Assembly (NCBI RefSeq): GCF_000238775.2
Contig: NZ_AFEJ02000002.1
Coordinates: forward strand, 930,001 to 994,000
Direction: 5' to 3'
DNA: 64,000 nucleotides
Source: Acaryochloris sp. CCMEE 5410
GTDB taxonomy: Bacteria > Cyanobacteriota > Cyanobacteriia > Thermosynechococcales > Thermosynechococcaceae
Shown: positions 1 to 64,000 of the stretch, one piece after another
Layout: every line of letters begins with the position of its first letter
Position numbering within the stretch: the first letter of the stretch is position 1
The notes under the pieces: generated by a model
Told to the model about the DNA's origin: nothing
Database searches by the model: none
Seen by the model: the letters and a program-made list of their open reading frames with translations, nothing else
Position numbers and translations under genes: made by a program

Positions 1-1065
1 GTGATGTCCTGGCCTCAGATAATCGCCGTTTCCCCGGATGGTCAGCGAGCTTATGTTGCCGAAGTGCGATCGCGTCCTGCTGACGGCATTCAATCCTTCG
101 ATGATATTGACCAAATGCCTCCTGGGGAGAAGATTACCGTGGTTGACATAGCCGATCGTAGCCAACCGAAAGTACTTGAAACCGTCAAAGTCGGTCGCAA
201 TCCTGAACACTTGAGTCTCAGTCCAAACGGGCGCTTTTTGGCTGTCAATTTAAATGAACCTGGCAAAGAATTGCTGATTGCCCAAATCAAGGCAGATGGA
301 ACATTAGGTCATCGCACCTACTTCCCGGTGGAGACAGAAGGAACTCGTGAGGATAATCAGACCGCAATTTGGCATCCTTCCGGGCAATATTTAGCGATGA
401 TTCAGGCAAAGAATCGACGGCTAGGGTTTTATCGAGTGCAAACCGCTAATGAAGAGATTAACCTCACTCCAGTGACTGACTCGCTTCCCCTCGGCAACCA
501 TTTAAGTCACCCTCGTTTTACTGCCGATGGTCGTTTTGTTCTAGTCACAGATTTGAAATGGAGTCTACACACCATTCCAATTTTCAACCATTTGCTGAAC
601 CCCAAAGGCGAATTAATTGCCGTTCAGTTTGAGCCTAACTTAGGAAAAGCGCCCCAGGTCGTTTCTAGGGTTGAAGTGGGTCTGAGTCCAGAGGGGTTTG
701 CCCTCAATCCCGACAACTCTCTCATTGCCACGGTGAATATGCGGCGCACCTATTTACCCAATTTCCTACCCGCATGGCGAGGGAAACCCTACAGTTCCTT
801 ATCATTGGTCCCGTTTGATCCAAGCACTGGCCAGCTCACCCAGGGTAAGGAGTATGGATTCGAAGGCCTCTTAGCCGAACAAGTCACATTCGACACCAGC
901 GGCAATGCCTTAGCCGTAGTGATATACAACTACCGAGAACCCAGTCCTCAAACAGGGGCCATTGAATTTTGGGCTGTAAAAGCGGGCAAATCTCCAAAAT
1001 TAGAGCGCACGGGTTACAAACTGGAGGTTGTCCGCGGTGCCCACGATATCTTCTTAGTCCCCTGA
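1..1065 (+). CDS. Beta-propeller (lactonase/YncE-like) protein, 5' end probably outside window
   Basis: The reading frame is open from base 1 and ends at TGA 1063-1065. It begins at a GTG on the window edge, so the true start may lie upstream. The product has repeated propeller-blade signatures of the type AVSPDGQRAYVAE, LSLSPNGRFLAV, WHPSGQYLAMI and FALNPDNSLIATVN, spaced 40-60 residues apart. This is typical of seven-bladed lactonase or YncE-like proteins. No catalytic residues can be assigned, and no signal peptide is visible because the N-terminus is missing. The function is unknown; secreted or periplasmic ligand binding is common in such proteins but is inference here. Confidence 0.7.
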   Translation: MMSWPQIIAVSPDGQRAYVAEVRSRPADGIQSFDDIDQMPPGEKITVVDIADRSQPKVLETVKVGRNPEHLSLSPNGRFLAVNLNEPGKELLIAQIKADGTLGHRTYFPVETEGTREDNQTAIWHPSGQYLAMIQAKNRRLGFYRVQTANEEINLTPVTDSLPLGNHLSHPRFTADGRFVLVTDLKWSLHTIPIFNHLLNPKGELIAVQFEPNLGKAPQVVSRVEVGLSPEGFALNPDNSLIATVNMRRTYLPNFLPAWRGKPYSSLSLVPFDPSTGQLTQGKEYGFEGLLAEQVTFDTSGNALAVVIYNYREPSPQTGAIEFWAVKAGKSPKLERTGYKLEVVRGAHDIFLVP

Positions 1066-1202
1066 ACAACTTGTAGATGACTTCAGTGGCAATGCAGCGC
1101 AGCAGATAACTCTCAAGATAAAAACGTAGCCTTATTTCAAACTGTTCTACCCAGGTTCGTAGTGGGCCATCATAAAGGGGCTAAAGGGTTTTGGGCTAAC
1201 CT

Positions 1203-1463
1203 GTGAAAAATCTACTGATTCCCCTGTTTATTTTGGGATGTATTAGCCTACTGACAGGCTACTTCCAGTTTATTGTCGATGACAAAGGCAATATTCCTAT
1301 CAATCGTTTTCGACTGACGGGCTGTATCGGTGATGTCCTAGTGGGAATGGTTCTGGGAACCAGCGATTTATGCGCTCGCCAACTATCGGACAAGGCGAAA
1401 TCTGCTTTGTTGGTCTATGGAGGGATTGCTCTTTTTTTTCTGGGATTTCGACTGGGAACTTAA
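1203..1463 (+). CDS. Small hypothetical membrane protein (86 aa)
   Basis: A GTG-initiated frame encodes 86 residues. Two hydrophobic stretches are visible: the N-terminal segment LLIPLFILGCISLLTGYF (about residues 4-21) and a C-terminal one around LLVYGGIALFFLGF (about 69-82). I do not recognise the family. It lies 137 bp after the propeller gene on the same strand and converges with the WD40 gene, whose stop is only 3 bp away. Coding status rests on frame length and plausible membrane topology only. Confidence 0.45.
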   Translation: MKNLLIPLFILGCISLLTGYFQFIVDDKGNIPINRFRLTGCIGDVLVGMVLGTSDLCARQLSDKAKSALLVYGGIALFFLGFRLGT

Positions 1464-1466
1464 GCT

Positions 1467-4400
1467 CTAAAGCGGTGAGCAGAGGTGGCGATGTTGATGT
1501 CCCTGAGCATTATTTTTTAGAAAATTTGAGATCCAACGACAAGCATATTCCTCTTCCTTTATCTGTAGAAGTTTCGCCAAATTCCAGCGCATTAGGGTTT
1601 GGTCATCGCTCGCTGAAACTAAGGATTTCCCATCTGGACTAAACGCAACGCTACGGACTGCACGATCATGCCCGGTTAGCGTTCGCACCAAAGTGGCCGG
1701 TTTCGTTCTTGAAAGATCAACCTGCCAGAGTTTGACCGTGTTATCCATCGCCGCAGACGCTAACCATTTGCCATCTGGGCTAATGGCGACCTCCCGGACC
1801 GCAGATTGATGATCAGGCAGGGTTTGAATTAATTGACCTGAAGCGGTCCATAGCTTAATATCGCTATCTTCTGAGGCCGATACAAACCACTGGCTGTTAG
1901 GACTTATGGCCACACTTTGGACAGCCGCACGATGCTCAGACAGCGTTGTTTTTAAGGTGCCATCCTTTGCCCACAGTTTTAGAGTCTTGTCGAGAGAAGC
2001 GGAAACGAACCATTGACCGTCGGGGCTAAAACTAACATCACGAACGGTGGCTTGATGCCCGTCTAAAATTTGAAAGGGAGTCTGTTCCAATTGCCCTTGA
2101 TCATCAAATTGCCAGCGTTGAATCGTATTGTCAGCGGACCCTATTGCTAACTGGTGACCATCGGGACTGTACTCTACTGACCATAGGCGGCTTGGCGTTG
2201 ATCTTCGGGTGCGAAGTGAGCCATCTGCATTCCAGATATGAATATAGCCACCGCGATCTGTTGTCACAAATTCTGGTTTGTTAGGGTGATAGGCCAACCC
2301 ATGTAAGGGGCCACCTAATTCAGGCGATGTGACTTGAGGCACGGCTTCAAAGGTTGTTGATGTCTGACGATGCCAGCGATAAATTTTGTGGCTAGGGGCA
2401 ATCGCTGCCAGTTGCTGTCCATCCGAGTGATAGGCCACTTGGCTGAGAAAATCTGTGGGGCCAACTAACCGTTGCCAAAAGGGATTGTTAAGCTGCCAAT
2501 AGCGCACTGTTCCGTCTTCTGAAGAAGATAATAAAAACTGACCATCTGGGCTAAATGTGACGGACCAAACGGTCGCTTGATGTCCCTTGAAGGTTCTCAA
2601 TAACTGGCCATTTCGGTGCCAAAGTTTCACTGTTTTGTCGGACGACACTGAGGCGATTAGTTCACCATTGGGGCTAAACGCCATGTCTCGGATTAAGGCA
2701 CCATGACCTGGTAGCTCACTGACTACCTTGCCTTTTTTGGTCCTAATCCGAATTTTTTGATCCAGCCCTGTTGCTGCAATATAGTCCCCGTTTGGGCTTA
2801 ATCGTATGATTCGCAATAATTCGGGAGCTGGTGGCAGCTCCCGAATCAGGGTGCTATCGGCATCACGAATTTGAATAACATGCCCTTTGTAGTTATTAGC
2901 AAGATAGCGACCATCCGCACTTTGGGTAAAAAACTTCGTCTTGGTAATGGAGTTGATCAGTTCGCCTTTGAGTGTCCAAGACTGTACTTTGTGGCTATTC
3001 GTAGAGGTCACAATCCGATCCCCCTTAGCATTGAAGACTAAGGCACGGACCTCAGCATCAAACGATGAGAGGGTATGGATGACCTTGCCTTGCAAATTCC
3101 ACAATTTGACGGTTCTATCGGCTGAAGCTGAAGCAAGGGTTTGCCCATCTGGGCTAAAGACGACTTGGTTGACCTCGGCTTGGTGATTAAATTTTTGCCA
3201 TCGTATTTGTCCATCCCACCCCCAAAGACTGACAGAGCCATCGGCGGCGGCAGTGGCAATTTGGGTGCCATCTGGGCTAATCGCAACATGCTCCACTTTA
3301 ACGCCTAAAGTTAGACGATTTCGCTCCACCATCCGGTGGACGTTACTAAGGAGTGTGGCTTGGATCTCGTTCGCTAGACCATCAGCCCCCTTTTGCAGGT
3401 GATCGAGTTGTTGATGGGCTTGAATAATGTCGGCGAGGGCTTCAAGCTGTCGATGGGAATCCATATTTCCCTGGGAAGAGGAGAGGAAAGCCCTAATGTT
3501 ACTTTCTAGGGTCTTTTGCTCACTGGCCTGGGCCAATTCAGTCTGTTTTTGGGCCGTTTGTGCTTGCTGATAGGCAGCTCCTCCTAAGCCCACAGCAATT
3601 AAGAAGGCAATAGAAACGGTAATGGAGAAGCGCTTTTGGAGTTTGGTGGTTTGCTGTTCCTGTTGAAGCTGGGTTTCAATAGCCCGTGCCCGTTCGGCTT
3701 CGAGGGTCATTTGAATCTGTTTGCGATCGCATTCCACAGACGCCGTTAAAAACTGATGATCCTCATCGCTGAGCCGTTTCCCTTGGGACCAGTCCAGCGC
3801 CTCTTGCAGGGTTTGGCCCCGCAATAACCGGGATTCATCTTGCTGCTCTGAGGCCAACCAAAATTCCAAAGACGTTTTGTAGGGACGGAGTCGGCCGAGC
3901 TGCTTCTCCACCCAAGCTTGATTGAAAACCTGGCGATAGATGGGGTTCTTAACCCGAAGTTGTCCATCCTGCTTAACGACTAACCCCGATAGAATCAGGT
4001 CGGTTTGATCTGGGCTCTCTTCTGCCGGAATAGCGGTAGCCTGCAACACCTGCTGATAAAGTCCTAAGCGCCGACCAGCAGAAGCTGAATGATTGAGCAA
4101 TCGATTCTGCACCGTTCTTAAATGTTCCGGTTCATCCTGGGATTCCCAATGCTGAAGGATATGGTCTTTCACAACTTGCTCGACCCAGTTCGCTTCCTTC
4201 CCCGGTGAAATGCTGACAGCTTCATCACTGGCTTGAGCCACGAGTTGACAGAGCTTTTGGGTCAGGAACGGCTGACCTTGGGTCCAGTACAAAATCGCAG
4301 CTAAGATTGCATCGGCATCCCCACCTTTCAAATCCAGCCCCTGAGCCAATATCTTACTTTCCGCCACCGTAAAACCTTGGAGAGGAATGGCGGTGCCTAA

Positions 4401-4991
4401 ATTAAAGGGCGTACGCTGACGGTTTTGGATCAGGTCCGACGGTGTGGCTACACCAAAAAGGGCAAAGTTGAGTCGACAGTAGTCTGGATCCACGGCCCGT
4501 TGGTTATAGCAAAAGCGAATCAGGGCAAAGAAATCATCAACAGAAAAGGGCAACCCCAAAATACTGTCGATTTCATCGATGAAAATCACCAGTTGCTGAT
4601 CGGGGAACTGCTCTAGCAGCCCAACCTTGATAAATTGACTCAATCGCTGTAGTAAAGAAATATCGGCTTCGTCTTGCCACCAAGATTTGAAGTCAAACTG
4701 ACGGATCAGTTTGAAGTTGCGCCACAGATCTTTGATCATCCCTTTGTACCACTGCAAAGGAGTGATATTCTCGCTACCGATATTGGTCATATCGACAACT
4801 GCACATCGATAGCCCTCTGCCTGCAAACGGTGACGCGTCTGCACGAGTAGAGACGACTTGCCCATTTGCCGGGAGTTCAGGACATAGCAGAACTCGCCCC
4901 GTTTTAGGGCAGCGTAGATCTGCTGATCGGCTTGCCGGGCAATATAGGTCGACGCACTGGCTGAAAGACTACCACCAATCTGATATTGCAT
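1467..4991 (-). CDS. AAA-like ATPase (AAA_35 type) with C-terminal WD40 propellers
   Basis: This 1174-residue protein starts with an AAA-like P-loop domain. The nucleotide loop is NSRQMGKSSLL (residues 39-49) and a Walker B is LVIFIDEID (134-142). A basic/glutamine-rich linker leads to one predicted membrane segment near 450-470. About a dozen WD40 repeats (VAFSPDG..LVSASDD..LWQ patterns) follow from about 540 to 1150, enough for two propellers. This architecture is common in filamentous and other complex cyanobacteria and resembles STAND-type signal hubs, with WD40 as the sensing or scaffolding part. Its start lies 15 bp after the stop of the AAA-GGDEF gene, so the two are probably co-transcribed. 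Ligand and partners are unknown. Confidence 0.9.
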   Translation of the reverse strand: MQYQIGGSLSASASTYIARQADQQIYAALKRGEFCYVLNSRQMGKSSLLVQTRHRLQAEGYRCAVVDMTNIGSENITPLQWYKGMIKDLWRNFKLIRQFDFKSWWQDEADISLLQRLSQFIKVGLLEQFPDQQLVIFIDEIDSILGLPFSVDDFFALIRFCYNQRAVDPDYCRLNFALFGVATPSDLIQNRQRTPFNLGTAIPLQGFTVAESKILAQGLDLKGGDADAILAAILYWTQGQPFLTQKLCQLVAQASDEAVSISPGKEANWVEQVVKDHILQHWESQDEPEHLRTVQNRLLNHSASAGRRLGLYQQVLQATAIPAEESPDQTDLILSGLVVKQDGQLRVKNPIYRQVFNQAWVEKQLGRLRPYKTSLEFWLASEQQDESRLLRGQTLQEALDWSQGKRLSDEDHQFLTASVECDRKQIQMTLEAERARAIETQLQQEQQTTKLQKRFSITVSIAFLIAVGLGGAAYQQAQTAQKQTELAQASEQKTLESNIRAFLSSSQGNMDSHRQLEALADIIQAHQQLDHLQKGADGLANEIQATLLSNVHRMVERNRLTLGVKVEHVAISPDGTQIATAAADGSVSLWGWDGQIRWQKFNHQAEVNQVVFSPDGQTLASASADRTVKLWNLQGKVIHTLSSFDAEVRALVFNAKGDRIVTSTNSHKVQSWTLKGELINSITKTKFFTQSADGRYLANNYKGHVIQIRDADSTLIRELPPAPELLRIIRLSPNGDYIAATGLDQKIRIRTKKGKVVSELPGHGALIRDMAFSPNGELIASVSSDKTVKLWHRNGQLLRTFKGHQATVWSVTFSPDGQFLLSSSEDGTVRYWQLNNPFWQRLVGPTDFLSQVAYHSDGQQLAAIAPSHKIYRWHRQTSTTFEAVPQVTSPELGGPLHGLAYHPNKPEFVTTDRGGYIHIWNADGSLRTRRSTPSRLWSVEYSPDGHQLAIGSADNTIQRWQFDDQGQLEQTPFQILDGHQATVRDVSFSPDGQWFVSASLDKTLKLWAKDGTLKTTLSEHRAAVQSVAISPNSQWFVSASEDSDIKLWTASGQLIQTLPDHQSAVREVAISPDGKWLASAAMDNTVKLWQVDLSRTKPATLVRTLTGHDRAVRSVAFSPDGKSLVSASDDQTLMRWNLAKLLQIKEEEYACRWISNFLKNNAQGHQHRHLCSPL

Positions 4992-5006
4992 AAGCTTAAG
5001 GCCAGG

Positions 5007-6677
5007 TTAGTCAGCCGCAATAGCAATCTGCACCCGATCTCGCCCTAATGCTTTGGCCTGGTAAAGTGCCTGATCCGCTGCTTTGATTAAACTCGTCGGA
5101 TCCTGATCGAGGGTGGGAATGATACTGGCGACCCCCATACTGGCCGTGACAATTTTGGTGGCGACGGTAGAACGATCGTGACTTATCTTTTTCTCCTTGA
5201 TGCAGTTCAGCATGGTCTCAGCTATTTGGGCCGCACTTTCTGCAGTGGTGAGGGGCAGCACCACCACAAATTCTTCGCCGCCATATCGTGCCACCAAGTC
5301 CGAGGCTCGTTGAGCGCACCTTTGCATAGCCTGAGCAACCTGCTGAAGGCATTGGTCTCCAGCCTGATGACCGTAGGTATCGTTGTAGAGCTTAAAGCAG
5401 TCTACATCTGCCAAGATCACGGCCAAAGGAGCTTGCATCTCGCCTAACTGTTGCCACTTTGCCTGAATAAACTCATCAAAGGACCGACGATTGGCAACTT
5501 GGGTAAGGGCATCTAAATTAACAAGCTGTTTTAATTGCGTATTCTCTTCTTCCAGTTGGGCTAACCGTTCTCGCCAAGCATCCAGTTGACTGAAGGTTTT
5601 GTGAACAAAAAATTGCCTATAGAGTTCACAGGAGATCAGGCACTCATTTCTCCTTAGCTCCACTAACCCTAAGCTATTGAGCTTATATGCAATGACGGGT
5701 TCTAATTCAAACCCGCTCTTTGCTGATACCACATCCTTGAGGGCCGCCGCTAGCTCAGGCTGGTGATTGAGGGTGGTTAAGAGCTTCTGGAGGTGGTGGC
5801 GATAGATGCTTGCTTGGGTGGGAGCCTCCTGCAAAAACTGGTCTAGGGTCTTTTGGCCATAGCTAATGTCATACAGGGCCATATTGACTAAAGCAGGACG
5901 CCCACCCACTAAGTCCATTAACTGCTGGGCCTCACTGTCGGATTCCCAGTCCAAACCATAAGCATAGGCCAATGCTTTGACTTGGACCAAATTAAACGGC
6001 GGCAACCGAATCGGCAAGCCCACATTAAACGGCGAGTGATTAATATTCAGGGGAACATACACTTCTGTGGAGTGACTGACCATGAGTCGCAGATGGCGAA
6101 AAACATCACCTTGTTTGGCTTGCTCATGCCAAAAGCGCAACAAGGGTAAGAAATCGACGGCAATGGCGACATGTTCAAAGATCTCTTCAACATGCTGAAG
6201 GGCAATGACCAGGGGGGTATCTAGCTCAGCCAGCAAATAATCTTCAAAATACATGGTGCAGCTTAGCTTTGCCCCAATGTCGTCATCCCAATAGTCATCT
6301 AAACAAGAGGGCTTTCTCAGCTGATAAGTAACGCTAGCGCAGAACCACCGCAAAAACTTGCCAATATTGGTAAAAATATCTTGATCCGCAGTCTGAAAGT
6401 TGATCGTCACCGTCTGATAGCCCTGGGCACGAGCATGAGCAGTGAGCCGCAATAACAGAGAGCTTTTTCCCATGCCTTGGGGCGCTTGAATACGCACTAA
6501 ACCGCCCGGTTTTTCGATGCCCTGATAGGCATGATTCTCCAGGGGTAATCGCTCAATATAGAGGGATGAATCTAACGAAATCGCACCGCTAGGGAAGTGA
6601 AGATCGGCAGGATTAATTGAGGGTCTTGTTGGAACAGAAGAAGGAGGGTCGAGTGGTGACTCAGAAACCGTATTCAT
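5007..6677 (-). CDS. AAA-like ATPase fused to GGDEF diguanylate cyclase
   Basis: The 556-residue product has an N-terminal AAA-like domain with P-loop APQGMGKSS (65-73), related to the domain in the downstream WD40 protein. A short coiled coil (about 365-385) leads to a GGDEF domain (about 387-553). The active site is intact (GGEEF, 466-470). The allosteric inhibitory RxxD site (RASD, 457-460) sits five residues before it, so cyclic-di-GMP synthesis with product feedback is expected from family knowledge. No membrane segment or response-regulator receiver domain is seen; the ATPase domain presumably gates the cyclase. It is the first gene of a likely two-gene operon with the WD40 ATPase. Confidence 0.9.
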   Translation of the reverse strand: MNTVSESPLDPPSSVPTRPSINPADLHFPSGAISLDSSLYIERLPLENHAYQGIEKPGGLVRIQAPQGMGKSSLLLRLTAHARAQGYQTVTINFQTADQDIFTNIGKFLRWFCASVTYQLRKPSCLDDYWDDDIGAKLSCTMYFEDYLLAELDTPLVIALQHVEEIFEHVAIAVDFLPLLRFWHEQAKQGDVFRHLRLMVSHSTEVYVPLNINHSPFNVGLPIRLPPFNLVQVKALAYAYGLDWESDSEAQQLMDLVGGRPALVNMALYDISYGQKTLDQFLQEAPTQASIYRHHLQKLLTTLNHQPELAAALKDVVSAKSGFELEPVIAYKLNSLGLVELRRNECLISCELYRQFFVHKTFSQLDAWRERLAQLEEENTQLKQLVNLDALTQVANRRSFDEFIQAKWQQLGEMQAPLAVILADVDCFKLYNDTYGHQAGDQCLQQVAQAMQRCAQRASDLVARYGGEEFVVVLPLTTAESAAQIAETMLNCIKEKKISHDRSTVATKIVTASMGVASIIPTLDQDPTSLIKAADQALYQAKALGRDRVQIAIAAD

Positions 6678-6895
6678 TCTAAATAGAGTCTTAGCTTAAA
6701 GTTGAGCAAAACCAGGAGGTCAGTTGGTTTGAGCCTATTGTGCCCAGAACAGATTGGCATTCTCAATTTCGATTCAGCTTTTCTTCGTTGAGAGCTTTTT
6801 TTGCCTCTTCTTAAGCTCTGGGATCTCTTCAAGATTAGGGGAGGTTAATGGTGGTGCCGAGGCGGAGGAGGCCAATTACCAGGGTGGGGCGGACG

Positions 6896-7861
6896 TCAAT
6901 GTCGAGGGGGTCGATGTCGAGGCGGATGGTGTTTGGGTGGATGCTGCTTAGGAGGAGAGGGAGGGTGGTGGTGTGGCCTCCGCGAAGGCGGCAGATGATT
7001 GCGGGCAAAACTTGAATCAGGGGTGCCTCGAAAACATCTAGGAATAAACGGATAGGTCTCAGTAATGTAGTAGTGATAGATCCCTTGAGGATGCTCCGGG
7101 GTGACACCCACTCGGCCATTACACTGGTCCAGATCACCGATACCCTGAACAAACTGATAATCCTGCTCAAAGGTACCGTCATATAGCCCTAAAGGGCCGT
7201 CGGGTCTCCGGCCTGACTTTAACCGATAACTCGGTTTCATTTGTTTTAGCTCTGAATTAGCATCTTGGGCATCGGTATAGCCCTTAACAGCGTAGATGGG
7301 AAATCCATCAGCTGCATATCCCACCAAAATCATCGGTTTGGCAGAGGAGAGAGAGACAATTAAACCTGTGGGTAACCCATGATAGTGATATGCTCCCGTC
7401 GGCTGAACATGGGCATGATGGTCATCCAGTCCCAAATTGATAGCCCCAGACAAGGCATTGTACCGCCATCCCGATTGGCGATCGTTATTCCAAAATTCTG
7501 CCGTTCCTGGATCAAACGGAACCCCATTCAATGCCACGCCAAACGGCTGTCTCTTCATAGGGGTAATGGTTGCAGCTTGTTGGGGACGAACAGTCACACG
7601 ATACTGATGGGTTTGGGGTGAGATTCGATTGGGGTTGCCACGATTTGGAAAGGTGCCTGGCGGATGATCAGGGATACCATTACTGGTGATGTAGCGATAA
7701 TTCCCCTTTACTTCAATGGTGACTTGGTGCTGGAATGCCAGTTTTTGGGCAATGGTGGACGACCCTTGAGGATGGGTTTGAGCAGCGGACTCCAGCCAAA
7801 GGGGTAAACAAATAATGCTCCAATGTCCGAACTTTATTCCCCATGTTCGCAGCTTACCCAT
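6896..7861 (-). CDS. YHYH-domain secreted protein with His/Pro-rich tail
   Basis: The 321-residue product carries an N-terminal hydrophobic segment (about residues 10-27, WGIKFGHWSIICLPLWL) consistent with a signal peptide. It also has the YHYH motif itself (GAYHYHGLP) and a second histidine/tyrosine site (IYHYYITETYP), which define the YHYH family. The last roughly 35 residues are almost entirely His and Pro (HHHPPSPPKQHPPKHHPP), a low-complexity tail likely to bind metal. Family members are extracytoplasmic and of unknown enzymatic role; metal binding is inference from the His clusters. It is transcribed toward the GGDEF gene with a 218-bp gap. Confidence 0.85.
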   Translation of the reverse strand: MGKLRTWGIKFGHWSIICLPLWLESAAQTHPQGSSTIAQKLAFQHQVTIEVKGNYRYITSNGIPDHPPGTFPNRGNPNRISPQTHQYRVTVRPQQAATITPMKRQPFGVALNGVPFDPGTAEFWNNDRQSGWRYNALSGAINLGLDDHHAHVQPTGAYHYHGLPTGLIVSLSSAKPMILVGYAADGFPIYAVKGYTDAQDANSELKQMKPSYRLKSGRRPDGPLGLYDGTFEQDYQFVQGIGDLDQCNGRVGVTPEHPQGIYHYYITETYPFIPRCFRGTPDSSFARNHLPPSRRPHHHPPSPPKQHPPKHHPPRHRPPRH

Positions 7862-7993
7862 AGAATGATCGTCAACCCCGTATCCCTAGAGACGCACTCA
7901 GTTTACCCAATCCCATGGGCATGAATGACACTTCACCTAGGGCTAAAGGAACACCAGCTCCTCAAGACATATAGCCGTTTGGTATCCATCCCT

Positions 7994-8599
7994 ATGACGA
8001 TTCCTTTTATTTTGGCCTCTGCCTCCCCCGCTCGTCGCCAACTACTGAAGACGGTCGGTATTGATCCGGTGGTTCTTCCCAGCCATTTTGACGAATCTCA
8101 AGTCACTACAACGGATCCGGAAGCCTTGGTCACCACCCTGGCCACAGGCAAAGCTAAAGTGGTTGCCCACCAGCAACAGCCTCCTGCATTGGTGTTGGGA
8201 TGCGATTCGGTGTTGGAGTTAGGAGGCAAAATTTATGGTAAGCCCCAGGGGATTGAAGATGCGATCGCAAGATGGAAAACTATGCGCGGTCAGACAGGTC
8301 GCCTACTCACCGGACATACCCTGATCGATCTCAGGCAAAACCGTCAGCTCGTCCGTTGCCAAATCACTGAAGTAGATTTTGCTCCCCTAACGGATGGTCA
8401 AATTCGAGCCTACGCAGAAACGAGTGAACCTTTACACTGTGCAGGCTGCTTTGCCCTAGATGGTCGAGGGGGACTGTTTGTCGAGCAGATCAGAGGTTGC
8501 CATAGCAATGTGATTGGCCTAAGTCTGCCGTTACTGCGGCAAATGCTAACAGAGCTAGGTTATGACGTTACAGACCTATGGTCTAACGAGTCACCTTAA
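7994..8599 (+). CDS. maf: Maf-like nucleoside triphosphate pyrophosphatase
   Basis: The family start signature [14 protein letters not shown] follows the ATG at 7994. The open frame extends 23 codons further upstream to 7925, but that extension does not resemble Maf, so 7994 is preferred (201 aa, normal for the family). Conserved Maf features include the catalytic region [18 protein letters not shown] and the segment [16 protein letters not shown]. Family members hydrolyse dTTP/UTP or modified nucleotides to monophosphates in the cytoplasm. The last 17 bp overlap the 3' end of the convergent L,D-transpeptidase gene. Confidence 0.9.
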
Positions 8600-9131
8600 C
8601 GGGAGTCCCCACCGCAACCAATTCAAACAGCTCCTGAATATGTTCGTCATACATGCGAACACAACCGTGAGACGCGGCGGAGCCGACGGAAGCCCGATTA
8701 GGGGTGCCATGAAACCCGATCCAGTTTTTGCCATTGGTCCAAAATCCTAACCAACGGGTACCGAGGGGATTATCGGGGGCACCCCCTGGAATGACGTAGT
8801 CCTTACCCTGAAAAGGGTTTTGCCAGGAGGGATTACGAACTTTTGTTTGAACTTCGAAATCTCCTACAGGGGTGGGCCATCCGGCTTTTCCTACCGCTAC
8901 CGGATAGGTTTTTAAGACCTGATCTCCCTGAAATAGGGTCACCTGGCGACGACTAATGCTGAGTTCTAACCGGCGAGTCCCATGGGCACTCGGCAAATAA
9001 TTTCGAGGTTGATCCAAACCTGGCAAAGGTGTTTCAGGAATATTTTGCTCTGCTGCTTGAGCGACATCAAATGAAGCTATTGTGCCGACATAAATTACTA
9101 CACAGGCAATTTTAATAAATTCAGTTTTCAT
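8583..9131 (-). CDS. L,D-transpeptidase (YkuD family), exported
   Basis: This 182-residue protein has a signal peptide (about residues 1-27, cleaved near AAEQN) and a single YkuD catalytic domain. The active-site signature is HGTPN (H141) followed by SHGCVRM (154-160, nucleophile C157). The substrate-side region [18 protein letters not shown] is also typical. Enzymes of this family form 3-3 peptidoglycan cross-links or attach proteins to the wall in the periplasm. The gene stands alone and converges on maf with a 17-bp coding overlap. Confidence 0.93.
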
Positions 9132-9504
9132 GGGAGAAATTAAAACAGCAGAAGATGCATTAGAGACGTTAAACCAATAGTTCCCAAAACATCTGCTTCA
9201 AATCTAGCTTATGAAAATTTGAAGAGCAATATTTATTTTGTTTTCGAATATAATTTAATCAAAGAGGTTCTACTTCATTCCTTTTTTTCGCTAAGCGCAT
9301 TTTTAACTCAACCCACCCATTGGCATCAGTGATTGGTGCTGGGGATAGCAATAGCCAGATAAAATGTTAGGGGAGTGTCAGCACAGATCAGCACAGAGTG
9401 GTCTTTCTTTAGAACGCGACAAATGCCGCAACAGAACCATTCTCTGCATTCCTCTTGATTGAGCCTATGAGCCCAGATCAATACCCAGGCATATTCTGAG
9501 TCGG
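9132..9504. other. 373-bp intergenic region
   Basis: This AT-rich stretch lies between the L,D-transpeptidase start and the clostripain-like gene stop, both on the minus strand. It presumably contains the transpeptidase promoter near 9140-9260. I see no open frame with recognisable similarity, no clear hairpin terminator and no RNA gene. Confidence 0.5.
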
Positions 9505-10671
9505 TTACCCCTCCACTAAACGGGTATATAGCCCCACTAGGTTCACGTACTGGTACAGGGCTAAGGAAGAATAGCGGGCCACATCTTGTTGAGTTTCAGG
9601 AAAATATAAACCTAAGCCACATAACACTTCAGCCTCAGTGTGGGGCAGAGGGGGACCGAAAAGTTGTCCTCCAGTCTTATGGGACACTATCACCGAGGTT
9701 TTGAGAAAATCAGCAAATTCAACCAGTTCATCCTCACTTTGTTCACTGAATTCCGAGAGACGCTGGAGTAGCATGAGCGCATCACAGTGCAACTCACCGA
9801 AGTATGGATAAGTGGAAATATTTAATTGACTGAGTGAAGGTAGACGCCCCTTAAGAATGGGTTGGAGCAATTTTGAAAGTTGTTCAGGAATTTCCTCAAC
9901 AGCTTGATTATCCACCAAAGTCAGGGTGTGATACATATCAGCCCTTTCAGTATCCATGATGGTAAGGGCAGCTTCACGTCCATCTACTAATGTGTCAAGC
10001 TTTTTCAGCCAATCTTCATAGTAGTAATTTGGGGCACCCAAGGTAAGTTGTGAGGCAAGGGTGTATCGTGCACAGTCCTTGGCTTCATAAATCACTTCGA
10101 GGGTCGCTTTATTGCAATTTTGGAAATACAGTAACTCAACCTGGTCCTGCGTCGATGGGTTGAATTGACGGATAGCTTTTGTAAATTGGTCAACGCTCAT
10201 CCAGGTGCGCGTCTGACGATGATGGGTGTGATCATCTGGACTCAGTTCATTGATCTTGCCGCCATGACCCACAACAATGACAGCCCAATGCTCAGCTTCA
10301 AAGGTTTGATTGGCCCAATTCAAATACGCGACTAAAGCAGTGTGATCGCTACTGTCTTCTTCTAAAACCTCGATCTCAGTGACAGTACCCTTAATAATCT
10401 GACGACGACGCATTCGGGATTTTCCCCAATAGTCAGATTGCACGGCTATTGCAACGTCAGTGTTTTGGGTGCCAGAGATCAACATCTCAATGATGGGTTC
10501 CCCAAAATGTGACAGGTCGTTGTCATAAGGCATCCAATACAAAACAGCCCATTTATAGTGTGCATGGGCTGAAGCCAATTGGGCCGTTTGAGCAACGTTT
10601 AATTCACGGCTCACTATCCCAGGAAAGCAAGCTGAGCCCACCGCATACCGAATAAACTTCCTTCGTTTCAT
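9505..10671 (-). CDS. Clostripain-family (C11) cysteine peptidase, Tat-type signal
   Basis: The 388-residue product begins MKRRKFIRYAVGSA, a twin-arginine-like export signal. It contains the C11 catalytic dyad: His136 in VIVVGHGG and Cys186 in LYFQNCNKATLE, each ending a hydrophobic beta strand as expected for caspase-hemoglobinase-fold (clan CD) peptidases. Upstream strands WAVLYWMPYDNDLS and VAIAVQSD also match the clostripain pattern. It would act outside the cytoplasm, cleaving after basic residues if it behaves like clostripain; substrate is unknown. It is transcribed separately from map, whose stop lies 93 bp upstream. Confidence 0.85.
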   Translation of the reverse strand: MKRRKFIRYAVGSACFPGIVSRELNVAQTAQLASAHAHYKWAVLYWMPYDNDLSHFGEPIIEMLISGTQNTDVAIAVQSDYWGKSRMRRRQIIKGTVTEIEVLEEDSSDHTALVAYLNWANQTFEAEHWAVIVVGHGGKINELSPDDHTHHRQTRTWMSVDQFTKAIRQFNPSTQDQVELLYFQNCNKATLEVIYEAKDCARYTLASQLTLGAPNYYYEDWLKKLDTLVDGREAALTIMDTERADMYHTLTLVDNQAVEEIPEQLSKLLQPILKGRLPSLSQLNISTYPYFGELHCDALMLLQRLSEFSEQSEDELVEFADFLKTSVIVSHKTGGQLFGPPLPHTEAEVLCGLGLYFPETQQDVARYSSLALYQYVNLVGLYTRLVEG

Positions 10672-10764
10672 AAGGAAATTAAAGCATTTCAGAAATGCGA
10701 GTGGGACCGCACAATCATTCCTAGGCTAGGAGATTCTTTGAACCAGGCCTTTGAGGCCGTTGTT

Positions 10765-11592
10765 CTACACCAGATTGCGATCTGTCAGGATTTCATATCC
10801 AGTTTTAGTAACCAGAATGGTGTGCTCAAACTGAGCTGACAGCGCATTATCAACCGTCACTGCCGTCCAGCGATCTTTGAGAATCTTGGTCACCTTGGAA
10901 CCCGCATTGAGAATCGGCTCAATGGCTAACGTCATCCCAGAGCGAAGTTTGACATTGCGCATCTGGCGGGTGCGATAGTTAAACACCGAGGGTTCTTCGT
11001 GGAGATTACGACCGACCCCATGCCCCGTGAAGTCTTCTACCACTACAAAACCATTTCCTTCCACATGGTCTTGGATAGCTCCGGCAATATCCATGAGGTA
11101 ATTGCCTTCTTTCACCTGCTCAATACCCTTAAAGAGGGATTCTTCAGCTATTTTGATGAGTTTGGCCGCATCGGGAGTGACTTCTTCAACCGCAATGGTA
11201 ATACAGGAATCGCCATGAAAGCCTTCAAAATACGCGCCTGTATCAACTTTTAAGACATCCCCTGACTGAATCACTTTTTTGGGATTGGGAATCCCATGCA
11301 CCACTTCATGGTTAATGCTGGCGCAAATAGATGCCGGGAAACCGTGATATCCCTTAAAACTAGGGGTGGCGCCCATCTCCCGAATTCGCTTTTCAGCATG
11401 GGCATCCAAATCGGCAGTCGTCATGCCCGGCTCGACTAGTTCAGAAATCTCCTTCAGAACCGTGGCGACAATGCGGGACGCCTGTCGCATGATTTCAATC
11501 TCACGCTTGGACTTGATTTCAATCCCTCGACCTCGTTGCTTCGGTACAGAGGGCTGGGCAGGCTGTGCCAATAGATTAGAGAGAATGTTCAT
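10765..11592 (-). CDS. map: Methionine aminopeptidase, type I
   Basis: The 275-residue protein removes the initiator methionine from nascent chains in the cytoplasm. Metal ligands are visible in [14 protein letters not shown] (two Asp), the histidine of FTGHGVG, the glutamate of LAIEPIL and the glutamate of QFEHT. The substrate histidine lies in GYHGFPAS. The N-terminal extension of about 25 residues before [15 protein letters not shown] is short and lacks the SEC-C zinc motif seen in some forms. Cyanobacteria usually have several map paralogues, so this may not be the only copy. Confidence 0.93.
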
Positions 11593-11814
11593 GCGTTTTT
11601 GAAGACAGGTTTGCTGAGGATGTAGACCAATCGACTGAACAATGCAGCAGCAAGCTACATGAATTGATCACCCTATCCATAAGGATAACGCCAAATTCTC
11701 CTTCATAGGCAGATAGCCACTGCCTTAAGAAGGATTTATCATACTGACCAACGCCTCCTCCCTATGTTGAGAATTGTGGTTGAACCTCTTCAGAGACCAC
11801 TAAAGCTCAAGCTT

Positions 11815-13365
11815 TTAATTTACACAACCAATATGCTGAAGCATTTCCAGTTGTTGTTGAGCAGGCACTAAAGCATGAGCGGCTAAGAATCCACTCGCTG
11901 CCACTGCAGGCATGCCAATCCCTGGAAACGTGGAATCGCCACAGCAAAGCAGACCCGGAATTTTCGTTTTGGGACCAGGAAACAGTCCGGTACCTGCACG
12001 AATCCCGGGTCCATAGGTCCCCCGATGGCGACGTAGAAATCGCTCATGGGTTAAGGGTGTGCCCACCAAGGACACCTCACAACGGGATCGAATATCGGGG
12101 ATAATCCGCTCCAAAGCCTGCCACATCACCTCTGCCCGCTGTTGCTTAAGCTGAGCATAGTCAGAACTGTTCCGATCCAACCCCTGCCAGAGATCATAGG
12201 GTTCATTGCCGGGGGTGTAAGCATGAATCACATGCTTATTCTCAGGAGCCAGTGAGGGATCCAGCAGGGATGGAATAGACACCAAAACTACATTCTGGGG
12301 GGCCGTCACCCCTTGTTGCCAATCATTCACCACAATGTAGTGACAGGCCAAATCTGAGGGCAGGTTTTGTCCGTCAATTCCCAAGTGCAAATGCATAAAG
12401 CTGGGGCAGTCCGGCAAGGTTTGTTTTTGCCGATGACGGCTATGGGAAGCGGGCAGTAAAGCAGCCGTATCCCAGAAAGAGGCATTTGAAATCACGGCCT
12501 GACGACATCGCAATTCCTCTCCGGTTCGTAATCGCACCCCAGCGGCTCGATGGTTCTCAATCAGGATCTCTTCGACATGGGAACTGAATCGGATCTGGCC
12601 GCCCTTTTTTGTCAGTCCTCGGAGCAGCGCCTCTGCGATCGCACCGCTGCCACCCATGGGATAATCCAACACCACATCCGGGCGATACCATTCCCCAAAC
12701 ATAAAGGCCATTTCCGCCGCAATAATCCCATCCGCTGGTAACCCCGCTAGTAAGAAGCTCATTAAATCCAGCCAGTTGAGCAGAAATTCATCCGTGACCT
12801 GTCCCTGAATCACCTGGTTAAACGGGCCGTTTAGTTGGGCTAATCGCGGAAATTTCTTCAGGAGTTTGGGGATAAACCGACCGACGGTTTGCAATACACC
12901 TAAGTCAAATCGAACTGCTGCAGCAGGAAGTGCGATAGCAGCTTCTTTCAACGGCTCCATTCGCTGCTGTAAGGTCCGCCATTCAGCAACGGCTGATTCT
13001 CCTCGCAGCTCCCGCACGACTTCACAAAACTGATCGGCCCCGACAGAAGTGAAGAAATTCCCCTCCGGTAAACAGCATCCCCAAGTATCGTAGGTGGCCC
13101 ATTCCAAATCCTCACCAATGGCATCGAGCACCTGGCGTAAGGGGTTCGGGGATGGACTAAAAGATAATCCTGAGAACAGAGACGGACCTGAATCAAAGGT
13201 ATAGCCCTGGCGTTGAAATCCATGGGCAGCTCCACCGGGTAGAGTATGACTTTCACACACTAAAACCTTAAGGCCATACTGGGCCAACAGCGCCCCACAG
13301 CTCAATCCACCAATGCCACTGCCGATAATGATTACATCTAAATTGTCGTCCTTCACCATCCACAA
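11815..13365 (-). CDS. FAD-dependent carotenoid isomerase/desaturase-like oxidoreductase (CrtISO/CrtI family)
   Basis: The 516-residue product has an N-terminal Rossmann FAD site (IIIGSGIGGLSCGALLA, 12-28) and the second flavin signature ESHTLPGGAAHGF. The C-terminal family motif GLLCCGDSTFPGIGMPAVAASG is also present. Length and motifs fit the CrtI/CrtISO/CrtO group, which isomerises or desaturates carotenoids at membranes. I cannot tell from sequence alone whether it is the cis-to-trans prolycopene isomerase or a paralogue acting on another polyene. An alternative start two codons downstream (MVKDDN) is possible. uppP is divergent 80 bp away. Confidence 0.8.
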   Translation of the reverse strand: MWMVKDDNLDVIIIGSGIGGLSCGALLAQYGLKVLVCESHTLPGGAAHGFQRQGYTFDSGPSLFSGLSFSPSPNPLRQVLDAIGEDLEWATYDTWGCCLPEGNFFTSVGADQFCEVVRELRGESAVAEWRTLQQRMEPLKEAAIALPAAAVRFDLGVLQTVGRFIPKLLKKFPRLAQLNGPFNQVIQGQVTDEFLLNWLDLMSFLLAGLPADGIIAAEMAFMFGEWYRPDVVLDYPMGGSGAIAEALLRGLTKKGGQIRFSSHVEEILIENHRAAGVRLRTGEELRCRQAVISNASFWDTAALLPASHSRHRQKQTLPDCPSFMHLHLGIDGQNLPSDLACHYIVVNDWQQGVTAPQNVVLVSIPSLLDPSLAPENKHVIHAYTPGNEPYDLWQGLDRNSSDYAQLKQQRAEVMWQALERIIPDIRSRCEVSLVGTPLTHERFLRRHRGTYGPGIRAGTGLFPGPKTKIPGLLCCGDSTFPGIGMPAVAASGFLAAHALVPAQQQLEMLQHIGCVN

Positions 13366-13445
13366 TTACCCCATACCTCGGTTATTAATGGTAAATTCGC
13401 CAAGGATATTAAAACAACGCGATTTCTCTTCTCCTCTACACGGCT

Positions 13446-14246
13446 ATGACCTTACTGCAAGCAATTATTTTGGGGATTGTACAGGGACTCACAGAGTTTC
13501 TGCCCGTCTCCAGCTCTGGGCATTTAGTGCTCGCCAGCTATTACTTAGGTTGGTGGGAGAAGCTGCCCCTCTATGTAGATATCGCCACCAATACAGGCAC
13601 CTTCTTAGCCGTTTTAGTTGCTCTCCGTAAAGATGTCTGGCAAGCTTTATCGGGTTTTTTTGCGGGCCTGACTTCGTCTGCGGCTCGACAGCAAGAGGGA
13701 TGGCGAATGGCGCTACTGGTGGTTTTAGGCTCCATCCCCACAGCCATGATTGGTTTAGGCTTAAAACCCATTTTTGAGGAACTCAATCAACCTCTCTATG
13801 TATCCTTTGCCTTAATCGTGACGGGACTGGTGTTATGGTTCACCCCCAAGTCCGGCCTTAAGCGCAATGCCATGTCCCTTAGCTGGCTGGATGCCACTAT
13901 AGGCGGCATTGCTCAAGGATGTGCTGTTATTCCAGGCATCTCCCGGTCTGGCAGCACTATTTCCACCATGCTCTGGCGCGGTGCGACCTCCGATTTAGCA
14001 CCCCGTTTTTCTTTTCTCATGTATTTAGTGGTGTCCTTTGGTGTAGCCATTTTGGGTATTGATGAAATGCGAGAAGAAGGACTACAACTCGCTCCCCTCT
14101 TAGGCATGATTATTGCCTCTTTCGTTACAGGCTACATCGCGTTGCTTTGGCTGTTTTCCGTCTTAAAAAAAGGACAGTTCAAATGGTTTGCCCCCTACCT
14201 CTGGCTCGTTGCAGCGATCACGCTGATGAAATTGGCCATAGGCTAA
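13446..14246 (+). CDS. uppP: Undecaprenyl-diphosphatase
   Basis: This 266-residue, multi-pass membrane protein recycles the cell-wall lipid carrier by dephosphorylating undecaprenyl diphosphate. Both family signatures are present: GLTEFLPVSSSGH (catalytic E17 and H26 region) and PGISRSGST in the second half. About seven to eight hydrophobic helices are visible. It converges with the Eis-like acetyltransferase (13-bp gap). Over-expression of this family confers bacitracin resistance, known from other bacteria. Confidence 0.95.
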   Translation: MTLLQAIILGIVQGLTEFLPVSSSGHLVLASYYLGWWEKLPLYVDIATNTGTFLAVLVALRKDVWQALSGFFAGLTSSAARQQEGWRMALLVVLGSIPTAMIGLGLKPIFEELNQPLYVSFALIVTGLVLWFTPKSGLKRNAMSLSWLDATIGGIAQGCAVIPGISRSGSTISTMLWRGATSDLAPRFSFLMYLVVSFGVAILGIDEMREEGLQLAPLLGMIIASFVTGYIALLWLFSVLKKGQFKWFAPYLWLVAAITLMKLAIG

Positions 14247-14259
14247 CCTCAGCCCACCT

Positions 14260-15450
14260 CTAGAAATGATCGCTCAGCCACGGTTGAGGACCACTAAAGA
14301 GTGTGGTTGCCAAAGCCAGAACCTCCCTCGAACCATCGACAGCCCCCAGTAACTTTAACTCCTGGGCCGTCAGCAGACTGGAATAGAGCGGCGCAAGACC
14401 GCGAATATTCAATTTCAAGTCTCCCCGCCCCCCGGTTCTCACCTGCCCCTGTCCTTGGGATACTTGCAATACAAACTGGCCTGAATTAGCAGGCACGAGC
14501 GGATCGTCTACTTGTAAATGCAGCTCTGCTTCCAGGGCAGGTGGGTAGCCCCGCAGGGTTAACGCCTTGGGTAAATCGACAATCCGCATCAACCAGCGTT
14601 CTGTTTTCTTTACCTGATAGGTTTGTTCCGCCAGAAAAAGCTGCAATGGATCGACTGGAGCCCCATACCACTGGATATCCTTGGCTAAGGACCGATGATC
14701 GGCGAAAAAGGTCCATAGCCGTTGTCCTGCGGCGGGAGTAATCCAGACCCAGTCGTAAATATTGATGTTGTAACACCCTGAATCCACCTGATGGGCAAAG
14801 ATCACATATCCCTCCGGGTGGGCCTGTTCCCCAATTAGGTAGGTATAGATAGGCGTATCATCCTCTATCATCTGTTCCCAAATCGCCGGGTGGCGATCCA
14901 GGTTACCGTTGGTTTGCTGGGCTCGCTGCTCATACAGCTCAATCAAGACAGCTAAATCACTGGGGTCCATCGCCGTGATCGGTAAACTCCGATCTTGAAT
15001 CGTCAAGGACTGGGTGGACAGCTCATAGAGGCAGTAAGTGCCCGCTTGTTCAAACCCCACGCTTCGATAGAGCTGTGAGGTGGACGCATACAAGGTTGCT
15101 AACGGAACGCCCTGCTGATGCAAGGTTTTCACGGTTTCAGCCATCAGGGACCGGGCGACCCCTGCCCCTCGATATTCTGGGGCGATGCCCACGCCAGCAA
15201 TACCATGCATGGGAATGCGCTGCCCGCCAAACCACTGGCCCATGGGATAAATCCCTAGGCCCCCTAATACGGTGTCACCATGGCAAATGACCCTTAAATT
15301 ATCTTGTCCCAGCTGCCGGGCAAAGGTTTGCCAATGCTCGGCAGACACATTAAAACACTGGGTTAACAATTGGCCCAAGGCCTGGACTTGTCGGGAGGTG
15401 GTGGGGATGCCAACCTCGTAGTGCTGATGGGAAATCTGGGACATTCTCAA
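14260..15450 (-). CDS. Eis-like GNAT N-acetyltransferase with SCP2-like C-terminus
   Basis: The 396-residue product has a GNAT acetyl-CoA motif GVGIAPEYRGAGVARSLM (about 87-104), followed by LYASTSQLYRSVGFEQAG. A second, degenerate GNAT-like middle region follows. The C-terminal part (about 295-390, TLRGYPPALEAELHLQVDD..GQGQVRTGGRGDLKLNI) resembles the SCP2 sterol-carrier fold of Eis proteins. Eis enzymes acetylate amines such as aminoglycosides or lysines; the native substrate here is unknown. The start is supported by length; MSQISHQ two codons later is an alternative. Confidence 0.85.
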   Translation of the reverse strand: MRMSQISHQHYEVGIPTTSRQVQALGQLLTQCFNVSAEHWQTFARQLGQDNLRVICHGDTVLGGLGIYPMGQWFGGQRIPMHGIAGVGIAPEYRGAGVARSLMAETVKTLHQQGVPLATLYASTSQLYRSVGFEQAGTYCLYELSTQSLTIQDRSLPITAMDPSDLAVLIELYEQRAQQTNGNLDRHPAIWEQMIEDDTPIYTYLIGEQAHPEGYVIFAHQVDSGCYNINIYDWVWITPAAGQRLWTFFADHRSLAKDIQWYGAPVDPLQLFLAEQTYQVKKTERWLMRIVDLPKALTLRGYPPALEAELHLQVDDPLVPANSGQFVLQVSQGQGQVRTGGRGDLKLNIRGLAPLYSSLLTAQELKLLGAVDGSREVLALATTLFSGPQPWLSDHF

Positions 15451-15542
15451 GCACCTCGTCTAGAATTACCCCTGTTCAGTCTCCAGAAGAGACCGCTCAA
15501 ATCGTTGTTGGTCAACAGATAGGCAAAAATTTTCAGCCCCCA

Positions 15543-15571
15543 GATGACATCTAGGGATATGTTGGTATACT
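15543..15571 (+). promoter_or_regulatory. Possible sigma-70-like promoter of tRNA-Leu
   Basis: A good -10 hexamer TATACT (15566-15571) lies 55 bp upstream of the tRNA. A weak -35 (GATGAC, 15543-15548) stands 17 bp before it. This is assigned by eye only. Confidence 0.35.
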
Positions 15572-15626
15572 AGATGAGCTTTTGTGCATTAGTCATCCTG
15601 ACTGGTGTCGAGGTGCTTCCCAGTCT

Positions 15627-15708
15627 GCGGATGTGGTGGAATTGGTAGACACGCACGCTTGAGGGGCGTGTGGCTTATGCCTTGCGAGTTCGATTCTCGC
15701 CATCCGCA
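15627..15708 (+). tRNA. tRNA-Leu (anticodon GAG)
   Basis: The acceptor arms GCGGATG (15627-15633) and CATCCGC (15701-15707) pair perfectly, and the discriminator base is A. The anticodon stem CACGC/GCGTG encloses the loop TTGAGGG, giving anticodon GAG (Leu, CUC/CUU). A long variable arm and the T-loop TTCGATT within GCGAG/CTCGC complete a class II tRNA. CCA is not encoded. There is no group I intron, which in cyanobacteria sits in tRNA-Leu(UAA) instead. Confidence 0.97.
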
Positions 15709-15741
15709 TAGCTATTCCTTATGAATATTGAGATTTTAGGT

Positions 15742-16173
15742 CTAGGGTTCGCTGGCTTCTGCTTGAGGGGCAAACAAAACGTTATCTGCATGACTTTGCG
15801 GGAAAAAGTTAACGCCGACGGCTGATGCAGCCAAATAAGCGGTACTCAGCACCACAGCAGACAGCAGGCTTCCCGCCAATCCCATGGATAGATAGCGACG
15901 CAGGCCTTGATCATGAACCTCTAGCTGGGCAATCCTCACTCGTTTATGAGTTCTCCGATCTTTCCCTAACAAAACAACAAAGTAATATTTGCGTCCCAAC
16001 AGCGAGAAGGACTTACGGACATCCAACTTCCGACTGGGTGGAGAAGAACTTGTTAAAGCCGTCATCAAAGCCTGACGCTGTGTGGCATCAAAGGACTCAG
16101 ACACCTCTAAGGGGAGCTTGTTCAGAAATCGCGCGAGAGTTTCTTCTTCCTTACTGTTATTGGTCGGAATCAT
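15742..16173 (-). CDS. Hypothetical single-pass membrane protein (143 aa)
   Basis: This protein has a soluble, charged N-terminal half with a strand-rich core KSFSLLGRKYYFVVLLGKDRRT. One predicted membrane helix (about residues 97-118, GLAGSLLSAVVLSTAYLAASAV) and a short C-terminal tail follow. I do not recognise a named family; the pattern suggests a lineage-specific cyanobacterial protein. It lies between tRNA-Leu and nadA, on the same strand as nadA and 86 bp after its stop, so read-through from nadA is possible. Confidence 0.65.
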   Translation of the reverse strand: MIPTNNSKEEETLARFLNKLPLEVSESFDATQRQALMTALTSSSPPSRKLDVRKSFSLLGRKYYFVVLLGKDRRTHKRVRIAQLEVHDQGLRRYLSMGLAGSLLSAVVLSTAYLAASAVGVNFFPQSHADNVLFAPQAEASEP

Positions 16174-16259
16174 CAGGAATTTCTCCCAAACTGTACTAGC
16201 AGAATACCGTGGTTATTCTGCCCAAAACAGCGTGATTTCACTTATATTTGTGGCGGGCA

Positions 16260-17225
16260 TCAAACACTCATCTCTAGCATGCGCTGAATGGGATGGAGGG
16301 CAGCTTGGCGAATGTCTTCCGGTATCGTGATTTCCGGTTTGCGATCGCGCATCGATACATACAGCTTCTCCAACGTGTTCAACCGCATGTAGGGGCATTC
16401 ATTACAGGCACAGTTCCCCGTCGGTGGAGCCGGAATAAATTGCTTGCCGGGGGCCTGCTTCTCCATCTGGTGCAAAATGCCCGATTCCGTCGCCACGATA
16501 AAGGTGTCTAGGGGACTGGTTTGCGTATATTTCAGGAGAGCTGTTGTCGAGCCAATAAAGCTGGCATGTCTCAAAATGGTAGCTTCGCATTCCGGGTGAG
16601 CAATCACCTCTGCTTGGGGATTTTTGGTTTTGAGTTCAATCAACCGCCGTTCAGAAAAGGTTTCATGAACGATACAGCTTCCTTGCCAGAGCACCAAGTC
16701 CCGCCCCGTTTCGGCCATCACGTAGCGACCCAGATTTTGATCAGGAGCAAAAATAATCGGTTGATCGACGGGGATTTGATTGACGATATGAACCGCGTTG
16801 GAGCTAGTGCAGATGATGTCGCTCATGGCCTTAATCTCAGCCGTACAGTTGATGTAGGAAATCACCAAGTGATCGGGGTGAGCAGCTTTGAAAGTGGCAA
16901 ATTGGTCAGGGGGACAACTATCTGCCAAAGAACAACCGGCGTCCACATCAGGCAGCAATACCAATTTATCTGGATTCAAAATTTTAGCCGTCTCCGCCAT
17001 GAAATGAACGCCAGCGAAAACAATGACTTCAGCATTGGTGTCAGCAGCTTGGCGAGAGAGGCCTAAAGAGTCCCCTAAGTAATCTGCGACATCTTGGATC
17101 TCGGGCTCTTGATAGTAGTGAGCCAAGACAATGGCATTCAGGTCTTTCTTTAGGTCATTAATCGCACCCACTAAATCATGGGGCGTTGACAAAACATCAT
17201 TTGGGCGAAGGGCGGTTGTAAACAC
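16260..17225 (-). CDS. nadA: Quinolinate synthase
   Basis: The 321-residue enzyme condenses iminoaspartate with dihydroxyacetone phosphate to quinolinate, the first committed compound of NAD synthesis. It contains the family signatures [21 protein letters not shown] (about 34-54), [10 protein letters not shown] (96-105), HPEC (C213) and the C-terminal cysteine cluster CACNECPYM (272-280). Together these supply the [4Fe-4S] cluster cysteines. Length is normal for the cyanobacterial form. No nadB or nadC is adjacent. Confidence 0.95.
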
Positions 17226-17858
17226 TGGTCAGCGTCTATTTTTTGACGAAGGTTAATAGTTGACAATTAGAATTATAGTTGAATTTACCAAAAATGCCTA
17301 ATCCAACCCTGCGAACCCTCTCTGCGAGGGATCCATCTCGGAGCTAAGAGGTCTGCCGTCTCCCACTAAATGATTCCGAAGATGAAGTGACATTCTAGAA
17401 AGACTAAGAACAATGAAGCAAAATATTCAAATATTAAATTAAGGTAAGGCTTATCCCTGGCAAGGGTTAAGGAAATTGGATCAGTGTTAGCCTATGTGCA
17501 GACAAATGATTACACAATTAAATATTTCTGGTATCGAGGCATCAGCTTTCACCAACATTTAGTTTGGTCTCGTTTATTCTTCCACCTGGAGATTCTTACA
17601 TTTAGTCACTTAGTTCTACTAAGGTGTGGTTTGAGGAAGATAAAGCTGATAGGGGGGAGAGAAGCTTATTGCTTCAATGTCAGTGTTATGGGCGTTTACT
17701 AGCTGAATTCTCTCACTAATTCGCTAGGAGCCTAGCGCTTATCTCTCATGCATTATCTCAGATAGATGATGTCCAGTATTCCTTTTGGGGGCTGGGTTAG
17801 ATGTGTGTTGACTTGAGCACGATTCCATTTGAGCTGTTTCAGCATCAAGACTTGAACC
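17226..17858. other. 633-bp intergenic region with two hairpins
   Basis: The region lies between divergent nadA and the SepF-like gene. It holds a stem-loop CCCTCTCTGCGAGGG at 17316-17330 and a near-perfect palindrome CGCTAGGAGCCTAGCG at 17722-17737, the latter 120 bp upstream of the SepF-like start. A 72-codon frame at 17484-17702 shows no recognisable similarity and I do not call it. The two promoters presumably lie at the ends. Confidence 0.4.
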
Positions 17859-18146
17859 ATGGACAATATCATTCCTCTATTTAGTACTTCACAGCCGGAG
17901 ATTAAGGTTGTGAAGCCCAGCTCCTTTGAAGAAGCCCAACAAGCAGTCGATCACCTTAAAAGTGGTTGTCTGGTAATGTGTAATGTTTCTGAACTCCCCT
18001 TTAAGCTAGCTCAGCGCATTATCGATTTTTTATCCGGTAGTATCGATATTCTCTCTGGAGATGTCGTGAAAGTGGGTAGTGGCGTTTTTCTCTACAGTTT
18101 GACGGAAATTGAAGTAGCGGGCTTCCAGGATCAGCGATCTGCTTAA
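17859..18146 (+). CDS. Short SepF-like (DUF552) protein
   Basis: The 95-residue product matches the core SepF domain: VVKPSSFEEAQQAVDHLKSGCLVMCNVSELP, then AQRIIDFLSGSIDILSGDVVKVGSGVFLYS. SepF polymerises and anchors FtsZ at the division site. Typical cyanobacterial SepF is about twice this length, with an N-terminal membrane-binding helix and linker. Here the core starts about residue 15 with no amphipathic helix, so this is probably a paralogue that cannot bind membrane by itself. Its partner and role are unknown. Confidence 0.8.
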   Translation: MDNIIPLFSTSQPEIKVVKPSSFEEAQQAVDHLKSGCLVMCNVSELPFKLAQRIIDFLSGSIDILSGDVVKVGSGVFLYSLTEIEVAGFQDQRSA

Positions 18147-18314
18147 ATTTCTAACTCTCTAACCATCCAAAATCATTGTGATTAGTGCTGCAGAAGCACG
18201 AACGACAGGGGCATTGACTCCTAGATTGAGCTTCCTCAGCCTGAGGGGGCGTAATTCTAGTCTAAGCTAGGCATAGGTCATTGCGGCCTGCCCCTTACTG
18301 CAGACTATATCCTC

Positions 18315-19784
18315 ATGATTGCCACAGATACTCAACGCAATTGGCAACCGATTATCCGACAAATGCAAACCGTTGTCGGCCAAGATGGGGTGATCGTCAC
18401 GCCAGAAGAGTTATCGGTTTACGAGTGCGATGGCTTAGCGAGCTACCGACAACGACCTAGCCTGGTTGTTTTGCCACAAACGACGGAAGAGGTGGCAGCG
18501 GTGGTGGAGATTTGCGATCGCAACCAGATACCGTTCGTGGCCAGAGGCTCGGGAACAGGTCTGTCTGGCGGAGCAATGCCTACAGAAGGTTGTGTGTTAA
18601 TCGTGACCTCCCGCATGAATAAAATCCTCGAAATTGATATTGAGAACCAATGCGTGGTGGTCCAACCGGGGGTGATTAATGCTTGGGTGACCCAGGCGGT
18701 CGCCCCTGATGGCTTTTACTATGCCCCTGATCCGTCCAGCCAGATTATTTGCTCCATCGGTGGCAATATTGCCGAGAATTCCGGTGGCGTCCACTGTCTC
18801 AAGTATGGGGTGACCACCAACCATGTCTTGGGAATGAAAATGGTCCTCACCAACGGTGAAGTGGTGGATCTAGGCGGCAAGGTTGCAGATATGCCAGGCT
18901 ATGACCTGACAGGGGTGTTTGTGGGGTCGGAAGGGACCTTAGGCATTGCCACAGAAATTACCCTGAGAATTTTACGCAGCGCTGATGCTATTTCCGTGCT
19001 ACTCGCTGATTTCACCACCATTGATGCCGCCGGAAAAACCGTTGCCGACATTATCGGGGCAGGGGTGATTCCCGCTGGCATGGAAATTATGGATAACTTC
19101 AGCATCAACGCGGTGGAAGATGTGGTGGCGACAGACTGCTATCCCCGCGATGCGGGTTCTATCCTCTTGATTGAGTTGGATGGTCTGCAAGTTGAAGTGA
19201 ATGCCAGTAGTGAACGGGTCAAAGAAATTTGCCGCCAAAACGGGGCTCGAAATATCACCGTAGCCACAGAACCAGAAGAACGGCTGAGGCTTTGGCAGGG
19301 ACGGAAAGCGGCTTTTGCAGCGGCTGGAAAGCTTAGTCCCAACTATTTTGTCCAAGATGGGGTGATTCCAAGAACTGAACTGGCCTACGTATTAGGCGAA
19401 ATCAACGCCCTTGGTGATAAATTTGGCTACCGCATTGCCAATGTTTTCCATGCCGGAGACGGAAATTTACACCCGCTGATTCTTTATGATGAGTCGGTTC
19501 CGGGGTCTTTAGAAAAGGTGGAAGAGTTGGGAGGCGAAATTCTGAAGCTCTGTGTGCGCGTTGGCGGCAGTATTTCCGGTGAACATGGCATTGGGGCGGA
19601 TAAACGCTGCTATATGCCGGATATGTTCTCGGAGGCGGATTTAGAGACGATGCAGTGGGTCCGTCATGTGTTTAACCCCAAGGAGTTAGCCAATCCTGGT
19701 AAGGTTTTTCCCACACCTCGCACCTGTGGGGAAGGGGCCCATACCCATTTACCTGTGGAGATTGATGGGGCGATGCTGTTTTAA
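18315..19784 (+). CDS. glcD: Glycolate oxidase/dehydrogenase subunit GlcD (FAD-linked)
   Basis: The 489-residue protein has the FAD-binding type 4 domain of the vanillyl-alcohol-oxidase fold (PFVARGSGTGLSGGAMP, then SIGGNIAENSGGVHCLKYG). It also has the C-terminal FAD-linked oxidase domain with the flavin-contact motifs NVFHAGDGNLHP and SGEHGIG. It oxidises glycolate to glyoxylate, the first step of photorespiratory recovery. No glcE or glcF gene is adjacent, as is usual in cyanobacteria. D-lactate is a possible alternative substrate. Confidence 0.92.
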   Translation: MIATDTQRNWQPIIRQMQTVVGQDGVIVTPEELSVYECDGLASYRQRPSLVVLPQTTEEVAAVVEICDRNQIPFVARGSGTGLSGGAMPTEGCVLIVTSRMNKILEIDIENQCVVVQPGVINAWVTQAVAPDGFYYAPDPSSQIICSIGGNIAENSGGVHCLKYGVTTNHVLGMKMVLTNGEVVDLGGKVADMPGYDLTGVFVGSEGTLGIATEITLRILRSADAISVLLADFTTIDAAGKTVADIIGAGVIPAGMEIMDNFSINAVEDVVATDCYPRDAGSILLIELDGLQVEVNASSERVKEICRQNGARNITVATEPEERLRLWQGRKAAFAAAGKLSPNYFVQDGVIPRTELAYVLGEINALGDKFGYRIANVFHAGDGNLHPLILYDESVPGSLEKVEELGGEILKLCVRVGGSISGEHGIGADKRCYMPDMFSEADLETMQWVRHVFNPKELANPGKVFPTPRTCGEGAHTHLPVEIDGAMLF

Positions 19785-20033
19785 GCAAGGTGTTGCATAA
19801 AATCACTCATATTCGGTTTCTTTTCGCTAATGTTCAATTTCATCGGAAGCTTGTGCTGCCGTGTTCTGCTGCGGTACCAATTCTTCTTTCATAAATTTGA
19901 ACGTTTCATTGCAGACCTGAATCTGTAGCCTGCAATCTGGGAAAGCTATATCACATCGTTCCTTGCTCCCACGGCTTGTGTGGACTTTGAGCAATGATAT
20001 TTGTAGTTTGGTGAGCGGCAATTAGAGAGCATC

Positions 20034-21047
20034 ATGACAACTTGGTATTTCAACTACGGTAGCGATCGCCTTGGTCCTTTTGATGAAAAGCAGGCGATTG
20101 ACCAAGCCAGACAAAATCCTAATGGCTATTGCTGGCGCCAGGGATTTACCGATTGGCTCCCCATCTCCCAAGTAGCCGAACTTCAGGGAGATGCGGTTGC
20201 CGCTGCAGCCCCACCTCCCCCACCTCCTGTAGGACCGGGTGCAGCCCATGAGATTGACTATCAAATTTTCGGCGAAGACATGCAGTTTGTCGAAGTCGAA
20301 CTCGATCCAGGTGAAAGTGCCGTGGCTGAGGCGGGAGCGATGATGTACAAAGATGCCGTTGTCCAAATGGAAACCATCTTTGGCGATGGGTCAGCCCAAG
20401 CGTCCCAGGGGGGCTTTATGGATAAGTTAGTCGGCGCAGGCAAACGTCTGGTTACGGGCGAAAGCTTGTTCACAACTGTATTTACCCACGGCGGTCCCCA
20501 AGGGAAAGCCCATGTGGCCTTTGCGGCTCCCTATCCCGGCACCATTATTGCTGCCAAGCTTAGCGATTATGGCGGCCGGTTGATTTGTCAAAAAGATAGC
20601 TTCCTCTGCGCTGCCAAAGGAGTTCAAATTGGCATTCATTTCCAGAAAAAGATTCTGACAGGGCTTTTTGGCGGTGAAGGCTTTATTATGCAGAAGCTAG
20701 ATGGTACAGGCTTAGCCTTTCTCCATGCCGGTGGGACAGTAGTTCAACGGGACCTGAAAGCGGGCGAAACCTTACATGTGGATACGGGTTGTCTCGTTGC
20801 CTTAACGGACTCTGTCCATTACGACATTCAGCAAGCAGGTAATGTTAAGTCCATTATCTTTGGTGGAGAAGGGTTATTTTTCGCGACCCTAACAGGGCCG
20901 GGGCATGTGTGGTTACAATCTCTTCCCTTTTCCAGAATGGCAGGGCGAATGTTAGCAGCAGCGCCTCAAAGAAGTGGAGGGAGTAGTCGTGGTGAAGGAT
21001 CTTTACTAGGAAGCCTTGGTGACTTGCTAGATGGGGACAACTTTTAG
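20034..21047 (+). CDS. GYF_2-AIM24 (TIGR00266-type) protein
   Basis: This 337-residue protein begins with a GYF_2-like domain (residues 1-50, [28 protein letters not shown]). A poly-proline linker (PPPPPP, about 61-66) leads to an AIM24/TIGR00266 beta-sandwich domain (about 74-300). The latter shows [28 protein letters not shown] and [13 protein letters not shown]. The last 30 residues are Ser/Gly-rich. The AIM24 family is broad and of unknown biochemical function, and the GYF domain suggests proline-rich partner binding. It is a single gene, convergent with the Imm35-like gene. Confidence 0.85.
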
Positions 21048-21176
21048 TGGGATAGTTTCCTCAAATAAGGGTATTTTCTGCGAAAAGATCTATTCTGCTG
21101 CTCCTATACCATTTACATCAAGCAAAAGCGAACTTAGTTCATTGCCTTGTCATACCGCGATCTAAAGCTAGTTGCC

Positions 21177-21767
21177 CTAGCCAAAATGAAATGCCTCAGC
21201 TGCAGTTGGGGATATCATATGTTCTGGAAATTCAAACGCCATACAGGCTGGTAGATTATCTTCCAGTCTGATTTCTGTATGCAATTCAATGGCATCACAT
21301 TCTTCTGTTATCCAGTCCAGATGGCGACGCATACCATGAAAAAGAGGTGTGGGAAGACATGGGACAAAATCACGAGCGCGTTTAGAAGTTAACTTAAGCA
21401 ATTTCTTGATTTTAAGAATGGCATCCTTTCGATCTTGGTCACCTGTGAGCCAAAGGCACCAAAATTTACCACTTGCTAAAATTTCCATCTCATAATCATA
21501 GATTTCATCGTTCAAGCTGCAGCCAGAACCAAATTTCCGAATTTCACCCGTATGGCGATTGAAAAACACAGGTCCAGGACCAACAACAGCATCTAAATGA
21601 TTTCTTGTTCGATAATATTTTTCGTTATTAAAGAAAAATATCCAACCCCAGTGTTTCTCAATGGTTGAATCATCGAAAATAATCATTCGTTGCTCTAGCG
21701 GAGCATTTTCGTCTCGATATAAAGCTGAACCATAAAGAATCTGAATCGCCTGATCACGTGAAAACAT
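21177..21767 (-). CDS. Imm35/YrhB-like protein, possible orphan immunity protein
   Basis: The N-terminal 95 residues show the Imm35/YrhB pattern: a helix MFSRDQAIQI, then a strand-rich core (WGWIFFFNNEKYYRTRN, GPGPVFFNRHTGEI) in which the GPGPVFFNRHTGEI loop is characteristic. The C-terminal half is not recognised. Imm35 proteins neutralise polymorphic toxins in other bacteria. No toxin gene is adjacent here, so the immunity role is inference. The promoter region carries an unusual inverted repeat (21781-21829). Confidence 0.6.
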   Translation of the reverse strand: MFSRDQAIQILYGSALYRDENAPLEQRMIIFDDSTIEKHWGWIFFFNNEKYYRTRNHLDAVVGPGPVFFNRHTGEIRKFGSGCSLNDEIYDYEMEILASGKFWCLWLTGDQDRKDAILKIKKLLKLTSKRARDFVPCLPTPLFHGMRRHLDWITEECDAIELHTEIRLEDNLPACMAFEFPEHMISPTAAEAFHFG

Positions 21768-21780
21768 TTTATGGGTATTT

Positions 21781-21829
21781 ATTCCAAGAATATAAATGTT
21801 AATTATATTCTTGGATATATTCTTGGAAT
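21781..21829. promoter_or_regulatory. Inverted plus tandem repeat, likely operator
   Basis: A 14-bp sequence ATTCCAAGAATATA (21781-21794) is repeated as an exact inverted copy at 21816-21829. A third copy of 12 bp, TATATTCTTGGA, lies at 21804-21815 in the same orientation as the right arm and abuts it directly. It sits 14 bp upstream of the Imm35-like start codon, on the side facing the divergent propeller gene. The arrangement suggests cooperative binding by a dimeric regulator. Confidence 0.5.
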
Positions 21830-21943
21830 CTAATACTCTTGTCTGCCGGGAGAATGGAGCTTCCTTTAAGTCGAATTGTCATGCTTGACATTACTTTCTA
21901 TCTGCACGTTAATCACCATTAGTAGGCGTTTGGAGCATCCCCG

Positions 21944-23095
21944 TTGAATTGGCCTAATCTTCGTTTTTGTCGTAGACAAGTTGTGATCGCAGTCTGTACC
22001 TGCCTAGTTTTAATTGGCTTTCACTTCCATCCCCCCCAAGCAGTCACCGCCAAACCTACTACCAATCAGTTAGAGATTGTGGCTGAACTCCCCCAGGGGG
22101 CAGAAGTCGGAAATATTGCCGTTACGGCAGATAAGCGAATTTTTTGTAGCGTCCATAGCTTCTTTGGCAACCAAAACCGGGCCATCGAAGTACTTGATCA
22201 AAAAAATTGGCAAATCTATCCCAATTCAGATTGGGGGAAAGCCCCGGATGCTAGCCCTCCCAATTGGTCAGGTCTCAACAATACGTTGGGAATTCAGGCA
22301 GACGGGACGGGAAATATTTGGTTCTTGGATAATCCTAATCCTGCCTTTCCCACAGGACGCTTAATTGCCTGGGATACGCGACGAGATGAACTTCATCAGG
22401 TGATTTATTTACCTCCACCCGTGATCACGGAGAATGCCTTTCTCAATGATTTTGCAGTGGATGCCAAGCATGAAGCCATTTACATTGCCGATACTGCAGG
22501 TGGACCGGATGCGGCTCTGATTGTGGTTGATCTAAAGACTGGCTTAGCTCGTCGAGTTCTGCAAGGTAGCCCAAATACTGTCCCAGAAGATATCGATATA
22601 AAGATTGATGGTCGAGTCATTTCCCTAGGAGATGCCCCAGCCCGAATCGGCGTTAATCCCATCACCATCGATCCGGCCTATCAATGGGTTTACTTTGGGG
22701 CGATGAATGGCCAGTCTCTCTATCGAATTCGCACCTCGGATTTATTGAATCAATCCTTAAATGAGCAGCAGTTAAAGCAAAAAGTCCAACGCTATGGCGA
22801 TAAACCAATCAGTGATGGGATTACGGCGGACAGTGCAGGAAATATCTATATTACAGACATTACGGCTAATGCGATTGGTGTAATCAACGCCGCTGGTAAA
22901 TACCAGATTCTCTATCAAGATGATCAGACCCTGAGTTGGCCAGATGGCTTAGCAATTGGCCCCGATGGCTATGTTTATGGAACGGTCAATCAACTCCACA
23001 AATCACCTCCCTTAAATGGGGGTAACAACGATGCGATCGCACCTTTCTTAGTTATTCGATTCCCCACCTTAGCCCCGAGCAGTGTCGGTCGATAA
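21944..23095 (+). CDS. Exported MRJP/yellow-family beta-propeller protein
   Basis: The frame starts at TTG 21944 and encodes 383 residues with a signal peptide (basic MNWPNLRFCRRQ, then hydrophobic VVIAVCTCLVLIGF, cleavage near AVTAK). The body matches the major-royal-jelly/yellow fold: GNIAVTADKRIFCSVH, LNDFAVDAKHEAIYIAD, PVSDGI-type motif ISDGITADSAGNIYITD and WPDGLAIGPDGYVYG. Bacterial members act in the periplasm or outside; the ligand is unknown. It is divergent from the Imm35-like gene across the repeat-bearing region. Confidence 0.85.
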   Translation: MNWPNLRFCRRQVVIAVCTCLVLIGFHFHPPQAVTAKPTTNQLEIVAELPQGAEVGNIAVTADKRIFCSVHSFFGNQNRAIEVLDQKNWQIYPNSDWGKAPDASPPNWSGLNNTLGIQADGTGNIWFLDNPNPAFPTGRLIAWDTRRDELHQVIYLPPPVITENAFLNDFAVDAKHEAIYIADTAGGPDAALIVVDLKTGLARRVLQGSPNTVPEDIDIKIDGRVISLGDAPARIGVNPITIDPAYQWVYFGAMNGQSLYRIRTSDLLNQSLNEQQLKQKVQRYGDKPISDGITADSAGNIYITDITANAIGVINAAGKYQILYQDDQTLSWPDGLAIGPDGYVYGTVNQLHKSPPLNGGNNDAIAPFLVIRFPTLAPSSVGR

Positions 23096-23108
23096 AGGAG
23101 AGTGCAGC

Positions 23109-23309
23109 TTAAGCTTTCAATGGAGAGAGCTGATGCTCCTCAAGATTGAGGGTTTTCTCAATGGCCCACCAGTCTTCTTCACTCACCAAAACTGCATTTC
23201 CCTGCTGACTCGTAATGGTCACGGGAGCATGGGTATCGTTAACACGGTCAATTAAACCAACTAACTTACACTGAGCCTCATGGGCCGGAATGATTGGGGA
23301 AGTAGGCAT
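23109..23309 (-). CDS. Phd/YefM-family antitoxin, unpaired
   Basis: The 66-residue product shows the Phd/YefM N-terminal pattern (IPAHEAQCKLVGLIDRVNDTHAPVTITSQQGNAVLVSEEDW), a DNA-binding and toxin-neutralising fold. No RelE, Doc or PIN toxin gene lies on either side within the flanking 100 bp. Either the toxin was lost or it is encoded elsewhere. The gene converges on the propeller gene with a 13-bp gap. Confidence 0.8.
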   Translation of the reverse strand: MPTSPIIPAHEAQCKLVGLIDRVNDTHAPVTITSQQGNAVLVSEEDWWAIEKTLNLEEHQLSPLKA

Positions 23310-23398
23310 TTTTATTTAACAGCTTTTTTAATGCTGTCTAGTTTAGGCCATCTTGGTGCCTAATTTCTCAGCTACCTTGAAGAGCATCAATAACGCAA

Positions 23399-24508
23399 TC
23401 AAGACATTGTTGCCTGGGAGTAACTAACCTCTTCCTCACCAATCGCCATCAACCTTAGCCATCTGTAGTTAGAAGCGATAGCTTCTGCAAAGGTTGGGTA
23501 CACCATATAATTGACGCCAAATTCCTGGCAAACTTCGGCTACGATTGGAGCAATTTTGGGATAGTGAATATGACAGATTTGAGGGAATAAGTGGTGTACA
23601 GCTTGATAGTTGAGTCCACCCACATACCAATTTAAGAAAGGATTACGAGGCGCAAAGTCCGCTGTTGTTTTCAACTGAAAAATCGCCCATTCATCTTCAA
23701 TCTGGTTTGATTCAGGATCAGGCTTAGGGAAGTCAATGCCTTCCATGACATGGGCCAACATAAAAATCTCACAGACAATAGCCCCATAAGTCCAATAGGC
23801 GATACAGAAACCCAGCACTATCTGTAAGGGAGAGTAGCCCACCAAATAAGGGGTGACCATAAAGAACGACACACCAATGATTCGCCCCACCCAAAAGGTG
23901 ACGTAATCAATGGGTTGCCTGGCTGGAAGGGTGTTGGTTTGATAGGGAGTATTGCGGATAAACCGTTGAATATCTCTGAAATACCAATAAATAGGAATAA
24001 AGGGATAAATAAACCAAATCCAATAATGTTGCCATCGATGGTGAGGTTTATGGTCCGTATGGGGTGACATACGAACAACACCATCTCCCTCGATTTCGTT
24101 GTCGTACCCTTCAATGTTGGTATAGATGTGATGGAGCTGATTATGGCGAAATTTCCATAAAAAGCTAGAGACACCAATAACGTCGTAACAACTGCCAACA
24201 ATTCGATTGACCAGGGGGCTCGACGAGTAACCACCATGATTGGCGTCATGGCCTACGCTCATGCCGAAGCCAGCCACCCCCATTCCTAAGGCCACACACC
24301 CCATTATCTTGATGGCAAGATTGGGTGGCCCAAAGAGGATGATGCTCCAAGCGGTCAGCGTCCAAGTGGTAATCACTAGCGTCTTGAAATACATCGCTGG
24401 ATTATCCCGAGGCCTGATATTGTTTGTGGCGAAATATTCGTTAACCCGTCGGCTCAATTCTTTCCTAAACCCGACGTTCCTGGCAAAGGTAACTTGTGGA
24501 TTTGTCAA
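23399..24508 (-). CDS. desD: Delta-6-type acyl-lipid fatty acid desaturase (DesD-like)
   Basis: The 369-residue membrane enzyme has three histidine boxes: HDANH (87-91), HNQLHH (122-127) and QAVHH (302-306). The N-terminal part (RVNEYFATNNI, RDNPAMYFKTL), SSFLWKFRHN and the C-terminal stretch ICHIHYPKIAPIV..VYPTFAEAIASNYRWL closely follow Synechocystis DesD from memory. DesD introduces the delta-6 double bond into C18 acyl chains of membrane lipids. Exact regiospecificity cannot be read from sequence. The gene is monocistronic; no other desaturase gene is nearby. Confidence 0.88.
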   Translation of the reverse strand: MTNPQVTFARNVGFRKELSRRVNEYFATNNIRPRDNPAMYFKTLVITTWTLTAWSIILFGPPNLAIKIMGCVALGMGVAGFGMSVGHDANHGGYSSSPLVNRIVGSCYDVIGVSSFLWKFRHNQLHHIYTNIEGYDNEIEGDGVVRMSPHTDHKPHHRWQHYWIWFIYPFIPIYWYFRDIQRFIRNTPYQTNTLPARQPIDYVTFWVGRIIGVSFFMVTPYLVGYSPLQIVLGFCIAYWTYGAIVCEIFMLAHVMEGIDFPKPDPESNQIEDEWAIFQLKTTADFAPRNPFLNWYVGGLNYQAVHHLFPQICHIHYPKIAPIVAEVCQEFGVNYMVYPTFAEAIASNYRWLRLMAIGEEEVSYSQATMS

Positions 24509-24749
24509 TTTCGATACCTGTTTAGTTGATCGAATTTTATATCTAAACCTTGCCCTTAAATGAGAAACATTCGATTTCAGATAGTTATCTTAATCAAACA
24601 ATGATGGAACGTTGGCCAGCACTACAGTAAATCAGGAAATACTGAGAACTGTGAAAAGTTGTATATCGACCTCCAAAAAGTCGCCATTCAAGGATATACA
24701 GGCTTTTTTGTTACCTCATCAAGATTCAATATTGATAGAGATGACGAGA

Positions 24750-25403
24750 TTAGGGACCTGGAAACAAAGGACCCACTTCACCAGATTTCCACTGGGGGTA
24801 CTTGCCCATAATTTGCTGAAAGAGGTCGGATTCTAAAAATTCTGCTAACCAAGCCTGTAGATGGGGCCAAGGTTGAGCATCAAACCAAGGTCGATCGGTA
24901 TTGGCAAATTGACGAACAAATGGGGCTATCGCCATATCTGCCCAGGATCTGTGCTGATCACAAAGATAAGTTGTTTCGCCTAGTTGATGATTCAACGTTT
25001 CCAAAAATTTAGAACCCTCAGTCCGATGCTCTTGGGCATTGGTGTTTTCGTAGCGTTGGGCGTACTTGTAGCGATCTAGGTGATGCTTAAAATGACCATC
25101 ACTTGCCGCCACTAAAGCTTGCAGATGTGCCATTTGCCCTGGATCTGCTCGAAGCCAGACTTCAGAATCCTGTTGATTAAGAGCCCACATCATAATTTCT
25201 AGGCTTTCTTCCAAGATGGAACCGTCCACCTGAACTAGGACAGGAACCGTTCCTTTAGGGGAAATATCCAGCATCTCCTGGGGCTTGTCTCGCAACACCA
25301 CTTCCCGAAGTTCACAGATCTGTTGGCTAACGGTTAAAGCCAATCGCGCCCGCATGGCATAGGGACAGCGGCGAAAGGAATACAAGATAGGATAGGTTGT
25401 CAT
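24750..25403 (-). CDS. Glutathione S-transferase family protein
   Basis: The 217-residue product has an N-terminal thioredoxin-like domain with active-site region YSFRRCPYAMRARLAL (about 8-23). The glutathione-binding cis-Pro/SE pair lies in GTVPVLVQVDGSILEESLEIM, and a helical C-terminal domain follows. The CPY(A) motif places it near the omega or beta-type GSTs that use cysteine. It starts 5 bp after the trhO stop, so the two genes are probably co-transcribed. Confidence 0.9.
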   Translation of the reverse strand: MTTYPILYSFRRCPYAMRARLALTVSQQICELREVVLRDKPQEMLDISPKGTVPVLVQVDGSILEESLEIMMWALNQQDSEVWLRADPGQMAHLQALVAASDGHFKHHLDRYKYAQRYENTNAQEHRTEGSKFLETLNHQLGETTYLCDQHRSWADMAIAPFVRQFANTDRPWFDAQPWPHLQAWLAEFLESDLFQQIMGKYPQWKSGEVGPLFPGP

Positions 25404-25408
25404 GGAAA

Positions 25409-26344
25409 TTAGCCGGGTTGATGACGGGCATATTTCGCCCCAATGTGGACTTGATTTCGTTGCTTAGCCAACTCGATCTGCCGCTGACGTTCAGCAAATC
25501 GTTGTTGTTGCTCTTCGGTTTTGGTGCCATAGCAATGGGGGCAGCTTTGGCCAGGCACATAGTGCTCCGACTTCATGTCCTCGGGACTAATGGGCGTGCG
25601 ACAGGCTCGACACAGCTGATATCGTCCTGGCTTAAGGCCATGGCCGACAGCAACCCGCTCATCAAAGACAAAGCAATCCCCTTGCCACAGACTTTCATCC
25701 TCTGGCACTTTCTCTAGGTAGCTGAGAATGCCCCCCTGCAGGTGAAAAACGTCTTCAAATCCTTCATGTCGCAATAAAGCAGTTGACTTTTCACAGCGAA
25801 TGCCGCCCGTACAGAACATGGCAACTTTCGGCTTCTTCTGCAATTCAGCCTGTTCTTGGAGCCATTCGGGCAACTCAGAAAAACTTTTGGTATTGGGATT
25901 TATAGCGCCTTTAAACGTGCCAATGGCCACCTCATAGTCGTTGCGCACATCAATGACCACCACGTCTGGATCGGCGAGTAGCTGGTTCCAGTCTTCTGGC
26001 TTCACGTATTCGCCAACGGTTTGGGTGGGGTCAATGTCTGGCACCCCCATTTTGATGATTTCTTTTTTCAGTCGGACCTTCATGCGATAAAAGGGCTGTT
26101 TCTCCGACCAGGATTCCTTCGGTGCTAAATCGGCAAAGCGTGGATCTTCGCGCAGAAAATTGAGGACCGCATGGATATTGTGGGGGAGACCTGCGATCGC
26201 ACCATTGATTCCCTCTGTCGCTAAGAGAATTGTGCCTTGAACATCATTATCTTGGCAGCATGCTAAAAGAGGGGCCTTCAACTCTACATAATCTTGCAGC
26301 TCAACGAATTTATAGAAGGCAACCGTTAAAAAGTCAGACATCAA
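25409..26344 (-). CDS. trhO: tRNA uridine(34) hydroxylase TrhO (rhodanese family)
   Basis: The 311-residue protein has an N-terminal acylphosphatase-like domain (LLATEGINGAIAG). A rhodanese domain with active-site loop CTGGIRCEKSTA follows, and then a cysteine-rich tail (CRACRTPI..CPHC) like that of YceA/TrhO proteins. TrhO catalyses oxygen-dependent 5-hydroxylation of U34 in several tRNAs, which alters wobble decoding. It is the first gene of a likely two-gene unit with the downstream GST. Confidence 0.92.
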   Translation of the reverse strand: MMSDFLTVAFYKFVELQDYVELKAPLLACCQDNDVQGTILLATEGINGAIAGLPHNIHAVLNFLREDPRFADLAPKESWSEKQPFYRMKVRLKKEIIKMGVPDIDPTQTVGEYVKPEDWNQLLADPDVVVIDVRNDYEVAIGTFKGAINPNTKSFSELPEWLQEQAELQKKPKVAMFCTGGIRCEKSTALLRHEGFEDVFHLQGGILSYLEKVPEDESLWQGDCFVFDERVAVGHGLKPGRYQLCRACRTPISPEDMKSEHYVPGQSCPHCYGTKTEEQQQRFAERQRQIELAKQRNQVHIGAKYARHQPG

Positions 26345-26525
26345 TTATTGATTAAAAATATCTAGGAACAAGTGAGGCATAGCCCCTCACCATGAAGGTC
26401 AATGCTTCTAAGCTGTTTCCTATGTTAGGACATCCCTATGCATCCTAGATATGGCAATAGCCCAAACTTGCCCCAACCAATTTTCCAAAGTATGGCTAGA
26501 GTCAAAGAGGGGCTTAATCAGATAT

Positions 26526-27575
26526 CTAAAAAGATTGTCCAGCTGTAACAGATCTCAATTGGTTACCCTGTTTGAGCACACTTTGTTCGCCATCAAATTC
26601 CACAAAAGTTGCCCCTGTCTCATCAATGGATTCCCCTAACTTAATATGGCGGGTAGAACCATTGATCGAAACCATAAACACAGGCTGATTACCCAAGTTA
26701 GTGCCCCCCAAGAACTTCCGCTCACCATTGCTCGGTGGAGTTAGAGGTAAAGGTTTAACGACGGGTAACTCATCCTCTTGGGTTGTGGCCTTAGCAGCCG
26801 CAATCACCGGTGTACTGGCAGGCTTAGGTGCAGCTGCAGGAGCAGGGGCTTCTGTAACTGGAACGTACACTCGCTCGACATTATTGGGAATGGGAGCTGT
26901 GGTTGGGCTAGCAACACTCACCTTAGGCACATTCGGCAAACTAGGAAGTCCCGCACTTGGGAGAGTTGCCACTGTTTTAGATTGTGTTCTAGCCTTGGCA
27001 GCAGCCAGTTTTGCAGCTTTGGTGTCTTGATGAATTCGTTCCAAAGACTGACTAACATAGTCAGCAAAAGCAACGGTTTCTGAGGGGACCTGAGGAAGTG
27101 CGATAGCCGGCTGAGGAGCAGCTGCTACAGGGGCGTGCTGTAACCGCAATTGTCGTCCGACCCAAAACATACTGATGCCAACCAGGGAGACGCATGCTGA
27201 TGTCATCAGTAGACGTTTGCCCGTGAGTTGATTTTTGTCAGATTCTTGCGAGGATGCTAAATCAAGACTAAGGGAAGCCTCTAGATCCTCTCTCAGTGCC
27301 AACGTTGAATCTAATGGTGTGTAGGGTACTAATAAATCGTCCCCAGGATGATTGGACGGGTTTTGTCCTTCAGTCTCTAGCAACGCATATCCTACAGACT
27401 CATCTCCCCGCGTTGCTAAGGTAAAGTTTGAATCATCCAGACCCATTTCCAGATCGTGGAATAACTCATCCATTAGTTCGTCAGCCCCCATACTGGCGTG
27501 AGACGTAGGCAATGCGGATGATTGTTGGGATTCATTGGTGCCTAATGTAGGGTTTGAACTGACTTCCTCAAACAT
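26526..27575 (-). CDS. Single-pass membrane protein with Pro/Ala linker and PilP-like C-terminus
   Basis: The 349-residue product has an acidic cytoplasmic N-terminal region (1-115) and one membrane helix near 120-140 (LLMTSACVSLVGISMFWVG). A long Ala/Pro/Thr-rich periplasmic linker follows. A compact C-terminal domain (about 295-349, VFMVSINGSTRHIKLGESIDETGATFVEFDG) has strand spacing reminiscent of PilP/GspC domains of pilus and type II secretion systems. The similarity is weak, so a pilus or envelope role is inference. No pil genes flank it. Confidence 0.6.
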   Translation of the reverse strand: MFEEVSSNPTLGTNESQQSSALPTSHASMGADELMDELFHDLEMGLDDSNFTLATRGDESVGYALLETEGQNPSNHPGDDLLVPYTPLDSTLALREDLEASLSLDLASSQESDKNQLTGKRLLMTSACVSLVGISMFWVGRQLRLQHAPVAAAPQPAIALPQVPSETVAFADYVSQSLERIHQDTKAAKLAAAKARTQSKTVATLPSAGLPSLPNVPKVSVASPTTAPIPNNVERVYVPVTEAPAPAAAPKPASTPVIAAAKATTQEDELPVVKPLPLTPPSNGERKFLGGTNLGNQPVFMVSINGSTRHIKLGESIDETGATFVEFDGEQSVLKQGNQLRSVTAGQSF

Positions 27576-27816
27576 ATCTTTTTAGAAACGATCAAAATTG
27601 ACTGCAAAGAGTACAAGAAGCTTAGCAAGTTTTAGTTTGGGCAGAAAGTAATAGCAAACGACCCACTTCTTGTAACCCCATTAAATAACTTGCATCCAGT
27701 GTGCCCAATTCATTGCCCAAGAGATCCATCCTTCTCAATCCCCACTCATTAGCGAAAAGAGATGCCGCACAAAACACTCAATACATCTCACGCAATGTAT
27801 CCTTTCACACTAATGC

Positions 27817-28980
27817 TCACGAAGATAAGGCTAAGACCGTATTTTGTCCACCAAAACCAGAACTTAGGCATAGGGCAGACTGCGTATTATGCCCATGGAG
27901 TTCACGAACAAAATTCAGGTCAAACGCTGGCTCTTGCAATCCAACACAAGGCGGAAGGACCTTCTGAGAAAGAGCCATCAAACTGAAAATGCATCCGAAA
28001 GCTGCTGATGCGCCTAATGTATGTCCAGTCGCTCCTTTTGTAGAGCTAATGGCAACTGAAGACGGAAATAGTGCTTTAATCACCACAGCCTCTGCTTGAT
28101 CATTTAAATGAGTGGCCGTGCCATGGGCATGAATATAGCCAACATCCGATGCCTTTAAGCCACTGCGTTGCAGGCAATCCTGAATAGCGGTTATGGCCGC
28201 CCGCCTGCTGGTCTCAGGTGCAGTCATATGATGGGCATCCACCGTTAATCCCACTCCCAAGACTTGACCATATATTTTGGCCTGTCGTTTCTGAGCAACC
28301 GACTCTTCTTCTAAAACTAAAATAGCGGCCCCCTCTCCTAAAACAAATCCTTCTCGATTTTGATCAAAGGGATAAGCGCCTGATTGAGCCATCGCACCCA
28401 TTTTATTGAATCCGGCGAGGGTCAATGGTGTGATGGGGGCTTCAACAGCACCGACAATCGCGCGTGAACAATAGCCTGCCCGTATCAGGTCAGCCCCTTG
28501 GGCAATTGCCCAAATCCCTGTTGCACATGCAGCACGGGGGGCGAGAACAGGGCCTTGAGCTGAAATTGCCTGGGCAACAATTGAGGCAGGAGATACATTA
28601 TAGATGTGGGCAAGTTGCTCTGGAGCAGCTAAAAGTGATCTCTTTTCGCCATGAGAGGCCATGGGAGTGTGATAAGCAAATGCTCCCTCCTCCCACTGCG
28701 ATTGAAAACCACGACTAGACCCGATAGCGACACCACAATCAGCAATGGGTGGCGCAAGATCCGCATCATCTAACGCTTCAGACAATGCAGGTTTTAATAA
28801 GTCTTCAAGATGACTAGGCTGAGAACCAACCAAGGCTAACGGTTGAGCAGAAATGTCTGGAAAAGGATGGCAATGTTGGATCCCTGACTCACCACAAAGT
28901 AATCGCTGCCAGGTCTTATCCAGACTAGGTGCCAAGGCTGAGACTAACCCCATTCCAGTAACAACAATTTTGGCCATCAT
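27817..28980 (-). CDS. Beta-ketoacyl-ACP synthase II-like enzyme
   Basis: The 387-residue thiolase-fold enzyme carries all condensing-enzyme residues. The nucleophile Cys152 is in RAACATG and the two histidines are in HAHGTATHLND and GATGHTLGA. It is a little shorter than FabF (about 412) and more divergent, so it is probably a paralogue with specialised acyl substrate rather than the essential FabF. It is last in a likely operon with the GNAT gene (6-bp gap), cyclophilin and ycf4. Whether these genes act together is unknown. Confidence 0.85.
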   Translation of the reverse strand: MMAKIVVTGMGLVSALAPSLDKTWQRLLCGESGIQHCHPFPDISAQPLALVGSQPSHLEDLLKPALSEALDDADLAPPIADCGVAIGSSRGFQSQWEEGAFAYHTPMASHGEKRSLLAAPEQLAHIYNVSPASIVAQAISAQGPVLAPRAACATGIWAIAQGADLIRAGYCSRAIVGAVEAPITPLTLAGFNKMGAMAQSGAYPFDQNREGFVLGEGAAILVLEEESVAQKRQAKIYGQVLGVGLTVDAHHMTAPETSRRAAITAIQDCLQRSGLKASDVGYIHAHGTATHLNDQAEAVVIKALFPSSVAISSTKGATGHTLGASAAFGCIFSLMALSQKVLPPCVGLQEPAFDLNFVRELHGHNTQSALCLSSGFGGQNTVLALSS

Positions 28981-28986
28981 GCAGGA

Positions 28987-29466
28987 TTACAAAATCTTCT
29001 CAAACCACAGTTGTTGTCCACCTTGCCATCGTAAGGGTTGGCAGTTAAATCCGTTTTGAGTGTAGAGATTTTTGGCAGCTATATTTCTGTCATTGGCATT
29101 CAACGCAATTAGCCGACATTGACGTTGTCGAGCCCGATCAATTGCAAAAGCCAGTAACCGGGAGCCCACCCCTTGCCCCCGCGCTTCAGGTATAACGTAT
29201 ACATCTTCAAGCTTGGCTTCTAAACCCAGTGACCATAAGGAGTAAAAATAGCGGATTTGTATGTATGCCACACCTGATTCATTTGCCGCCACTGCAAGGG
29301 TGAAATCACACATCGGATCTTTCATCAACTTCGTTAATGCAGCGTACAGTTTTTCTGGGCCTGCTATCGGCATATGCAAGTGTTCATAAAAAGCAATCAG
29401 CAAACTTAGCAATATATGCCTATCACCTAAGTTTGCTAATCGTACTTGGGAGTCCACTATGGCCAT
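28987..29466 (-). CDS. GNAT-family N-acetyltransferase
   Basis: The 159-residue product has the GNAT acetyl-CoA-binding motif VIPEARGQGVGSRLLAFAI (about 92-110). It also has the downstream pattern ALNANDRNIAAKNLYTQNGF. The substrate is not evident. It lies between the cyclophilin gene (18-bp gap) and the ketosynthase gene (6-bp gap), all on the minus strand, which implies co-transcription. Confidence 0.85.
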   Translation of the reverse strand: MAIVDSQVRLANLGDRHILLSLLIAFYEHLHMPIAGPEKLYAALTKLMKDPMCDFTLAVAANESGVAYIQIRYFYSLWSLGLEAKLEDVYVIPEARGQGVGSRLLAFAIDRARQRQCRLIALNANDRNIAAKNLYTQNGFNCQPLRWQGGQQLWFEKIL

Positions 29467-29484
29467 AGAGCCACAAATACCCGC

Positions 29485-30306
29485 CTATCGCTTTAGATTC
29501 TCTATGCCTGCAGTAACTTTTGCAGATTCAATGCGATCACCCTGTTGGATCTGATCCACAACGTCCATACCTTCTGTCACATAACCAAAGACGGCATAGT
29601 TTCCATCTAGGAAATCTACATCGGCAAGAGCAAAATAGAACTGGGCAGACGCTGAATCAGGTAATTGAGAGCGAGCCATGGCGACCGCCCCCCGAGTATG
29701 TCGTAATTTTGGAGGCTTGTTTTCACCTGCAGATTTCAACGTTTTACTGTAAACGGCTTGCTCAGCCCCTTCTGGCAGAATTTCCAATGGTAGGTATCTG
29801 GCTTGTTTCGTCTCGGGATCAATATAGCTACCCGTCCCCAGCCGTTGTACAGGGAAATTAGGATCCTTACTTTGTGGATCTCCCCCTTGAACAACAAAGG
29901 GAGAGGGAGTCCGAACTACCCGATGAAAAGCAGTACCGTCATACACTTTTTTATCAACTAAATCGATAAAGTTCCCTGCTGTAATAGGAGCATCCTTACC
30001 ATTAATGGCCAGGGTGATTGTTTTCCCATTGACTTGCAGTACTACCGTAGCTTCCCCTTGTAGTTGTGGTAGTTGAGCTAAGGGAGATGTTGATTCTGAA
30101 CCCGGTACCCCAGTCGTTTCTGAATTGCCTTCTTGAGTGCTTTCAGATGCAGGAGAACCAGATGGTGACGCGCCACCTGTATCTGATGTACCTGAGGAAT
30201 TGGAAGGAGCACTACATGCCATTAATAAGAACACGAGTACCATCACCCAAAATGATCTGAAGAAGCTGATAGATTTGGTTGAGTGAAGCATAAGGAGTCT
30301 ATACAC
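29485..30306 (-). CDS. Cyclophilin-type peptidyl-prolyl isomerase lipoprotein
   Basis: The 273-residue protein has a lipoprotein signal (VMVLVFLLMACS, lipid Cys near residue 31) and a Ser/Gly/Thr-rich tether. A cyclophilin domain from about 80 to 270 follows (ITAGNFIDLVDKKVYDGTAFHRVV, GGDPQ, RGAVAMARS, SASAQFYFAL). It would catalyse proline cis-trans isomerisation outside the cytoplasm, anchored in a membrane. The start may be the second ATG (MLHSTKS, 6 codons downstream). It follows ycf4 by 14 bp. Confidence 0.88.
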   Translation of the reverse strand: MYRLLMLHSTKSISFFRSFWVMVLVFLLMACSAPSNSSGTSDTGGASPSGSPASESTQEGNSETTGVPGSESTSPLAQLPQLQGEATVVLQVNGKTITLAINGKDAPITAGNFIDLVDKKVYDGTAFHRVVRTPSPFVVQGGDPQSKDPNFPVQRLGTGSYIDPETKQARYLPLEILPEGAEQAVYSKTLKSAGENKPPKLRHTRGAVAMARSQLPDSASAQFYFALADVDFLDGNYAVFGYVTEGMDVVDQIQQGDRIESAKVTAGIENLKR

Positions 30307-30320
30307 TACATTTTTGGGTT

Positions 30321-30884
30321 TTACAAACCTTCCATGGGAACGCCCAAGAAACGAGCGATCTCAGCTGCTTGATTCTCAATTTTGTCCAGAGCCATAGGTT
30401 GCCCCGCTCGGGTGAGAGGAATATCATTACGCCCTTTGATTCTCAGATAGATGGTCCGTTGAGGATTGAGTCCCTCACGGATCTTGATCTGGACGGATTG
30501 AATATTCTCTAAAGGGTATGTTTGCTCAACTTTTCGGTTCTTGCCTGGGCGGCCCCAACGAAAGAGTCGAAATTTACCAGAATCTTGACTGAATTCATTA
30601 AAACCGGCTCCGACGTTCCAGCTTATGGTTAGCCATAGGTAGGTTGCGAGCAGTAAACCACAAGTACCGTAGAAGGAAAGAGCGATGCCTTGAGGGATAA
30701 AAATTAGATCAACAGCATTACCAGTTGGCAGGAGATCGACTTTGAAATAGCTAGAAAGACCAGCTAAGAAAAAACCAACCCCTCCAATGGAGACCATCGT
30801 TGCGATCATGTAATTGCTAAACCGGCGAGTCCCAAGAACTTCGTAACGCAAAGTTTGCTTATCTAATAGTTTTTGTGTGGTCAT
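30321..30884 (-). CDS. ycf4: Photosystem I assembly protein Ycf4
   Basis: The sequence is that of Ycf4: RRFSNYMIATMVSIGGVGFFLAGLSSYFKV, DLIFIPQGIALSFYGTCG, RWGRPGKNRKVEQTYPL and a C-terminal ENQAAEIARFLGVPMEGL. Two membrane helices lie in the N-terminal half. Ycf4 is a thylakoid assembly factor for photosystem I. The open frame extends 25 codons upstream to 30959, but the normal family start corresponds to the ATG at 30884 (MTTQKLL), giving 187 aa. It is first in the ycf4-cyclophilin-GNAT-ketosynthase unit. Confidence 0.95.
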   Translation of the reverse strand: MTTQKLLDKQTLRYEVLGTRRFSNYMIATMVSIGGVGFFLAGLSSYFKVDLLPTGNAVDLIFIPQGIALSFYGTCGLLLATYLWLTISWNVGAGFNEFSQDSGKFRLFRWGRPGKNRKVEQTYPLENIQSVQIKIREGLNPQRTIYLRIKGRNDIPLTRAGQPMALDKIENQAAEIARFLGVPMEGL

Positions 30885-31487
30885 GGTCGGATAAGTTCTT
30901 GTGATTCCTAAACTAATGATGAGCACTGATATATGAGTATAAGCTGCCCAGCTCAACAATTGATGAGGCTATAGTTGACTCCTAAGAACCTAATTTTTAG
31001 ATTCCCAAGGTGCAACCAAAGCTTACGGTCACATCTAGACCTTTTATATAGCGTTAAATATAAATTTGATGAGATCAATAAAATTGTTGATTTGTTTTAT
31101 GAAGTTTTGTTTCAGTGCCCCACATAACTTTACTTCTCTTAAGGCCAAGCTGAGGACAAGCCATTTTAGGAGCCAACCCCTAAAAAATCGATGGTTGAGG
31201 TAGATAAAGTTTTGTACTCAGTATTCATTCTAAGTTGGCTAAACCTCAGTGGAGGTGCCTTTGTAGCCGCTACAATTTCTGACGAAACTCTGTTACATTT
31301 AGTGAATGATCTCTATAACATTTGGTTATGAAGAGGTGTAGGTTGAGGTTCTAGGGCGATTTACACTATTAATTCCCAGAACCCAAACTCTCGATTCCTT
31401 AGTCCGGTTTCTGAGAAACCTCACAAGGTTCGAAAGAAAATTTTGCGGCCTTGCAATTTTTAAGTTAGATCAAGAGGGTTTATTTCC
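30885..31487 (+). promoter_or_regulatory. 603-bp psbD upstream region with candidate promoter and palindrome
   Basis: This divergent spacer separates ycf4 from psbD. A candidate promoter GTTACA (31292-31297), 16-bp spacer and TATAAC (31314-31319) would give a 5' leader of about 160 nt. Just upstream is a perfect palindrome TTGTAGCCGCTACAA (31261-31275), a possible operator or hairpin. A Shine-Dalgarno-like AGAGGG lies shortly before the psbD ATG. I see no open frame. Assignment is by eye. Confidence 0.4.
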
Positions 31488-32543
31488 ATGACCATAGCAG
31501 TCGGACGCGCCCAGGAGCGAGGATGGTTTGACGTCCTCGACGACTGGCTTAAGCGTGATCGGTTCGTCTTTATTGGTTGGTCAGGTATCCTACTTTTCCC
31601 CTGTGCGTTTCTATCCATCGGGGGATGGTTTACCGGCACAACTTTCGTAACTTCCTGGTACACCCACGGTCTTGCTAGCTCCTATCTAGAAGGGGCTAAC
31701 TTCTTGACCGTTGCTGTATCCACCCCCGCCGACAGCCTCGGCCACTCCCTACTTCTACTTTGGGGACCCGAAGCTCAAGGTGACTTCACCCGCTGGTGTC
31801 AGCTGGGTGGACTGTGGAACTTCACCACATTACATGGTGTCTTCGGCTTGATCGGCTTCATGCTGCGTCAATTCGAGATTGCCCGTCTAGTGGGCGTGCG
31901 TCCTTACAACGCAGTTGCCTTCAGCGGTCCTATCGCCGTGTATGTTTCCGTCTTTTTGATGTATCCTTTGGGTCAATCCAGCTGGTTCTTTGCGCCTAGC
32001 TGGGGTGTAACAAGCATCTTCCGATTCTTGTTATTTGCTCAAGGTTTCCACAACCTAACCCTCAACCCCTTCCACATGATGGGTGTTGCAGGTATTTTGG
32101 GTGGTGCGCTGTTGTGCGCCATTCACGGAGCCACTGTTGAGAACACCTTGTTTGAAGACGGTCAAGACGCCAATACATTTGCTGCGTTCACTCCGACCCA
32201 AGCAGAAGAGACCTACTCCATGGTCACTGCTAACCGATTCTGGTCTCAGATTTTCGGGATTGCCTTTTCCAACAAGCGTTGGTTGCACTTTTTCATGTTG
32301 TTCGTGCCTGTGACCGGTCTATGGGCTTCTGCCATTGGCCTAGTGGGTATCGCCCTCAACATGCGTGCTTATGACTTCGTTAGCCAGGAAATCCGGGCTG
32401 CTGAAGACCCTGAGTTCGAAACCTTCTATACCAAGAACATTCTCTTGAATGAAGGTCTGCGTGCTTGGATGGCACCCCAAGACCAAATCCATGAAAACTT
32501 CATCTTCCCTGAGGAGGTTCTACCACGTGGAAACGCCCTTTAA
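31488..32543 (+). CDS. psbD: Photosystem II D2 reaction-centre protein
   Basis: The 351-residue protein is full-length D2 ([26 protein letters not shown]... start, five membrane helices). It has the chlorophyll and quinone-binding helices with [23 protein letters not shown] and the C-terminal [10 protein letters not shown]. It binds P680 chlorophylls, pheophytin and QA in the thylakoid membrane together with D1. The gene overlaps psbC by 17 bp. Its codons favour C in third position, unlike the T-rich psbC. Cyanobacteria often carry a second psbD without psbC; this is the psbDC copy. Confidence 0.98.
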
Positions 32544-33921
32544 TCCATCTGCGGCTGGTTATGACCGCGCAACCACTGGCTATGGCTGGTGGGCTGGAAA
32601 TGCACGACTAACTGATCTATCTGGTCAGCTAACTGGTGCCCACATTGCCCATGCTGGAATGATTACCTTCTGGGCTGGTGCAATGACTTTGTTTGAAGTC
32701 TCTCACTTCATTCCTGAAAAGCCTATGTACGAGCAAGGCAGCATCCTGCTTGCTCACCTGGCCGCTGAAGGTTTTGGTGTTGGACCTGGTGGTGAAGTTA
32801 TTAGCACTTATCCTTATTTTGTGATTGGTGCTATTCACCTGATTGCTTCTGCTGTCCTCGGTTTTGGTGGTCTTTACCACACATTCAGAGGCCCTGCTAA
32901 GTTTGAGGATTACTCTGATTGGTGGGGATATGACTGGGAAGACAAAGAAAAGATGATGCAGATCCTGGGGATTCACTTAATCTTCCTCGGAATTGGTGCT
33001 CTTGCTTTTGCTGCAAAAGCAATGTTCTTTGGCGGTCTTTATGATCCCTGGGCGCCTGGTGGTGGAAATGTTCGCCTGATTACTAACCCAACTTGGAACT
33101 TAGGTACTTTCCTGGGTTACATTACCCGGTCTCCCTGGGGAGAAGGTGGCTGGATCGTTAGTGTTAACAATTTAGAAGACGTTGTAGGTGGTCACCTTCT
33201 CGTAGGTGTTCACTACATCTTCGGTGGCGTTTTCCACATTCTTGTTAAGCCTTGGGGTTGGGTTCGCCGAGCCTATGTCTGGTCTGGTGAAGCCTATCTC
33301 TCTTACAGCTTGGGTGCCCTTTACATGTGTGGCATGATTGCTGTGGGTTATGTTTGGTTTAACAACACTGTTTACCCCAGTGAATTCTACGGTCCTACTG
33401 CTGCTGAAGCTTCTCAGGCTCAGGCAATGACCTTTTTGATTCGTGACCAACGGTTAGGGGCTAACATCGCTTCTGCCCAAGGTCCTACAGGTCTTGGTAA
33501 GTATCTGATGCGTTCTCCTTCTGGTGAGATCATCTTCGGTGGTGAGACCATGCGTTTCTGGGATTTCCGTGGACCTTGGTTGGAGCCCCTTCGTGGACCC
33601 AACGGTTTGGACCTCAACAAGCTCAGAAATGATATTCAGCCTTGGCAAGCTCGTCGTGCGGCTGAGTACATGACTCATGCTCCTTTGGGTGCATTGAACT
33701 CTGTGGGTGGTGTGGCAACTGAGATCAACTCGGTGAACTATGTTTCTCCCCGTTCTTGGTTATCCACTTCACATTTCTGCCTTGCTTTCTTCTTCTTTGT
33801 TGGCCATATTTGGCACTCCGGCCGCGCCCGGGCTGCTGCTGCTGGTTTCGAGAAGGGTATTGAGCGGAAGACAGAATACGCACTATCTCTGCCTGATATC
33901 GACGCTACATCAGTTGACTAA
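32527..33921 (+). CDS. psbC: Photosystem II CP43 core antenna protein
   Basis: CP43 is a six-helix chlorophyll-binding protein of the PSII core. Start choice: the frame is open from 32449, but the conserved GTG start at 32527 ([22 protein letters not shown]) is preceded by a strong Shine-Dalgarno GAGGAGG at 32511-32517, nine bases upstream. This gives 464 residues. The start lies inside psbD with 17-bp overlap, the classical cyanobacterial/plastid psbD-psbC arrangement. The lumenal loop with [19 protein letters not shown], including the Mn-cluster glutamate and arginine region, is intact. Confidence 0.97.
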
Positions 33922-33964
33922 GTTACCTTTAGTAACTTTGATAACTAGCTGAGTAATATCGGCT

Positions 33965-33998
33965 AGAAAGCCCCTACCTAAAATAGGAGGGGCTTTCT
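33965..33998 (+). terminator. Stem-loop after psbC
   Basis: A 10-bp perfect stem AGAAAGCCCC (33965-33974) pairs with GGGGCTTTCT (33989-33998) around a 14-nt loop, itself partly paired. It starts 44 bp after the psbC stop. The following run (CATGAGTATTTT) is only weakly T-rich, so it may be a processing or stabilising hairpin rather than a strong terminator. Confidence 0.6.
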
Positions 33999-34108
33999 CA
34001 TGAGTATTTTCGTTGCTAACTTAAACAGATAAACAAGCTAGACCAACATCTAAAGTTGTTTAGGATTTAAAATAAATAAAGGAATTCTCCCAAGAGGTGC
34101 TGCAGACA

Positions 34109-34294
34109 ATGCGCGAGTCTGACTTGACTGATCTACTCCAATGGACTTCCACTGCAGAAGCGAAACTCAAAAATATTCCGTTTTTCGCAAGATCCCAAGC
34201 AAGACAAAAGATTGAAGCGATTGCTCGAGAATCAAATTTGGATGTTGTCACTGTAGAGTTGGTCGAGCTAGCCCGTCTAGAATTTGGTCAATAA
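34109..34294 (+). CDS. PCP_red-domain small protein
   Basis: The 61-residue product matches the PCP_red (protochlorophyllide reductase C-terminal-like) fold: [30 protein letters not shown], then [10 protein letters not shown]. This domain normally forms the C-terminus of the DPOR ChlB subunit; stand-alone versions are common in cyanobacteria. The ATG at 34109 is chosen because AAGAGG (34092-34097) forms its ribosome-binding site; the upstream GTG at 34097 would overlap that site. A regulatory or cofactor-related role in tetrapyrrole metabolism is inference. Confidence 0.75.
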
Positions 34295-34499
34295 TGCAGT
34301 TAGTTACTTGTGTATCGATTATATACGGCGTAAACAAACATGCCATTATTTAATAAGAATCAAAGCTATAAGGGTATTTAAAACGGCAATCGTTAGATTA
34401 ATGAGCTTAAGTATCCTGCTTGATGGTGATCAACACCTTACCCAATGGGTGAAACAAAATATTTATTTCTGATTGGATTGAACTCTACTATCTAGAACC

Positions 34500-37289
34500 A
34501 TGCTTAAAACATTATTGGGCGACCCGAATAAGCGAAAGCTCAAAAAGTACCAACCCGATGTGGTTGAAATCAATCTCCTTGAAGAAGAAGTAGAGGTTCT
34601 CTCAGATCAGGAATTAAGAGCAAAAACTGATGAGTTCAAAGAGCGCTTGAAAAACGGTGAGACCTTAGATGATCTTTTGCCAGAAACGTTTGCCGTTGTG
34701 AGAGAAGCATCCAAGCGAGTATTGGGTATGCGTCACTTTGACGTTCAGCTTCTAGGCGGGATGATTCTGCATGATGGTCAAATTGCAGAAATGAAAACTG
34801 GAGAAGGTAAAACGTTAGTATCAACCTTGCCAGCATATTTAAATGCGCTAACTGGCAAGGGAGTTCATGCTATTACGGTGAACGATTATCTGGCCAGACG
34901 AGATGCGGAATGGATGGGGCAGGTCCATCGATTCTTGGGGTTGAGTGTAGGGCTGATTCAACAGTCCATGTCTCCGACGGAGCGCAAGAAAAATTATGCT
35001 TGCGACATCACCTATGGGACCAATAGTGAGATTGGCTTCGACTATCTACGAGATAATATGTCAACTTCCATCGAGGAAGTTGTTCAGCGACCCCTCAATT
35101 ATTGCGTCATTGATGAGGTGGATTCTGTTCTAATTGATGAAGCACGAACTCCTCTAATTATTTCGGGTCAGGTTGAGCGACCAACGGAAAAATATTTGGA
35201 TGCCTCTAAAGTTGCCAATGCTTTGCAACCCGAAGAGCATTACGAGGTGGATGAAAAGGCTCGCAATGTTATTTTGACGGATGAAGGCTTTGTTGAAGCA
35301 GAGAAAATCTTAGGGGTTAGCGATCTATTCGATCCTGAGGATCCTTGGGCTCACTATGTGTTCAATGCTATTAAAGCTAAAGAACTATTCATTAACGACG
35401 TTAATTACATCGTTCGTAATGACGAAATAGTCATTGTTGATGAGTTTACGGGTCGAGTGATGCCAGGGCGGCGATGGAGTGATGGCCTCCATCAAGCAAT
35501 TGAGGCCAAGGAAAAAGTTGAAATCCAGAATGAGACACAGACTCTAGCCACGATTACCTATCAAAATTTGTTCTTGCTTTATGACAAGTTGGCAGGGATG
35601 ACGGGTACAGCAAAGACAGAAGAAGCTGAATTTGAAAAAATCTATAAGTTAGAAGTCACGATTGTACCGACTAATCGCTCTAATCAACGGCAAGATATCT
35701 CTGATGTGGTCTACAAGAGTGAAGAAGCAAAGTGGTTAGCCGTTGCCAATGAATGTGCTGATATGTACGAAGTTGGGCGCCCCATCTTGGTAGGAACCAC
35801 GAGTGTTGAGAAATCCGAGGTATTGTCAAAGCTTCTTTTGGAACGCAATATCCCACATAATCTCCTGAATGCGAAGCCTGAGAATGTGGAGCGGGAATCG
35901 GAGATCGTGGCTCAGGCAGGTCGAGAGGGCCGTGTAACGATTGCCACAAATATGGCGGGTCGAGGGACGGATATTATCTTGGGCGGTAATGCTGAGTATA
36001 TGGCGCGTCTCAAGGTACGAGAGTATTTGATGCCCCGGATTGTCCAACCCGAAGATGATAACCCGTTGTCAATGATGCAGGTCAAGCTACCTGAGGCTGA
36101 CAGCCAAGGGTTTGGTGGAGACGGTCAACAAAAGGGAATACAGAGAAAAACCTGGAAGGTTTCTCCCGAAATCTTCCCTACCACTATTTCTAAGGACGCT
36201 GAATCTTTATTGAAAGAAGCCGTAAACGCGGCTGTTAAACAATATGGTGAACAGAGCTTACCTGAATTACAAGCTGAAGACTTAATGGCGGTCGCCTCTG
36301 AAAAAGCACCTACAGATGATCCTGTCATCCAGAAGCTCAGGGAAGTCTACAACCTGATTCTAGAAGAATATGAAGCGTTTACCAGCAAGGAGCATGACAA
36401 GGTTGTAGAACGAGGCGGTCTCCATGTGATTGGTACGGAAAGACATGATTCTCGCCGCATTGATAACCAGTTGCGAGGTCGGGCTGGACGTCAGGGTGAC
36501 CCAGGTTCAACCCGCTTCTTTTTGAGTTTGCAAGACAATCTTCTGCGCATTTTTGGTGGTGATCGGGTTGCAGGATTGATGAACGCTTTCCGGGTAGAAG
36601 AGGATATGCCCATTGAGTCACGGATTTTGACGAGCAGCCTAGAAAATGCCCAAAAGAAGGTTGAGACTTACTACTACGATATTCGGAAACAAGTTTTTGA
36701 ATATGACGAGGTAATGAATAATCAGCGACGAGCGATTTATGCTGAACGTCGACGGGTATTGGAAGGTGAAGACCTGAAAGAGCGGGTTATTGAATATGCA
36801 GAACAGACGATGGATGACATTGTGGAAGCCTATGTCAATCCAGAACTACCGCCGGAAGAGTGGAATTTGGAGCAATTGGTAGACAAAACCAAAGAGTTTG
36901 TTTATTTGCTGGAGGATCTAGAAGCCAGCCACATTGCTGATCTGTCCATGCCAGAGATGAAAATGTTCTTGCGGGAGCAGGTCCGCATTGCCTATGACCA
37001 GAAAGAGTCAGAGGTAAACGAGATGGAACCGACCTTGATGCGCCAAGCAGAACGATTCTTTATCTTGCAGCAAATTGACATGCTTTGGCGAGAGCATTTG
37101 CAGCAGATGGATGCATTGCGTGAAGCTGTTGGGCTTCGCGGCTATGGTCAGCAAGATCCACTGATTGAGTACAAAAGTGAAGGGTATGAAGTCTTTTTGG
37201 ATATGATGACTGCAATTCGTCGTAATGTTGTTTATTCTCTCTTCCAATTCCGACCGCAACGACAGCCTGAGCCCTCTGAGGTAGCCTAG
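34500..37289 (+). CDS. secA: Preprotein translocase ATPase SecA
   Basis: The 929-residue motor drives proteins through SecYEG at the plasma and thylakoid membranes. It has Walker A GEGKT (101-105), [38 protein letters not shown] and [13 protein letters not shown]-type motif ([15 protein letters not shown]). The helical wing and scaffold are complete. It ends at QPEPSEVA without the Cys-rich SEC-C zinc tail of E. coli SecA. Its last 4 bp overlap the convergent GAF gene. Confidence 0.98.
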
Positions 37290-40078
37290 TTAGACCTGCC
37301 TCCTTTCATCTGTTGAGGTAAGGTCAGTCGGCTGAGGGTTCTCCCGTCTTCGAGCTGGGCAATTTCCATTCGCCCCCCCAAAAGTTCGATGATCGATTGG
37401 CATGCGTTTAAATTTCGGCCCGGTCCTTTATCTAATAGACTCGGCAATAATAAATCGCGAGTCTTTACAGATTGAAAGTCTTGGATGAACTGGGGGTGGA
37501 GTTGTCCTTGATCGGTGATGGAAAGTTCAACCCATTTGGCATTGATTAGACGACACCAAATATCAATCCGATCCCCTGGGTTAGAGCGGTGGCAAGCAGC
37601 TACCAATAATTCGTAAAGAACAAGTTCTAACTTATTGCTGGTTCCTGTAAGGGTAGTATTGGACGTAAGATTATGAATTTGGGTCCATAATTGTCTGGAT
37701 TGAACAAGGGGTTCTATCTGTTCCAAGCAGCGTCGAAGGATACTAGCTAGGGGAATAGAATCTTGGGCAAGGCTGAGTTGCCAATCTTCCGTCTTGAGTA
37801 AAGTTGTCAGGGAAGTGATTGCTTCTTGGCGTGAGTCACATTTAAGTTCTATGGACTCGTCTTGTGATGATTCTTGAGGATTTTGCAAGTCCTTAAGATG
37901 GCTTAAGTTTGTTTCTAAAAATCGGTTTTTATACCAAGTTAAACTCTCCAAACTCATCCATTGTCGTTGGAGTAAGTTGGTTTCTCGCAGGTACCGATAA
38001 CGACTGCCTAACTGTTGAACCAGGGTTTGTATCAGCTTAAGCTCTGAGGTCTTGTAACAGAAATCATCGGAAGTGCCAAGGACGATGGCACCCAGAGGTG
38101 TTGGAGAATCGGGCGATCGCAATGGCATGACTAGAACTTGAGCGACCCCAGGAGCATTTAACCAAATACGAGTTTCTGGAGCGATGTTTTTGGCCGATAT
38201 TTGGATGATGGACTCAGATGGGTGAGGGAGTTGATCCAGTGAGTGCAATAGTTGTGTGAATAGAGGATCTTGATCCAGTTGAATCAGTTCGTCATCTGAA
38301 ATGGCAAATTCGGGTGATATTGCATGGCAAGCGACAATCTTCCCTTGGTTATGGCCAGGGATCCACAGTATGCCTGCAGCAAGAGGACCATTAAAAATAT
38401 GGGTAATAAGTTCGATGCCTGAAGTGATAAGTTGAGTCGGATCTTCAATTTTCAACAGGGTTTGCAGACCATTGTGGGCAAGGTCATATTGATTCAGCTG
38501 AGATTGCTGGAGGATGTAATCTCGCTGTTTTTGCTCAAAGGTCCCAAGGGTTTGGGCAAATTCCTGTAAGAATTCAATCTCTTTGGGCTTCCAAGTGCGG
38601 GTTCGATGATTGCCTAAAACAAGGATAGTTTGGGGTGTCGAACTATTGGCAACTGTGCGACAGAGCAAAAGGGAGCGCAATCCCTGATTGATCAGTGACT
38701 CTCGCCATGCTAGGAATCGTAAGTCTTCTTCAAGATCTGAGATGGTGATCGAGCCGATGTTTCGCTCTAACATCCGCCGATCCACATCACTCAGAGGATG
38801 TAAGGACTCTAACAAAGGCCGCAGCTTGGGGCTATGGTACTGATATTCGATCCGAAACCCACCTGTTTGTTCATCCTGGCTAAGTAGTAAAAGCCGTTGG
38901 GTTTGCAAATGCCGACACAAGTGCTCAGAAACCTTTTTGAGTGTTCTAGGCCAATCTTTGGATTCCACCATCAATTGAGTGAATTGCCCCATCAAGGTTT
39001 GGGTTTGGGAGGAAACTTGGACGGGGTTATCCCCGACAGGGGCAACGGCAGATAAACCCATTAATTGGGCTGCAGCTTGGATAAAGTTCTTTTCTTGTTC
39101 TTGCCATACTCGAGGTTCTTTGCCCTCGACTGACAAAAATCCCATCAGATGTCCATTCCCCATAATGGGTGCGCAGAGAAAAGACCGAGATTTAGTTTGT
39201 TGCATTAAGCGCAATGGAACTTTGGCATTCACAGTACCTTGGCTTTCGCTGACCGATATCATCTGACCTGCGGATAAGGCTTGACAAAAAGGTTCAATTT
39301 CAGCAATCTGGACTTGTGCTTTAATCGGGCGTGCTCGACCTAAGCGACTGCCCTGGCCAGGTTGATAAGTTACTTTTAAAGTGCAATTATTTTCTTCTAA
39401 ATCTAACCAATACAAACCAGTAAAGGTGGGATCGATGGCCTGCTGTGTTGATTTCAAAATGACATTGACCCGTTCATCCCAATCCGTGAGTACACTCATC
39501 TGATTAATGAGGTGTGCTAGGGGTTGGGCAGGTGTCGAAACAGGCTCAATTGCCTCCTGGCTCAATCGATTGAAGGCGGCCCCTAGGGAGTGAGTTAATA
39601 GGGAGAGTAAAGTGCTTTCTTCGGTGCGTGGATTTCTGCCCCAATGGACAGAACCTAATAGCAGAAGGCCAACACATTCTTTTCGATATTGAATGGGGTA
39701 AAGAATAGCTCCTTGAATGTCAAACCGCTGAGCAAGTTTTTGCCATTTGCCGACTCGACCTTCTTCTTGGAGATTCATAACCTCGATGGGGTTTCGGGTC
39801 AGCAAGGCTTGATCAAATAAATCGCCTGGTAAGACTGGATAGCGCTGACTAAAAGCGGTGGAATCAGCCTGGGGTAAACCACCACTTAAACCGATCAATT
39901 CAGATTGATTAGCGTCGTACTGGGCAATCCACAATAGTGGGTAGTCCAACTCGGATTTCAAAAACGTTAAGGCACTATCTACTAAAGACTCAAGCTGATC
40001 ATGATCCAGTAATCCTTCTATCAAAGTCTGGATTCTTACAAGTTGTTCTTGGCTGGATCGTCCTACTCTTTGAATCAT
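37286..40078 (-). CDS. Multi-GAF sensor protein with degenerate histidine-kinase ATPase-like C-terminus
   Basis: The 930-residue protein shows at least four GAF-like repeats spread over about 20-690. Examples are [20 protein letters not shown].., [18 protein letters not shown].., [21 protein letters not shown] and [20 protein letters not shown]. The final 150 residues resemble a HATPase_c domain ([50 protein letters not shown]). No clear phospho-acceptor His box is seen in the [22 protein letters not shown] region. It is probably a signalling protein that does not autophosphorylate normally. No response regulator is adjacent. Confidence 0.75.
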
Positions 40079-40283
40079 AAAGTAAGCCTAGAGGGCTGCA
40101 AGAATTGACACAATGGTGGTGCTGAACCAAAGTGTCTTGGTCTCGTCATCCCCTAGTGTTGCCTAATCACTAGCAAACTCTAACAATCAGATAAAAAATT
40201 TTGATTTTTGCAGATCAGCTAGTAATGGCAAATGCTTTGATGCAGGTGCACTTGAAAGCTTTAGGAATCGATACTCACTCTTG

Positions 40284-41006
40284 TTAGCCTAATCCAGGTA
40301 GGAGCTCTTTGACACCATCGGCAATAAATTCGATGGAAATAGCGGTGATGATTAATCCCATGACTCGACTAATCACATTCATACCTGTTTTACCCATCAC
40401 AGTATCCATCAGGGGGGCAATGAGTAATCCCACTAAGGCGATTACAGAGACACTTAGAATTGCTAAACCAACGAGAATGGTATGTTCTATAGATTCCTGG
40501 GTATGCGCATAAACAATGACGGTGCTGATGGCACCAGGGCCGCCGAGTAGAGGAATGGCAATGGGGACAACGGCAACAGGAGCATCCGGTAATGTCGGTG
40601 GTTCATTCGGATCGACGGTACCTGTTTCTGTGAGTTGGCGTGATTCGATGGTTTCTGCCCGTAACATGGATAATGCTGTTAGCAGGATTAATAAGCCGCC
40701 TGCGACTCGGAAGGACGGTAGGCTAATGCTAAAAAAGCTGAGAATGGCTTCTCCAGCGACAAGAGCCACTAACAGAACAATACTTAAAGCAATAGAGGAT
40801 TGAAAGGCAATAAGACGCCTTTGGCTAGAGCCTTGCCCCTCTGTCAAGCTGAGGAAGATAGGGATAACACCCACAGGATTAACGATTGATGCGAGACCCG
40901 CCACTAATTTCAGATATTCTGGCAAGTCAAACACAATATGGATAGTCCTCGCTAACGGTTCTGTGGATTCAGGCAAATCTACGGTGCGAGTTGCGATCGA
41001 TCGCAA
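40284..41006 (-). CDS. MarC-family integral membrane protein
   Basis: The 240-residue product has six hydrophobic helices. Typical MarC motifs are LASIVNPVGVIPIFLSLT, RVAGGLLILLTALSMLRA and VVPIAIPLLGGPGAISTVIV. MarC/UPF0056 proteins lie in the inner membrane and have no settled function, despite the historical link to multiple antibiotic resistance. The N-terminal 25 residues before the first helix are longer than usual, so a later start is possible. It is the last ordinary gene before the IS cluster. Confidence 0.88.
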   Translation of the reverse strand: MRSIATRTVDLPESTEPLARTIHIVFDLPEYLKLVAGLASIVNPVGVIPIFLSLTEGQGSSQRRLIAFQSSIALSIVLLVALVAGEAILSFFSISLPSFRVAGGLLILLTALSMLRAETIESRQLTETGTVDPNEPPTLPDAPVAVVPIAIPLLGGPGAISTVIVYAHTQESIEHTILVGLAILSVSVIALVGLLIAPLMDTVMGKTGMNVISRVMGLIITAISIEFIADGVKELLPGLG

Positions 41007-41225
41007 CCCGATTCTCTCCTAGGACGTATAGCTCAATCCAATACAAACCATAGACTCTATCCTTCTAATTGTCAGCAATCTCAGTCTTCAAACTTAGTTT
41101 TGAAAGAAGACTGAGGGATATAAAGCTAACTTTGTTTATTTTCTCACAGTCGCAATGAAACGGTCGTGCATCAAAAAAGTGTGGGTTTGTTAAACCTATA
41201 GGGAGTTGAGTTTTCCTATCTTCTG

Positions 41226-41818
41226 ATGCAATGTCCTCTATGTGGTCATCCAAAGACCCACAAACACGGTAAAACCAGTAAAGGCAGCCAACGTTACCGT
41301 TGCCCCCACTGTCACCAAACCTTCAGTGAGACCTTTGATACCCTTTATTATCGCCGTCAGATTTCTTCTGAAACCATCCAGACCATCCTTCAATCTCATG
41401 CTGAAGGCAGTAGCCTCAGAGGCCTATCCCGCATCACAGGTGTGGCTTACAACACTTGTGTGAGTGTGATTCGTTCAGCGAGCCATAAAGCCCAAATGAT
41501 TCACAACCAAGACGTTCAGGCCGTTTCAACTGACGTCATCAATGCAGATGAGTTGTGGTCCTTTGTCAAAAAAAGCAAAAGCCCTGTGACCCGAAAGAGT
41601 TGAGCGTCGGTGATTGCTGGATAGCGTTGAGTCTCTCTAAAGACAGTGGCTTGGTGCTCAGTGGCCGTATTGGCAAACATACCGACGAACTCGCTCAAGA
41701 ATTAATTGAGAATACCGAAGGCAAAACTGCCTGTCACCATTGGCAAACCGATGGCTGGGAAGGGTATTCACGACAATTAGCCGATGAGGTGATCCATCAA
41801 GTGAGTAAAGCTCTGACT
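41226..41818 (+). pseudogene. IS1-family transposase, 3'-truncated; -1 frameshift site
   Basis: The first frame (41226-41603) encodes an InsA-like zinc finger (CPLCGH..CPHCHQTF) and HTH, running into NADELWSFVKK. A second frame continues KQKPCDPKELSVGDCWIALSLSKD to HHWQTDGWEGYS and QVSKAL. The switch occurs at seven consecutive A (within TTTGTCAAAAAAAGC, near 41567-41573), exactly the kind of slippery run used for programmed -1 frameshifting in IS1, so the frameshift may be functional rather than decay. The first two acidic residues (DEL, TDG) are present. The C-terminus with the catalytic Glu is lost near 41818, where a minus-strand IS4-like fragment begins. Confidence 0.8.
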
Positions 41819-41836
41819 TTGGGGATGACAAGGGTT

Positions 41837-42347
41837 TTACAACATAGTCTGAATCAGTGATAGCGCCCTCATGCCCCTCTGATAATTGAGTCGTTTATGG
41901 GGTATCAGTTGCATTAATTCAGTGGCGAATGAGGTCCAAATTTCCATGCCACAACACCATAAATGTCCATACAACGCCGTGCCAAAATCACTGTGTCGAG
42001 GCCGCCGCCGAGAGTGCTCATTGAGCCGAGCAACATAGTGGTTGACTTTCAATTTTTTCAATCCATAGCCAGCGACTGTTGCTAAACAATAGGCCATCGC
42101 CATCACCAGTACCAAAGCAAGGAAACGAGCATCATTGACTTTCGTTCGTTCGAGATTGTATCCCCACTCTTGCAGTCTTTGAACATCATCTCTATTCCCC
42201 ATCGGCAAGCGTAAAGCGAGAGAGCCTGCTCCAGTGTCGGTAAACTCGTCATGATAAACCAAGGATCTTTTCCCTCCTTGCCTCGATACTGTCGCTTCCA
42301 GTAAAACGCGAGGTTAAACGGTCCCAACTGGTCTCGCTTTCCTGGAG
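41837..42347 (-). pseudogene. IS4-family transposase, C-terminal fragment, frameshifted
   Basis: Two minus-strand frames join to give the second half of an IS4-type transposase. RDQLGPFNLAFYWKRQYRG..WFIMTSL..ALSLYACRWGIEMMFKDCKSG (the Y..R..E..K signature with the catalytic Glu) is followed after a frameshift near 42200 by YNLERTKVNDARFLALVLVMAMAYCLA..QRGMRALSLIQTML. The N-terminal half is missing at the 42348 boundary, where a plus-strand IS4 element starts. The fragment separates the IS1 remnant from that element. Confidence 0.8.
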
Positions 42348-43606
42348 GGGCGACATGCCCTGTGGACACCTTGCTTCTTTGGCTAATAATCAGGTAGACA
42401 AGAAAAAAGATGGGCTGAAAATGATGTATCTCCAGCTCACCTTATTGACAATGATATTGCCACTATACCAACCCCATTTACGCCGTCAACTGTCTCCTGC
42501 CCAGTATCTTCTCCTTGAGATTCTGGTTCATCTTTTACAAACGCTTCGCTGTGTCAAAATCGAGACCCTAGCAGAAGGACTGCCACTGCCGATTCTATTT
42601 GAGAGTCGCCGAAAAAATACAACGGTTCTTATCCTTACCGACCCTTGAGCTTGAAACGCTTTGGCTACCGCTGGTTGAACTGTGGCTGAGCAAGCAGTAC
42701 CCTCAAGGCTCCCAGCTTTATATCGTCATCGACCGTACCAGTTGGGGTGTGATTAATCTATTGATGGTGAGCGTGGTCTGGCAACATCGCGCTATTCCCA
42801 TATGGTGTGAAGCGCTCGCTAAAAAGGGCAGCAGCAACTATGACGAGCAAACGGCTATTTTGAGCAACGTCATTCGCCATTTATCCGCCTATCGTCTGGT
42901 TATCCTCGGTGACCGAGAGTTTTGTTCCGTCAAGCTCGGACAGTGGTTAGCTCAACAGAAGGTCCACTTTTGTCTGCGCCTCAAGCGGAATACCGAAGTG
43001 TCTATGGACCAGCAGTTTACTCAACAACTTCAACAGTTTGGCCTTGCCCTGGTCAAAAGCTGTTTCTCAATGATGTACGCGTCACTCAGGCTAAAGGCTT
43101 TGGACACTTCAATGTGGCCGCCAAATGGAAACGACGCTATCACGGCTTTGCGCCTGATGAAGCCTGGTTTATCCTCACGAACTTCTGTGACCTCAACAGC
43201 GCTATCGTCAGCTATCAAAACGCTTCTGTATCGAAGAAATGTTCCGCGACTTCAAACAGGGAGGCTATTGCCTCGAAGGCTCTCAAGCGATGGAAGAGCG
43301 TTTGGTTGCGATTGTCATTCTGATTGCCATTGCCTATACCAGTGCAGCCCTGCAAGGGCAAAGTCTTAAGCAAAAAGGACTCCAGCGCTACATTACTAGA
43401 CCCGAATCTCCCACCTCACCGAACAAGCGTCATAGTGCATTCCGAGTCGGACTCTCTGCTCATCTGTGGGCGATAACAGGGGATGGAGTTCTGGCTCGAT
43501 TGGTGGATGAGCTGATGAAACTCTCTCCCAATAAGCTACCTGAATATCAACGGGGGATGAGAGCGATGGAGCTTGTCTGTGCTGGGTTATAGTCGCCATG
43601 TCGCCC
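42348..43606 (+). mobile_element. IS4-family element with short terminal inverted repeat
   Basis: GGGCGACATG at 42348-42357 is matched by its inverted copy CATGTCGCCC at 43597-43606, bracketing a degenerate IS4 transposase. The size (1259 bp) is normal for the family. I found no clear target-site duplication, so the ends are tentative. The left end abuts a truncated IS4 fragment in the opposite orientation. Confidence 0.55.
42421..43592 (+). pseudogene. IS4-family transposase broken by three frameshifts
   Basis: The coding sequence moves through frames 1, 2, 1 and 3. MMYLQLTLLTMILPLYQPHL starts it. YIVIDRTSWGV supplies the first Asp and VILGDREFCSVKLGQW the second Asp. LFLNDVRVTQAKGFG and FCIEEMFRDFKQGGYCLEGS (catalytic Glu) follow, then a C-terminal tail ending RGMRAMELVCAGL. 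All DDE residues are still recognisable, but frameshifts near 42600, 43060 and 43230 prevent translation. It is related to, but distinct from, the minus-strand fragment at 41837-42347. Confidence 0.85.
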
Positions 43607-43775
43607 TTGCAGCTCGCTTTCCCCAATAGACATCGCGAAGGAACCCTTTCTGGTCTGGGGCAAATCCCCTCTGTTTGAGGGGTTGATAGTCCACTTCACC
43701 CTGGAGTTGAACATAAGCACTCTTCTTTTGCCTGAGCACAAACTCAACCTGTCGTTGGCTCAACCACAGTGACCT
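43587..43775 (-). pseudogene. C-terminal gene remnant between IS elements
   Basis: The minus strand has an open frame encoding WLSQRQVEFVLRQKKSAYV followed by QLQGEVDYQPLKQRGFAP and FLRDVYWGKRAA. It looks like real protein sequence, but has no start codon and is cut at the IS3 end (43770) and at the IS4 end (43606). I do not recognise the family. It may be part of an older transposase or of the gene into which these elements inserted. Confidence 0.35.
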
Positions 43776-43823
43776 TTACTCGAAAAAGTGGACATTTGAC
43801 CTTTACTCGAAAAAGTGGACATT
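43770..43823 (+). repeat. 27-bp tandem duplication of the IS3 left terminal repeat
   Basis: The sequence TGACCTTTACTCGAAAAAGT continuing GGACATT occurs twice head to tail (43770-43796 and 43797-43823). Each contains the 25-bp terminal repeat whose inverted copy ends the element at 44933-44957. Confidence 0.9.
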
Positions 43824-44957
43824 CCCGAAGAGTCGATAACCTAGGAGAATGTTTACATGACACAAAGACCCCGTCGAACCTTTACTACTGAACAGAAGGC
43901 TGAGGCCGTCAAAATTGTTCAACAGTCTGGTAAATCTGTTAATCAAGTGGCGAGAGAACTGGACTTAACCCGAGTGCCTTACGCAAATGGATCAAACAAG
44001 CCCAAATTGACCAACACCCTATCCCCGGTGGCCCCTTGACATCTGCTGAGCGTCAAGAACTCAACCAATTGCGTCGAGACCTCAAACGCGTTCAGATGGA
44101 ACGAGATTTCCTAAAAAAGCAGCAACCTTCTTTGCTCAGGAAAGCTCAACCCCTATGAGTTAATCAAAGCAGAGAAGGTGAACTTCCCCATTGTCTTGAT
44201 GTGTAAAGTCCTCAAGTTATCGAGAAGTGGCTACTATGCCTGGGTAAAGCGAAAGCCCTCCCCTAGACACCAGGAGAATGAAATCTTGTCAGAGCAGATT
44301 CAACGCTAGGGATTTGTGCTCAAGCGAAGCGTCCATTCAAAGTCACTACTCATTCTGAGCATGATGGGCCGATGGCCCCGAATATCCTAGACAGGACGTT
44401 TACGAGCGAGAAACCTGACCAAGCTTGGGTTGCAGATATCACCTATATCTCGACCCATGAAGGATGGTTATATTTGGCCGTCATTATTGACTTGTTCTCT
44501 CGACGAGTCGTAGGTTGGTCCATGGCTGAGCATATGCGGACACAATTAGTTCTCAATGCCCTAAAGGCTGCCTTAGGACAACGGATACCAGCACAGACTG
44601 GATTAATCTTTCATTCTGACCGAGGCAGTCAATATGCCAGTGGGGACTATCAACAGGCTTTAATCAAGAAGGGAATCACTTGTAGTATGAGTCGTCGAGC
44701 CAATTGCTGGGATAATGCGGTGGCTGAAAGCTTTTTGGGGACCCTCAAAACTGAGTTAATTTATCCCACAACGTTCCCTAATCGAGCGATGGCTAAGACG
44801 GCTATTGCAGAATGAATTGAGGTTTTCTACAACCGACAACGACTTCATTCAACCCTTGGATATTGCGCCCCTGTCCAATTTGAAGAAAATTACTGGAGGA
44901 CACGAAATCAAACACTCGCAGCTTAAATGAACTGTCCACTTTTTCGAGTAAAGGTCA
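43797..44957 (+). mobile_element. IS3-family element with 25-bp perfect terminal inverted repeats
   Basis: The left terminal repeat (43797-43821) and right terminal repeat (44933-44957) are perfect inverted copies of 25 bp. They enclose OrfA- and OrfB-like sequences in the order typical of IS3. Length is 1161 bp. Both transposase frames are broken, so the copy is not autonomous. No matching 3-4 bp target duplication is seen; the right end is joined directly to an IS630 transposase gene. Confidence 0.85.
43857..44926 (+). pseudogene. IS3-family transposase OrfA/OrfB, decayed
   Basis: OrfA begins MTQRPRRTFTTEQKAEAVKI (HTH). It loses frame after ELDLTR near 43972; SALRKWIKQAQIDQHPIPGG continues in another frame and leads to a leucine-zipper-like LNQLRRDLKRVQMERDFLKK. 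OrfB keeps the rve integrase core WVADITYIS (D), FHSDRGSQYA (D) and NAVAESFLGTLK (E). It has an in-frame TAG near 44307 and a TGA (for Trp) at 44813-44815 before IEVFYNRQRLHSTLGY. All catalytic residues remain visible. Confidence 0.88.
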
Positions 44958-46000
44958 ATCTCGAACCCCATTTTTCGCCTGACGAGCTGAAGTCTCATTA
45001 CCGAGCCAGCCAAGACCCAGTAGAATCGCGCCGCTGGCATCTACTATGGCTCGTCAGTGAGCAAACAACGCTAACTCAAGCAGCCCAAGTGGTCGGTCTC
45101 AACTACGATTACGCTCGAGAAATCGTCAGGGAGTATAACCACAATGGCGCCCATGGGTTACGCAACCGACGCAAAGATAAGCGACCTCATCAATCTCGCA
45201 GTCTTCTGACTCAAGACCAATGTGCACAATTGTTGACTCGTCTACAAACCCCACCCGCCGACGGTGGTCTATGGAACGGCCCCAAAGTAGCCCAGGTCAT
45301 CGCTCAGATGACAGGAGTCGATAAGGTTTGGCCCCAACGCGGTTGGGACTATCTCAAGCGATTGGAGCAGTCCCTGCAATGCCCACGTCCTCACCACCGT
45401 AAAGGTGAACCAGAGGCCCAAGCCGCTTTAAGAAAACTGCCTGAGTACAAAGCAGAATTGGAGCGACGCTACCCTAATGCTCAGGTCGAAGTTTGGTCCT
45501 TGGATGAACATCGTTTAGGCCTTAAACCCATTATTCGAAAGATTTGGGCGCCTGTGGGTCAGCGTCCAATTGCTGAGGTGGACCATCGCTATGAATGGAC
45601 CTATCTGTATGGATTCGTTCATCCCGCAACTGGCAATACCGAATGGTTCATTCTGCCTCGGGTCAATGGAGAATGGTTTAATCAAGCCCTACAAAGCTTT
45701 GCTCAGCAAGTTGGAGCGGGAAAGCACAAACAGATTCTTCTCGTTCTGGATGGAGCCGGATGGCATACCTGTAAGAATCGGGTGGTGCCACCTGGCATTC
45801 ATCTGAAGGTTTTACCCCCCTATTCTCCAGAGCTACAGCCCGCTGAACGGTTGTGGCGGCTAGCGGATGAACCACTGGCCAATCGGTGTTTTGAGACCCT
45901 GGAAGACCTCGAAGATGTTCTCGAACAGCGCTGTCGAACTTTAATGACAATGCAATCGGACATTAAAGCTCTCACTCACTACCATTGGTGGCCAGCTTGA
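44927..46000 (+). CDS. IS630-family transposase with N-terminus supplied by the IS3 end
   Basis: The 357-residue frame is intact and shows an HTH region (LTQAAQVVGLNYDYAREIVREYN) and a DDE domain: WSLDEHRLGL (D), LLVLDGAGWH (D) and PPYSPELQPAERLW (E). Its first codons (MNCPLFRVKV) are encoded by the right inverted repeat of the IS3 element. The IS630 gene has therefore lost its own start and left end, and begins at an ATG adjacent to the IS3 OrfB stop. The catalytic domain is complete, so the protein could be made, but a left IS end for mobilisation is not visible. Confidence 0.85.
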   Translation: MNCPLFRVKVNLEPHFSPDELKSHYRASQDPVESRRWHLLWLVSEQTTLTQAAQVVGLNYDYAREIVREYNHNGAHGLRNRRKDKRPHQSRSLLTQDQCAQLLTRLQTPPADGGLWNGPKVAQVIAQMTGVDKVWPQRGWDYLKRLEQSLQCPRPHHRKGEPEAQAALRKLPEYKAELERRYPNAQVEVWSLDEHRLGLKPIIRKIWAPVGQRPIAEVDHRYEWTYLYGFVHPATGNTEWFILPRVNGEWFNQALQSFAQQVGAGKHKQILLVLDGAGWHTCKNRVVPPGIHLKVLPPYSPELQPAERLWRLADEPLANRCFETLEDLEDVLEQRCRTLMTMQSDIKALTHYHWWPA

Positions 46001-46052
46001 CAGATAAGATATTTCGGGGTTTAATGAGTCGGATTTGGTATTAGATCGCATT

Positions 46053-46112
46053 CTACTGTTCTTCAGATAACTTGGAAACCTCTGCAATAGCTTGCTGGAA
46101 GAGTTCAGTCAT
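46053..46112 (-). pseudogene. Truncated antitoxin-like peptide (19 codons)
   Basis: ATG at 46112 reads MTELFQQAIAEVSKLSEEQ then TAG. This matches the start of the small cyanobacterial antitoxin type also found at 51173-51391 (MSELLEQAIAQLKTL). The rest of that gene is missing on the side where the IS630 element ends, so it is probably a remnant cut by that insertion. Confidence 0.4.
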
Positions 46113-46193
46113 AGGTGCAAATTGTGATTAACTATCGACATTCCCAAAGTTGCCAATCTTGATGCGCCAATTTTGCTTTGCCATTAATTTATT

Positions 46194-47742
46194 GTTACTG
46201 CCCAGGCTTAAATCATTGTGTTGAGAATGAAGGTATAACTCTATCTGAGACTATGTTTTAAGCACACCAGCAGTCAATCCGTACTCATTCGTTGAACAAG
46301 AAAGTCTCTGACCAGAAAATTAGTGAATCTGATATTCGAGCAATCTACCATCAAGGAGAGGATGCAGTTGTTGAGCTGGTCACCCTTCTTATTAAACGGA
46401 TAGAGCGACTAGAAGAGCATCTTGGCAAAGATAGTCGGAACAGTAGTAAACCACCCTCAAGCGATGGCTTTGGGAAGCGGACCAAAAGTCTACGGGGTAA
46501 GAGTAAGCGTAAAAGTGGGGGTCAAAAAGGCCATCCCGGTAGTACCTTGGAATGGCGTGAAACCGTCGATGCCGTAGTGTTACATCCAGTCACTCAATGT
46601 CAAGGCTGTGGTGCCTCGTTAACAGAGGTCGCCGTCCTTGAGTATGAACTGCGCCAGGTTCATGAGCTGCCCTCCTTGTCATTACAGGTCATCGAGCATC
46701 AAGCAGAAGTCAAATATTGTGAGCACTGTCAAACCTTGAACCGGGGTAAATTCCCCAGCGATGTCACCAATGTGGTTCAGTATGGCAGTAATCTCAAAGG
46801 CTTGATGGTGTATTTGATGGAGGCTCAACTGTTGCCGTTTGAGCGCACCCGTGAACTGCTTAAAGACCTCTTGGGTTGTCAGGTTTCTGAAGGAACCCTG
46901 TGCAACACCCGTACAACCTGTGCCCAGCAATTAGAACCGATTGAAGCCCAGATCAAAGACGCTATTGAGCAAGCAGCTGTGGGACATTTTGACGAGACGG
47001 GGTTGCGAGTCAACAGCAAGTTGTGGTGGCTGCATGTCGCTTGTACGAGTGGATTAACCTACTACTTTGTCCATGCCAAACGCGGCACAGCAGCGATGGA
47101 CGAAATGGATATTCTGCCAAACTTTACGGGCACGAGTATTCATGATGGTTGGAAGAGCTATGCCCGCTATGGTTGTACGCATAGCTTATGCAATGCCCAT
47201 CATTTGCGCGAACTCCGATTTATTGTTGAACGCTACAAACAACCTTGGGCTGAGGAGATGATCTCACTGCTGCTAGATATCAAAGCTGAGGTAGAGCGGG
47301 CAAAAGCTGAACACTTAAGCGTTCTCGATGCGAGACAAGTCGAGGCGTTTGAGCAGCGGTATCGCCAAGTGTTAGCCGATGGATTCAAGCATAATCCAAT
47401 GCCAACCGTCGATGAAAATGCACCCAAGAAACGAGGCAAGCAGAAGCAGAGTACACCCAAAACTTGCTCGACCGACTTCGAAAGCACCAAGCTGCTGTCT
47501 TGGCGTTTATGTATGATTTTCAGGTGCCTTTGATAACAATCAGGCTGAGCGCGATATCCGCATGATGAAGTTGAAGCAGAAGATATCGGGATGTTTTCGC
47601 TCCTTGGCAGGTGCCCAGCAGTTCTGCCGCATTCGCGGTTATATTTCAACTTTGAGAAAGCAAGATATCCCTGTACTGGATGCACTCAAAAGTATTTTTG
47701 CTGACAATCCTGTTAGACCAGTGCTTCAGCCTGGGCAGTAAC
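46194..47742 (+). mobile_element. IS66-family element with 8-bp target duplication
   Basis: The ends carry inverted repeats GTTACTGCCCAGGCTTAA (from 46194) and its near-perfect inverse ending at 47742. Immediately outside, AATTTATT is present on both sides (46186-46193 and 47743-47750), the 8-bp duplication expected for IS66. The 1549-bp element has only a TnpC-type gene and no tnpA/tnpB, as in the ISBst12 group. Confidence 0.92.
46292..47741 (+). pseudogene. IS66-family TnpC transposase, two frameshifts near the 3' end
   Basis: The main frame starts at TTG 46292. It contains the N-terminal coiled coil (VELVTLLIKRIERLEEHLGKDSRNSSKPPSSDG), a CxxC zinc site (CQGCG..CEHCQ) and the catalytic Asp residues in GHFDETGLR and SIHDGWKSY. 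Near 47460 the frame shifts, and again near 47530. The remaining [19 protein letters not shown] and [20 protein letters not shown] (catalytic Glu) run in other frames to the TAA at 47739-47741, three bases from the element end's last base. Confidence 0.9.
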
Positions 47743-47810
47743 AATTTATTTTTAGAGTGGGTTGCTGAATGTCATCGATTAATTCTGATCTATCCTCCGA
47801 AAGTTCAAGG

Positions 47811-48215
47811 CTAAGGATAGATCAGTGCGACCTGTGGAAAGTATGTTTTATATTTGCTGACATCTCTAGTGATTAAGTCAAATTCTGAAACAGAAGCATG
47901 AGCACCAATAAAGAAATCAGGTAAGGGTGAGGTTTTCGTTCCTTTATTTTTTCTATATTGCAAAAATACCTTACCGGTTAGGAACAATGCTTCACGAGGC
48001 ATTTCCAAAACTTTCAAATGCAATACTTCGATAGCGCTCTCCAATTCTTCTATTTTTTCAAACCCCATTGATATTTCAGTGTAGACAATCGAGTTGATAT
48101 AGAGGGTGTTGGTGAGGCTATATCTCTCTAAAATGCTTTCTGACCACTCTGCCCAATTTGGATCATCCGTAAATAAATCTAGCAACACGCATGAGTCAAT
48201 CAAAATGCCGTTCAC
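47811..48215 (-). CDS. VapC-type PIN-domain toxin
   Basis: The 134-residue PIN-domain protein has acidic catalytic residues in LIDSCVLLDLF (Asp near 7), YTEISMGF (Glu), PDFFIGAHA and LITRDVSKY (Asp). VapC toxins are ribonucleases, usually cutting tRNA or rRNA. Its start overlaps the stop of the upstream AbrB-like antitoxin by 4 bp (ATGA), the standard vapBC translational coupling. Both genes look intact. Confidence 0.88.
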   Translation of the reverse strand: MNGILIDSCVLLDLFTDDPNWAEWSESILERYSLTNTLYINSIVYTEISMGFEKIEELESAIEVLHLKVLEMPREALFLTGKVFLQYRKNKGTKTSPLPDFFIGAHASVSEFDLITRDVSKYKTYFPQVALIYP

Positions 48216-48436
48216 GACTGTTCTCTGGTGAGATCTAAAATCTCATCAGTCGACATCTTGACTGTCGCTATGCCTCTCAGCTTCTCAAATTTTTTGGTTG
48301 CCCTTTGGCTACTGACTTTCTCGATGTAAAATCTTCCGTTCTCTTCGATAAATTCAACCTCTGTCTCAGGCATAATACCTAAAATTTCTCTAACCTTCCT
48401 AGGGATTGTCACTTGTCCTTTTGTGGTCACTCGCAT
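48212..48436 (-). CDS. AbrB/MazE-fold antitoxin (VapB type)
   Basis: The 74-residue product begins with the swapped-hairpin AbrB DNA-binding motif MRVTTKGQVTIPRKVREILGI, followed by VEFIEENGRFYIEKV. The C-terminal tail (KMSTDEILDLTREQS) should bind the toxin. It precedes vapC with a 4-bp overlap and probably represses its own promoter just upstream (about 48440-48490). Confidence 0.88.
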   Translation of the reverse strand: MRVTTKGQVTIPRKVREILGIMPETEVEFIEENGRFYIEKVSSQRATKKFEKLRGIATVKMSTDEILDLTREQS

Positions 48437-48526
48437 CTGAGCGGCTCTTTCTCAATCAATGTAATACCAATATAGTATTACTTTTTAATCATTGAAGAAC
48501 GAGAACTGCACAGGTACGTTCAAGTC

Positions 48527-49089
48527 TTATTCCAGCAACCAAGCAAACAACTCTTTTACCGTAAGCTGTAACCCACTAGCACAAGAGGGTACAGGAATGA
48601 CTTTATCTGGCTCATCCAAGACTTCAGGTTCTTGTTTGGGGCGATAGACAAACACTGTTTGCTCACCTGGGTCGATTAACCAACCCACTTCGGTTCCGTG
48701 GTGCAGACAGTGGAGAATATTCTTTGTGACCTTCGTTTGGCTTTGATGGGGAGACAGGATTTCAACGGTCCAATCTGGTGCGATAGAAAAGGTGTTGGCA
48801 ATTTCCCCATTCTGATCGCGGGGAATTGGTGCCAAAGAAACACTGCAATATCAAGAACAATGGAACGATTACCAAAGGTACAGCGCAGTTCAGGAAAGGC
48901 ACGAGCAGTACGCTTGGACTTAACGGCCCCATTGATAGCAGGTACAAGTTCTCCTTGAATGACACTATGTTTCCCTTGGGGCATTGGCTTTTGAATAATG
49001 TGACCATCAATGTATTCATTTGCAGGCTTCGTTTCAGGCAGTTCCAGAAACTCCGCCAAGGTCAGCGTTTTTGAGGGTGTTTGTACCAT
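48527..49089 (-). pseudogene. Uma2-family (DUF820) endonuclease gene with one frameshift
   Basis: The N-terminal part MVQTPSKTLTLAEFLELPETKPANEYIDG..LVPAINGAVKSKR..FPELRCTFGNRSIVLDIAVFLWHQFP is in one frame. The C-terminal part (RDQNGEIANTFSIAPDWTVEILSPHQSQTKV..GWLIDPGEQTVFVYRP) is in another. The change falls at 48825-48835. Uma2 proteins are restriction-endonuclease-like and greatly expanded in cyanobacteria. The Asp/Glu of SIVLDIAV and TVEILSP would be the metal site. A sequencing error could also explain the single frameshift. Confidence 0.8.
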
Positions 49090-49280
49090 TTAGGTTTACT
49101 CTTTGCCCGCAAGTTTGGAAACTCAACACTATTTTATCTAGGAACTGGATGGGGAGTACTTTGGTGCTTGGAAATACGGCACTTTATGCTGATAGCCTGA
49201 GTGAGTATCTTTGCAGTAATTGAAAAAGAACCATATTGAAACCATAATGGTATTTACCGCTTTTCAAAAAACCATGCCTT

Positions 49281-49526
49281 ATGGCTAATCTAACTCTAAA
49301 GAATATTCCAGACGACCTCTACGAGTTGCTCAAGGAGACTGCGAATCGCAACCACCGAAGCATTAACAGCGAATTAATCGCATGTCTGGAGCAAATGTTA
49401 CTGCCTAATCGACTAGCCCCAGATCAGATACTCGCGAATGCGCGAGCCGTTCGAGCACGAGTAAAAACAAAAAAAATTAGTGCTAAAGATATTGCTGATG
49501 CGAAGATGATGGGACGCCCTGAGTGA
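49281..49526 (+). CDS. FitA-like (Arc/RHH) antitoxin
   Basis: The 81-residue protein has the ribbon-helix-helix pattern NLTLKNIPDDLYELLKETANRNHRSINSELIACLEQ at the N-terminus. Its C-terminal tail ends ISAKDIADAKMMGRPE. It overlaps the downstream PIN toxin by 4 bp (GTGA). FitA-type antitoxins bind their operator as dimers and wrap the toxin. Confidence 0.88.
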   Translation: MANLTLKNIPDDLYELLKETANRNHRSINSELIACLEQMLLPNRLAPDQILANARAVRARVKTKKISAKDIADAKMMGRPE

Positions 49527-49936
49527 TTGTTGTTGATACCAATGTTATTGCGTATCTATTCTTGCCAGCGGATAACAATACGAGATATGTGGAACATCTC
49601 GTCGAAACGGATGACCATTGGGTAGCGCCCATACTCTGGCGGAGTGAGTTTCGCAATATTCTTGCTTTATATCTGCGTAAAGATATTGTAGACTTTCCGA
49701 CCGCTCTTGAAATCCAGAGCCAGGCGGAAAGTCTGATGGATCAGAATGAATTCAGTGTGCAATCCAGCCATGTCTTATCCCTGGCAGATAAGAGCGCTTG
49801 CTCTGCGTATGATTGTGAATTCGTTGCGCTCGCACAATCCTTCTCAATTCCGCTTGTTACTGCCGACCGTAAACTGGTGAAGGCATTCCCCGATATTGCT
49901 TGTTCGTTGAAAAATTTCGTCGACAATGATCGCTGA
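49523..49936 (+). CDS. FitB/VapC-like PIN-domain toxin
   Basis: The 137-residue PIN protein starts at GTG 49523 within the antitoxin stop. Catalytic acids are visible in VVDTNVIAYLF (Asp), WRSEFRNIL (Glu), AYDCEFVALA (Asp/Glu) and LVTADRKLV (Asp). It forms the second intact PIN toxin-antitoxin pair of the island. Its stop lies inside an attC-like palindrome (49919-50018), as for genes carried by integron cassettes. Confidence 0.88.
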   Translation: MIVVDTNVIAYLFLPADNNTRYVEHLVETDDHWVAPILWRSEFRNILALYLRKDIVDFPTALEIQSQAESLMDQNEFSVQSSHVLSLADKSACSAYDCEFVALAQSFSIPLVTADRKLVKAFPDIACSLKNFVDNDR

Positions 49937-50018
49937 CGGTGGAGTTGAGCGGTTTGGAAATGAGGCAGAGCAAAAGGGCGTGACGCATTTCCAGGTCTGC
50001 TCCAACGATTGGTTAGGC
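49919..50018 (+). other. Integron attC-like palindrome (tentative)
   Basis: The roughly 100-nt imperfect palindrome ends with GTTAGGC (50012-50018), which fits the attC core GTTRRRY. Paired arms include CAAT (49924-49927) with ATTG (50008-50011), GGAG (49941-49944) with CTCC (50000-50003), and TGGAAATG (49955-49962) with CATTTCCA (49986-49993), with unpaired bases between. The left core (near GTCGAC) is a poor match to RYYYAAC. It directly follows the PIN toxin. No integrase gene is in the window. Confidence 0.4.
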
Positions 50019-50447
50019 GCGCAATGAACGTTTGACATACACGATCTCTGGGTCGCCTGGATCAAGATTATGGATGACTCCTGAGCGTTCGTAGCCTAGT
50101 TTCTCCAGGACATGCTGCATGTGCGAGTTGGATTCGTTGGTCGAGGTGAATAGATCGTGCGATTGCGATTGGCCCTCGAGAAAGGCTAACAATTTGGGTC
50201 CGTACCCGGATGAGCGCAGCGGTTCTGCAATGTAGATAAGATCAATGAACGAGCGGCCAAAGAACCCATGGGAGATGACTCCGTAACCGATAATGCCAGT
50301 GCAAATCTCGACGACCCAAGCGCGATTATTTTTCACCGCGTCTTGGATGAAGGCCCTTCGGTCAGGACTACCGCGTGCGATTTGATCGAGGTCGCTCAAG
50401 GTCGAGATGTCGTCGGGGACCGCCTGTCGGATCAGATGCTCTGCCAT
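50013..50447 (-). CDS. GNAT-family N-acetyltransferase
   Basis: The 144-residue product has an N-terminal IRQAVPDDISTLSDL and a GNAT-type helix after IYIAEPLRSSGYGPKLLAFLE. The C-terminal pattern is TNESNSHMQHVLEKLGYERSG. Its substrate is unknown. Its TAA is embedded in the GTTAGGC core of the attC-like site, and GCCTAAC (50452-50458) lies just upstream of its start. A truncated second copy of its 3' half lies at 52310-52507. Confidence 0.85.
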   Translation of the reverse strand: MAEHLIRQAVPDDISTLSDLDQIARGSPDRRAFIQDAVKNNRAWVVEICTGIIGYGVISHGFFGRSFIDLIYIAEPLRSSGYGPKLLAFLEGQSQSHDLFTSTNESNSHMQHVLEKLGYERSGVIHNLDPGDPEIVYVKRSLRA

Positions 50448-50515
50448 GTGCGCCTAACGCCTACAGCAGAGGCAAGCCGGGGCATAGCGTAGTTTTGTCC
50501 TGCTGACTGTACTTG

Positions 50516-51100
50516 CTATGTGTTTTTTGTCCATTCATAATCCATCTGTTTCGCTGTTTTTTCTGCCAATTCTGGGCTGTAAAGTTTACTGACTAAGTGA
50601 AGACTCATATCAATGCCTGCAGATATACCTGCAGACGTAACGACTTCGCCTTCATCTACCCATCGTTGATTTTCAATAACTTCTAAGTTTGGATACGATG
50701 TTCGCAGGTCTGGAATATCTTCCCAGTGCGTTGTCACTTTTTGACTAGAAAGCACCTTAGCTTCAGCTAATAGAAATACACCAGTGCAAATTGAAGCAAC
50801 AAGTTGCGCATGTTTAGATTGCTCTTTAATCCAGCTCAGTACCTGTTGTTTTTCGAGTTCCCTAGTATGAACACCACCTACGATTACAAGAACATCAATT
50901 GATGGATGATTTGAAAAACTGTAATGAGGCTGTACTTTATAACTTCCACGGGCTGAAACTATACCGCCTGTTTCACTCACTAGAAAAATGCTAAAAGTAT
51001 CGGCTGTTATTAAAACTCTTTCTGCCGTTGAGAACACTTCAAACGGGCCTGAAAAATCCAGAACCTCAGCTTTATCATAAATGTAAATTCCGATATTCAT
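50516..51100 (-). CDS. DJ-1/PfpI-family (GATase1-like) protein
   Basis: The product is a DJ-1/PfpI-type protein with the nucleophile elbow VASICTGVFLLAEA (Cys near 105) and VLVIVGGVHTREL. The C-terminal half contains TSAGISAGIDMSLHLVSKLY. The closest functional relatives are isonitrile hydratase-like and AraC-associated GATase1 proteins. The frame extends to 51139, but ATG 51100 (MNIGIYIYDKAEVLDF) is the family start, giving 194 residues. Enzymatic role is undetermined. It follows a truncated toxin remnant by 7 bp. Confidence 0.85.
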   Translation of the reverse strand: MNIGIYIYDKAEVLDFSGPFEVFSTAERVLITADTFSIFLVSETGGIVSARGSYKVQPHYSFSNHPSIDVLVIVGGVHTRELEKQQVLSWIKEQSKHAQLVASICTGVFLLAEAKVLSSQKVTTHWEDIPDLRTSYPNLEVIENQRWVDEGEVVTSAGISAGIDMSLHLVSKLYSPELAEKTAKQMDYEWTKNT

Positions 51101-51107
51101 ATCTTTT

Positions 51108-51176
51108 TCACTCTTGAATCGGCTTCGGGAGATCAGCAAACTTTTCCCGGAAATTAGAAGTGGTTCTAGACCTCAC
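51108..51176 (-). pseudogene. Truncated RelE/ParE-like toxin N-terminus
   Basis: A GTG at 51176 overlaps the end of the adjacent antitoxin frame and reads MRSRTTSNFREKFADLPKPI then QE and TGA. This resembles the start of cyanobacterial RelE-superfamily toxins, which continue QEQARKAYRLW. Only 22 codons remain before the DJ-1 gene begins, so the catalytic part is lost. Confidence 0.5.
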
Positions 51177-51391
51177 AACGTTTCTGGGTCTAATTCCTGA
51201 GTCTTGCCTGCTCAATATTCTGCCATTGCGTCGGCTGCCAGTTTTGCCAACAAGTTTGGAGAGCGAGCGAAGGAATCATCCCAGCGTTGCTCTTCTTCAA
51301 GTTCTTCTAAAATCAGGGTTGCGATCGCATCTTGCTTGTCGGTCAGCAAGGTCTTTAATTGGGCAATCGCTTGTTCAAGCAACTCACTCAT
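51173..51391 (-). pseudogene. Small antitoxin gene with in-frame TGA
   Basis: ATG at 51391 reads MSELLEQAIAQLKTLLTDKQ, continuing DAIATLILEELEEEQRWDDSFARSPNLLAKLAADAMAEY. It then meets TGA at 51212-51214, followed in the same frame by AGKTQELDPETL and a second TGA at 51173-51175. The family usually ends AEYxAGKTxELxPETL, so the first stop is a nonsense mutation. A RelE-like toxin fragment overlaps the end, so this was a complete toxin-antitoxin pair. Confidence 0.65.
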
Positions 51392-51557
51392 ACAGATAAA
51401 TCACTGGGAAGGATATCTCTAGGCTATTACTTGTTCAAGGAGACGGATAGGTAAATCTCAAAAATTGTTCAATGTGAGGATTTGAGCAAATTAATGACAC
51501 AAAATCAGTATTCCTCGAACTCTGACATAAAAATAATTTACCGCGACGTTATAGCCT

Positions 51558-51893
51558 TTAAGCACTTTTGTACCCTTTATGAAATATTTTTGTTTCATTG
51601 GGCTTTATTAGAACACTGTCATCATCACAATGCGTATGGGCGGTATAATAGTTACCGGAATCGCGTAGTTTAAAGAATAATTCAAACTCATCGTTGTCTT
51701 CAGCTTGTATCAGATCTCCCGGTAATGGCTCAGGAGTCATGAAATATGGGTCAACGGACTCTAATTTCTCCCACCAAATTTCCAGTTCTTTTTCATCCAT
51801 TGAAGGGAACCAAAACCACCTTCTATATCCGTACTCTTCAGCGAGTAGAACGAGAAAATCTGTTTGATATCTTTCTTTGATCTTTTGGTTCAT
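51558..51893 (-). CDS. Hypothetical acidic protein (111 aa)
   Basis: I do not recognise this protein. It is acidic and rich in aromatic residues (YGYRRWFWFPSMDEKELEIWWEKL, DNDEFELFFKLRDSGNYYTAHTHCDDDS). The composition recalls small immunity-type or SMI1-like proteins, but no motif is decisive. It sits between toxin-antitoxin remnants and the COG3636-like antitoxin. Confidence 0.5.
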   Translation of the reverse strand: MNQKIKERYQTDFLVLLAEEYGYRRWFWFPSMDEKELEIWWEKLESVDPYFMTPEPLPGDLIQAEDNDEFELFFKLRDSGNYYTAHTHCDDDSVLIKPNETKIFHKGYKSA

Positions 51894-51989
51894 CTTCTAG
51901 CTATAACGGCATAGACCTAAAAAAGAACGCTGTGGCTATGGCTACCGAACTCCGGTGCAGGTGTTGGCAAGACATGGATTTAGCTCAAA

Positions 51990-52286
51990 CTAGGGTGTTG
52001 GCTGAATGGTTAGCTTGAATCCGAGCGCTTTAGTAACTTTAGCGATCGTCGAAAATGTGGGGTTGCCATCAGGAGACAGCGCTTTATACAGCCCTTCTCT
52101 ACTCAAACCTGTATCTCGGGATAGCTGACTCATATTTTTAGCTCTAGCGACTACCCCTAGGGCATGAATAATTAAAGCGGGATCATCCCCGGCTTCTTCC
52201 AGACATGCTTCTAGGTATAGCTGAATATCTTCTTCTGTTTTGAGATGTTCGGCTGAATCCCAGCGGGTTGTGCTTATGGGCATCAC
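51990..52286 (-). CDS. COG3636-type addiction-module antidote, unpaired
   Basis: The 98-residue protein has the pattern of the HigA-like COG3636 antidotes: EEDIQLYLEACLEEAGDDPALIIHALGVVARAKNMSQLSRDTGLSREGLYKALS. The HTH lies in MSQLSRDTGLSREGLYKAL. The partner toxin (a phage-Gp49/HigB-like protein) is normally encoded immediately upstream. Here that position is occupied by the duplicated GNAT fragment, so the toxin appears lost. Confidence 0.82.
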   Translation of the reverse strand: MMPISTTRWDSAEHLKTEEDIQLYLEACLEEAGDDPALIIHALGVVARAKNMSQLSRDTGLSREGLYKALSPDGNPTFSTIAKVTKALGFKLTIQPTP

Positions 52287-52309
52287 TCAATCCTCGCTCC
52301 AACGATTTT

Positions 52310-52507
52310 TTAGGCACGCACTGAACGCTTGACGTACACGATATCTTCAAGATCATGAATAACTCCTGACCGTTTGCAACCTAGTTTTTCAAGGATATAC
52401 TGCATGTGTGAGTTGGATTTGTTGGTCGAGGTGAATAGATCGTTCGATTGCGATTGATCTTCAAGAAAGGCTAACAATTTGGGTCCGTACCCGGATAAGT
52501 GCAGTGG
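52310..52507 (-). pseudogene. Duplicated 3' half of the GNAT gene
   Basis: The minus strand encodes SGYGPKLLAFLEDQSQSNDL, then FTSTNKSNSHMQYILEKLGCKRSGVIHDLEDIVYVKRSVRA. This closely matches the last 64 residues of the GNAT at 50013-50447, with a 4-codon deletion after HDL. The similarity includes about 10 bp beyond the stop (GCTCCAACGATT), which in the intact copy is part of the attC-like palindrome. The 5' half is absent. Confidence 0.8.
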
Positions 52508-53319
52508 AACCGGACTTTCAGTCCATAAATAGCCCTCTGTACTTTCAGTGCAGAGTCGTTAGGTCAGCTATGATTAATATTCTGCGATTAAATGGTCATT
52601 AACATTTCAAAACCACCATGACTAAAATTGCTAATCGGATCGACAACATTTTTTTCTAGTAGCTTAAAATAGCCCTGAGGTCTGAAAACTAATAATCGCT
52701 CCCTAAATCAAAGCTTTTACAGGGAAGGTAAAGATGGGGAAAAAGATCCCTCATCTCATTAGTAACTAGTAAGTAATAATCATCCCTATTTTTTAGATCC
52801 ATCTTTTCACCAGAAAAAAGAATACAAAAAACAAGCTGAAATAAAGATATACTCCTAGGCACTGAATTGCTACCAGTGTCGTTAATATAACTAGTGATCT
52901 TACTTAATAATTTATCTATGTCATTGATAGGTTTATAAGATCTTCCAGTCGGTTTCTGGTTAGATGCCAACTGGAAGATCTTATAGATATTAATAGAAAA
53001 TCTTGTCCAATCAGATGGCTCCAACTCTGTGGGTAGACTTCCTCTATCAAATAAATCTTTGAACTGTTTATATATTTTTGCTTGATCTTCAATCTCAGGG
53101 CTGTAGCTAGCAGTAATATGCTCACTAGCAAGATCGAAGGCTAAAATAAGCGTTTCCATTTGCTCAGTTGCTGCCTTGAGTTGAGCAGCTAGACGCTGCC
53201 GTTTCCAATCAACTACAGGTGATTTATATGCTAAAGCATGAGTAGTCTTTGACCAAGCGTATTCAAAAATCGTTCTAATTTGTACTTCAAAATAAACTTC
53301 GTAAAGTCTCTGGCTGGAC

Positions 53320-54460
53320 GGGAGCATGTCACCTTTGCATTCCAATTAAGCCATTGAGGTAAGCACACCGATGTGCCAGCACTTGCGGGACATTACTTTC
53401 ATTCCACTGCGCCCCTGAAATTTTGACTCTGCGACTAATCTGCTTGATAGCAGATTCAACAGCCCCAGACCCAATAGAGCAGATTTGCTCACTCTGGTAA
53501 TAGTCATAATGACGATCCGATGCCGATGTTTGCGAACATAGTTGCAAAAGACTTGGGCCTGCTTTTCTTCAATGACTCAAATAGAGCCAAGGTTTCATCA
53601 ACCTTCCCCTGCCATAAGAGCTGCTCAGCCTGGTGCAGACGTTTGAGGGACCCACCGACCTTATGAAGATTTTCCACCAGATGGTACCAGTCCAGAATCT
53701 CTCGCCGTTGCTCAGGTATGCTCAGCTGACGAATGATATTCCAAATGCCATCATGACCATCCCCTAAACAAGTCAGTGGAGAGGCTAACGGTTGCTGGTG
53801 AGTCCAGTCAATGAGCCGGGCATTATTGTGATAATCCGCGATGAGTCCCACATGCGTTGCCAGGGTTTTATAGTCTTTCCACTGACAAGGGTGTCCTAAA
53901 GGGGTGCGGATGCGCACTTTGCCACCATCTACACTCACTTCGGTTAAAGCTTCATGAGCCTGGGGGTAGGAAACCGTTGTTGATGCACCAATCGCTGCTG
54001 GGTTTTGGCTGGTACCTGAATCCCAGTTAAATAAGCCACATCTTTAGCAGTTTGAGCATAGGAGACATTGGCACTGATGCGCAAGCAACAATTCTCTAAA
54101 TGAGGACTGATTTGACGATAGGGGGAAACGGCTAGATGCTGTGCCTGTTGAGTTGTAATGCTTAGAACGCCCAAGGTGCTTTTCAGGCGTCGGTTGCGGC
54201 CTGCTGCTGTGCCAGTAGCTGTGCGGATAAAAATGACCGAGTTCGGGACTGACATGGGTCTGAATTGCTGACGCACCGTCATCTCAATACCTTCTAGCGT
54301 CTTCAGGTTCTCTGGATCGCTTCTTCGTACAGTAATTGGGCTATCGCATCAAGATGGACTTTGAGTTGAGCTGCTTTTTCGGAGTTCATTGATGAAGACT
54401 TCTGGGCAACACTTGTATCCTGAACGATTTCAAAACAATCTGCAAAGGTGACATGCTCCC
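53320..54460 (-). mobile_element. ISKra4-like element inserted in the RelA/SpoT-domain gene
   Basis: The ends are a 20-bp perfect inverted repeat GGGAGCATGTCACCTTTGCA (53320-53339) with its inverse at 54441-54460. The target duplication is TGGCTGGAC (53311-53319 and 54461-54469). The 1141-bp element carries a frameshifted transposase on the minus strand. Confidence 0.93.
53329..54389 (-). pseudogene. ISKra4-family transposase, several frameshifts
   Basis: Start is at 54389 (MNSEKAAQLKVHLDAIAQLLYEE). The segments then lie in alternate frames: LKTLEGIEMTVRQQF, NRRLKSTLGVLSITTQQAQH, MSVDGGKVRIRTPLG (catalytic Asp), CLGDGHDGIWNIIRQL (second Asp), WYHLVENLHKV and SIGSGAVESAIKQISRR (catalytic Glu region), ending inside the left terminal repeat. 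At least three frameshifts are visible. The motif set is that of the ISKra4 family. Confidence 0.85.
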
Positions 54461-54860
54461 TGGCTGGACTCTATATGGGCAGGTTTTCTGAGCTTGCAAT
54501 ATGTTCTTGTTGAATCATATCTAAAAACATCAGCAGGTTTGTTTTGCTTTCCTTTATATCGTGTTTTATCTTCATCCAAAACAAATGACTCCGATATGAA
54601 TTTAAGAACTGATGCTTCATCGCTAGGAAGGTTAACAACTATGGTGCAAGCATATAAGTCATTGATATCTTCCCATTTCGAATACATTCCAGTCTCTAAC
54701 TTTTCAGATACGGATTCTCTTGACTTTATACGACCTTCAAACAAGAATTTATTTGCCTCACAGAATGGCCTTATAATACCTTTTGCCGTATCTTGAAGTC
54801 TTGATATTGTTGGCATATCATCTGAATACCGTAGTATTAAACATGAGGATAACATTATGT

Positions 54861-55895
54861 TTAATACTCCTTGATTATAGACTTCAGAATTCTAATTCTA
54901 GTAGTACGCGGACCACTATCATTGGATGCAGAACGAGCAGCTTTATAGTATTCCTCATAATCAGCTTGAGTAGATCTATGTTGTTCATCATCTATAGCGT
55001 CTGCGAAATCAAGCAAACAGTTGAGAAGTGAATTACTTTTTTCTAAGTTTTCACTTTTTAGTAAACCTGATACAGTTCCAAATAACGAATAAAAATCAGC
55101 TTGATTTTTGAATCTAGATTTTACTAAGCGCCCATCATTATCAAGTTCTACAATTGAATTAATAAATTTAATTGTGGTTTTGAATGCATCTTCGATATCT
55201 GTTTTCTCATCCCATTCTAAATCTCTTGCAGAGAACTCCTCGTCGAGACTTTGAGTAGAATGTCCCTTAGTTCCAATTTCAAGAAATAGTAACAAATGTG
55301 CAACAAACTCTACATCCTTCATTTGTTTCCTAGATTGAGCACTAATCTTAGGAAATCCTTCTGGCAAATTTCTAGACATCCATGAAGACATTTCCTCACA
55401 TGAAGTTATGAAAAGGCCATCAAATTGAGCATGCCTCAACTCTTGATTGGAAAGTTTTGCTGTATTGCGGTTTATTCTGTCAAATATTTTATTGATAATG
55501 CCTTCATTATCTGTAGGCAAATACTCAACTGAAAACTGATATGACCAAATATCTTTCTTTATTCTTTTATCAAGTTCACTAAAATACTTTCCTCTTAGTT
55601 CGCTAGTTTGTGCTTTGTCTGAAACTGTGAATTGATCATTCACAAACTCAAAAATAGTTGTTAAGCGTTGTTTGCCATCAACAACATGATATTTGGCAAG
55701 ACCCTCATCATTTATTTCTTCATATAAGAAGATTGCTGGGGCAGGATAATTTAGAAGTAAAGTATCAACAAAATAATCTTTAAACTCTTGATTCCAAACA
55801 CTTCTTCTTTGATAAGGAGGAGTTAAATCAAGCAAATTGCGTTTGTGTATGTCATTAAACCAGGCAATTGTTTGAAAATTTTGTTTTCTATTCAC
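54861..55895 (-). CDS. DUF262 (GmrSD/ParB-like) protein
   Basis: The 344-residue protein has the DUF262 signatures. PPYQRRSVWN (26-35) and VVDGKQRLTTIFEF (71-84) contain the DGQR-type nucleotide or nuclease site as DGKQR (73-77). FDRINRNTAKLSNQELRHAQF follows. DUF262 is the N-terminal domain of GmrS/GmrD restriction systems and of phosphorothioate-sensing SspE, where it hydrolyses nucleotides or gates a nuclease. Here it stands alone, without a DUF1524 HNH domain. It is immediately upstream of the RelA/SpoT-domain gene (5-bp gap). AT-rich DNA suggests transfer. Confidence 0.85.
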   Translation of the reverse strand: MNRKQNFQTIAWFNDIHKRNLLDLTPPYQRRSVWNQEFKDYFVDTLLLNYPAPAIFLYEEINDEGLAKYHVVDGKQRLTTIFEFVNDQFTVSDKAQTSELRGKYFSELDKRIKKDIWSYQFSVEYLPTDNEGIINKIFDRINRNTAKLSNQELRHAQFDGLFITSCEEMSSWMSRNLPEGFPKISAQSRKQMKDVEFVAHLLLFLEIGTKGHSTQSLDEEFSARDLEWDEKTDIEDAFKTTIKFINSIVELDNDGRLVKSRFKNQADFYSLFGTVSGLLKSENLEKSNSLLNCLLDFADAIDDEQHRSTQADYEEYYKAARSASNDSGPRTTRIRILKSIIKEY

Positions 55896-56473
55896 TTTTT
55901 TACCTTGCTATATATAAAATCAGCTAAACAATATATTTTAGTCTGAAGATTTTTTCTGCTTGATAGTATTTCTAGTACTTATCAGGAAGATAATATCTAA
56001 GCAATAAATTAACATAAATAGTTATTTATCGATAGAAATAATCTAATAAATATTTTTACTTTGGGCACCATGAAGCTTTTAAGAGACTACAAAAAGAATA
56101 TATTTTTATTTCACTCTAAATAATACTTAATTTCATAAAGCTATTAGCAGTTTATGAAAGCACGCAAACTTAAGCGAGTTATCGATAACAAGTTAAGACT
56201 GTTTATTCGAGTTCATTACTTTTTAATGCCAAAGAAAGCTATGTTAATGAATTAAATGGAATATTATTTTACTAAAAAATATAATCTCCATAATATTGAG
56301 TCCTGCTCAAGTATTTAGGGCATCCTCCTATCGACTAAAGACAAGGTGTAATGTAGCACCCCTTGAGAGTAAGGTGATGGGTCGTGCTACTTAGAGCCTG
56401 CTAACCAAAGAATGTTTAGGCCAGATATTCTCTAGAATAGTGAAGCAAACGCAGACCTTCAGGAGTAATAGTA
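55896..56473. other. 578-bp divergent AT-rich intergenic region
   Basis: The stretch lies between divergent DUF262 and leuS. It is strongly AT-rich on the DUF262 side and should hold both promoters. I see no frame, RNA gene or clear repeat; a GC-richer 130-bp part before leuS probably is its leader. Confidence 0.5.
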
Positions 56474-59041
56474 GTGGAGTCCCGTTACAATCCCACCGAG
56501 ATTGAACCCAAATGGCAAGCAAGCTGGGCCAAACAGGGGCTAGATGCAACTCCTGAAGACACCAGCAAACCCAAATTCTATGCCTTGTCCATGTTTCCCT
56601 ACCCCTCGGGTAGCTTACACGTCGGTCATACCCGCAACTATGTAATCACCGACGTCATTGCCCGCCTCAAGCGGATGCAGGGCTACCGAGTTCTCCAGCC
56701 CATGGGTTGGGACGCCTTTGGCCTACCCGCTGAAAACGCTGCCATCGCTCGGGGCATTCATCCCGCCGAATGGACCTATGCCAATATGGCCCAAATGAAA
56801 AAGCAGCTAGAACCCCTAGGACTCTCCATTGACTGGAGCCGGGAAATTGCCACCTGCTCTCCTGACTACTATCGGTGGACCCAGTGGATCTTTCTGCAAT
56901 TTCTGGATATGGGACTGGCCTACCAAAAAGAAGCTGCCGTTAACTGGGACCCGGTGGATCAGACCGTACTTGCTAACGAACAGGTGGATAATGAAGGCCG
57001 CTCTTGGCGATCCGGGGCCAAAGTGGAGCGCAAACTTCTGCGCCAGTGGTTTCTGAAAATTACCGACTATGCCGAAGAACTGCTTTCTGACTTAGATAAA
57101 CTGACCGGCTGGCCTGAACGGGTCAAAACCATGCAGGCCAACTGGATTGGCAAATCCGTAGGGGCCTATCTGGAGTTCCCGATTGTAGGCATGGATGACA
57201 AGGTGGCCGTCTTTACCACCCGTCCTGATACGGTGTATGGAGTCACCTATGTGGTGCTGGCTCCAGAACATCCCCTCACCCCCCAAGTCACCAGCAAAGC
57301 CCAGAAAAAAGCGGTGGAGAAATTTATCGAGGCAGTGGGGGCCGAGAGCGAAATGGATCGCACAGCGGAGGACAAGCCCAAAAAAGGAATTCCCACAGGG
57401 GGTAAGGCGATCAATCCCTTTACGGGGGAAGAAATTCCCATTTGGATTGCTGACTATGTGCTGTATGAGTATGGAACAGGTGCGGTAATGGGGGTTCCTG
57501 CCCACGACACCCGAGACTTTGTGTTTGCAAAGCAGAATAAGCTACCGATTCAAACGGTGATTGTGCCGGAAGGTGGCGATGCGGAGACGCCCCTAGAAGC
57601 TGCCTATACGGAACCGGGACTGATGGTCAACTCCGGTGAATTTGACGGCAAAGTCTCCACCGAAGGCAAGCAGGCCATTATTGCCAAAGCTGAGACCAAA
57701 GGCTGGGGCAAGGCCAGGGTCCAGTATCGTCTGCGGGACTGGCTGATTTCCCGCCAACGCTATTGGGGCGTACCAATTCCGGTGATTCACTGTCCCAATT
57801 GCGGAGCCGTTCCGGTTCCCGAAGCCGATCTGCCTGTGGAACTGCCCGAAGATGTGGAGTTCTCGGCTCAAGGGGGATCGCCATTAGCCAAGTTGGAGTC
57901 TTGGGTGAATGTGGCTTGTCCCAATTGCGGGGCGGATGCCAAACGGGAAACCGATACCATGGATACCTTTATCGATTCCTCTTGGTATTTCCTCCGCTAT
58001 CCTGATGCCAAAAATGACAAGGCCGTTTTTGATTCAGCCAAAACCAATGATTGGCTACCCGTGGATCAATATGTAGGTGGGATTGAGCATGCGATTTTGC
58101 ACCTGCTGTATTCGCGATTTTTTACGAAAGTGATGCGCGATCGCAAACTTCTCAATTTCGACGAACCCTTCCAAAAGCTGCTCACCCAAGGGATGGTGCA
58201 AGCCCTCACCTATAAAAATCCAGAGACAGGCAAGTATATTGCACCTATTAATGTTGATGCTGACGATCCGAAGGATCCAGAAACCGGTGCCCCCTTGGAA
58301 GCCTTTTACGAAAAGATGTCCAAGTCTAAATACAATGGTGTCCCCCCAGAAGAGGTCACCAATAAGTATGGAGCCGACACCGCTCGTCTGTTTACCTTAT
58401 TTAAGGCTCCTCCTGAAAAAGATCTGGAGTGGGAAGGCGCGGATGTGGAGGGTCAATTCCGGTTTCTGAATCGGGTCTGGCGACTGGTGAGCGAACATGC
58501 CGCCCAAGCCAAGGGCAAGAAAGCGAAGGTGAATAAAGCCAAGCTCTCGAAAACGGAGAAGGAGCTACGACGGTCTGTTCATATTGCCATCAAAGAAACC
58601 AGCGAAGATTTAGACGGCGATTATCAGTTCAATACCGCCGTATCTGAGTTGATGAAGCTGAGCAATGCCCTCAGTGATTCCAAGGAGAAAGCCTCTCCCG
58701 TCTATGCCGAAGGCGTGGAAACCTTGCTGCTGCTGCTCACTCCCTTTGCTCCCCATATCAGTGAAGAGCTATGGGAGAACCTAGGGCATTCCGATTCGAT
58801 TCTGGGTCAGGCTTGGCCCCAGGTGGATAAAGAAGCCCTAGTGGCCGATGAGATTACCTTAGTGATTCAGATTATGGGTAAAACCCGAGGCACCATTCAA
58901 GTTCCGGCTGGCTCTAGCCGGGAAGACTTGGAACAGCTTGCCCGCGAGTCGGAAGTGGCCCAGCGGTATATTGCTGGCAAGGAAGTGAAAAAGGTAATTG
59001 TCGTTCCAGGCAAGCTGGTGAACTTTGTGGTTCCTAAATAG
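56474..59041 (+). CDS. leuS: Leucyl-tRNA synthetase
   Basis: The 855-residue class I enzyme charges tRNA-Leu. It has the HIGH motif in [11 protein letters not shown] (42-52), a full editing domain ([37 protein letters not shown]) and a CxxC zinc insertion ([16 protein letters not shown]). The KMSKS motif lies at 614-618, and an anticodon/C-terminal domain follows. It starts at GTG 56474, with a GGAG-like site 14 bp upstream. Base composition differs sharply from the AT-rich DNA to its left, marking the end of the island. Confidence 0.97.
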
Positions 59042-59050
59042 TGCGGGCCT

Positions 59051-59662
59051 TTAGGCTAGGGCCTCCAAGGACTGGGCGATATCCTCAAACACTGGGGTGG
59101 AATTCATAATAAAGGTGTGAATGGCAGGCACGGTCACTACTTTGTGTCCGTCACTGGCTTCTGCCACCGTGAGAATGCCATCGTTTAATTCATTGCCAAA
59201 GGGGAGCCACGATGCCCTAGGTCCGCCCGTGCCAACATAGATTTTGGTATGGGGTGGTAGGGTTAATTGGTTGATAAAACGAGCTTGGGCCAGTAACTGT
59301 CCCATTTCTCCTGTGAGCAGTCGATAAAGGCCGACTTTGGAGAAGAATTTTGCGGCTTGACAGGCCATCATCGGTGGGGCAAGGAAGAAGCAGGCTGCGG
59401 GTGGATGGGAGCTGAGCTGGGGATAGGCACTGCGGATAATGATGGTGCCGAGGGAATGACCCAGCAGGGCATAGGGTTGAAAACCGATTTGGGCTTGAAT
59501 CAGTTGCACTAAGCGGTCTGTGACGGTTTGCAAGGATTCTAAGGTGGGGGAATAGCCAAATAGGTGGGGAGTATGGCCCAGCTTGCGGAGTCGGTGCTGT
59601 AAGTACAGCATGGACAGGGGTGTGCGGCCCATGCCGTGAATCAACACTACGTTTAGTCCCAT
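59051..59662 (-). CDS. Alpha/beta-hydrolase (lipase-like)
   Basis: The 203-residue product has an oxyanion-hole sequence VLIHGMGRTPLSM (6-18) and a nucleophile elbow LLGHSLGTIII (Ser in GHSLG). The C-terminal catalytic Asp (NELNDGIL) and His (HTFIMN) are also present. It fits small esterases or lipases acting on hydrophobic esters. It converges with leuS at a 9-bp gap. Confidence 0.85.
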   Translation of the reverse strand: MGLNVVLIHGMGRTPLSMLYLQHRLRKLGHTPHLFGYSPTLESLQTVTDRLVQLIQAQIGFQPYALLGHSLGTIIIRSAYPQLSSHPPAACFFLAPPMMACQAAKFFSKVGLYRLLTGEMGQLLAQARFINQLTLPPHTKIYVGTGGPRASWLPFGNELNDGILTVAEASDGHKVVTVPAIHTFIMNSTPVFEDIAQSLEALA

Positions 59663-59985
59663 CCAAGTCCGCTCAGCAAGATTTATCGATAGAGATCATT
59701 ATTGCTTTTAGGTGTGAGTTATGGGGTGATGGTTTGCGATCTGAGTTCCAAATAGTACTACTGAAGTTTAGGGGGAATTCCAGATAATATCCCTATCTCA
59801 GAATTAAACGAATGGCATCTGAATAATGTCCCTAGTCTCTGAGCTATCATGTATTGTCTGCTTAATAAAGAGTTATTCACGAAATTATGCCAAATAACAT
59901 ATAAACAAGTAATTTTACTTTCTACCTTAAGAATCTTGTTGGCTATACAAAATGTTCTAAAAATATTCTGGGGGAATAAAAATAA
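59663..59985. other. 323-bp AT-rich intergenic region
   Basis: The region lies between the divergent hydrolase and the AbiH gene. It contains a partial direct repeat (ATAATATCCCTATCTC near 59782 and ATAATGTCCCTAGTCTC near 59824) of unknown meaning. I see no open frame or RNA gene. Confidence 0.4.
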
Positions 59986-60972
59986 ATGAATATTGTTTAT
60001 ATTATCGGAAATGGTTTTGATCTCAATTTAGGATTAAAAACGAGTTATCAGGATTTTTATAAATTCTATGACAAGCAAGATTCATTAGGCAAAATAGTAA
60101 TTACAGAATTAAAAGAAAGTATTAAATCAGACATAGAAACATGGTCGGATTTGGAGCTTAGTCTAGGGAGGTATACCTCAAGCCTAAAGTCATCAGATCA
60201 TGTCAATATGATCATTTTTGATATCGTAGAAAAGCTGTGTATATATCTTGAGGAAGAGCAGAACAAGATTGACTATTCAAAATTAGATCGCAACGTATTA
60301 ATTAATGACTTACTAAATCCAGAGAAATATCTGCCACAGAGGGATCAGAATATACTCAGGGAATGGATGAAAAGATGGAATAATAATCCAAAAATAAGCC
60401 TTCATATATTAACGTTTAACTATACCAATACAATTGAAAAAATTGTAGGCCAAGAAATATCTAATATTAATATTGGTTTAAAGGAGAATAAATCCGCAAT
60501 ACTTGGGGGGATCGAGCATATTCATGGCTTCATAGATGACAGGCCCGTGTTAGGAGTAAACGATGTCGATCAGATTGGGAATGAAGAATTTCATCAGTTA
60601 CAAGAGGTTGTCGAAGTAATTGTTAAGCCCATACATAATCAGGAGCTAGGTCACACAAGAGATGATTACTGTATACAGCTGATAAAAAATGCAAATCTAA
60701 TTTGTATTTTTGGTTCTTCTATCGGAAAAACCGATAAAAAATGGTGGGAGGAAATTGGAAGTAGAGTCGGAGATGCATGCCGTTTAATTATATTTCGGCG
60801 AGCCCCTGCGATGAACCCGATACTCCAGATTCAAGAGGCCCCCATAAGACGAAATACCAAAGATCAATTTTTATCAATGACCAATCTGAGTGAGCCAGAG
60901 AAAGAGAATGCCAAGCAGAGTATATACGTTGGTATAAATGCAGATATATTCAGGCTTCAAAAAAACACATAA
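59986..60972 (+). CDS. AbiH-family phage abortive infection protein
   Basis: The 328-residue protein starts with the AbiH signature YIIGNGFDLNLGLKTSYQDFYKF. It has HILTFNYTNTIEKIVG, HIHGFIDDRPVLGVND and a C-terminal LICIFGSSIGKTDKKWWEEI, all typical of the family. AbiH proteins abort phage infection in lactococci through an unknown mechanism. The DNA is AT-rich and lies in a small transferred patch between leuS/hydrolase and the next housekeeping genes. It is followed by a GNAT gene. Confidence 0.85.
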   Translation: MNIVYIIGNGFDLNLGLKTSYQDFYKFYDKQDSLGKIVITELKESIKSDIETWSDLELSLGRYTSSLKSSDHVNMIIFDIVEKLCIYLEEEQNKIDYSKLDRNVLINDLLNPEKYLPQRDQNILREWMKRWNNNPKISLHILTFNYTNTIEKIVGQEISNINIGLKENKSAILGGIEHIHGFIDDRPVLGVNDVDQIGNEEFHQLQEVVEVIVKPIHNQELGHTRDDYCIQLIKNANLICIFGSSIGKTDKKWWEEIGSRVGDACRLIIFRRAPAMNPILQIQEAPIRRNTKDQFLSMTNLSEPEKENAKQSIYVGINADIFRLQKNT

Positions 60973-61012
60973 CAATCAGTTGCGGACGGACGGTGTACGC
61001 CATAGACCCGAT

Positions 61013-61516
61013 GTGATTATTCGACAAGCAACCACTTCAGACGCCACTGCTTACAAATCACTCCGTGAGCGACTTGATAGTGAAACAGATACCTGGGGTG
61101 CCGATCCGGGTGAACGTTTTAGAACCGATGAAGATGTTAAAGCTGTAATCAAAGAGTCAGCACTACAGAAAAATTCATTCCTCTGGTTGGTAGCAGATGC
61201 AGATAAGTTGATAGGATTTCTGCATGCTAAAGGCTTAAAGTGGCGCAGAACTAATCATACCATTGGGCTAGATATTGGAATTCTTAAAACACATTGGGGT
61301 CGGGGAATCGCAGATGAACTATTTTTTCAACTTGAAAAATGGGCAGTTGATAATAACATTCTTAGAATCGAATTCTTTGTCTATGAAGGTAATGAACGAG
61401 CCCGTTCTTTTTATAAGAAGTGGGGCTATTGTGAGGAAGGCGTTCGTATTGGTTCAATCTACGTGAAAGGTGTTCTCTCAAATGAAATTTGGATGTCAAA
61501 ATTGCTAGGTAGTTGA
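61013..61516 (+). CDS. GNAT-family N-acetyltransferase
   Basis: The GNAT domain shows VIIRQATTSDATAYKSLRERL and LDIGILKTHWGRGIADELFFQLEKWA (acetyl-CoA site). The last part is EGNERARSFYKKWGYCEEGV. The frame is open from 60938 and would overlap AbiH by 35 bp. I prefer the GTG at 61013, which starts at the conserved strand (167 aa). Proximity to AbiH suggests joint transfer or co-transcription; a functional link is unproven. Confidence 0.82.
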   Translation: MIIRQATTSDATAYKSLRERLDSETDTWGADPGERFRTDEDVKAVIKESALQKNSFLWLVADADKLIGFLHAKGLKWRRTNHTIGLDIGILKTHWGRGIADELFFQLEKWAVDNNILRIEFFVYEGNERARSFYKKWGYCEEGVRIGSIYVKGVLSNEIWMSKLLGS

Positions 61517-61690
61517 AAGGCATCTAAGGAATAGATATTCTGGATGAATTAACCCGAATATTCTATGAAAAGTATTTGGAGTCATCTTGGCTAGCCACAA
61601 ATGTCCCAAACTGTTAAGGCTACTAAGTATACTCATCTGACGTTGGAATTAGAGGCGGTGCCAGCTTCACTGGTTTACCCTAATTCTTGA

Positions 61691-62095
61691 CTAAACACGA
61701 TTGAGAAGATTCGTATACCCGATAAATTCGTTCTTCCAGTCGCCATATACACCTGAGAGTCCACAGGCAGAACATTCACAGCCCAGATAGAACCACCGCA
61801 CATCTTCACTCATACGGTAGAGCGCCACCCCTGCCATAATCTCAAACTGATTATGACCACAAGAGCACGTTACGGGGTAAACAACTTCAACCTCGTCGAT
61901 ATAGTCATCACTATCGCCGATACCATGCTCGGTACCGCAGGCCGTGCAGATTCGCGCGGCCACCCCTTCCTCTTCATTCATGACTAGCCGAAAACCATGA
62001 CCCTCGCAGCATCTGGCAACAGCAAAGTGTTCAGCCTTGTAGCCATTTTTGATGCTGTAATCGATGATTTGCGATCGCAGTAGCTCTTCATTCAC
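61691..62095 (-). CDS. Hypothetical Cys-rich zinc-ribbon-like protein
   Basis: The 134-residue protein has several paired cysteines (ICTACG, TCSCGH, CECSACG) that could form two zinc ribbons. It is otherwise acidic. I do not recognise a named family; uncharacterised proteins with this pattern exist in many bacteria. It ends 30 bp before the stop of the flippase-like gene's upstream region begins, on the same strand, with a 30-bp gap to that gene. Confidence 0.6.
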   Translation of the reverse strand: MNEELLRSQIIDYSIKNGYKAEHFAVARCCEGHGFRLVMNEEEGVAARICTACGTEHGIGDSDDYIDEVEVVYPVTCSCGHNQFEIMAGVALYRMSEDVRWFYLGCECSACGLSGVYGDWKNEFIGYTNLLNRV

Positions 62096-62125
62096 AGCAT
62101 CAGCCCAAACTGTGGTCCCTGTCTC

Positions 62126-63094
62126 CTACCCATCCGTTGCCGCTTTTTGCTGCGTTTTGAGGGTTGCCAAATAGGTTCGCAAAAAGGGCAATCCACCAAT
62201 TGCAGGCAGAAAATAGCGCATCGTACATAGAAGCCCTAAAGCCGCCCCCGTGGGTTCATCAAAGTAATTGGCATAGAGGGCAATCAGGGCTGCATCACGG
62301 GTGCCCACCCCTGCGAACGTCAGTGGCAATAATCCCGCCAAAATGGCCAGCGGAGAGAGAGCAAGGCTGACAATAAAAGGAACCGTCGCCTTCAGTGCTA
62401 GGGTAAAAAACCAAATCTGCACCATGTGCAGAAACCAGATAAAAATTGAAGTGCCGGAGACCTTGGCAAGCTGTACCCGATCTTTCCAGAAATGCTGCTG
62501 CATCTCTTGCCAAGACTCTTGCAGGCTCTTAAACTTCCGACTAATCCCCTTGGGGGTAATTTTTCTAAAGGTGCCAAAGAAGACGTTCGCAAATGGGGCA
62601 GACCCCAATAGCAGCAGCCCCAGGGTCACCCCTGCCACCACCCCAGCCGTCATCGTCCAGAAAAACGCATCCTTCTGGGGATAGAGGATCAGACCAAACG
62701 CGCACCAGAATAACAGCGACAGCATATCGCAGGTCTTTTCAAACACCACTAGGGAGACCGAGAGGGTGCCGCTCAGATAGCCGCGATCGCGAATAAAATA
62801 CGCCTTGGCGATATCTCCCATTTTGGAAGGGAGAACCATATTCAGGGTGCTGGCCGCCAATACGAGTTTGTTGGCTTCTCCTGCCCCCATCCCTGAACCG
62901 GACGGCATGAGCTGCTGCAATCGCCAGGAAGTAAATCCCGTCAGCGGAATCACCATTCCCAGACTGATCACCATCCACATCAGGTCACAATTGCGAAAAA
63001 CCTCAATCAGTCCCTGGAAGTCAATCTTTGAGTAAATAATGCAAAGAATAAGGACGCTAACGGCAATGGAAATGGGGCGTTTGTACCGTTTCAT
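62126..63094 (-). CDS. Flippase-like/UPF0104 (LPG synthase TM domain) membrane protein
   Basis: The 322-residue product has about eight membrane helices. Characteristic motifs are LVLAASTLNMVLPSKMGDIAKAYFIR, FEKTCDMLSLLFWC and LTFAGVGTRDAALIALY (the family's GxGTRxA loop). This domain forms the membrane part of lysylphosphatidylglycerol synthases and MprF flippases. Here it stands alone without a synthase domain, so lipid or polyprenyl-sugar translocation is the likely role. The following small gene is on the same strand. Confidence 0.88.
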   Translation of the reverse strand: MKRYKRPISIAVSVLILCIIYSKIDFQGLIEVFRNCDLMWMVISLGMVIPLTGFTSWRLQQLMPSGSGMGAGEANKLVLAASTLNMVLPSKMGDIAKAYFIRDRGYLSGTLSVSLVVFEKTCDMLSLLFWCAFGLILYPQKDAFFWTMTAGVVAGVTLGLLLLGSAPFANVFFGTFRKITPKGISRKFKSLQESWQEMQQHFWKDRVQLAKVSGTSIFIWFLHMVQIWFFTLALKATVPFIVSLALSPLAILAGLLPLTFAGVGTRDAALIALYANYFDEPTGAALGLLCTMRYFLPAIGGLPFLRTYLATLKTQQKAATDG

Positions 63095-63283
63095 ATCAAA
63101 GTTTACGCTCCAGTTTAAAGGATTCTCCTGCCCCTAAGGCTCGGACATGCTGAGTCAGGTCTTGCCAAGGCTGTAACCTGACTGCCTGACAGAAGTATCT
63201 CAAAGCCTTTATTTTCATAGTCTTTGAGAAAAGAGTGGAGCGACATGTGAAGCTAGATTTAAGCACAAATCAGCGTTACTCAA

Positions 63284-64000
63284 ATGTCAGGCTCCACCCA
63301 AATTTATCGTCAACTGTTCTCCTTTTTACGTCAACACAGCCATTATCGAGATTTGCGTCATCTCATGACCCTGGGATGGATGGTGAGCGCCTTAATCTGC
63401 AGTGAACGATTATGCTTATCTGCTTGGGAATCCTATGTCCCCTGCCGAGCAAAAAAAGCCCAAAGTGTCGAGCGTCGCTGGCAACGCTTTCTGTGCAATC
63501 CGCTCATTGATGTCCACAAACTGTATGTCCCTTTGGTCCTTCTAGCGCTTAAGAACTGGCGAACCCATCGCCTTTACCTAGCGATGGATACCACGGTTTT
63601 ATGGAATGAATACTGCATGATTCATGTATCCGTTGTCTGCTGTGGCAGAGCAGTACCGTTGTTATGGAAAGTATTAGAGCACAAGAGTGCGGCGGTTGCT
63701 TTTGAGGAATATCAACCGCTATTGCGTCAGGCCCGTTGGTTATTACGGCAGCATCCAGATGTCATGTTGTTAGCAGATCGTGGGTTCGCGAACCATCAAC
63801 TGATGAGCTGGTTACAGCAGAGCCGTTGGCATTACTGTCTGCGTATCCCATGTGATGTCCTTCTCCATGGCCCCCGTCAATGTCCAAGAGAAGTCCGTAG
63901 GTTATGGCCATCCAAAGGAGAAGCTCTCCTCTACCGTAATGTCGGGCTTTGGGATGATGGCCTCTATCGGTGCAATTTGGTACTGGCGAATATCCGAGGC
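63284..64000 (+). CDS. IS4-like transposase, 3' end beyond the window
   Basis: From ATG 63284 the frame is open to the window edge (239 codons). It reads MSGSTQIYRQLFSFLRQHSHY at the N-terminus, then RLYLAMDTTVLW (first Asp), CCGRAVPLLWKVLEH and VMLLADRGFANHQLM (second Asp, ADRGF). This DDE transposase belongs to the IS4 superfamily but differs from the two IS4 remnants at 41.8-43.6 kb. Unlike those, it shows no frameshift. The inverted repeat of its left end was not located (probably within 63115-63283). Confidence 0.82.
   Translation, partial: MSGSTQIYRQLFSFLRQHSHYRDLRHLMTLGWMVSALICSERLCLSAWESYVPCRAKKAQSVERRWQRFLCNPLIDVHKLYVPLVLLALKNWRTHRLYLAMDTTVLWNEYCMIHVSVVCCGRAVPLLWKVLEHKSAAVAFEEYQPLLRQARWLLRQHPDVMLLADRGFANHQLMSWLQQSRWHYCLRIPCDVLLHGPRQCPREVRRLWPSKGEALLYRNVGLWDDGLYRCNLVLANIRG

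Follow-up and report, generated by a model that had tools for sequence, protein, structure and literature searches.

STAND NTPases, which include the NB-ARC and NACHT families and archaeal Walker-type ATPases such as that of PDB 2qen, combine a P-loop core, a helical part with a G-x-P motif and a winged helix, and arrange an output and a WD40 sensor around this ATPase. The two cyanobacterial proteins studied here, A and B, share both the anatomy and the arrangement, but they split sensor and output over two ATPase proteins, one of which is catalytically degraded, and the sensor probably lies across the membrane. A sensor/helper pair of plant NLRs likewise consists of two related ATPases encoded side by side, one sensing and one executing. 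In the bacterial pair, however, it is the executing partner and not the sensor that has the degenerate site, and the sensor appears to be membrane-spanning; we claim no evolutionary tie. The VMAP ternary conflict systems (PMC7159879) resemble the A/B pair in being NTPase-centered, with a fixed gene order, congruent trees and swappable effectors that occasionally include GGDEF. They are nevertheless built on MoxR and vWA proteins, whereas A and B are built on AAA_35, and no AAA_35 pair appears in the text of that paper. A reading of the translated ORFs neighboring our pair found no MoxR or vWA genes, which sets the locus apart from the VMAP systems.

Two further comparisons come from cyclic-di-GMP signaling. 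In E. coli, RdcA/RdcB provide a nucleotide-hydrolyzing partner that activates the diguanylate cyclase DgcE via direct contact (PMC6510439), as we propose for the A/B pair, although there a dynamin-like GTPase acts on a MASE1 membrane cyclase and the proteins are unrelated to A and B. Ordinary periplasm-sensing diguanylate cyclases use a helix to carry an external signal to their GGDEF domain, again as proposed here, but in the A/B pair sensor and cyclase sit on separate proteins linked by a pair of ATPase domains. Our search of the literature for AAA_35 or STAND proteins with GGDEF or WD40 in cyanobacteria returned no description of such a pair, the nearest trace being a brief note that AAA_35 occurs on sigma factors (PMC11119718), and the terms STAND, NACHT, AAA and ATPase were not found in the text of a census of c-di-GMP sensory domains (PMC8846402). 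The A/B pair is a new variant of STAND-type signaling.

A conserved pair of diverged AAA_35 genes

The window, by which we mean the whole 64,000-nucleotide stretch of Acaryochloris sp. CCMEE 5410 that was analyzed, encodes the pair on its minus strand, as do all features given below. The A gene (5007..6677) comes first in the operon and encodes 556 residues comprising an A-subfamily AAA_35 domain, a coiled helix and GGDEF; the B gene (1467..4991) follows after a gap of 15 nt (4992..5006) and encodes 1174 residues comprising a B-subfamily AAA_35 domain, a linker, a transmembrane (TM) segment and WD40 repeats. The first-pass annotation had placed these adjacent, co-directional reading frames exactly. 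Because an orthologous pair is found in Acaryochloris sp. IP29b_bin.137 (91% and 95% identical) and a B gene lies directly downstream at 23 of 39 distinct AAA_35-GGDEF loci, the pairing in the window is not due to chance, and its conservation is far more general than the annotation had supposed.

The annotation had also taken both genes to carry the same AAA-like domain. They belong instead to two diverged subfamilies: the window domains are 26% identical over 274 residues, and identity between the subfamilies is 21-26%. Scores against the Pfam AAA_35 profile (PF14516; curated cut-off 27 bits) are bimodal, at 380-511 bits for A (467 in the window) and 99-119 bits for B (about 105 in the window), which together with the trees rules out a single homogeneous family.

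A degenerate ATPase joined to intact cyclase motifs

The A-type AAA_35 domain (aa 28-358; 5604..6596; Pfam 467 bits) consists of a Rossmann core, a helical part and a winged helix. Its AF2 model (pLDDT 87) contains the winged helix, and the domain matches PDB 2qen structurally over its full extent (Z 21.1, 310 residues). The P-loop, APQGMGKSS (aa 65-73; 6459..6485), is intact in alignments, its Lys being kept in all 150 A domains, and GK and G-x-P are conserved, so that P-loop, helical part with G-x-P and winged helix are all in place. The Walker B acids that complete a STAND ATPase are present in window B as Asp-Glu, whereas in the alignments window A has Q161-H162 at this position (6192..6197). 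The proposal of a STAND-type ATPase thus holds for the anatomy, while the Q-H substitution makes A STAND-like and not a canonical STAND ATPase.

The GGDEF domain (aa 387-548; 5034..5519; Pfam 173 bits) superposes, as modeled, on the GGDEF domain of WspR (3i5b; Z 29.0, rmsd 1.6, 169 residues). As first annotated, its active-site motif GGEEF (aa 466-470; 5268..5282) and its RxxD allosteric inhibitory site, RASD (aa 457-460; 5298..5309), are both intact, and the protein therefore combines the GG[DE]EF site and the GGDEF fold of a diguanylate cyclase; GG[DE]EF is retained in just 26 of the 39 AAA_35-GGDEF fusions. The cyclase motifs expected of the suggested ATP-gated c-di-GMP switch are in place, but A is unlikely to be an ordinary ATP-hydrolyzing switch, given the loss of its Walker B acidic residues. 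A continuous helix in the AF2 model (aa 351-386; 5520..5627) runs from the winged helix to GGDEF and is predicted to be a dimerizing signaling helix; dN/dS is 0.02 for this helix, 0.06 for the A ATPase and 0.07 for GGDEF.

A WD40 receptor probably facing outward

The B-type AAA_35 domain (aa 2-374; 3870..4988) scores 608 bits against the B profile and about 105 bits against Pfam AAA_35, and its Walker B Asp-Glu, D139-E140 (4572..4577), is intact and invariant in B alignments. The membrane segment noted in the first-pass annotation is the single hydrophobic stretch of the protein (aa 455-473; 3573..3629), with KLQKR just before it, in keeping with the positive-inside rule. The "about a dozen" WD40 repeats were a fair count, as the region (aa 556-1137; 1581..3326) has approximately 14 blades in a predicted fold of two propellers. 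It is cysteine-free, and the only cysteines after the TM are C1151 and C1171 in a C-terminal helical hairpin (1479..1541). This terminal pair is conserved in 30 of 34 B-WD40 proteins and is a candidate disulfide. The TM is likewise conserved in B proteins, with Lys and Arg richer on its N side. Cysteine makes up 1.2% of the ATPase part of B and 0.17% of the WD40 part; as a control from the same genome, WD40 regions have 2.7% Cys without a TM or signal peptide and 0.25% with one. The conserved TM, the positive-inside charge and the scarcity of Cys apart from the terminal pair indicate that the WD40 part is probably extracytoplasmic, and the A/B pair would therefore be a transmembrane rather than a cytosolic receptor. 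NCBIfam holds no name for the window B protein, and our sequence search found no credible relative of solved structure.

This topology bears on whether the pair could be an anti-phage STAND system, in which WD40 would detect an invader and c-di-GMP, or a TIR, kinase or CHAT output in related pairs, would trigger cell shutdown. TIR, CHAT and kinase are conflict-system domains, and GGDEF has been reported among the rarer effectors of the VMAP systems (PMC7159879). However, a WD40 domain that looks extracytoplasmic is oddly placed for sensing phage proteins made inside the cell, and the window neighbors, judged from their translations, are ordinary genes. PADLOC, which calls a system from a model match over its core protein, does not call the window pair: no model matches A-GGDEF, and the sole match of B is to its WD40 repeats. 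We regard an anti-phage role as quite improbable.

Near-obligate co-occurrence and matched lineages

A and B genes number eight each in the window genome, and seven of the eight A genes are immediately followed by a B gene, giving seven adjacent A-then-B pairs. Among 388 cyanobacterial genomes, 245 have both, eight have A only and five have B only; thus 245 of the 258 genomes with at least one of the two contain both, and co-occurrence is near-obligate even where the genes are unlinked. A/B pairs constitute a large and apparently undescribed family, present in about two-thirds of the cyanobacterial genomes searched. The outputs carried by A genes are exchangeable and include HTH, TIR, kinase, CHAT, class III cyclase and GGDEF; the GGDEF-WD40 pairing first noticed in the window is real, with GGDEF merely one of several interchangeable outputs.

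Comparison of lineages points in the same direction. When A lacks the Walker B Asp, its partner comes from one B clade in 21/21 pairs, as against 0/16 pairs with an Asp-bearing A, and a further test found the rule followed in 20/20 pairs, 18 of them new. Both kinds of pair occur side by side in the window genome and in one other (G374). Distances between A proteins correlate with those between B proteins (r = 0.76 over 43 pairs; 0.82 over 20 GGDEF pairs). Within the window genome alone r is 0.80, but it drops to 0.16 without one pair (L015), which carries the correlation; we therefore rejected within-genome coevolution as sole proof of pairing, as it is not significant once that pair is removed. 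Three proteins are natural single-chain B-A fusions (L110, L112 and L113), which hint that A and B may touch. With near-obligate co-occurrence and matched lineages, the marks of paired ATPases, both present, comparative genomics makes a good case for the A/B pairing.

These patterns also weigh on the idea that A-GGDEF acts alone, as a homodimeric cyclase with its degenerate ATPase as a scaffold, while B, a WD40 receptor in its own right, does no more than share its operon. Adjacency is indeed not universal, since a nearby B is missing for 15 of the 39 GGDEF-type A genes and for many of the HTH type, and two genomes (G341 and G380) have an HTH-A-GGDEF protein and no B anywhere; the missing Walker B of A would also fit. 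However, the cyclase motif is altered in both B-less genomes (GGEEL, RDEQF), and co-occurrence regardless of linkage, matching lineages and the existence of fusions would be hard to reconcile with independent action, which we consider unlikely.

Walker B loss and the state of A

The Walker B Asp is missing in 38/38 GGDEF-linked A domains, all with the P-loop kept, and present in 28/29 A domains with kinase, TIR or CHAT outputs; alignments show that the B partners of GGDEF-linked A keep both P-loop and Walker B. In the A tree, Walker B loss and GGDEF fusions are confined to one part (3 changes, SH-aLRT 81). This reflects one historical event and is not independent proof of coupling; independent correlated events were rejected because the tree needs approximately one origin, and a sign test has too few independent pairs. 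In related switches, such as mutant NLRs, changes of this type, with Walker B lost and the P-loop kept, fix the protein in the ATP state. GGDEF-linked A might accordingly be nucleotide-locked and constitutively active, with B purely a brake or localizer and not an activating receptor. We put this forward as a tentative possibility, a sub-variant that overlaps with our preferred explanation.

That preferred explanation, toward which we lean slightly, is that the two genes encode a single transmembrane signaling machine, one instance of an A/B type general among cyanobacteria, in which the receptor B controls a non-hydrolyzing A-GGDEF. B would be a single-pass receptor whose two WD40 propellers bind a ligand outside the cytoplasmic membrane, and the linker and TM helix would relay this signal to its catalytically complete STAND-like ATPase inside. 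We infer that the B ATPase domain docks onto the soluble A protein. A would bind nucleotide, probably without hydrolysis as its Walker B acid is absent, and B would therefore set its state. When A assembles or is released, the helices by its winged helix would line up so that two GGDEF domains pair, starting (or stopping) c-di-GMP synthesis, with product feedback through the RxxD site. In other A/B pairs, TIR, kinase, CHAT, class III cyclase or HTH outputs would ride on the same chassis.

The wider proposition, which seems to us evenly balanced, is that of a cyanobacteria-wide, unnamed class of two-protein receptors in which B, with a periplasmic WD40 or other sensor, a TM and an active ATPase, controls an A partner with an exchangeable output, the ATPase of A being catalytically dead in one lineage. 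If so, a widespread receptor class would join STAND-type ATPases to classical second messengers, sensor and output would be divided between two partner ATPases, much as paired plant immune receptors divide them, and c-di-GMP signaling would gain an input route absent from the recent census (PMC8846402). The question could be tested in a simple host, as one genus (g6, probably Thermosynechococcus) is represented by 11 genomes that each have a single A and a single B, unlinked in those genomes where the genes were placed.

Architecture of the window gene pair

The two adjoining, co-directional genes described in the first-pass annotation are both on the minus strand and lie 15 nt apart. The first (5007–6677) encodes a 556-aa protein of the A subfamily, with an AAA_35 domain (PF14516; residues 28–358) followed by GGDEF (387–548), and its cyclase motifs are unbroken, as had been claimed (GGEEF at 466–470, RxxD at 457–460). 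The second (1467–4991) encodes a 1174-aa protein of the B subfamily, consisting of AAA_35, a linker, a single transmembrane segment (455–473) and WD40 repeats; its model (pLDDT 82) contains two propellers with about 14 WD40 blades in all, followed at the C-terminus by a helical hairpin, in agreement with the membrane segment and about a dozen repeats noted earlier. The claim that both genes share the same AAA-like domain holds at the level of AAA_35, but not within it: the 16 matches of a PF14516 search of the 8.09-Mb cyanobacterial genome around the window fall into two classes by score, with eight A (380–511 bits) and eight B (99–119 bits), and A and B are about 21–26% identical. A B gene directly follows the A gene in seven of the eight A loci of this genome.

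The nearest relative by sequence, Acaryochloris sp. IP29b_bin.137, has an orthologous pair (A 91%, B 95% identical). Every part of the window pair is evidently maintained: in A, the ATPase domain has a dN/dS of 0.06 and GGDEF one of 0.07, and in B the values are 0.09 (ATPase domain) and 0.17 (WD40). Against these orthologues (L117), dS is 0.61 for A and 0.18 for B, and this threefold gap between neighboring genes suggests that the B gene may have been recombined or exchanged. Downstream of the pair, on the opposite strand, window positions 1–1065 (+) encode a beta-propeller-like protein cut by the window edge.

The A-GGDEF model (mean pLDDT 87.4) comprises a Rossmann core, a helical part, a winged helix and a continuous helix (351–386) into GGDEF. 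Its GGDEF part superposes on WspR (3i5b; Z 29.0, 1.6 Å, 169 residues), and the entire AAA_35 part on the Walker-type archaeal ATPase 2qen (Z 21.1, 4.3 Å, 310 residues, 10% identity). We take ATPases of the 2qen type to be placed near STAND. By this fit and a conserved G-x-P motif, the AAA_35 part of A is STAND-like in anatomy.

Co-occurrence and matched lineages

The co-occurrence of such gene pairs, named as a check in the earlier proposal of a possible STAND-type c-di-GMP module, is borne out across cyanobacteria. With the window A protein as query, 388 genomes of the class yielded about 30 full-length AAA_35-GGDEF proteins; this class-wide set and a later set of named genomes give 39 distinct GGDEF-type loci. 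B lies directly downstream in 23 of them, a share possibly biased towards paired loci since the first 30 fusion loci were picked by likeness to the window protein. Fifteen of the 39 have no B nearby, and the genomes checked carry B elsewhere, except two B-less ones (G341 and G380), where GGEEL and RDEQF stand in place of the usual motif; the GGDEF motif is changed in 13 of the 39. In another genome, G276, an AAA_35-GGDEF gene (L089) is interrupted by stop codons, and other A and B genes are kept.

Separate A and B profiles (E <= 1e-30) place A in 253 and B in 250 of the 388 genomes, both in 245, A only in 8 and B only in 5 (Fisher odds ratio about 800, a figure that ignores relatedness). Copy numbers correlate (r = 0.88 in 31 genomes, B being total matches minus A). 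Each of the 11 genomes (2.1–2.8 Mb) of one genus, g6, has a single A and a single B, separated by between 40 kb and about 1 Mb in those genomes where they were placed; operon hitchhiking therefore cannot explain the co-occurrence. Three proteins (L110, L112 and L113) carry B and A in a single chain. One of these, L110:718-3432, runs from B-ATPase through a class III nucleotide cyclase to A-ATPase, a one-protein form of the A/B pair with a different cyclic-nucleotide output.

The P-loop lysine is kept in 150/150 A domains. None of the 38 GGDEF-linked A retains the Walker B aspartate (replaced by Asn in 28, Ser in 4, Gln in 3, His in 2 and Thr in 1), and the window protein has Gln-His where Asp-Glu is expected. 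Among A with TIR, kinase or CHAT outputs, 28 of 29 have the aspartate, and among those with HTH, 42 of 66; B alignments show Asp-Glu throughout. In an A tree computed without the Walker B motif columns, aspartate loss takes three changes and every GGDEF protein falls within an Asp-less cluster (51 rows, SH-aLRT 81), so the loss is a single old event followed by drift. It is to be taken as a property of the lineage rather than of repeated coupling with GGDEF.

Separate A and B trees place the B partners of Asp-less A in one clade (SH-aLRT 91), with 21/21 such partners inside and 16/16 other partners outside. All of 20 further pairs obey this rule (18 new, two being sequences used before), and both kinds of pair occur side by side in genome G374 and in the window's own genome. 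Between A and B, distances are correlated across 43 pairs (r 0.76) and across 20 GGDEF pairs (r 0.82); the own-genome correlation is carried by a single deeply divergent pair and is a weak test.

Topology of B and proposed mechanism

In most B proteins a single hydrophobic segment lies past the ATPase, with Lys/Arg richer before it than after. Among 34 B-WD40 proteins, cysteine makes up 1.2% of the ATPase part and 0.17% of the WD40 part, and 30 have a terminal Cys pair; in the window, C1151 and C1171 are the sole cysteines past the transmembrane segment. As a control, WD40 regions of the same genome contain 2.7% Cys without a preceding transmembrane segment or signal peptide and 0.25% with one, by a simple hydropathy cut-off that put the signal-peptide-like L260 in the former group, which works against the contrast. 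Charge and cysteine patterns together support the B WD40 part as a putative extracytoplasmic sensor with a terminal disulfide. These control regions (L247–L262) divide sharply by Cys content, which may offer an inexpensive way to test the topology of WD40 proteins in cyanobacteria.

Most likely, B senses an outside signal and relays it via the transmembrane segment and linker to the active ATPase domain of the same protein; A is most likely controlled by B through ATPase–ATPase contact. Judging from its motifs, A would bind nucleotide, with hydrolysis probably absent, and would draw the helices and GGDEF domains together or hold them apart. A real alternative is that A is nucleotide-locked and restrained by B. 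DgcE with the GTPase RdcA (PMC6510439), a partner-activated cyclase, is an analogue of the A/B pair in function only.

Sigma factors have been reported to carry AAA_35 as a rare accessory domain (PMC11119718), and GGDEF is listed as a rare effector of VMAP systems (PMC7159879); the coverage of c-di-GMP sensory domains in PMC8846402 does not mention STAND, NACHT, AAA or ATPase. No description of AAA_35 pairs was found in the open-access journal literature searched, and we regard the pairs as a variant form of STAND-type signalling not described there.

Domains attached to A and B

Besides the window GGDEF, A proteins of this genome carry kinase and TIR (L009), CHAT and TIR (L015) or a short HTH-like N-terminus (L010, L012, L013, L014), and L011 has no recognised attachment. 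Outputs in other genomes include a C-terminal class III cyclase (L188), a C-terminal kinase (L122) and CHAT-CHASE2 (L124), the last in one 1214-aa chain (L124:7995-11639) of A-ATPase, a GGDEF remnant, CHAT and CHASE2. B usually consists of a transmembrane segment and WD40 after the ATPase; the B of L010 has GAF in their place, and many Nostoc B proteins end shortly past the transmembrane segment. Proteins of about 1900 aa (L179:9300-15041, L133, L186) begin with a kinase and end in a B-type ATPase domain, each adjoined by an HTH-type A gene. At six further loci (L137, L157, L185, L121, L162, L191), A genes that are HTH-type or bare and have no B lie just upstream of varied enzyme genes, read as carotenoid-oxygenase-like, amine-oxidase-like, haloperoxidase-like and YcaO-like, as if some A proteins served as local regulators.
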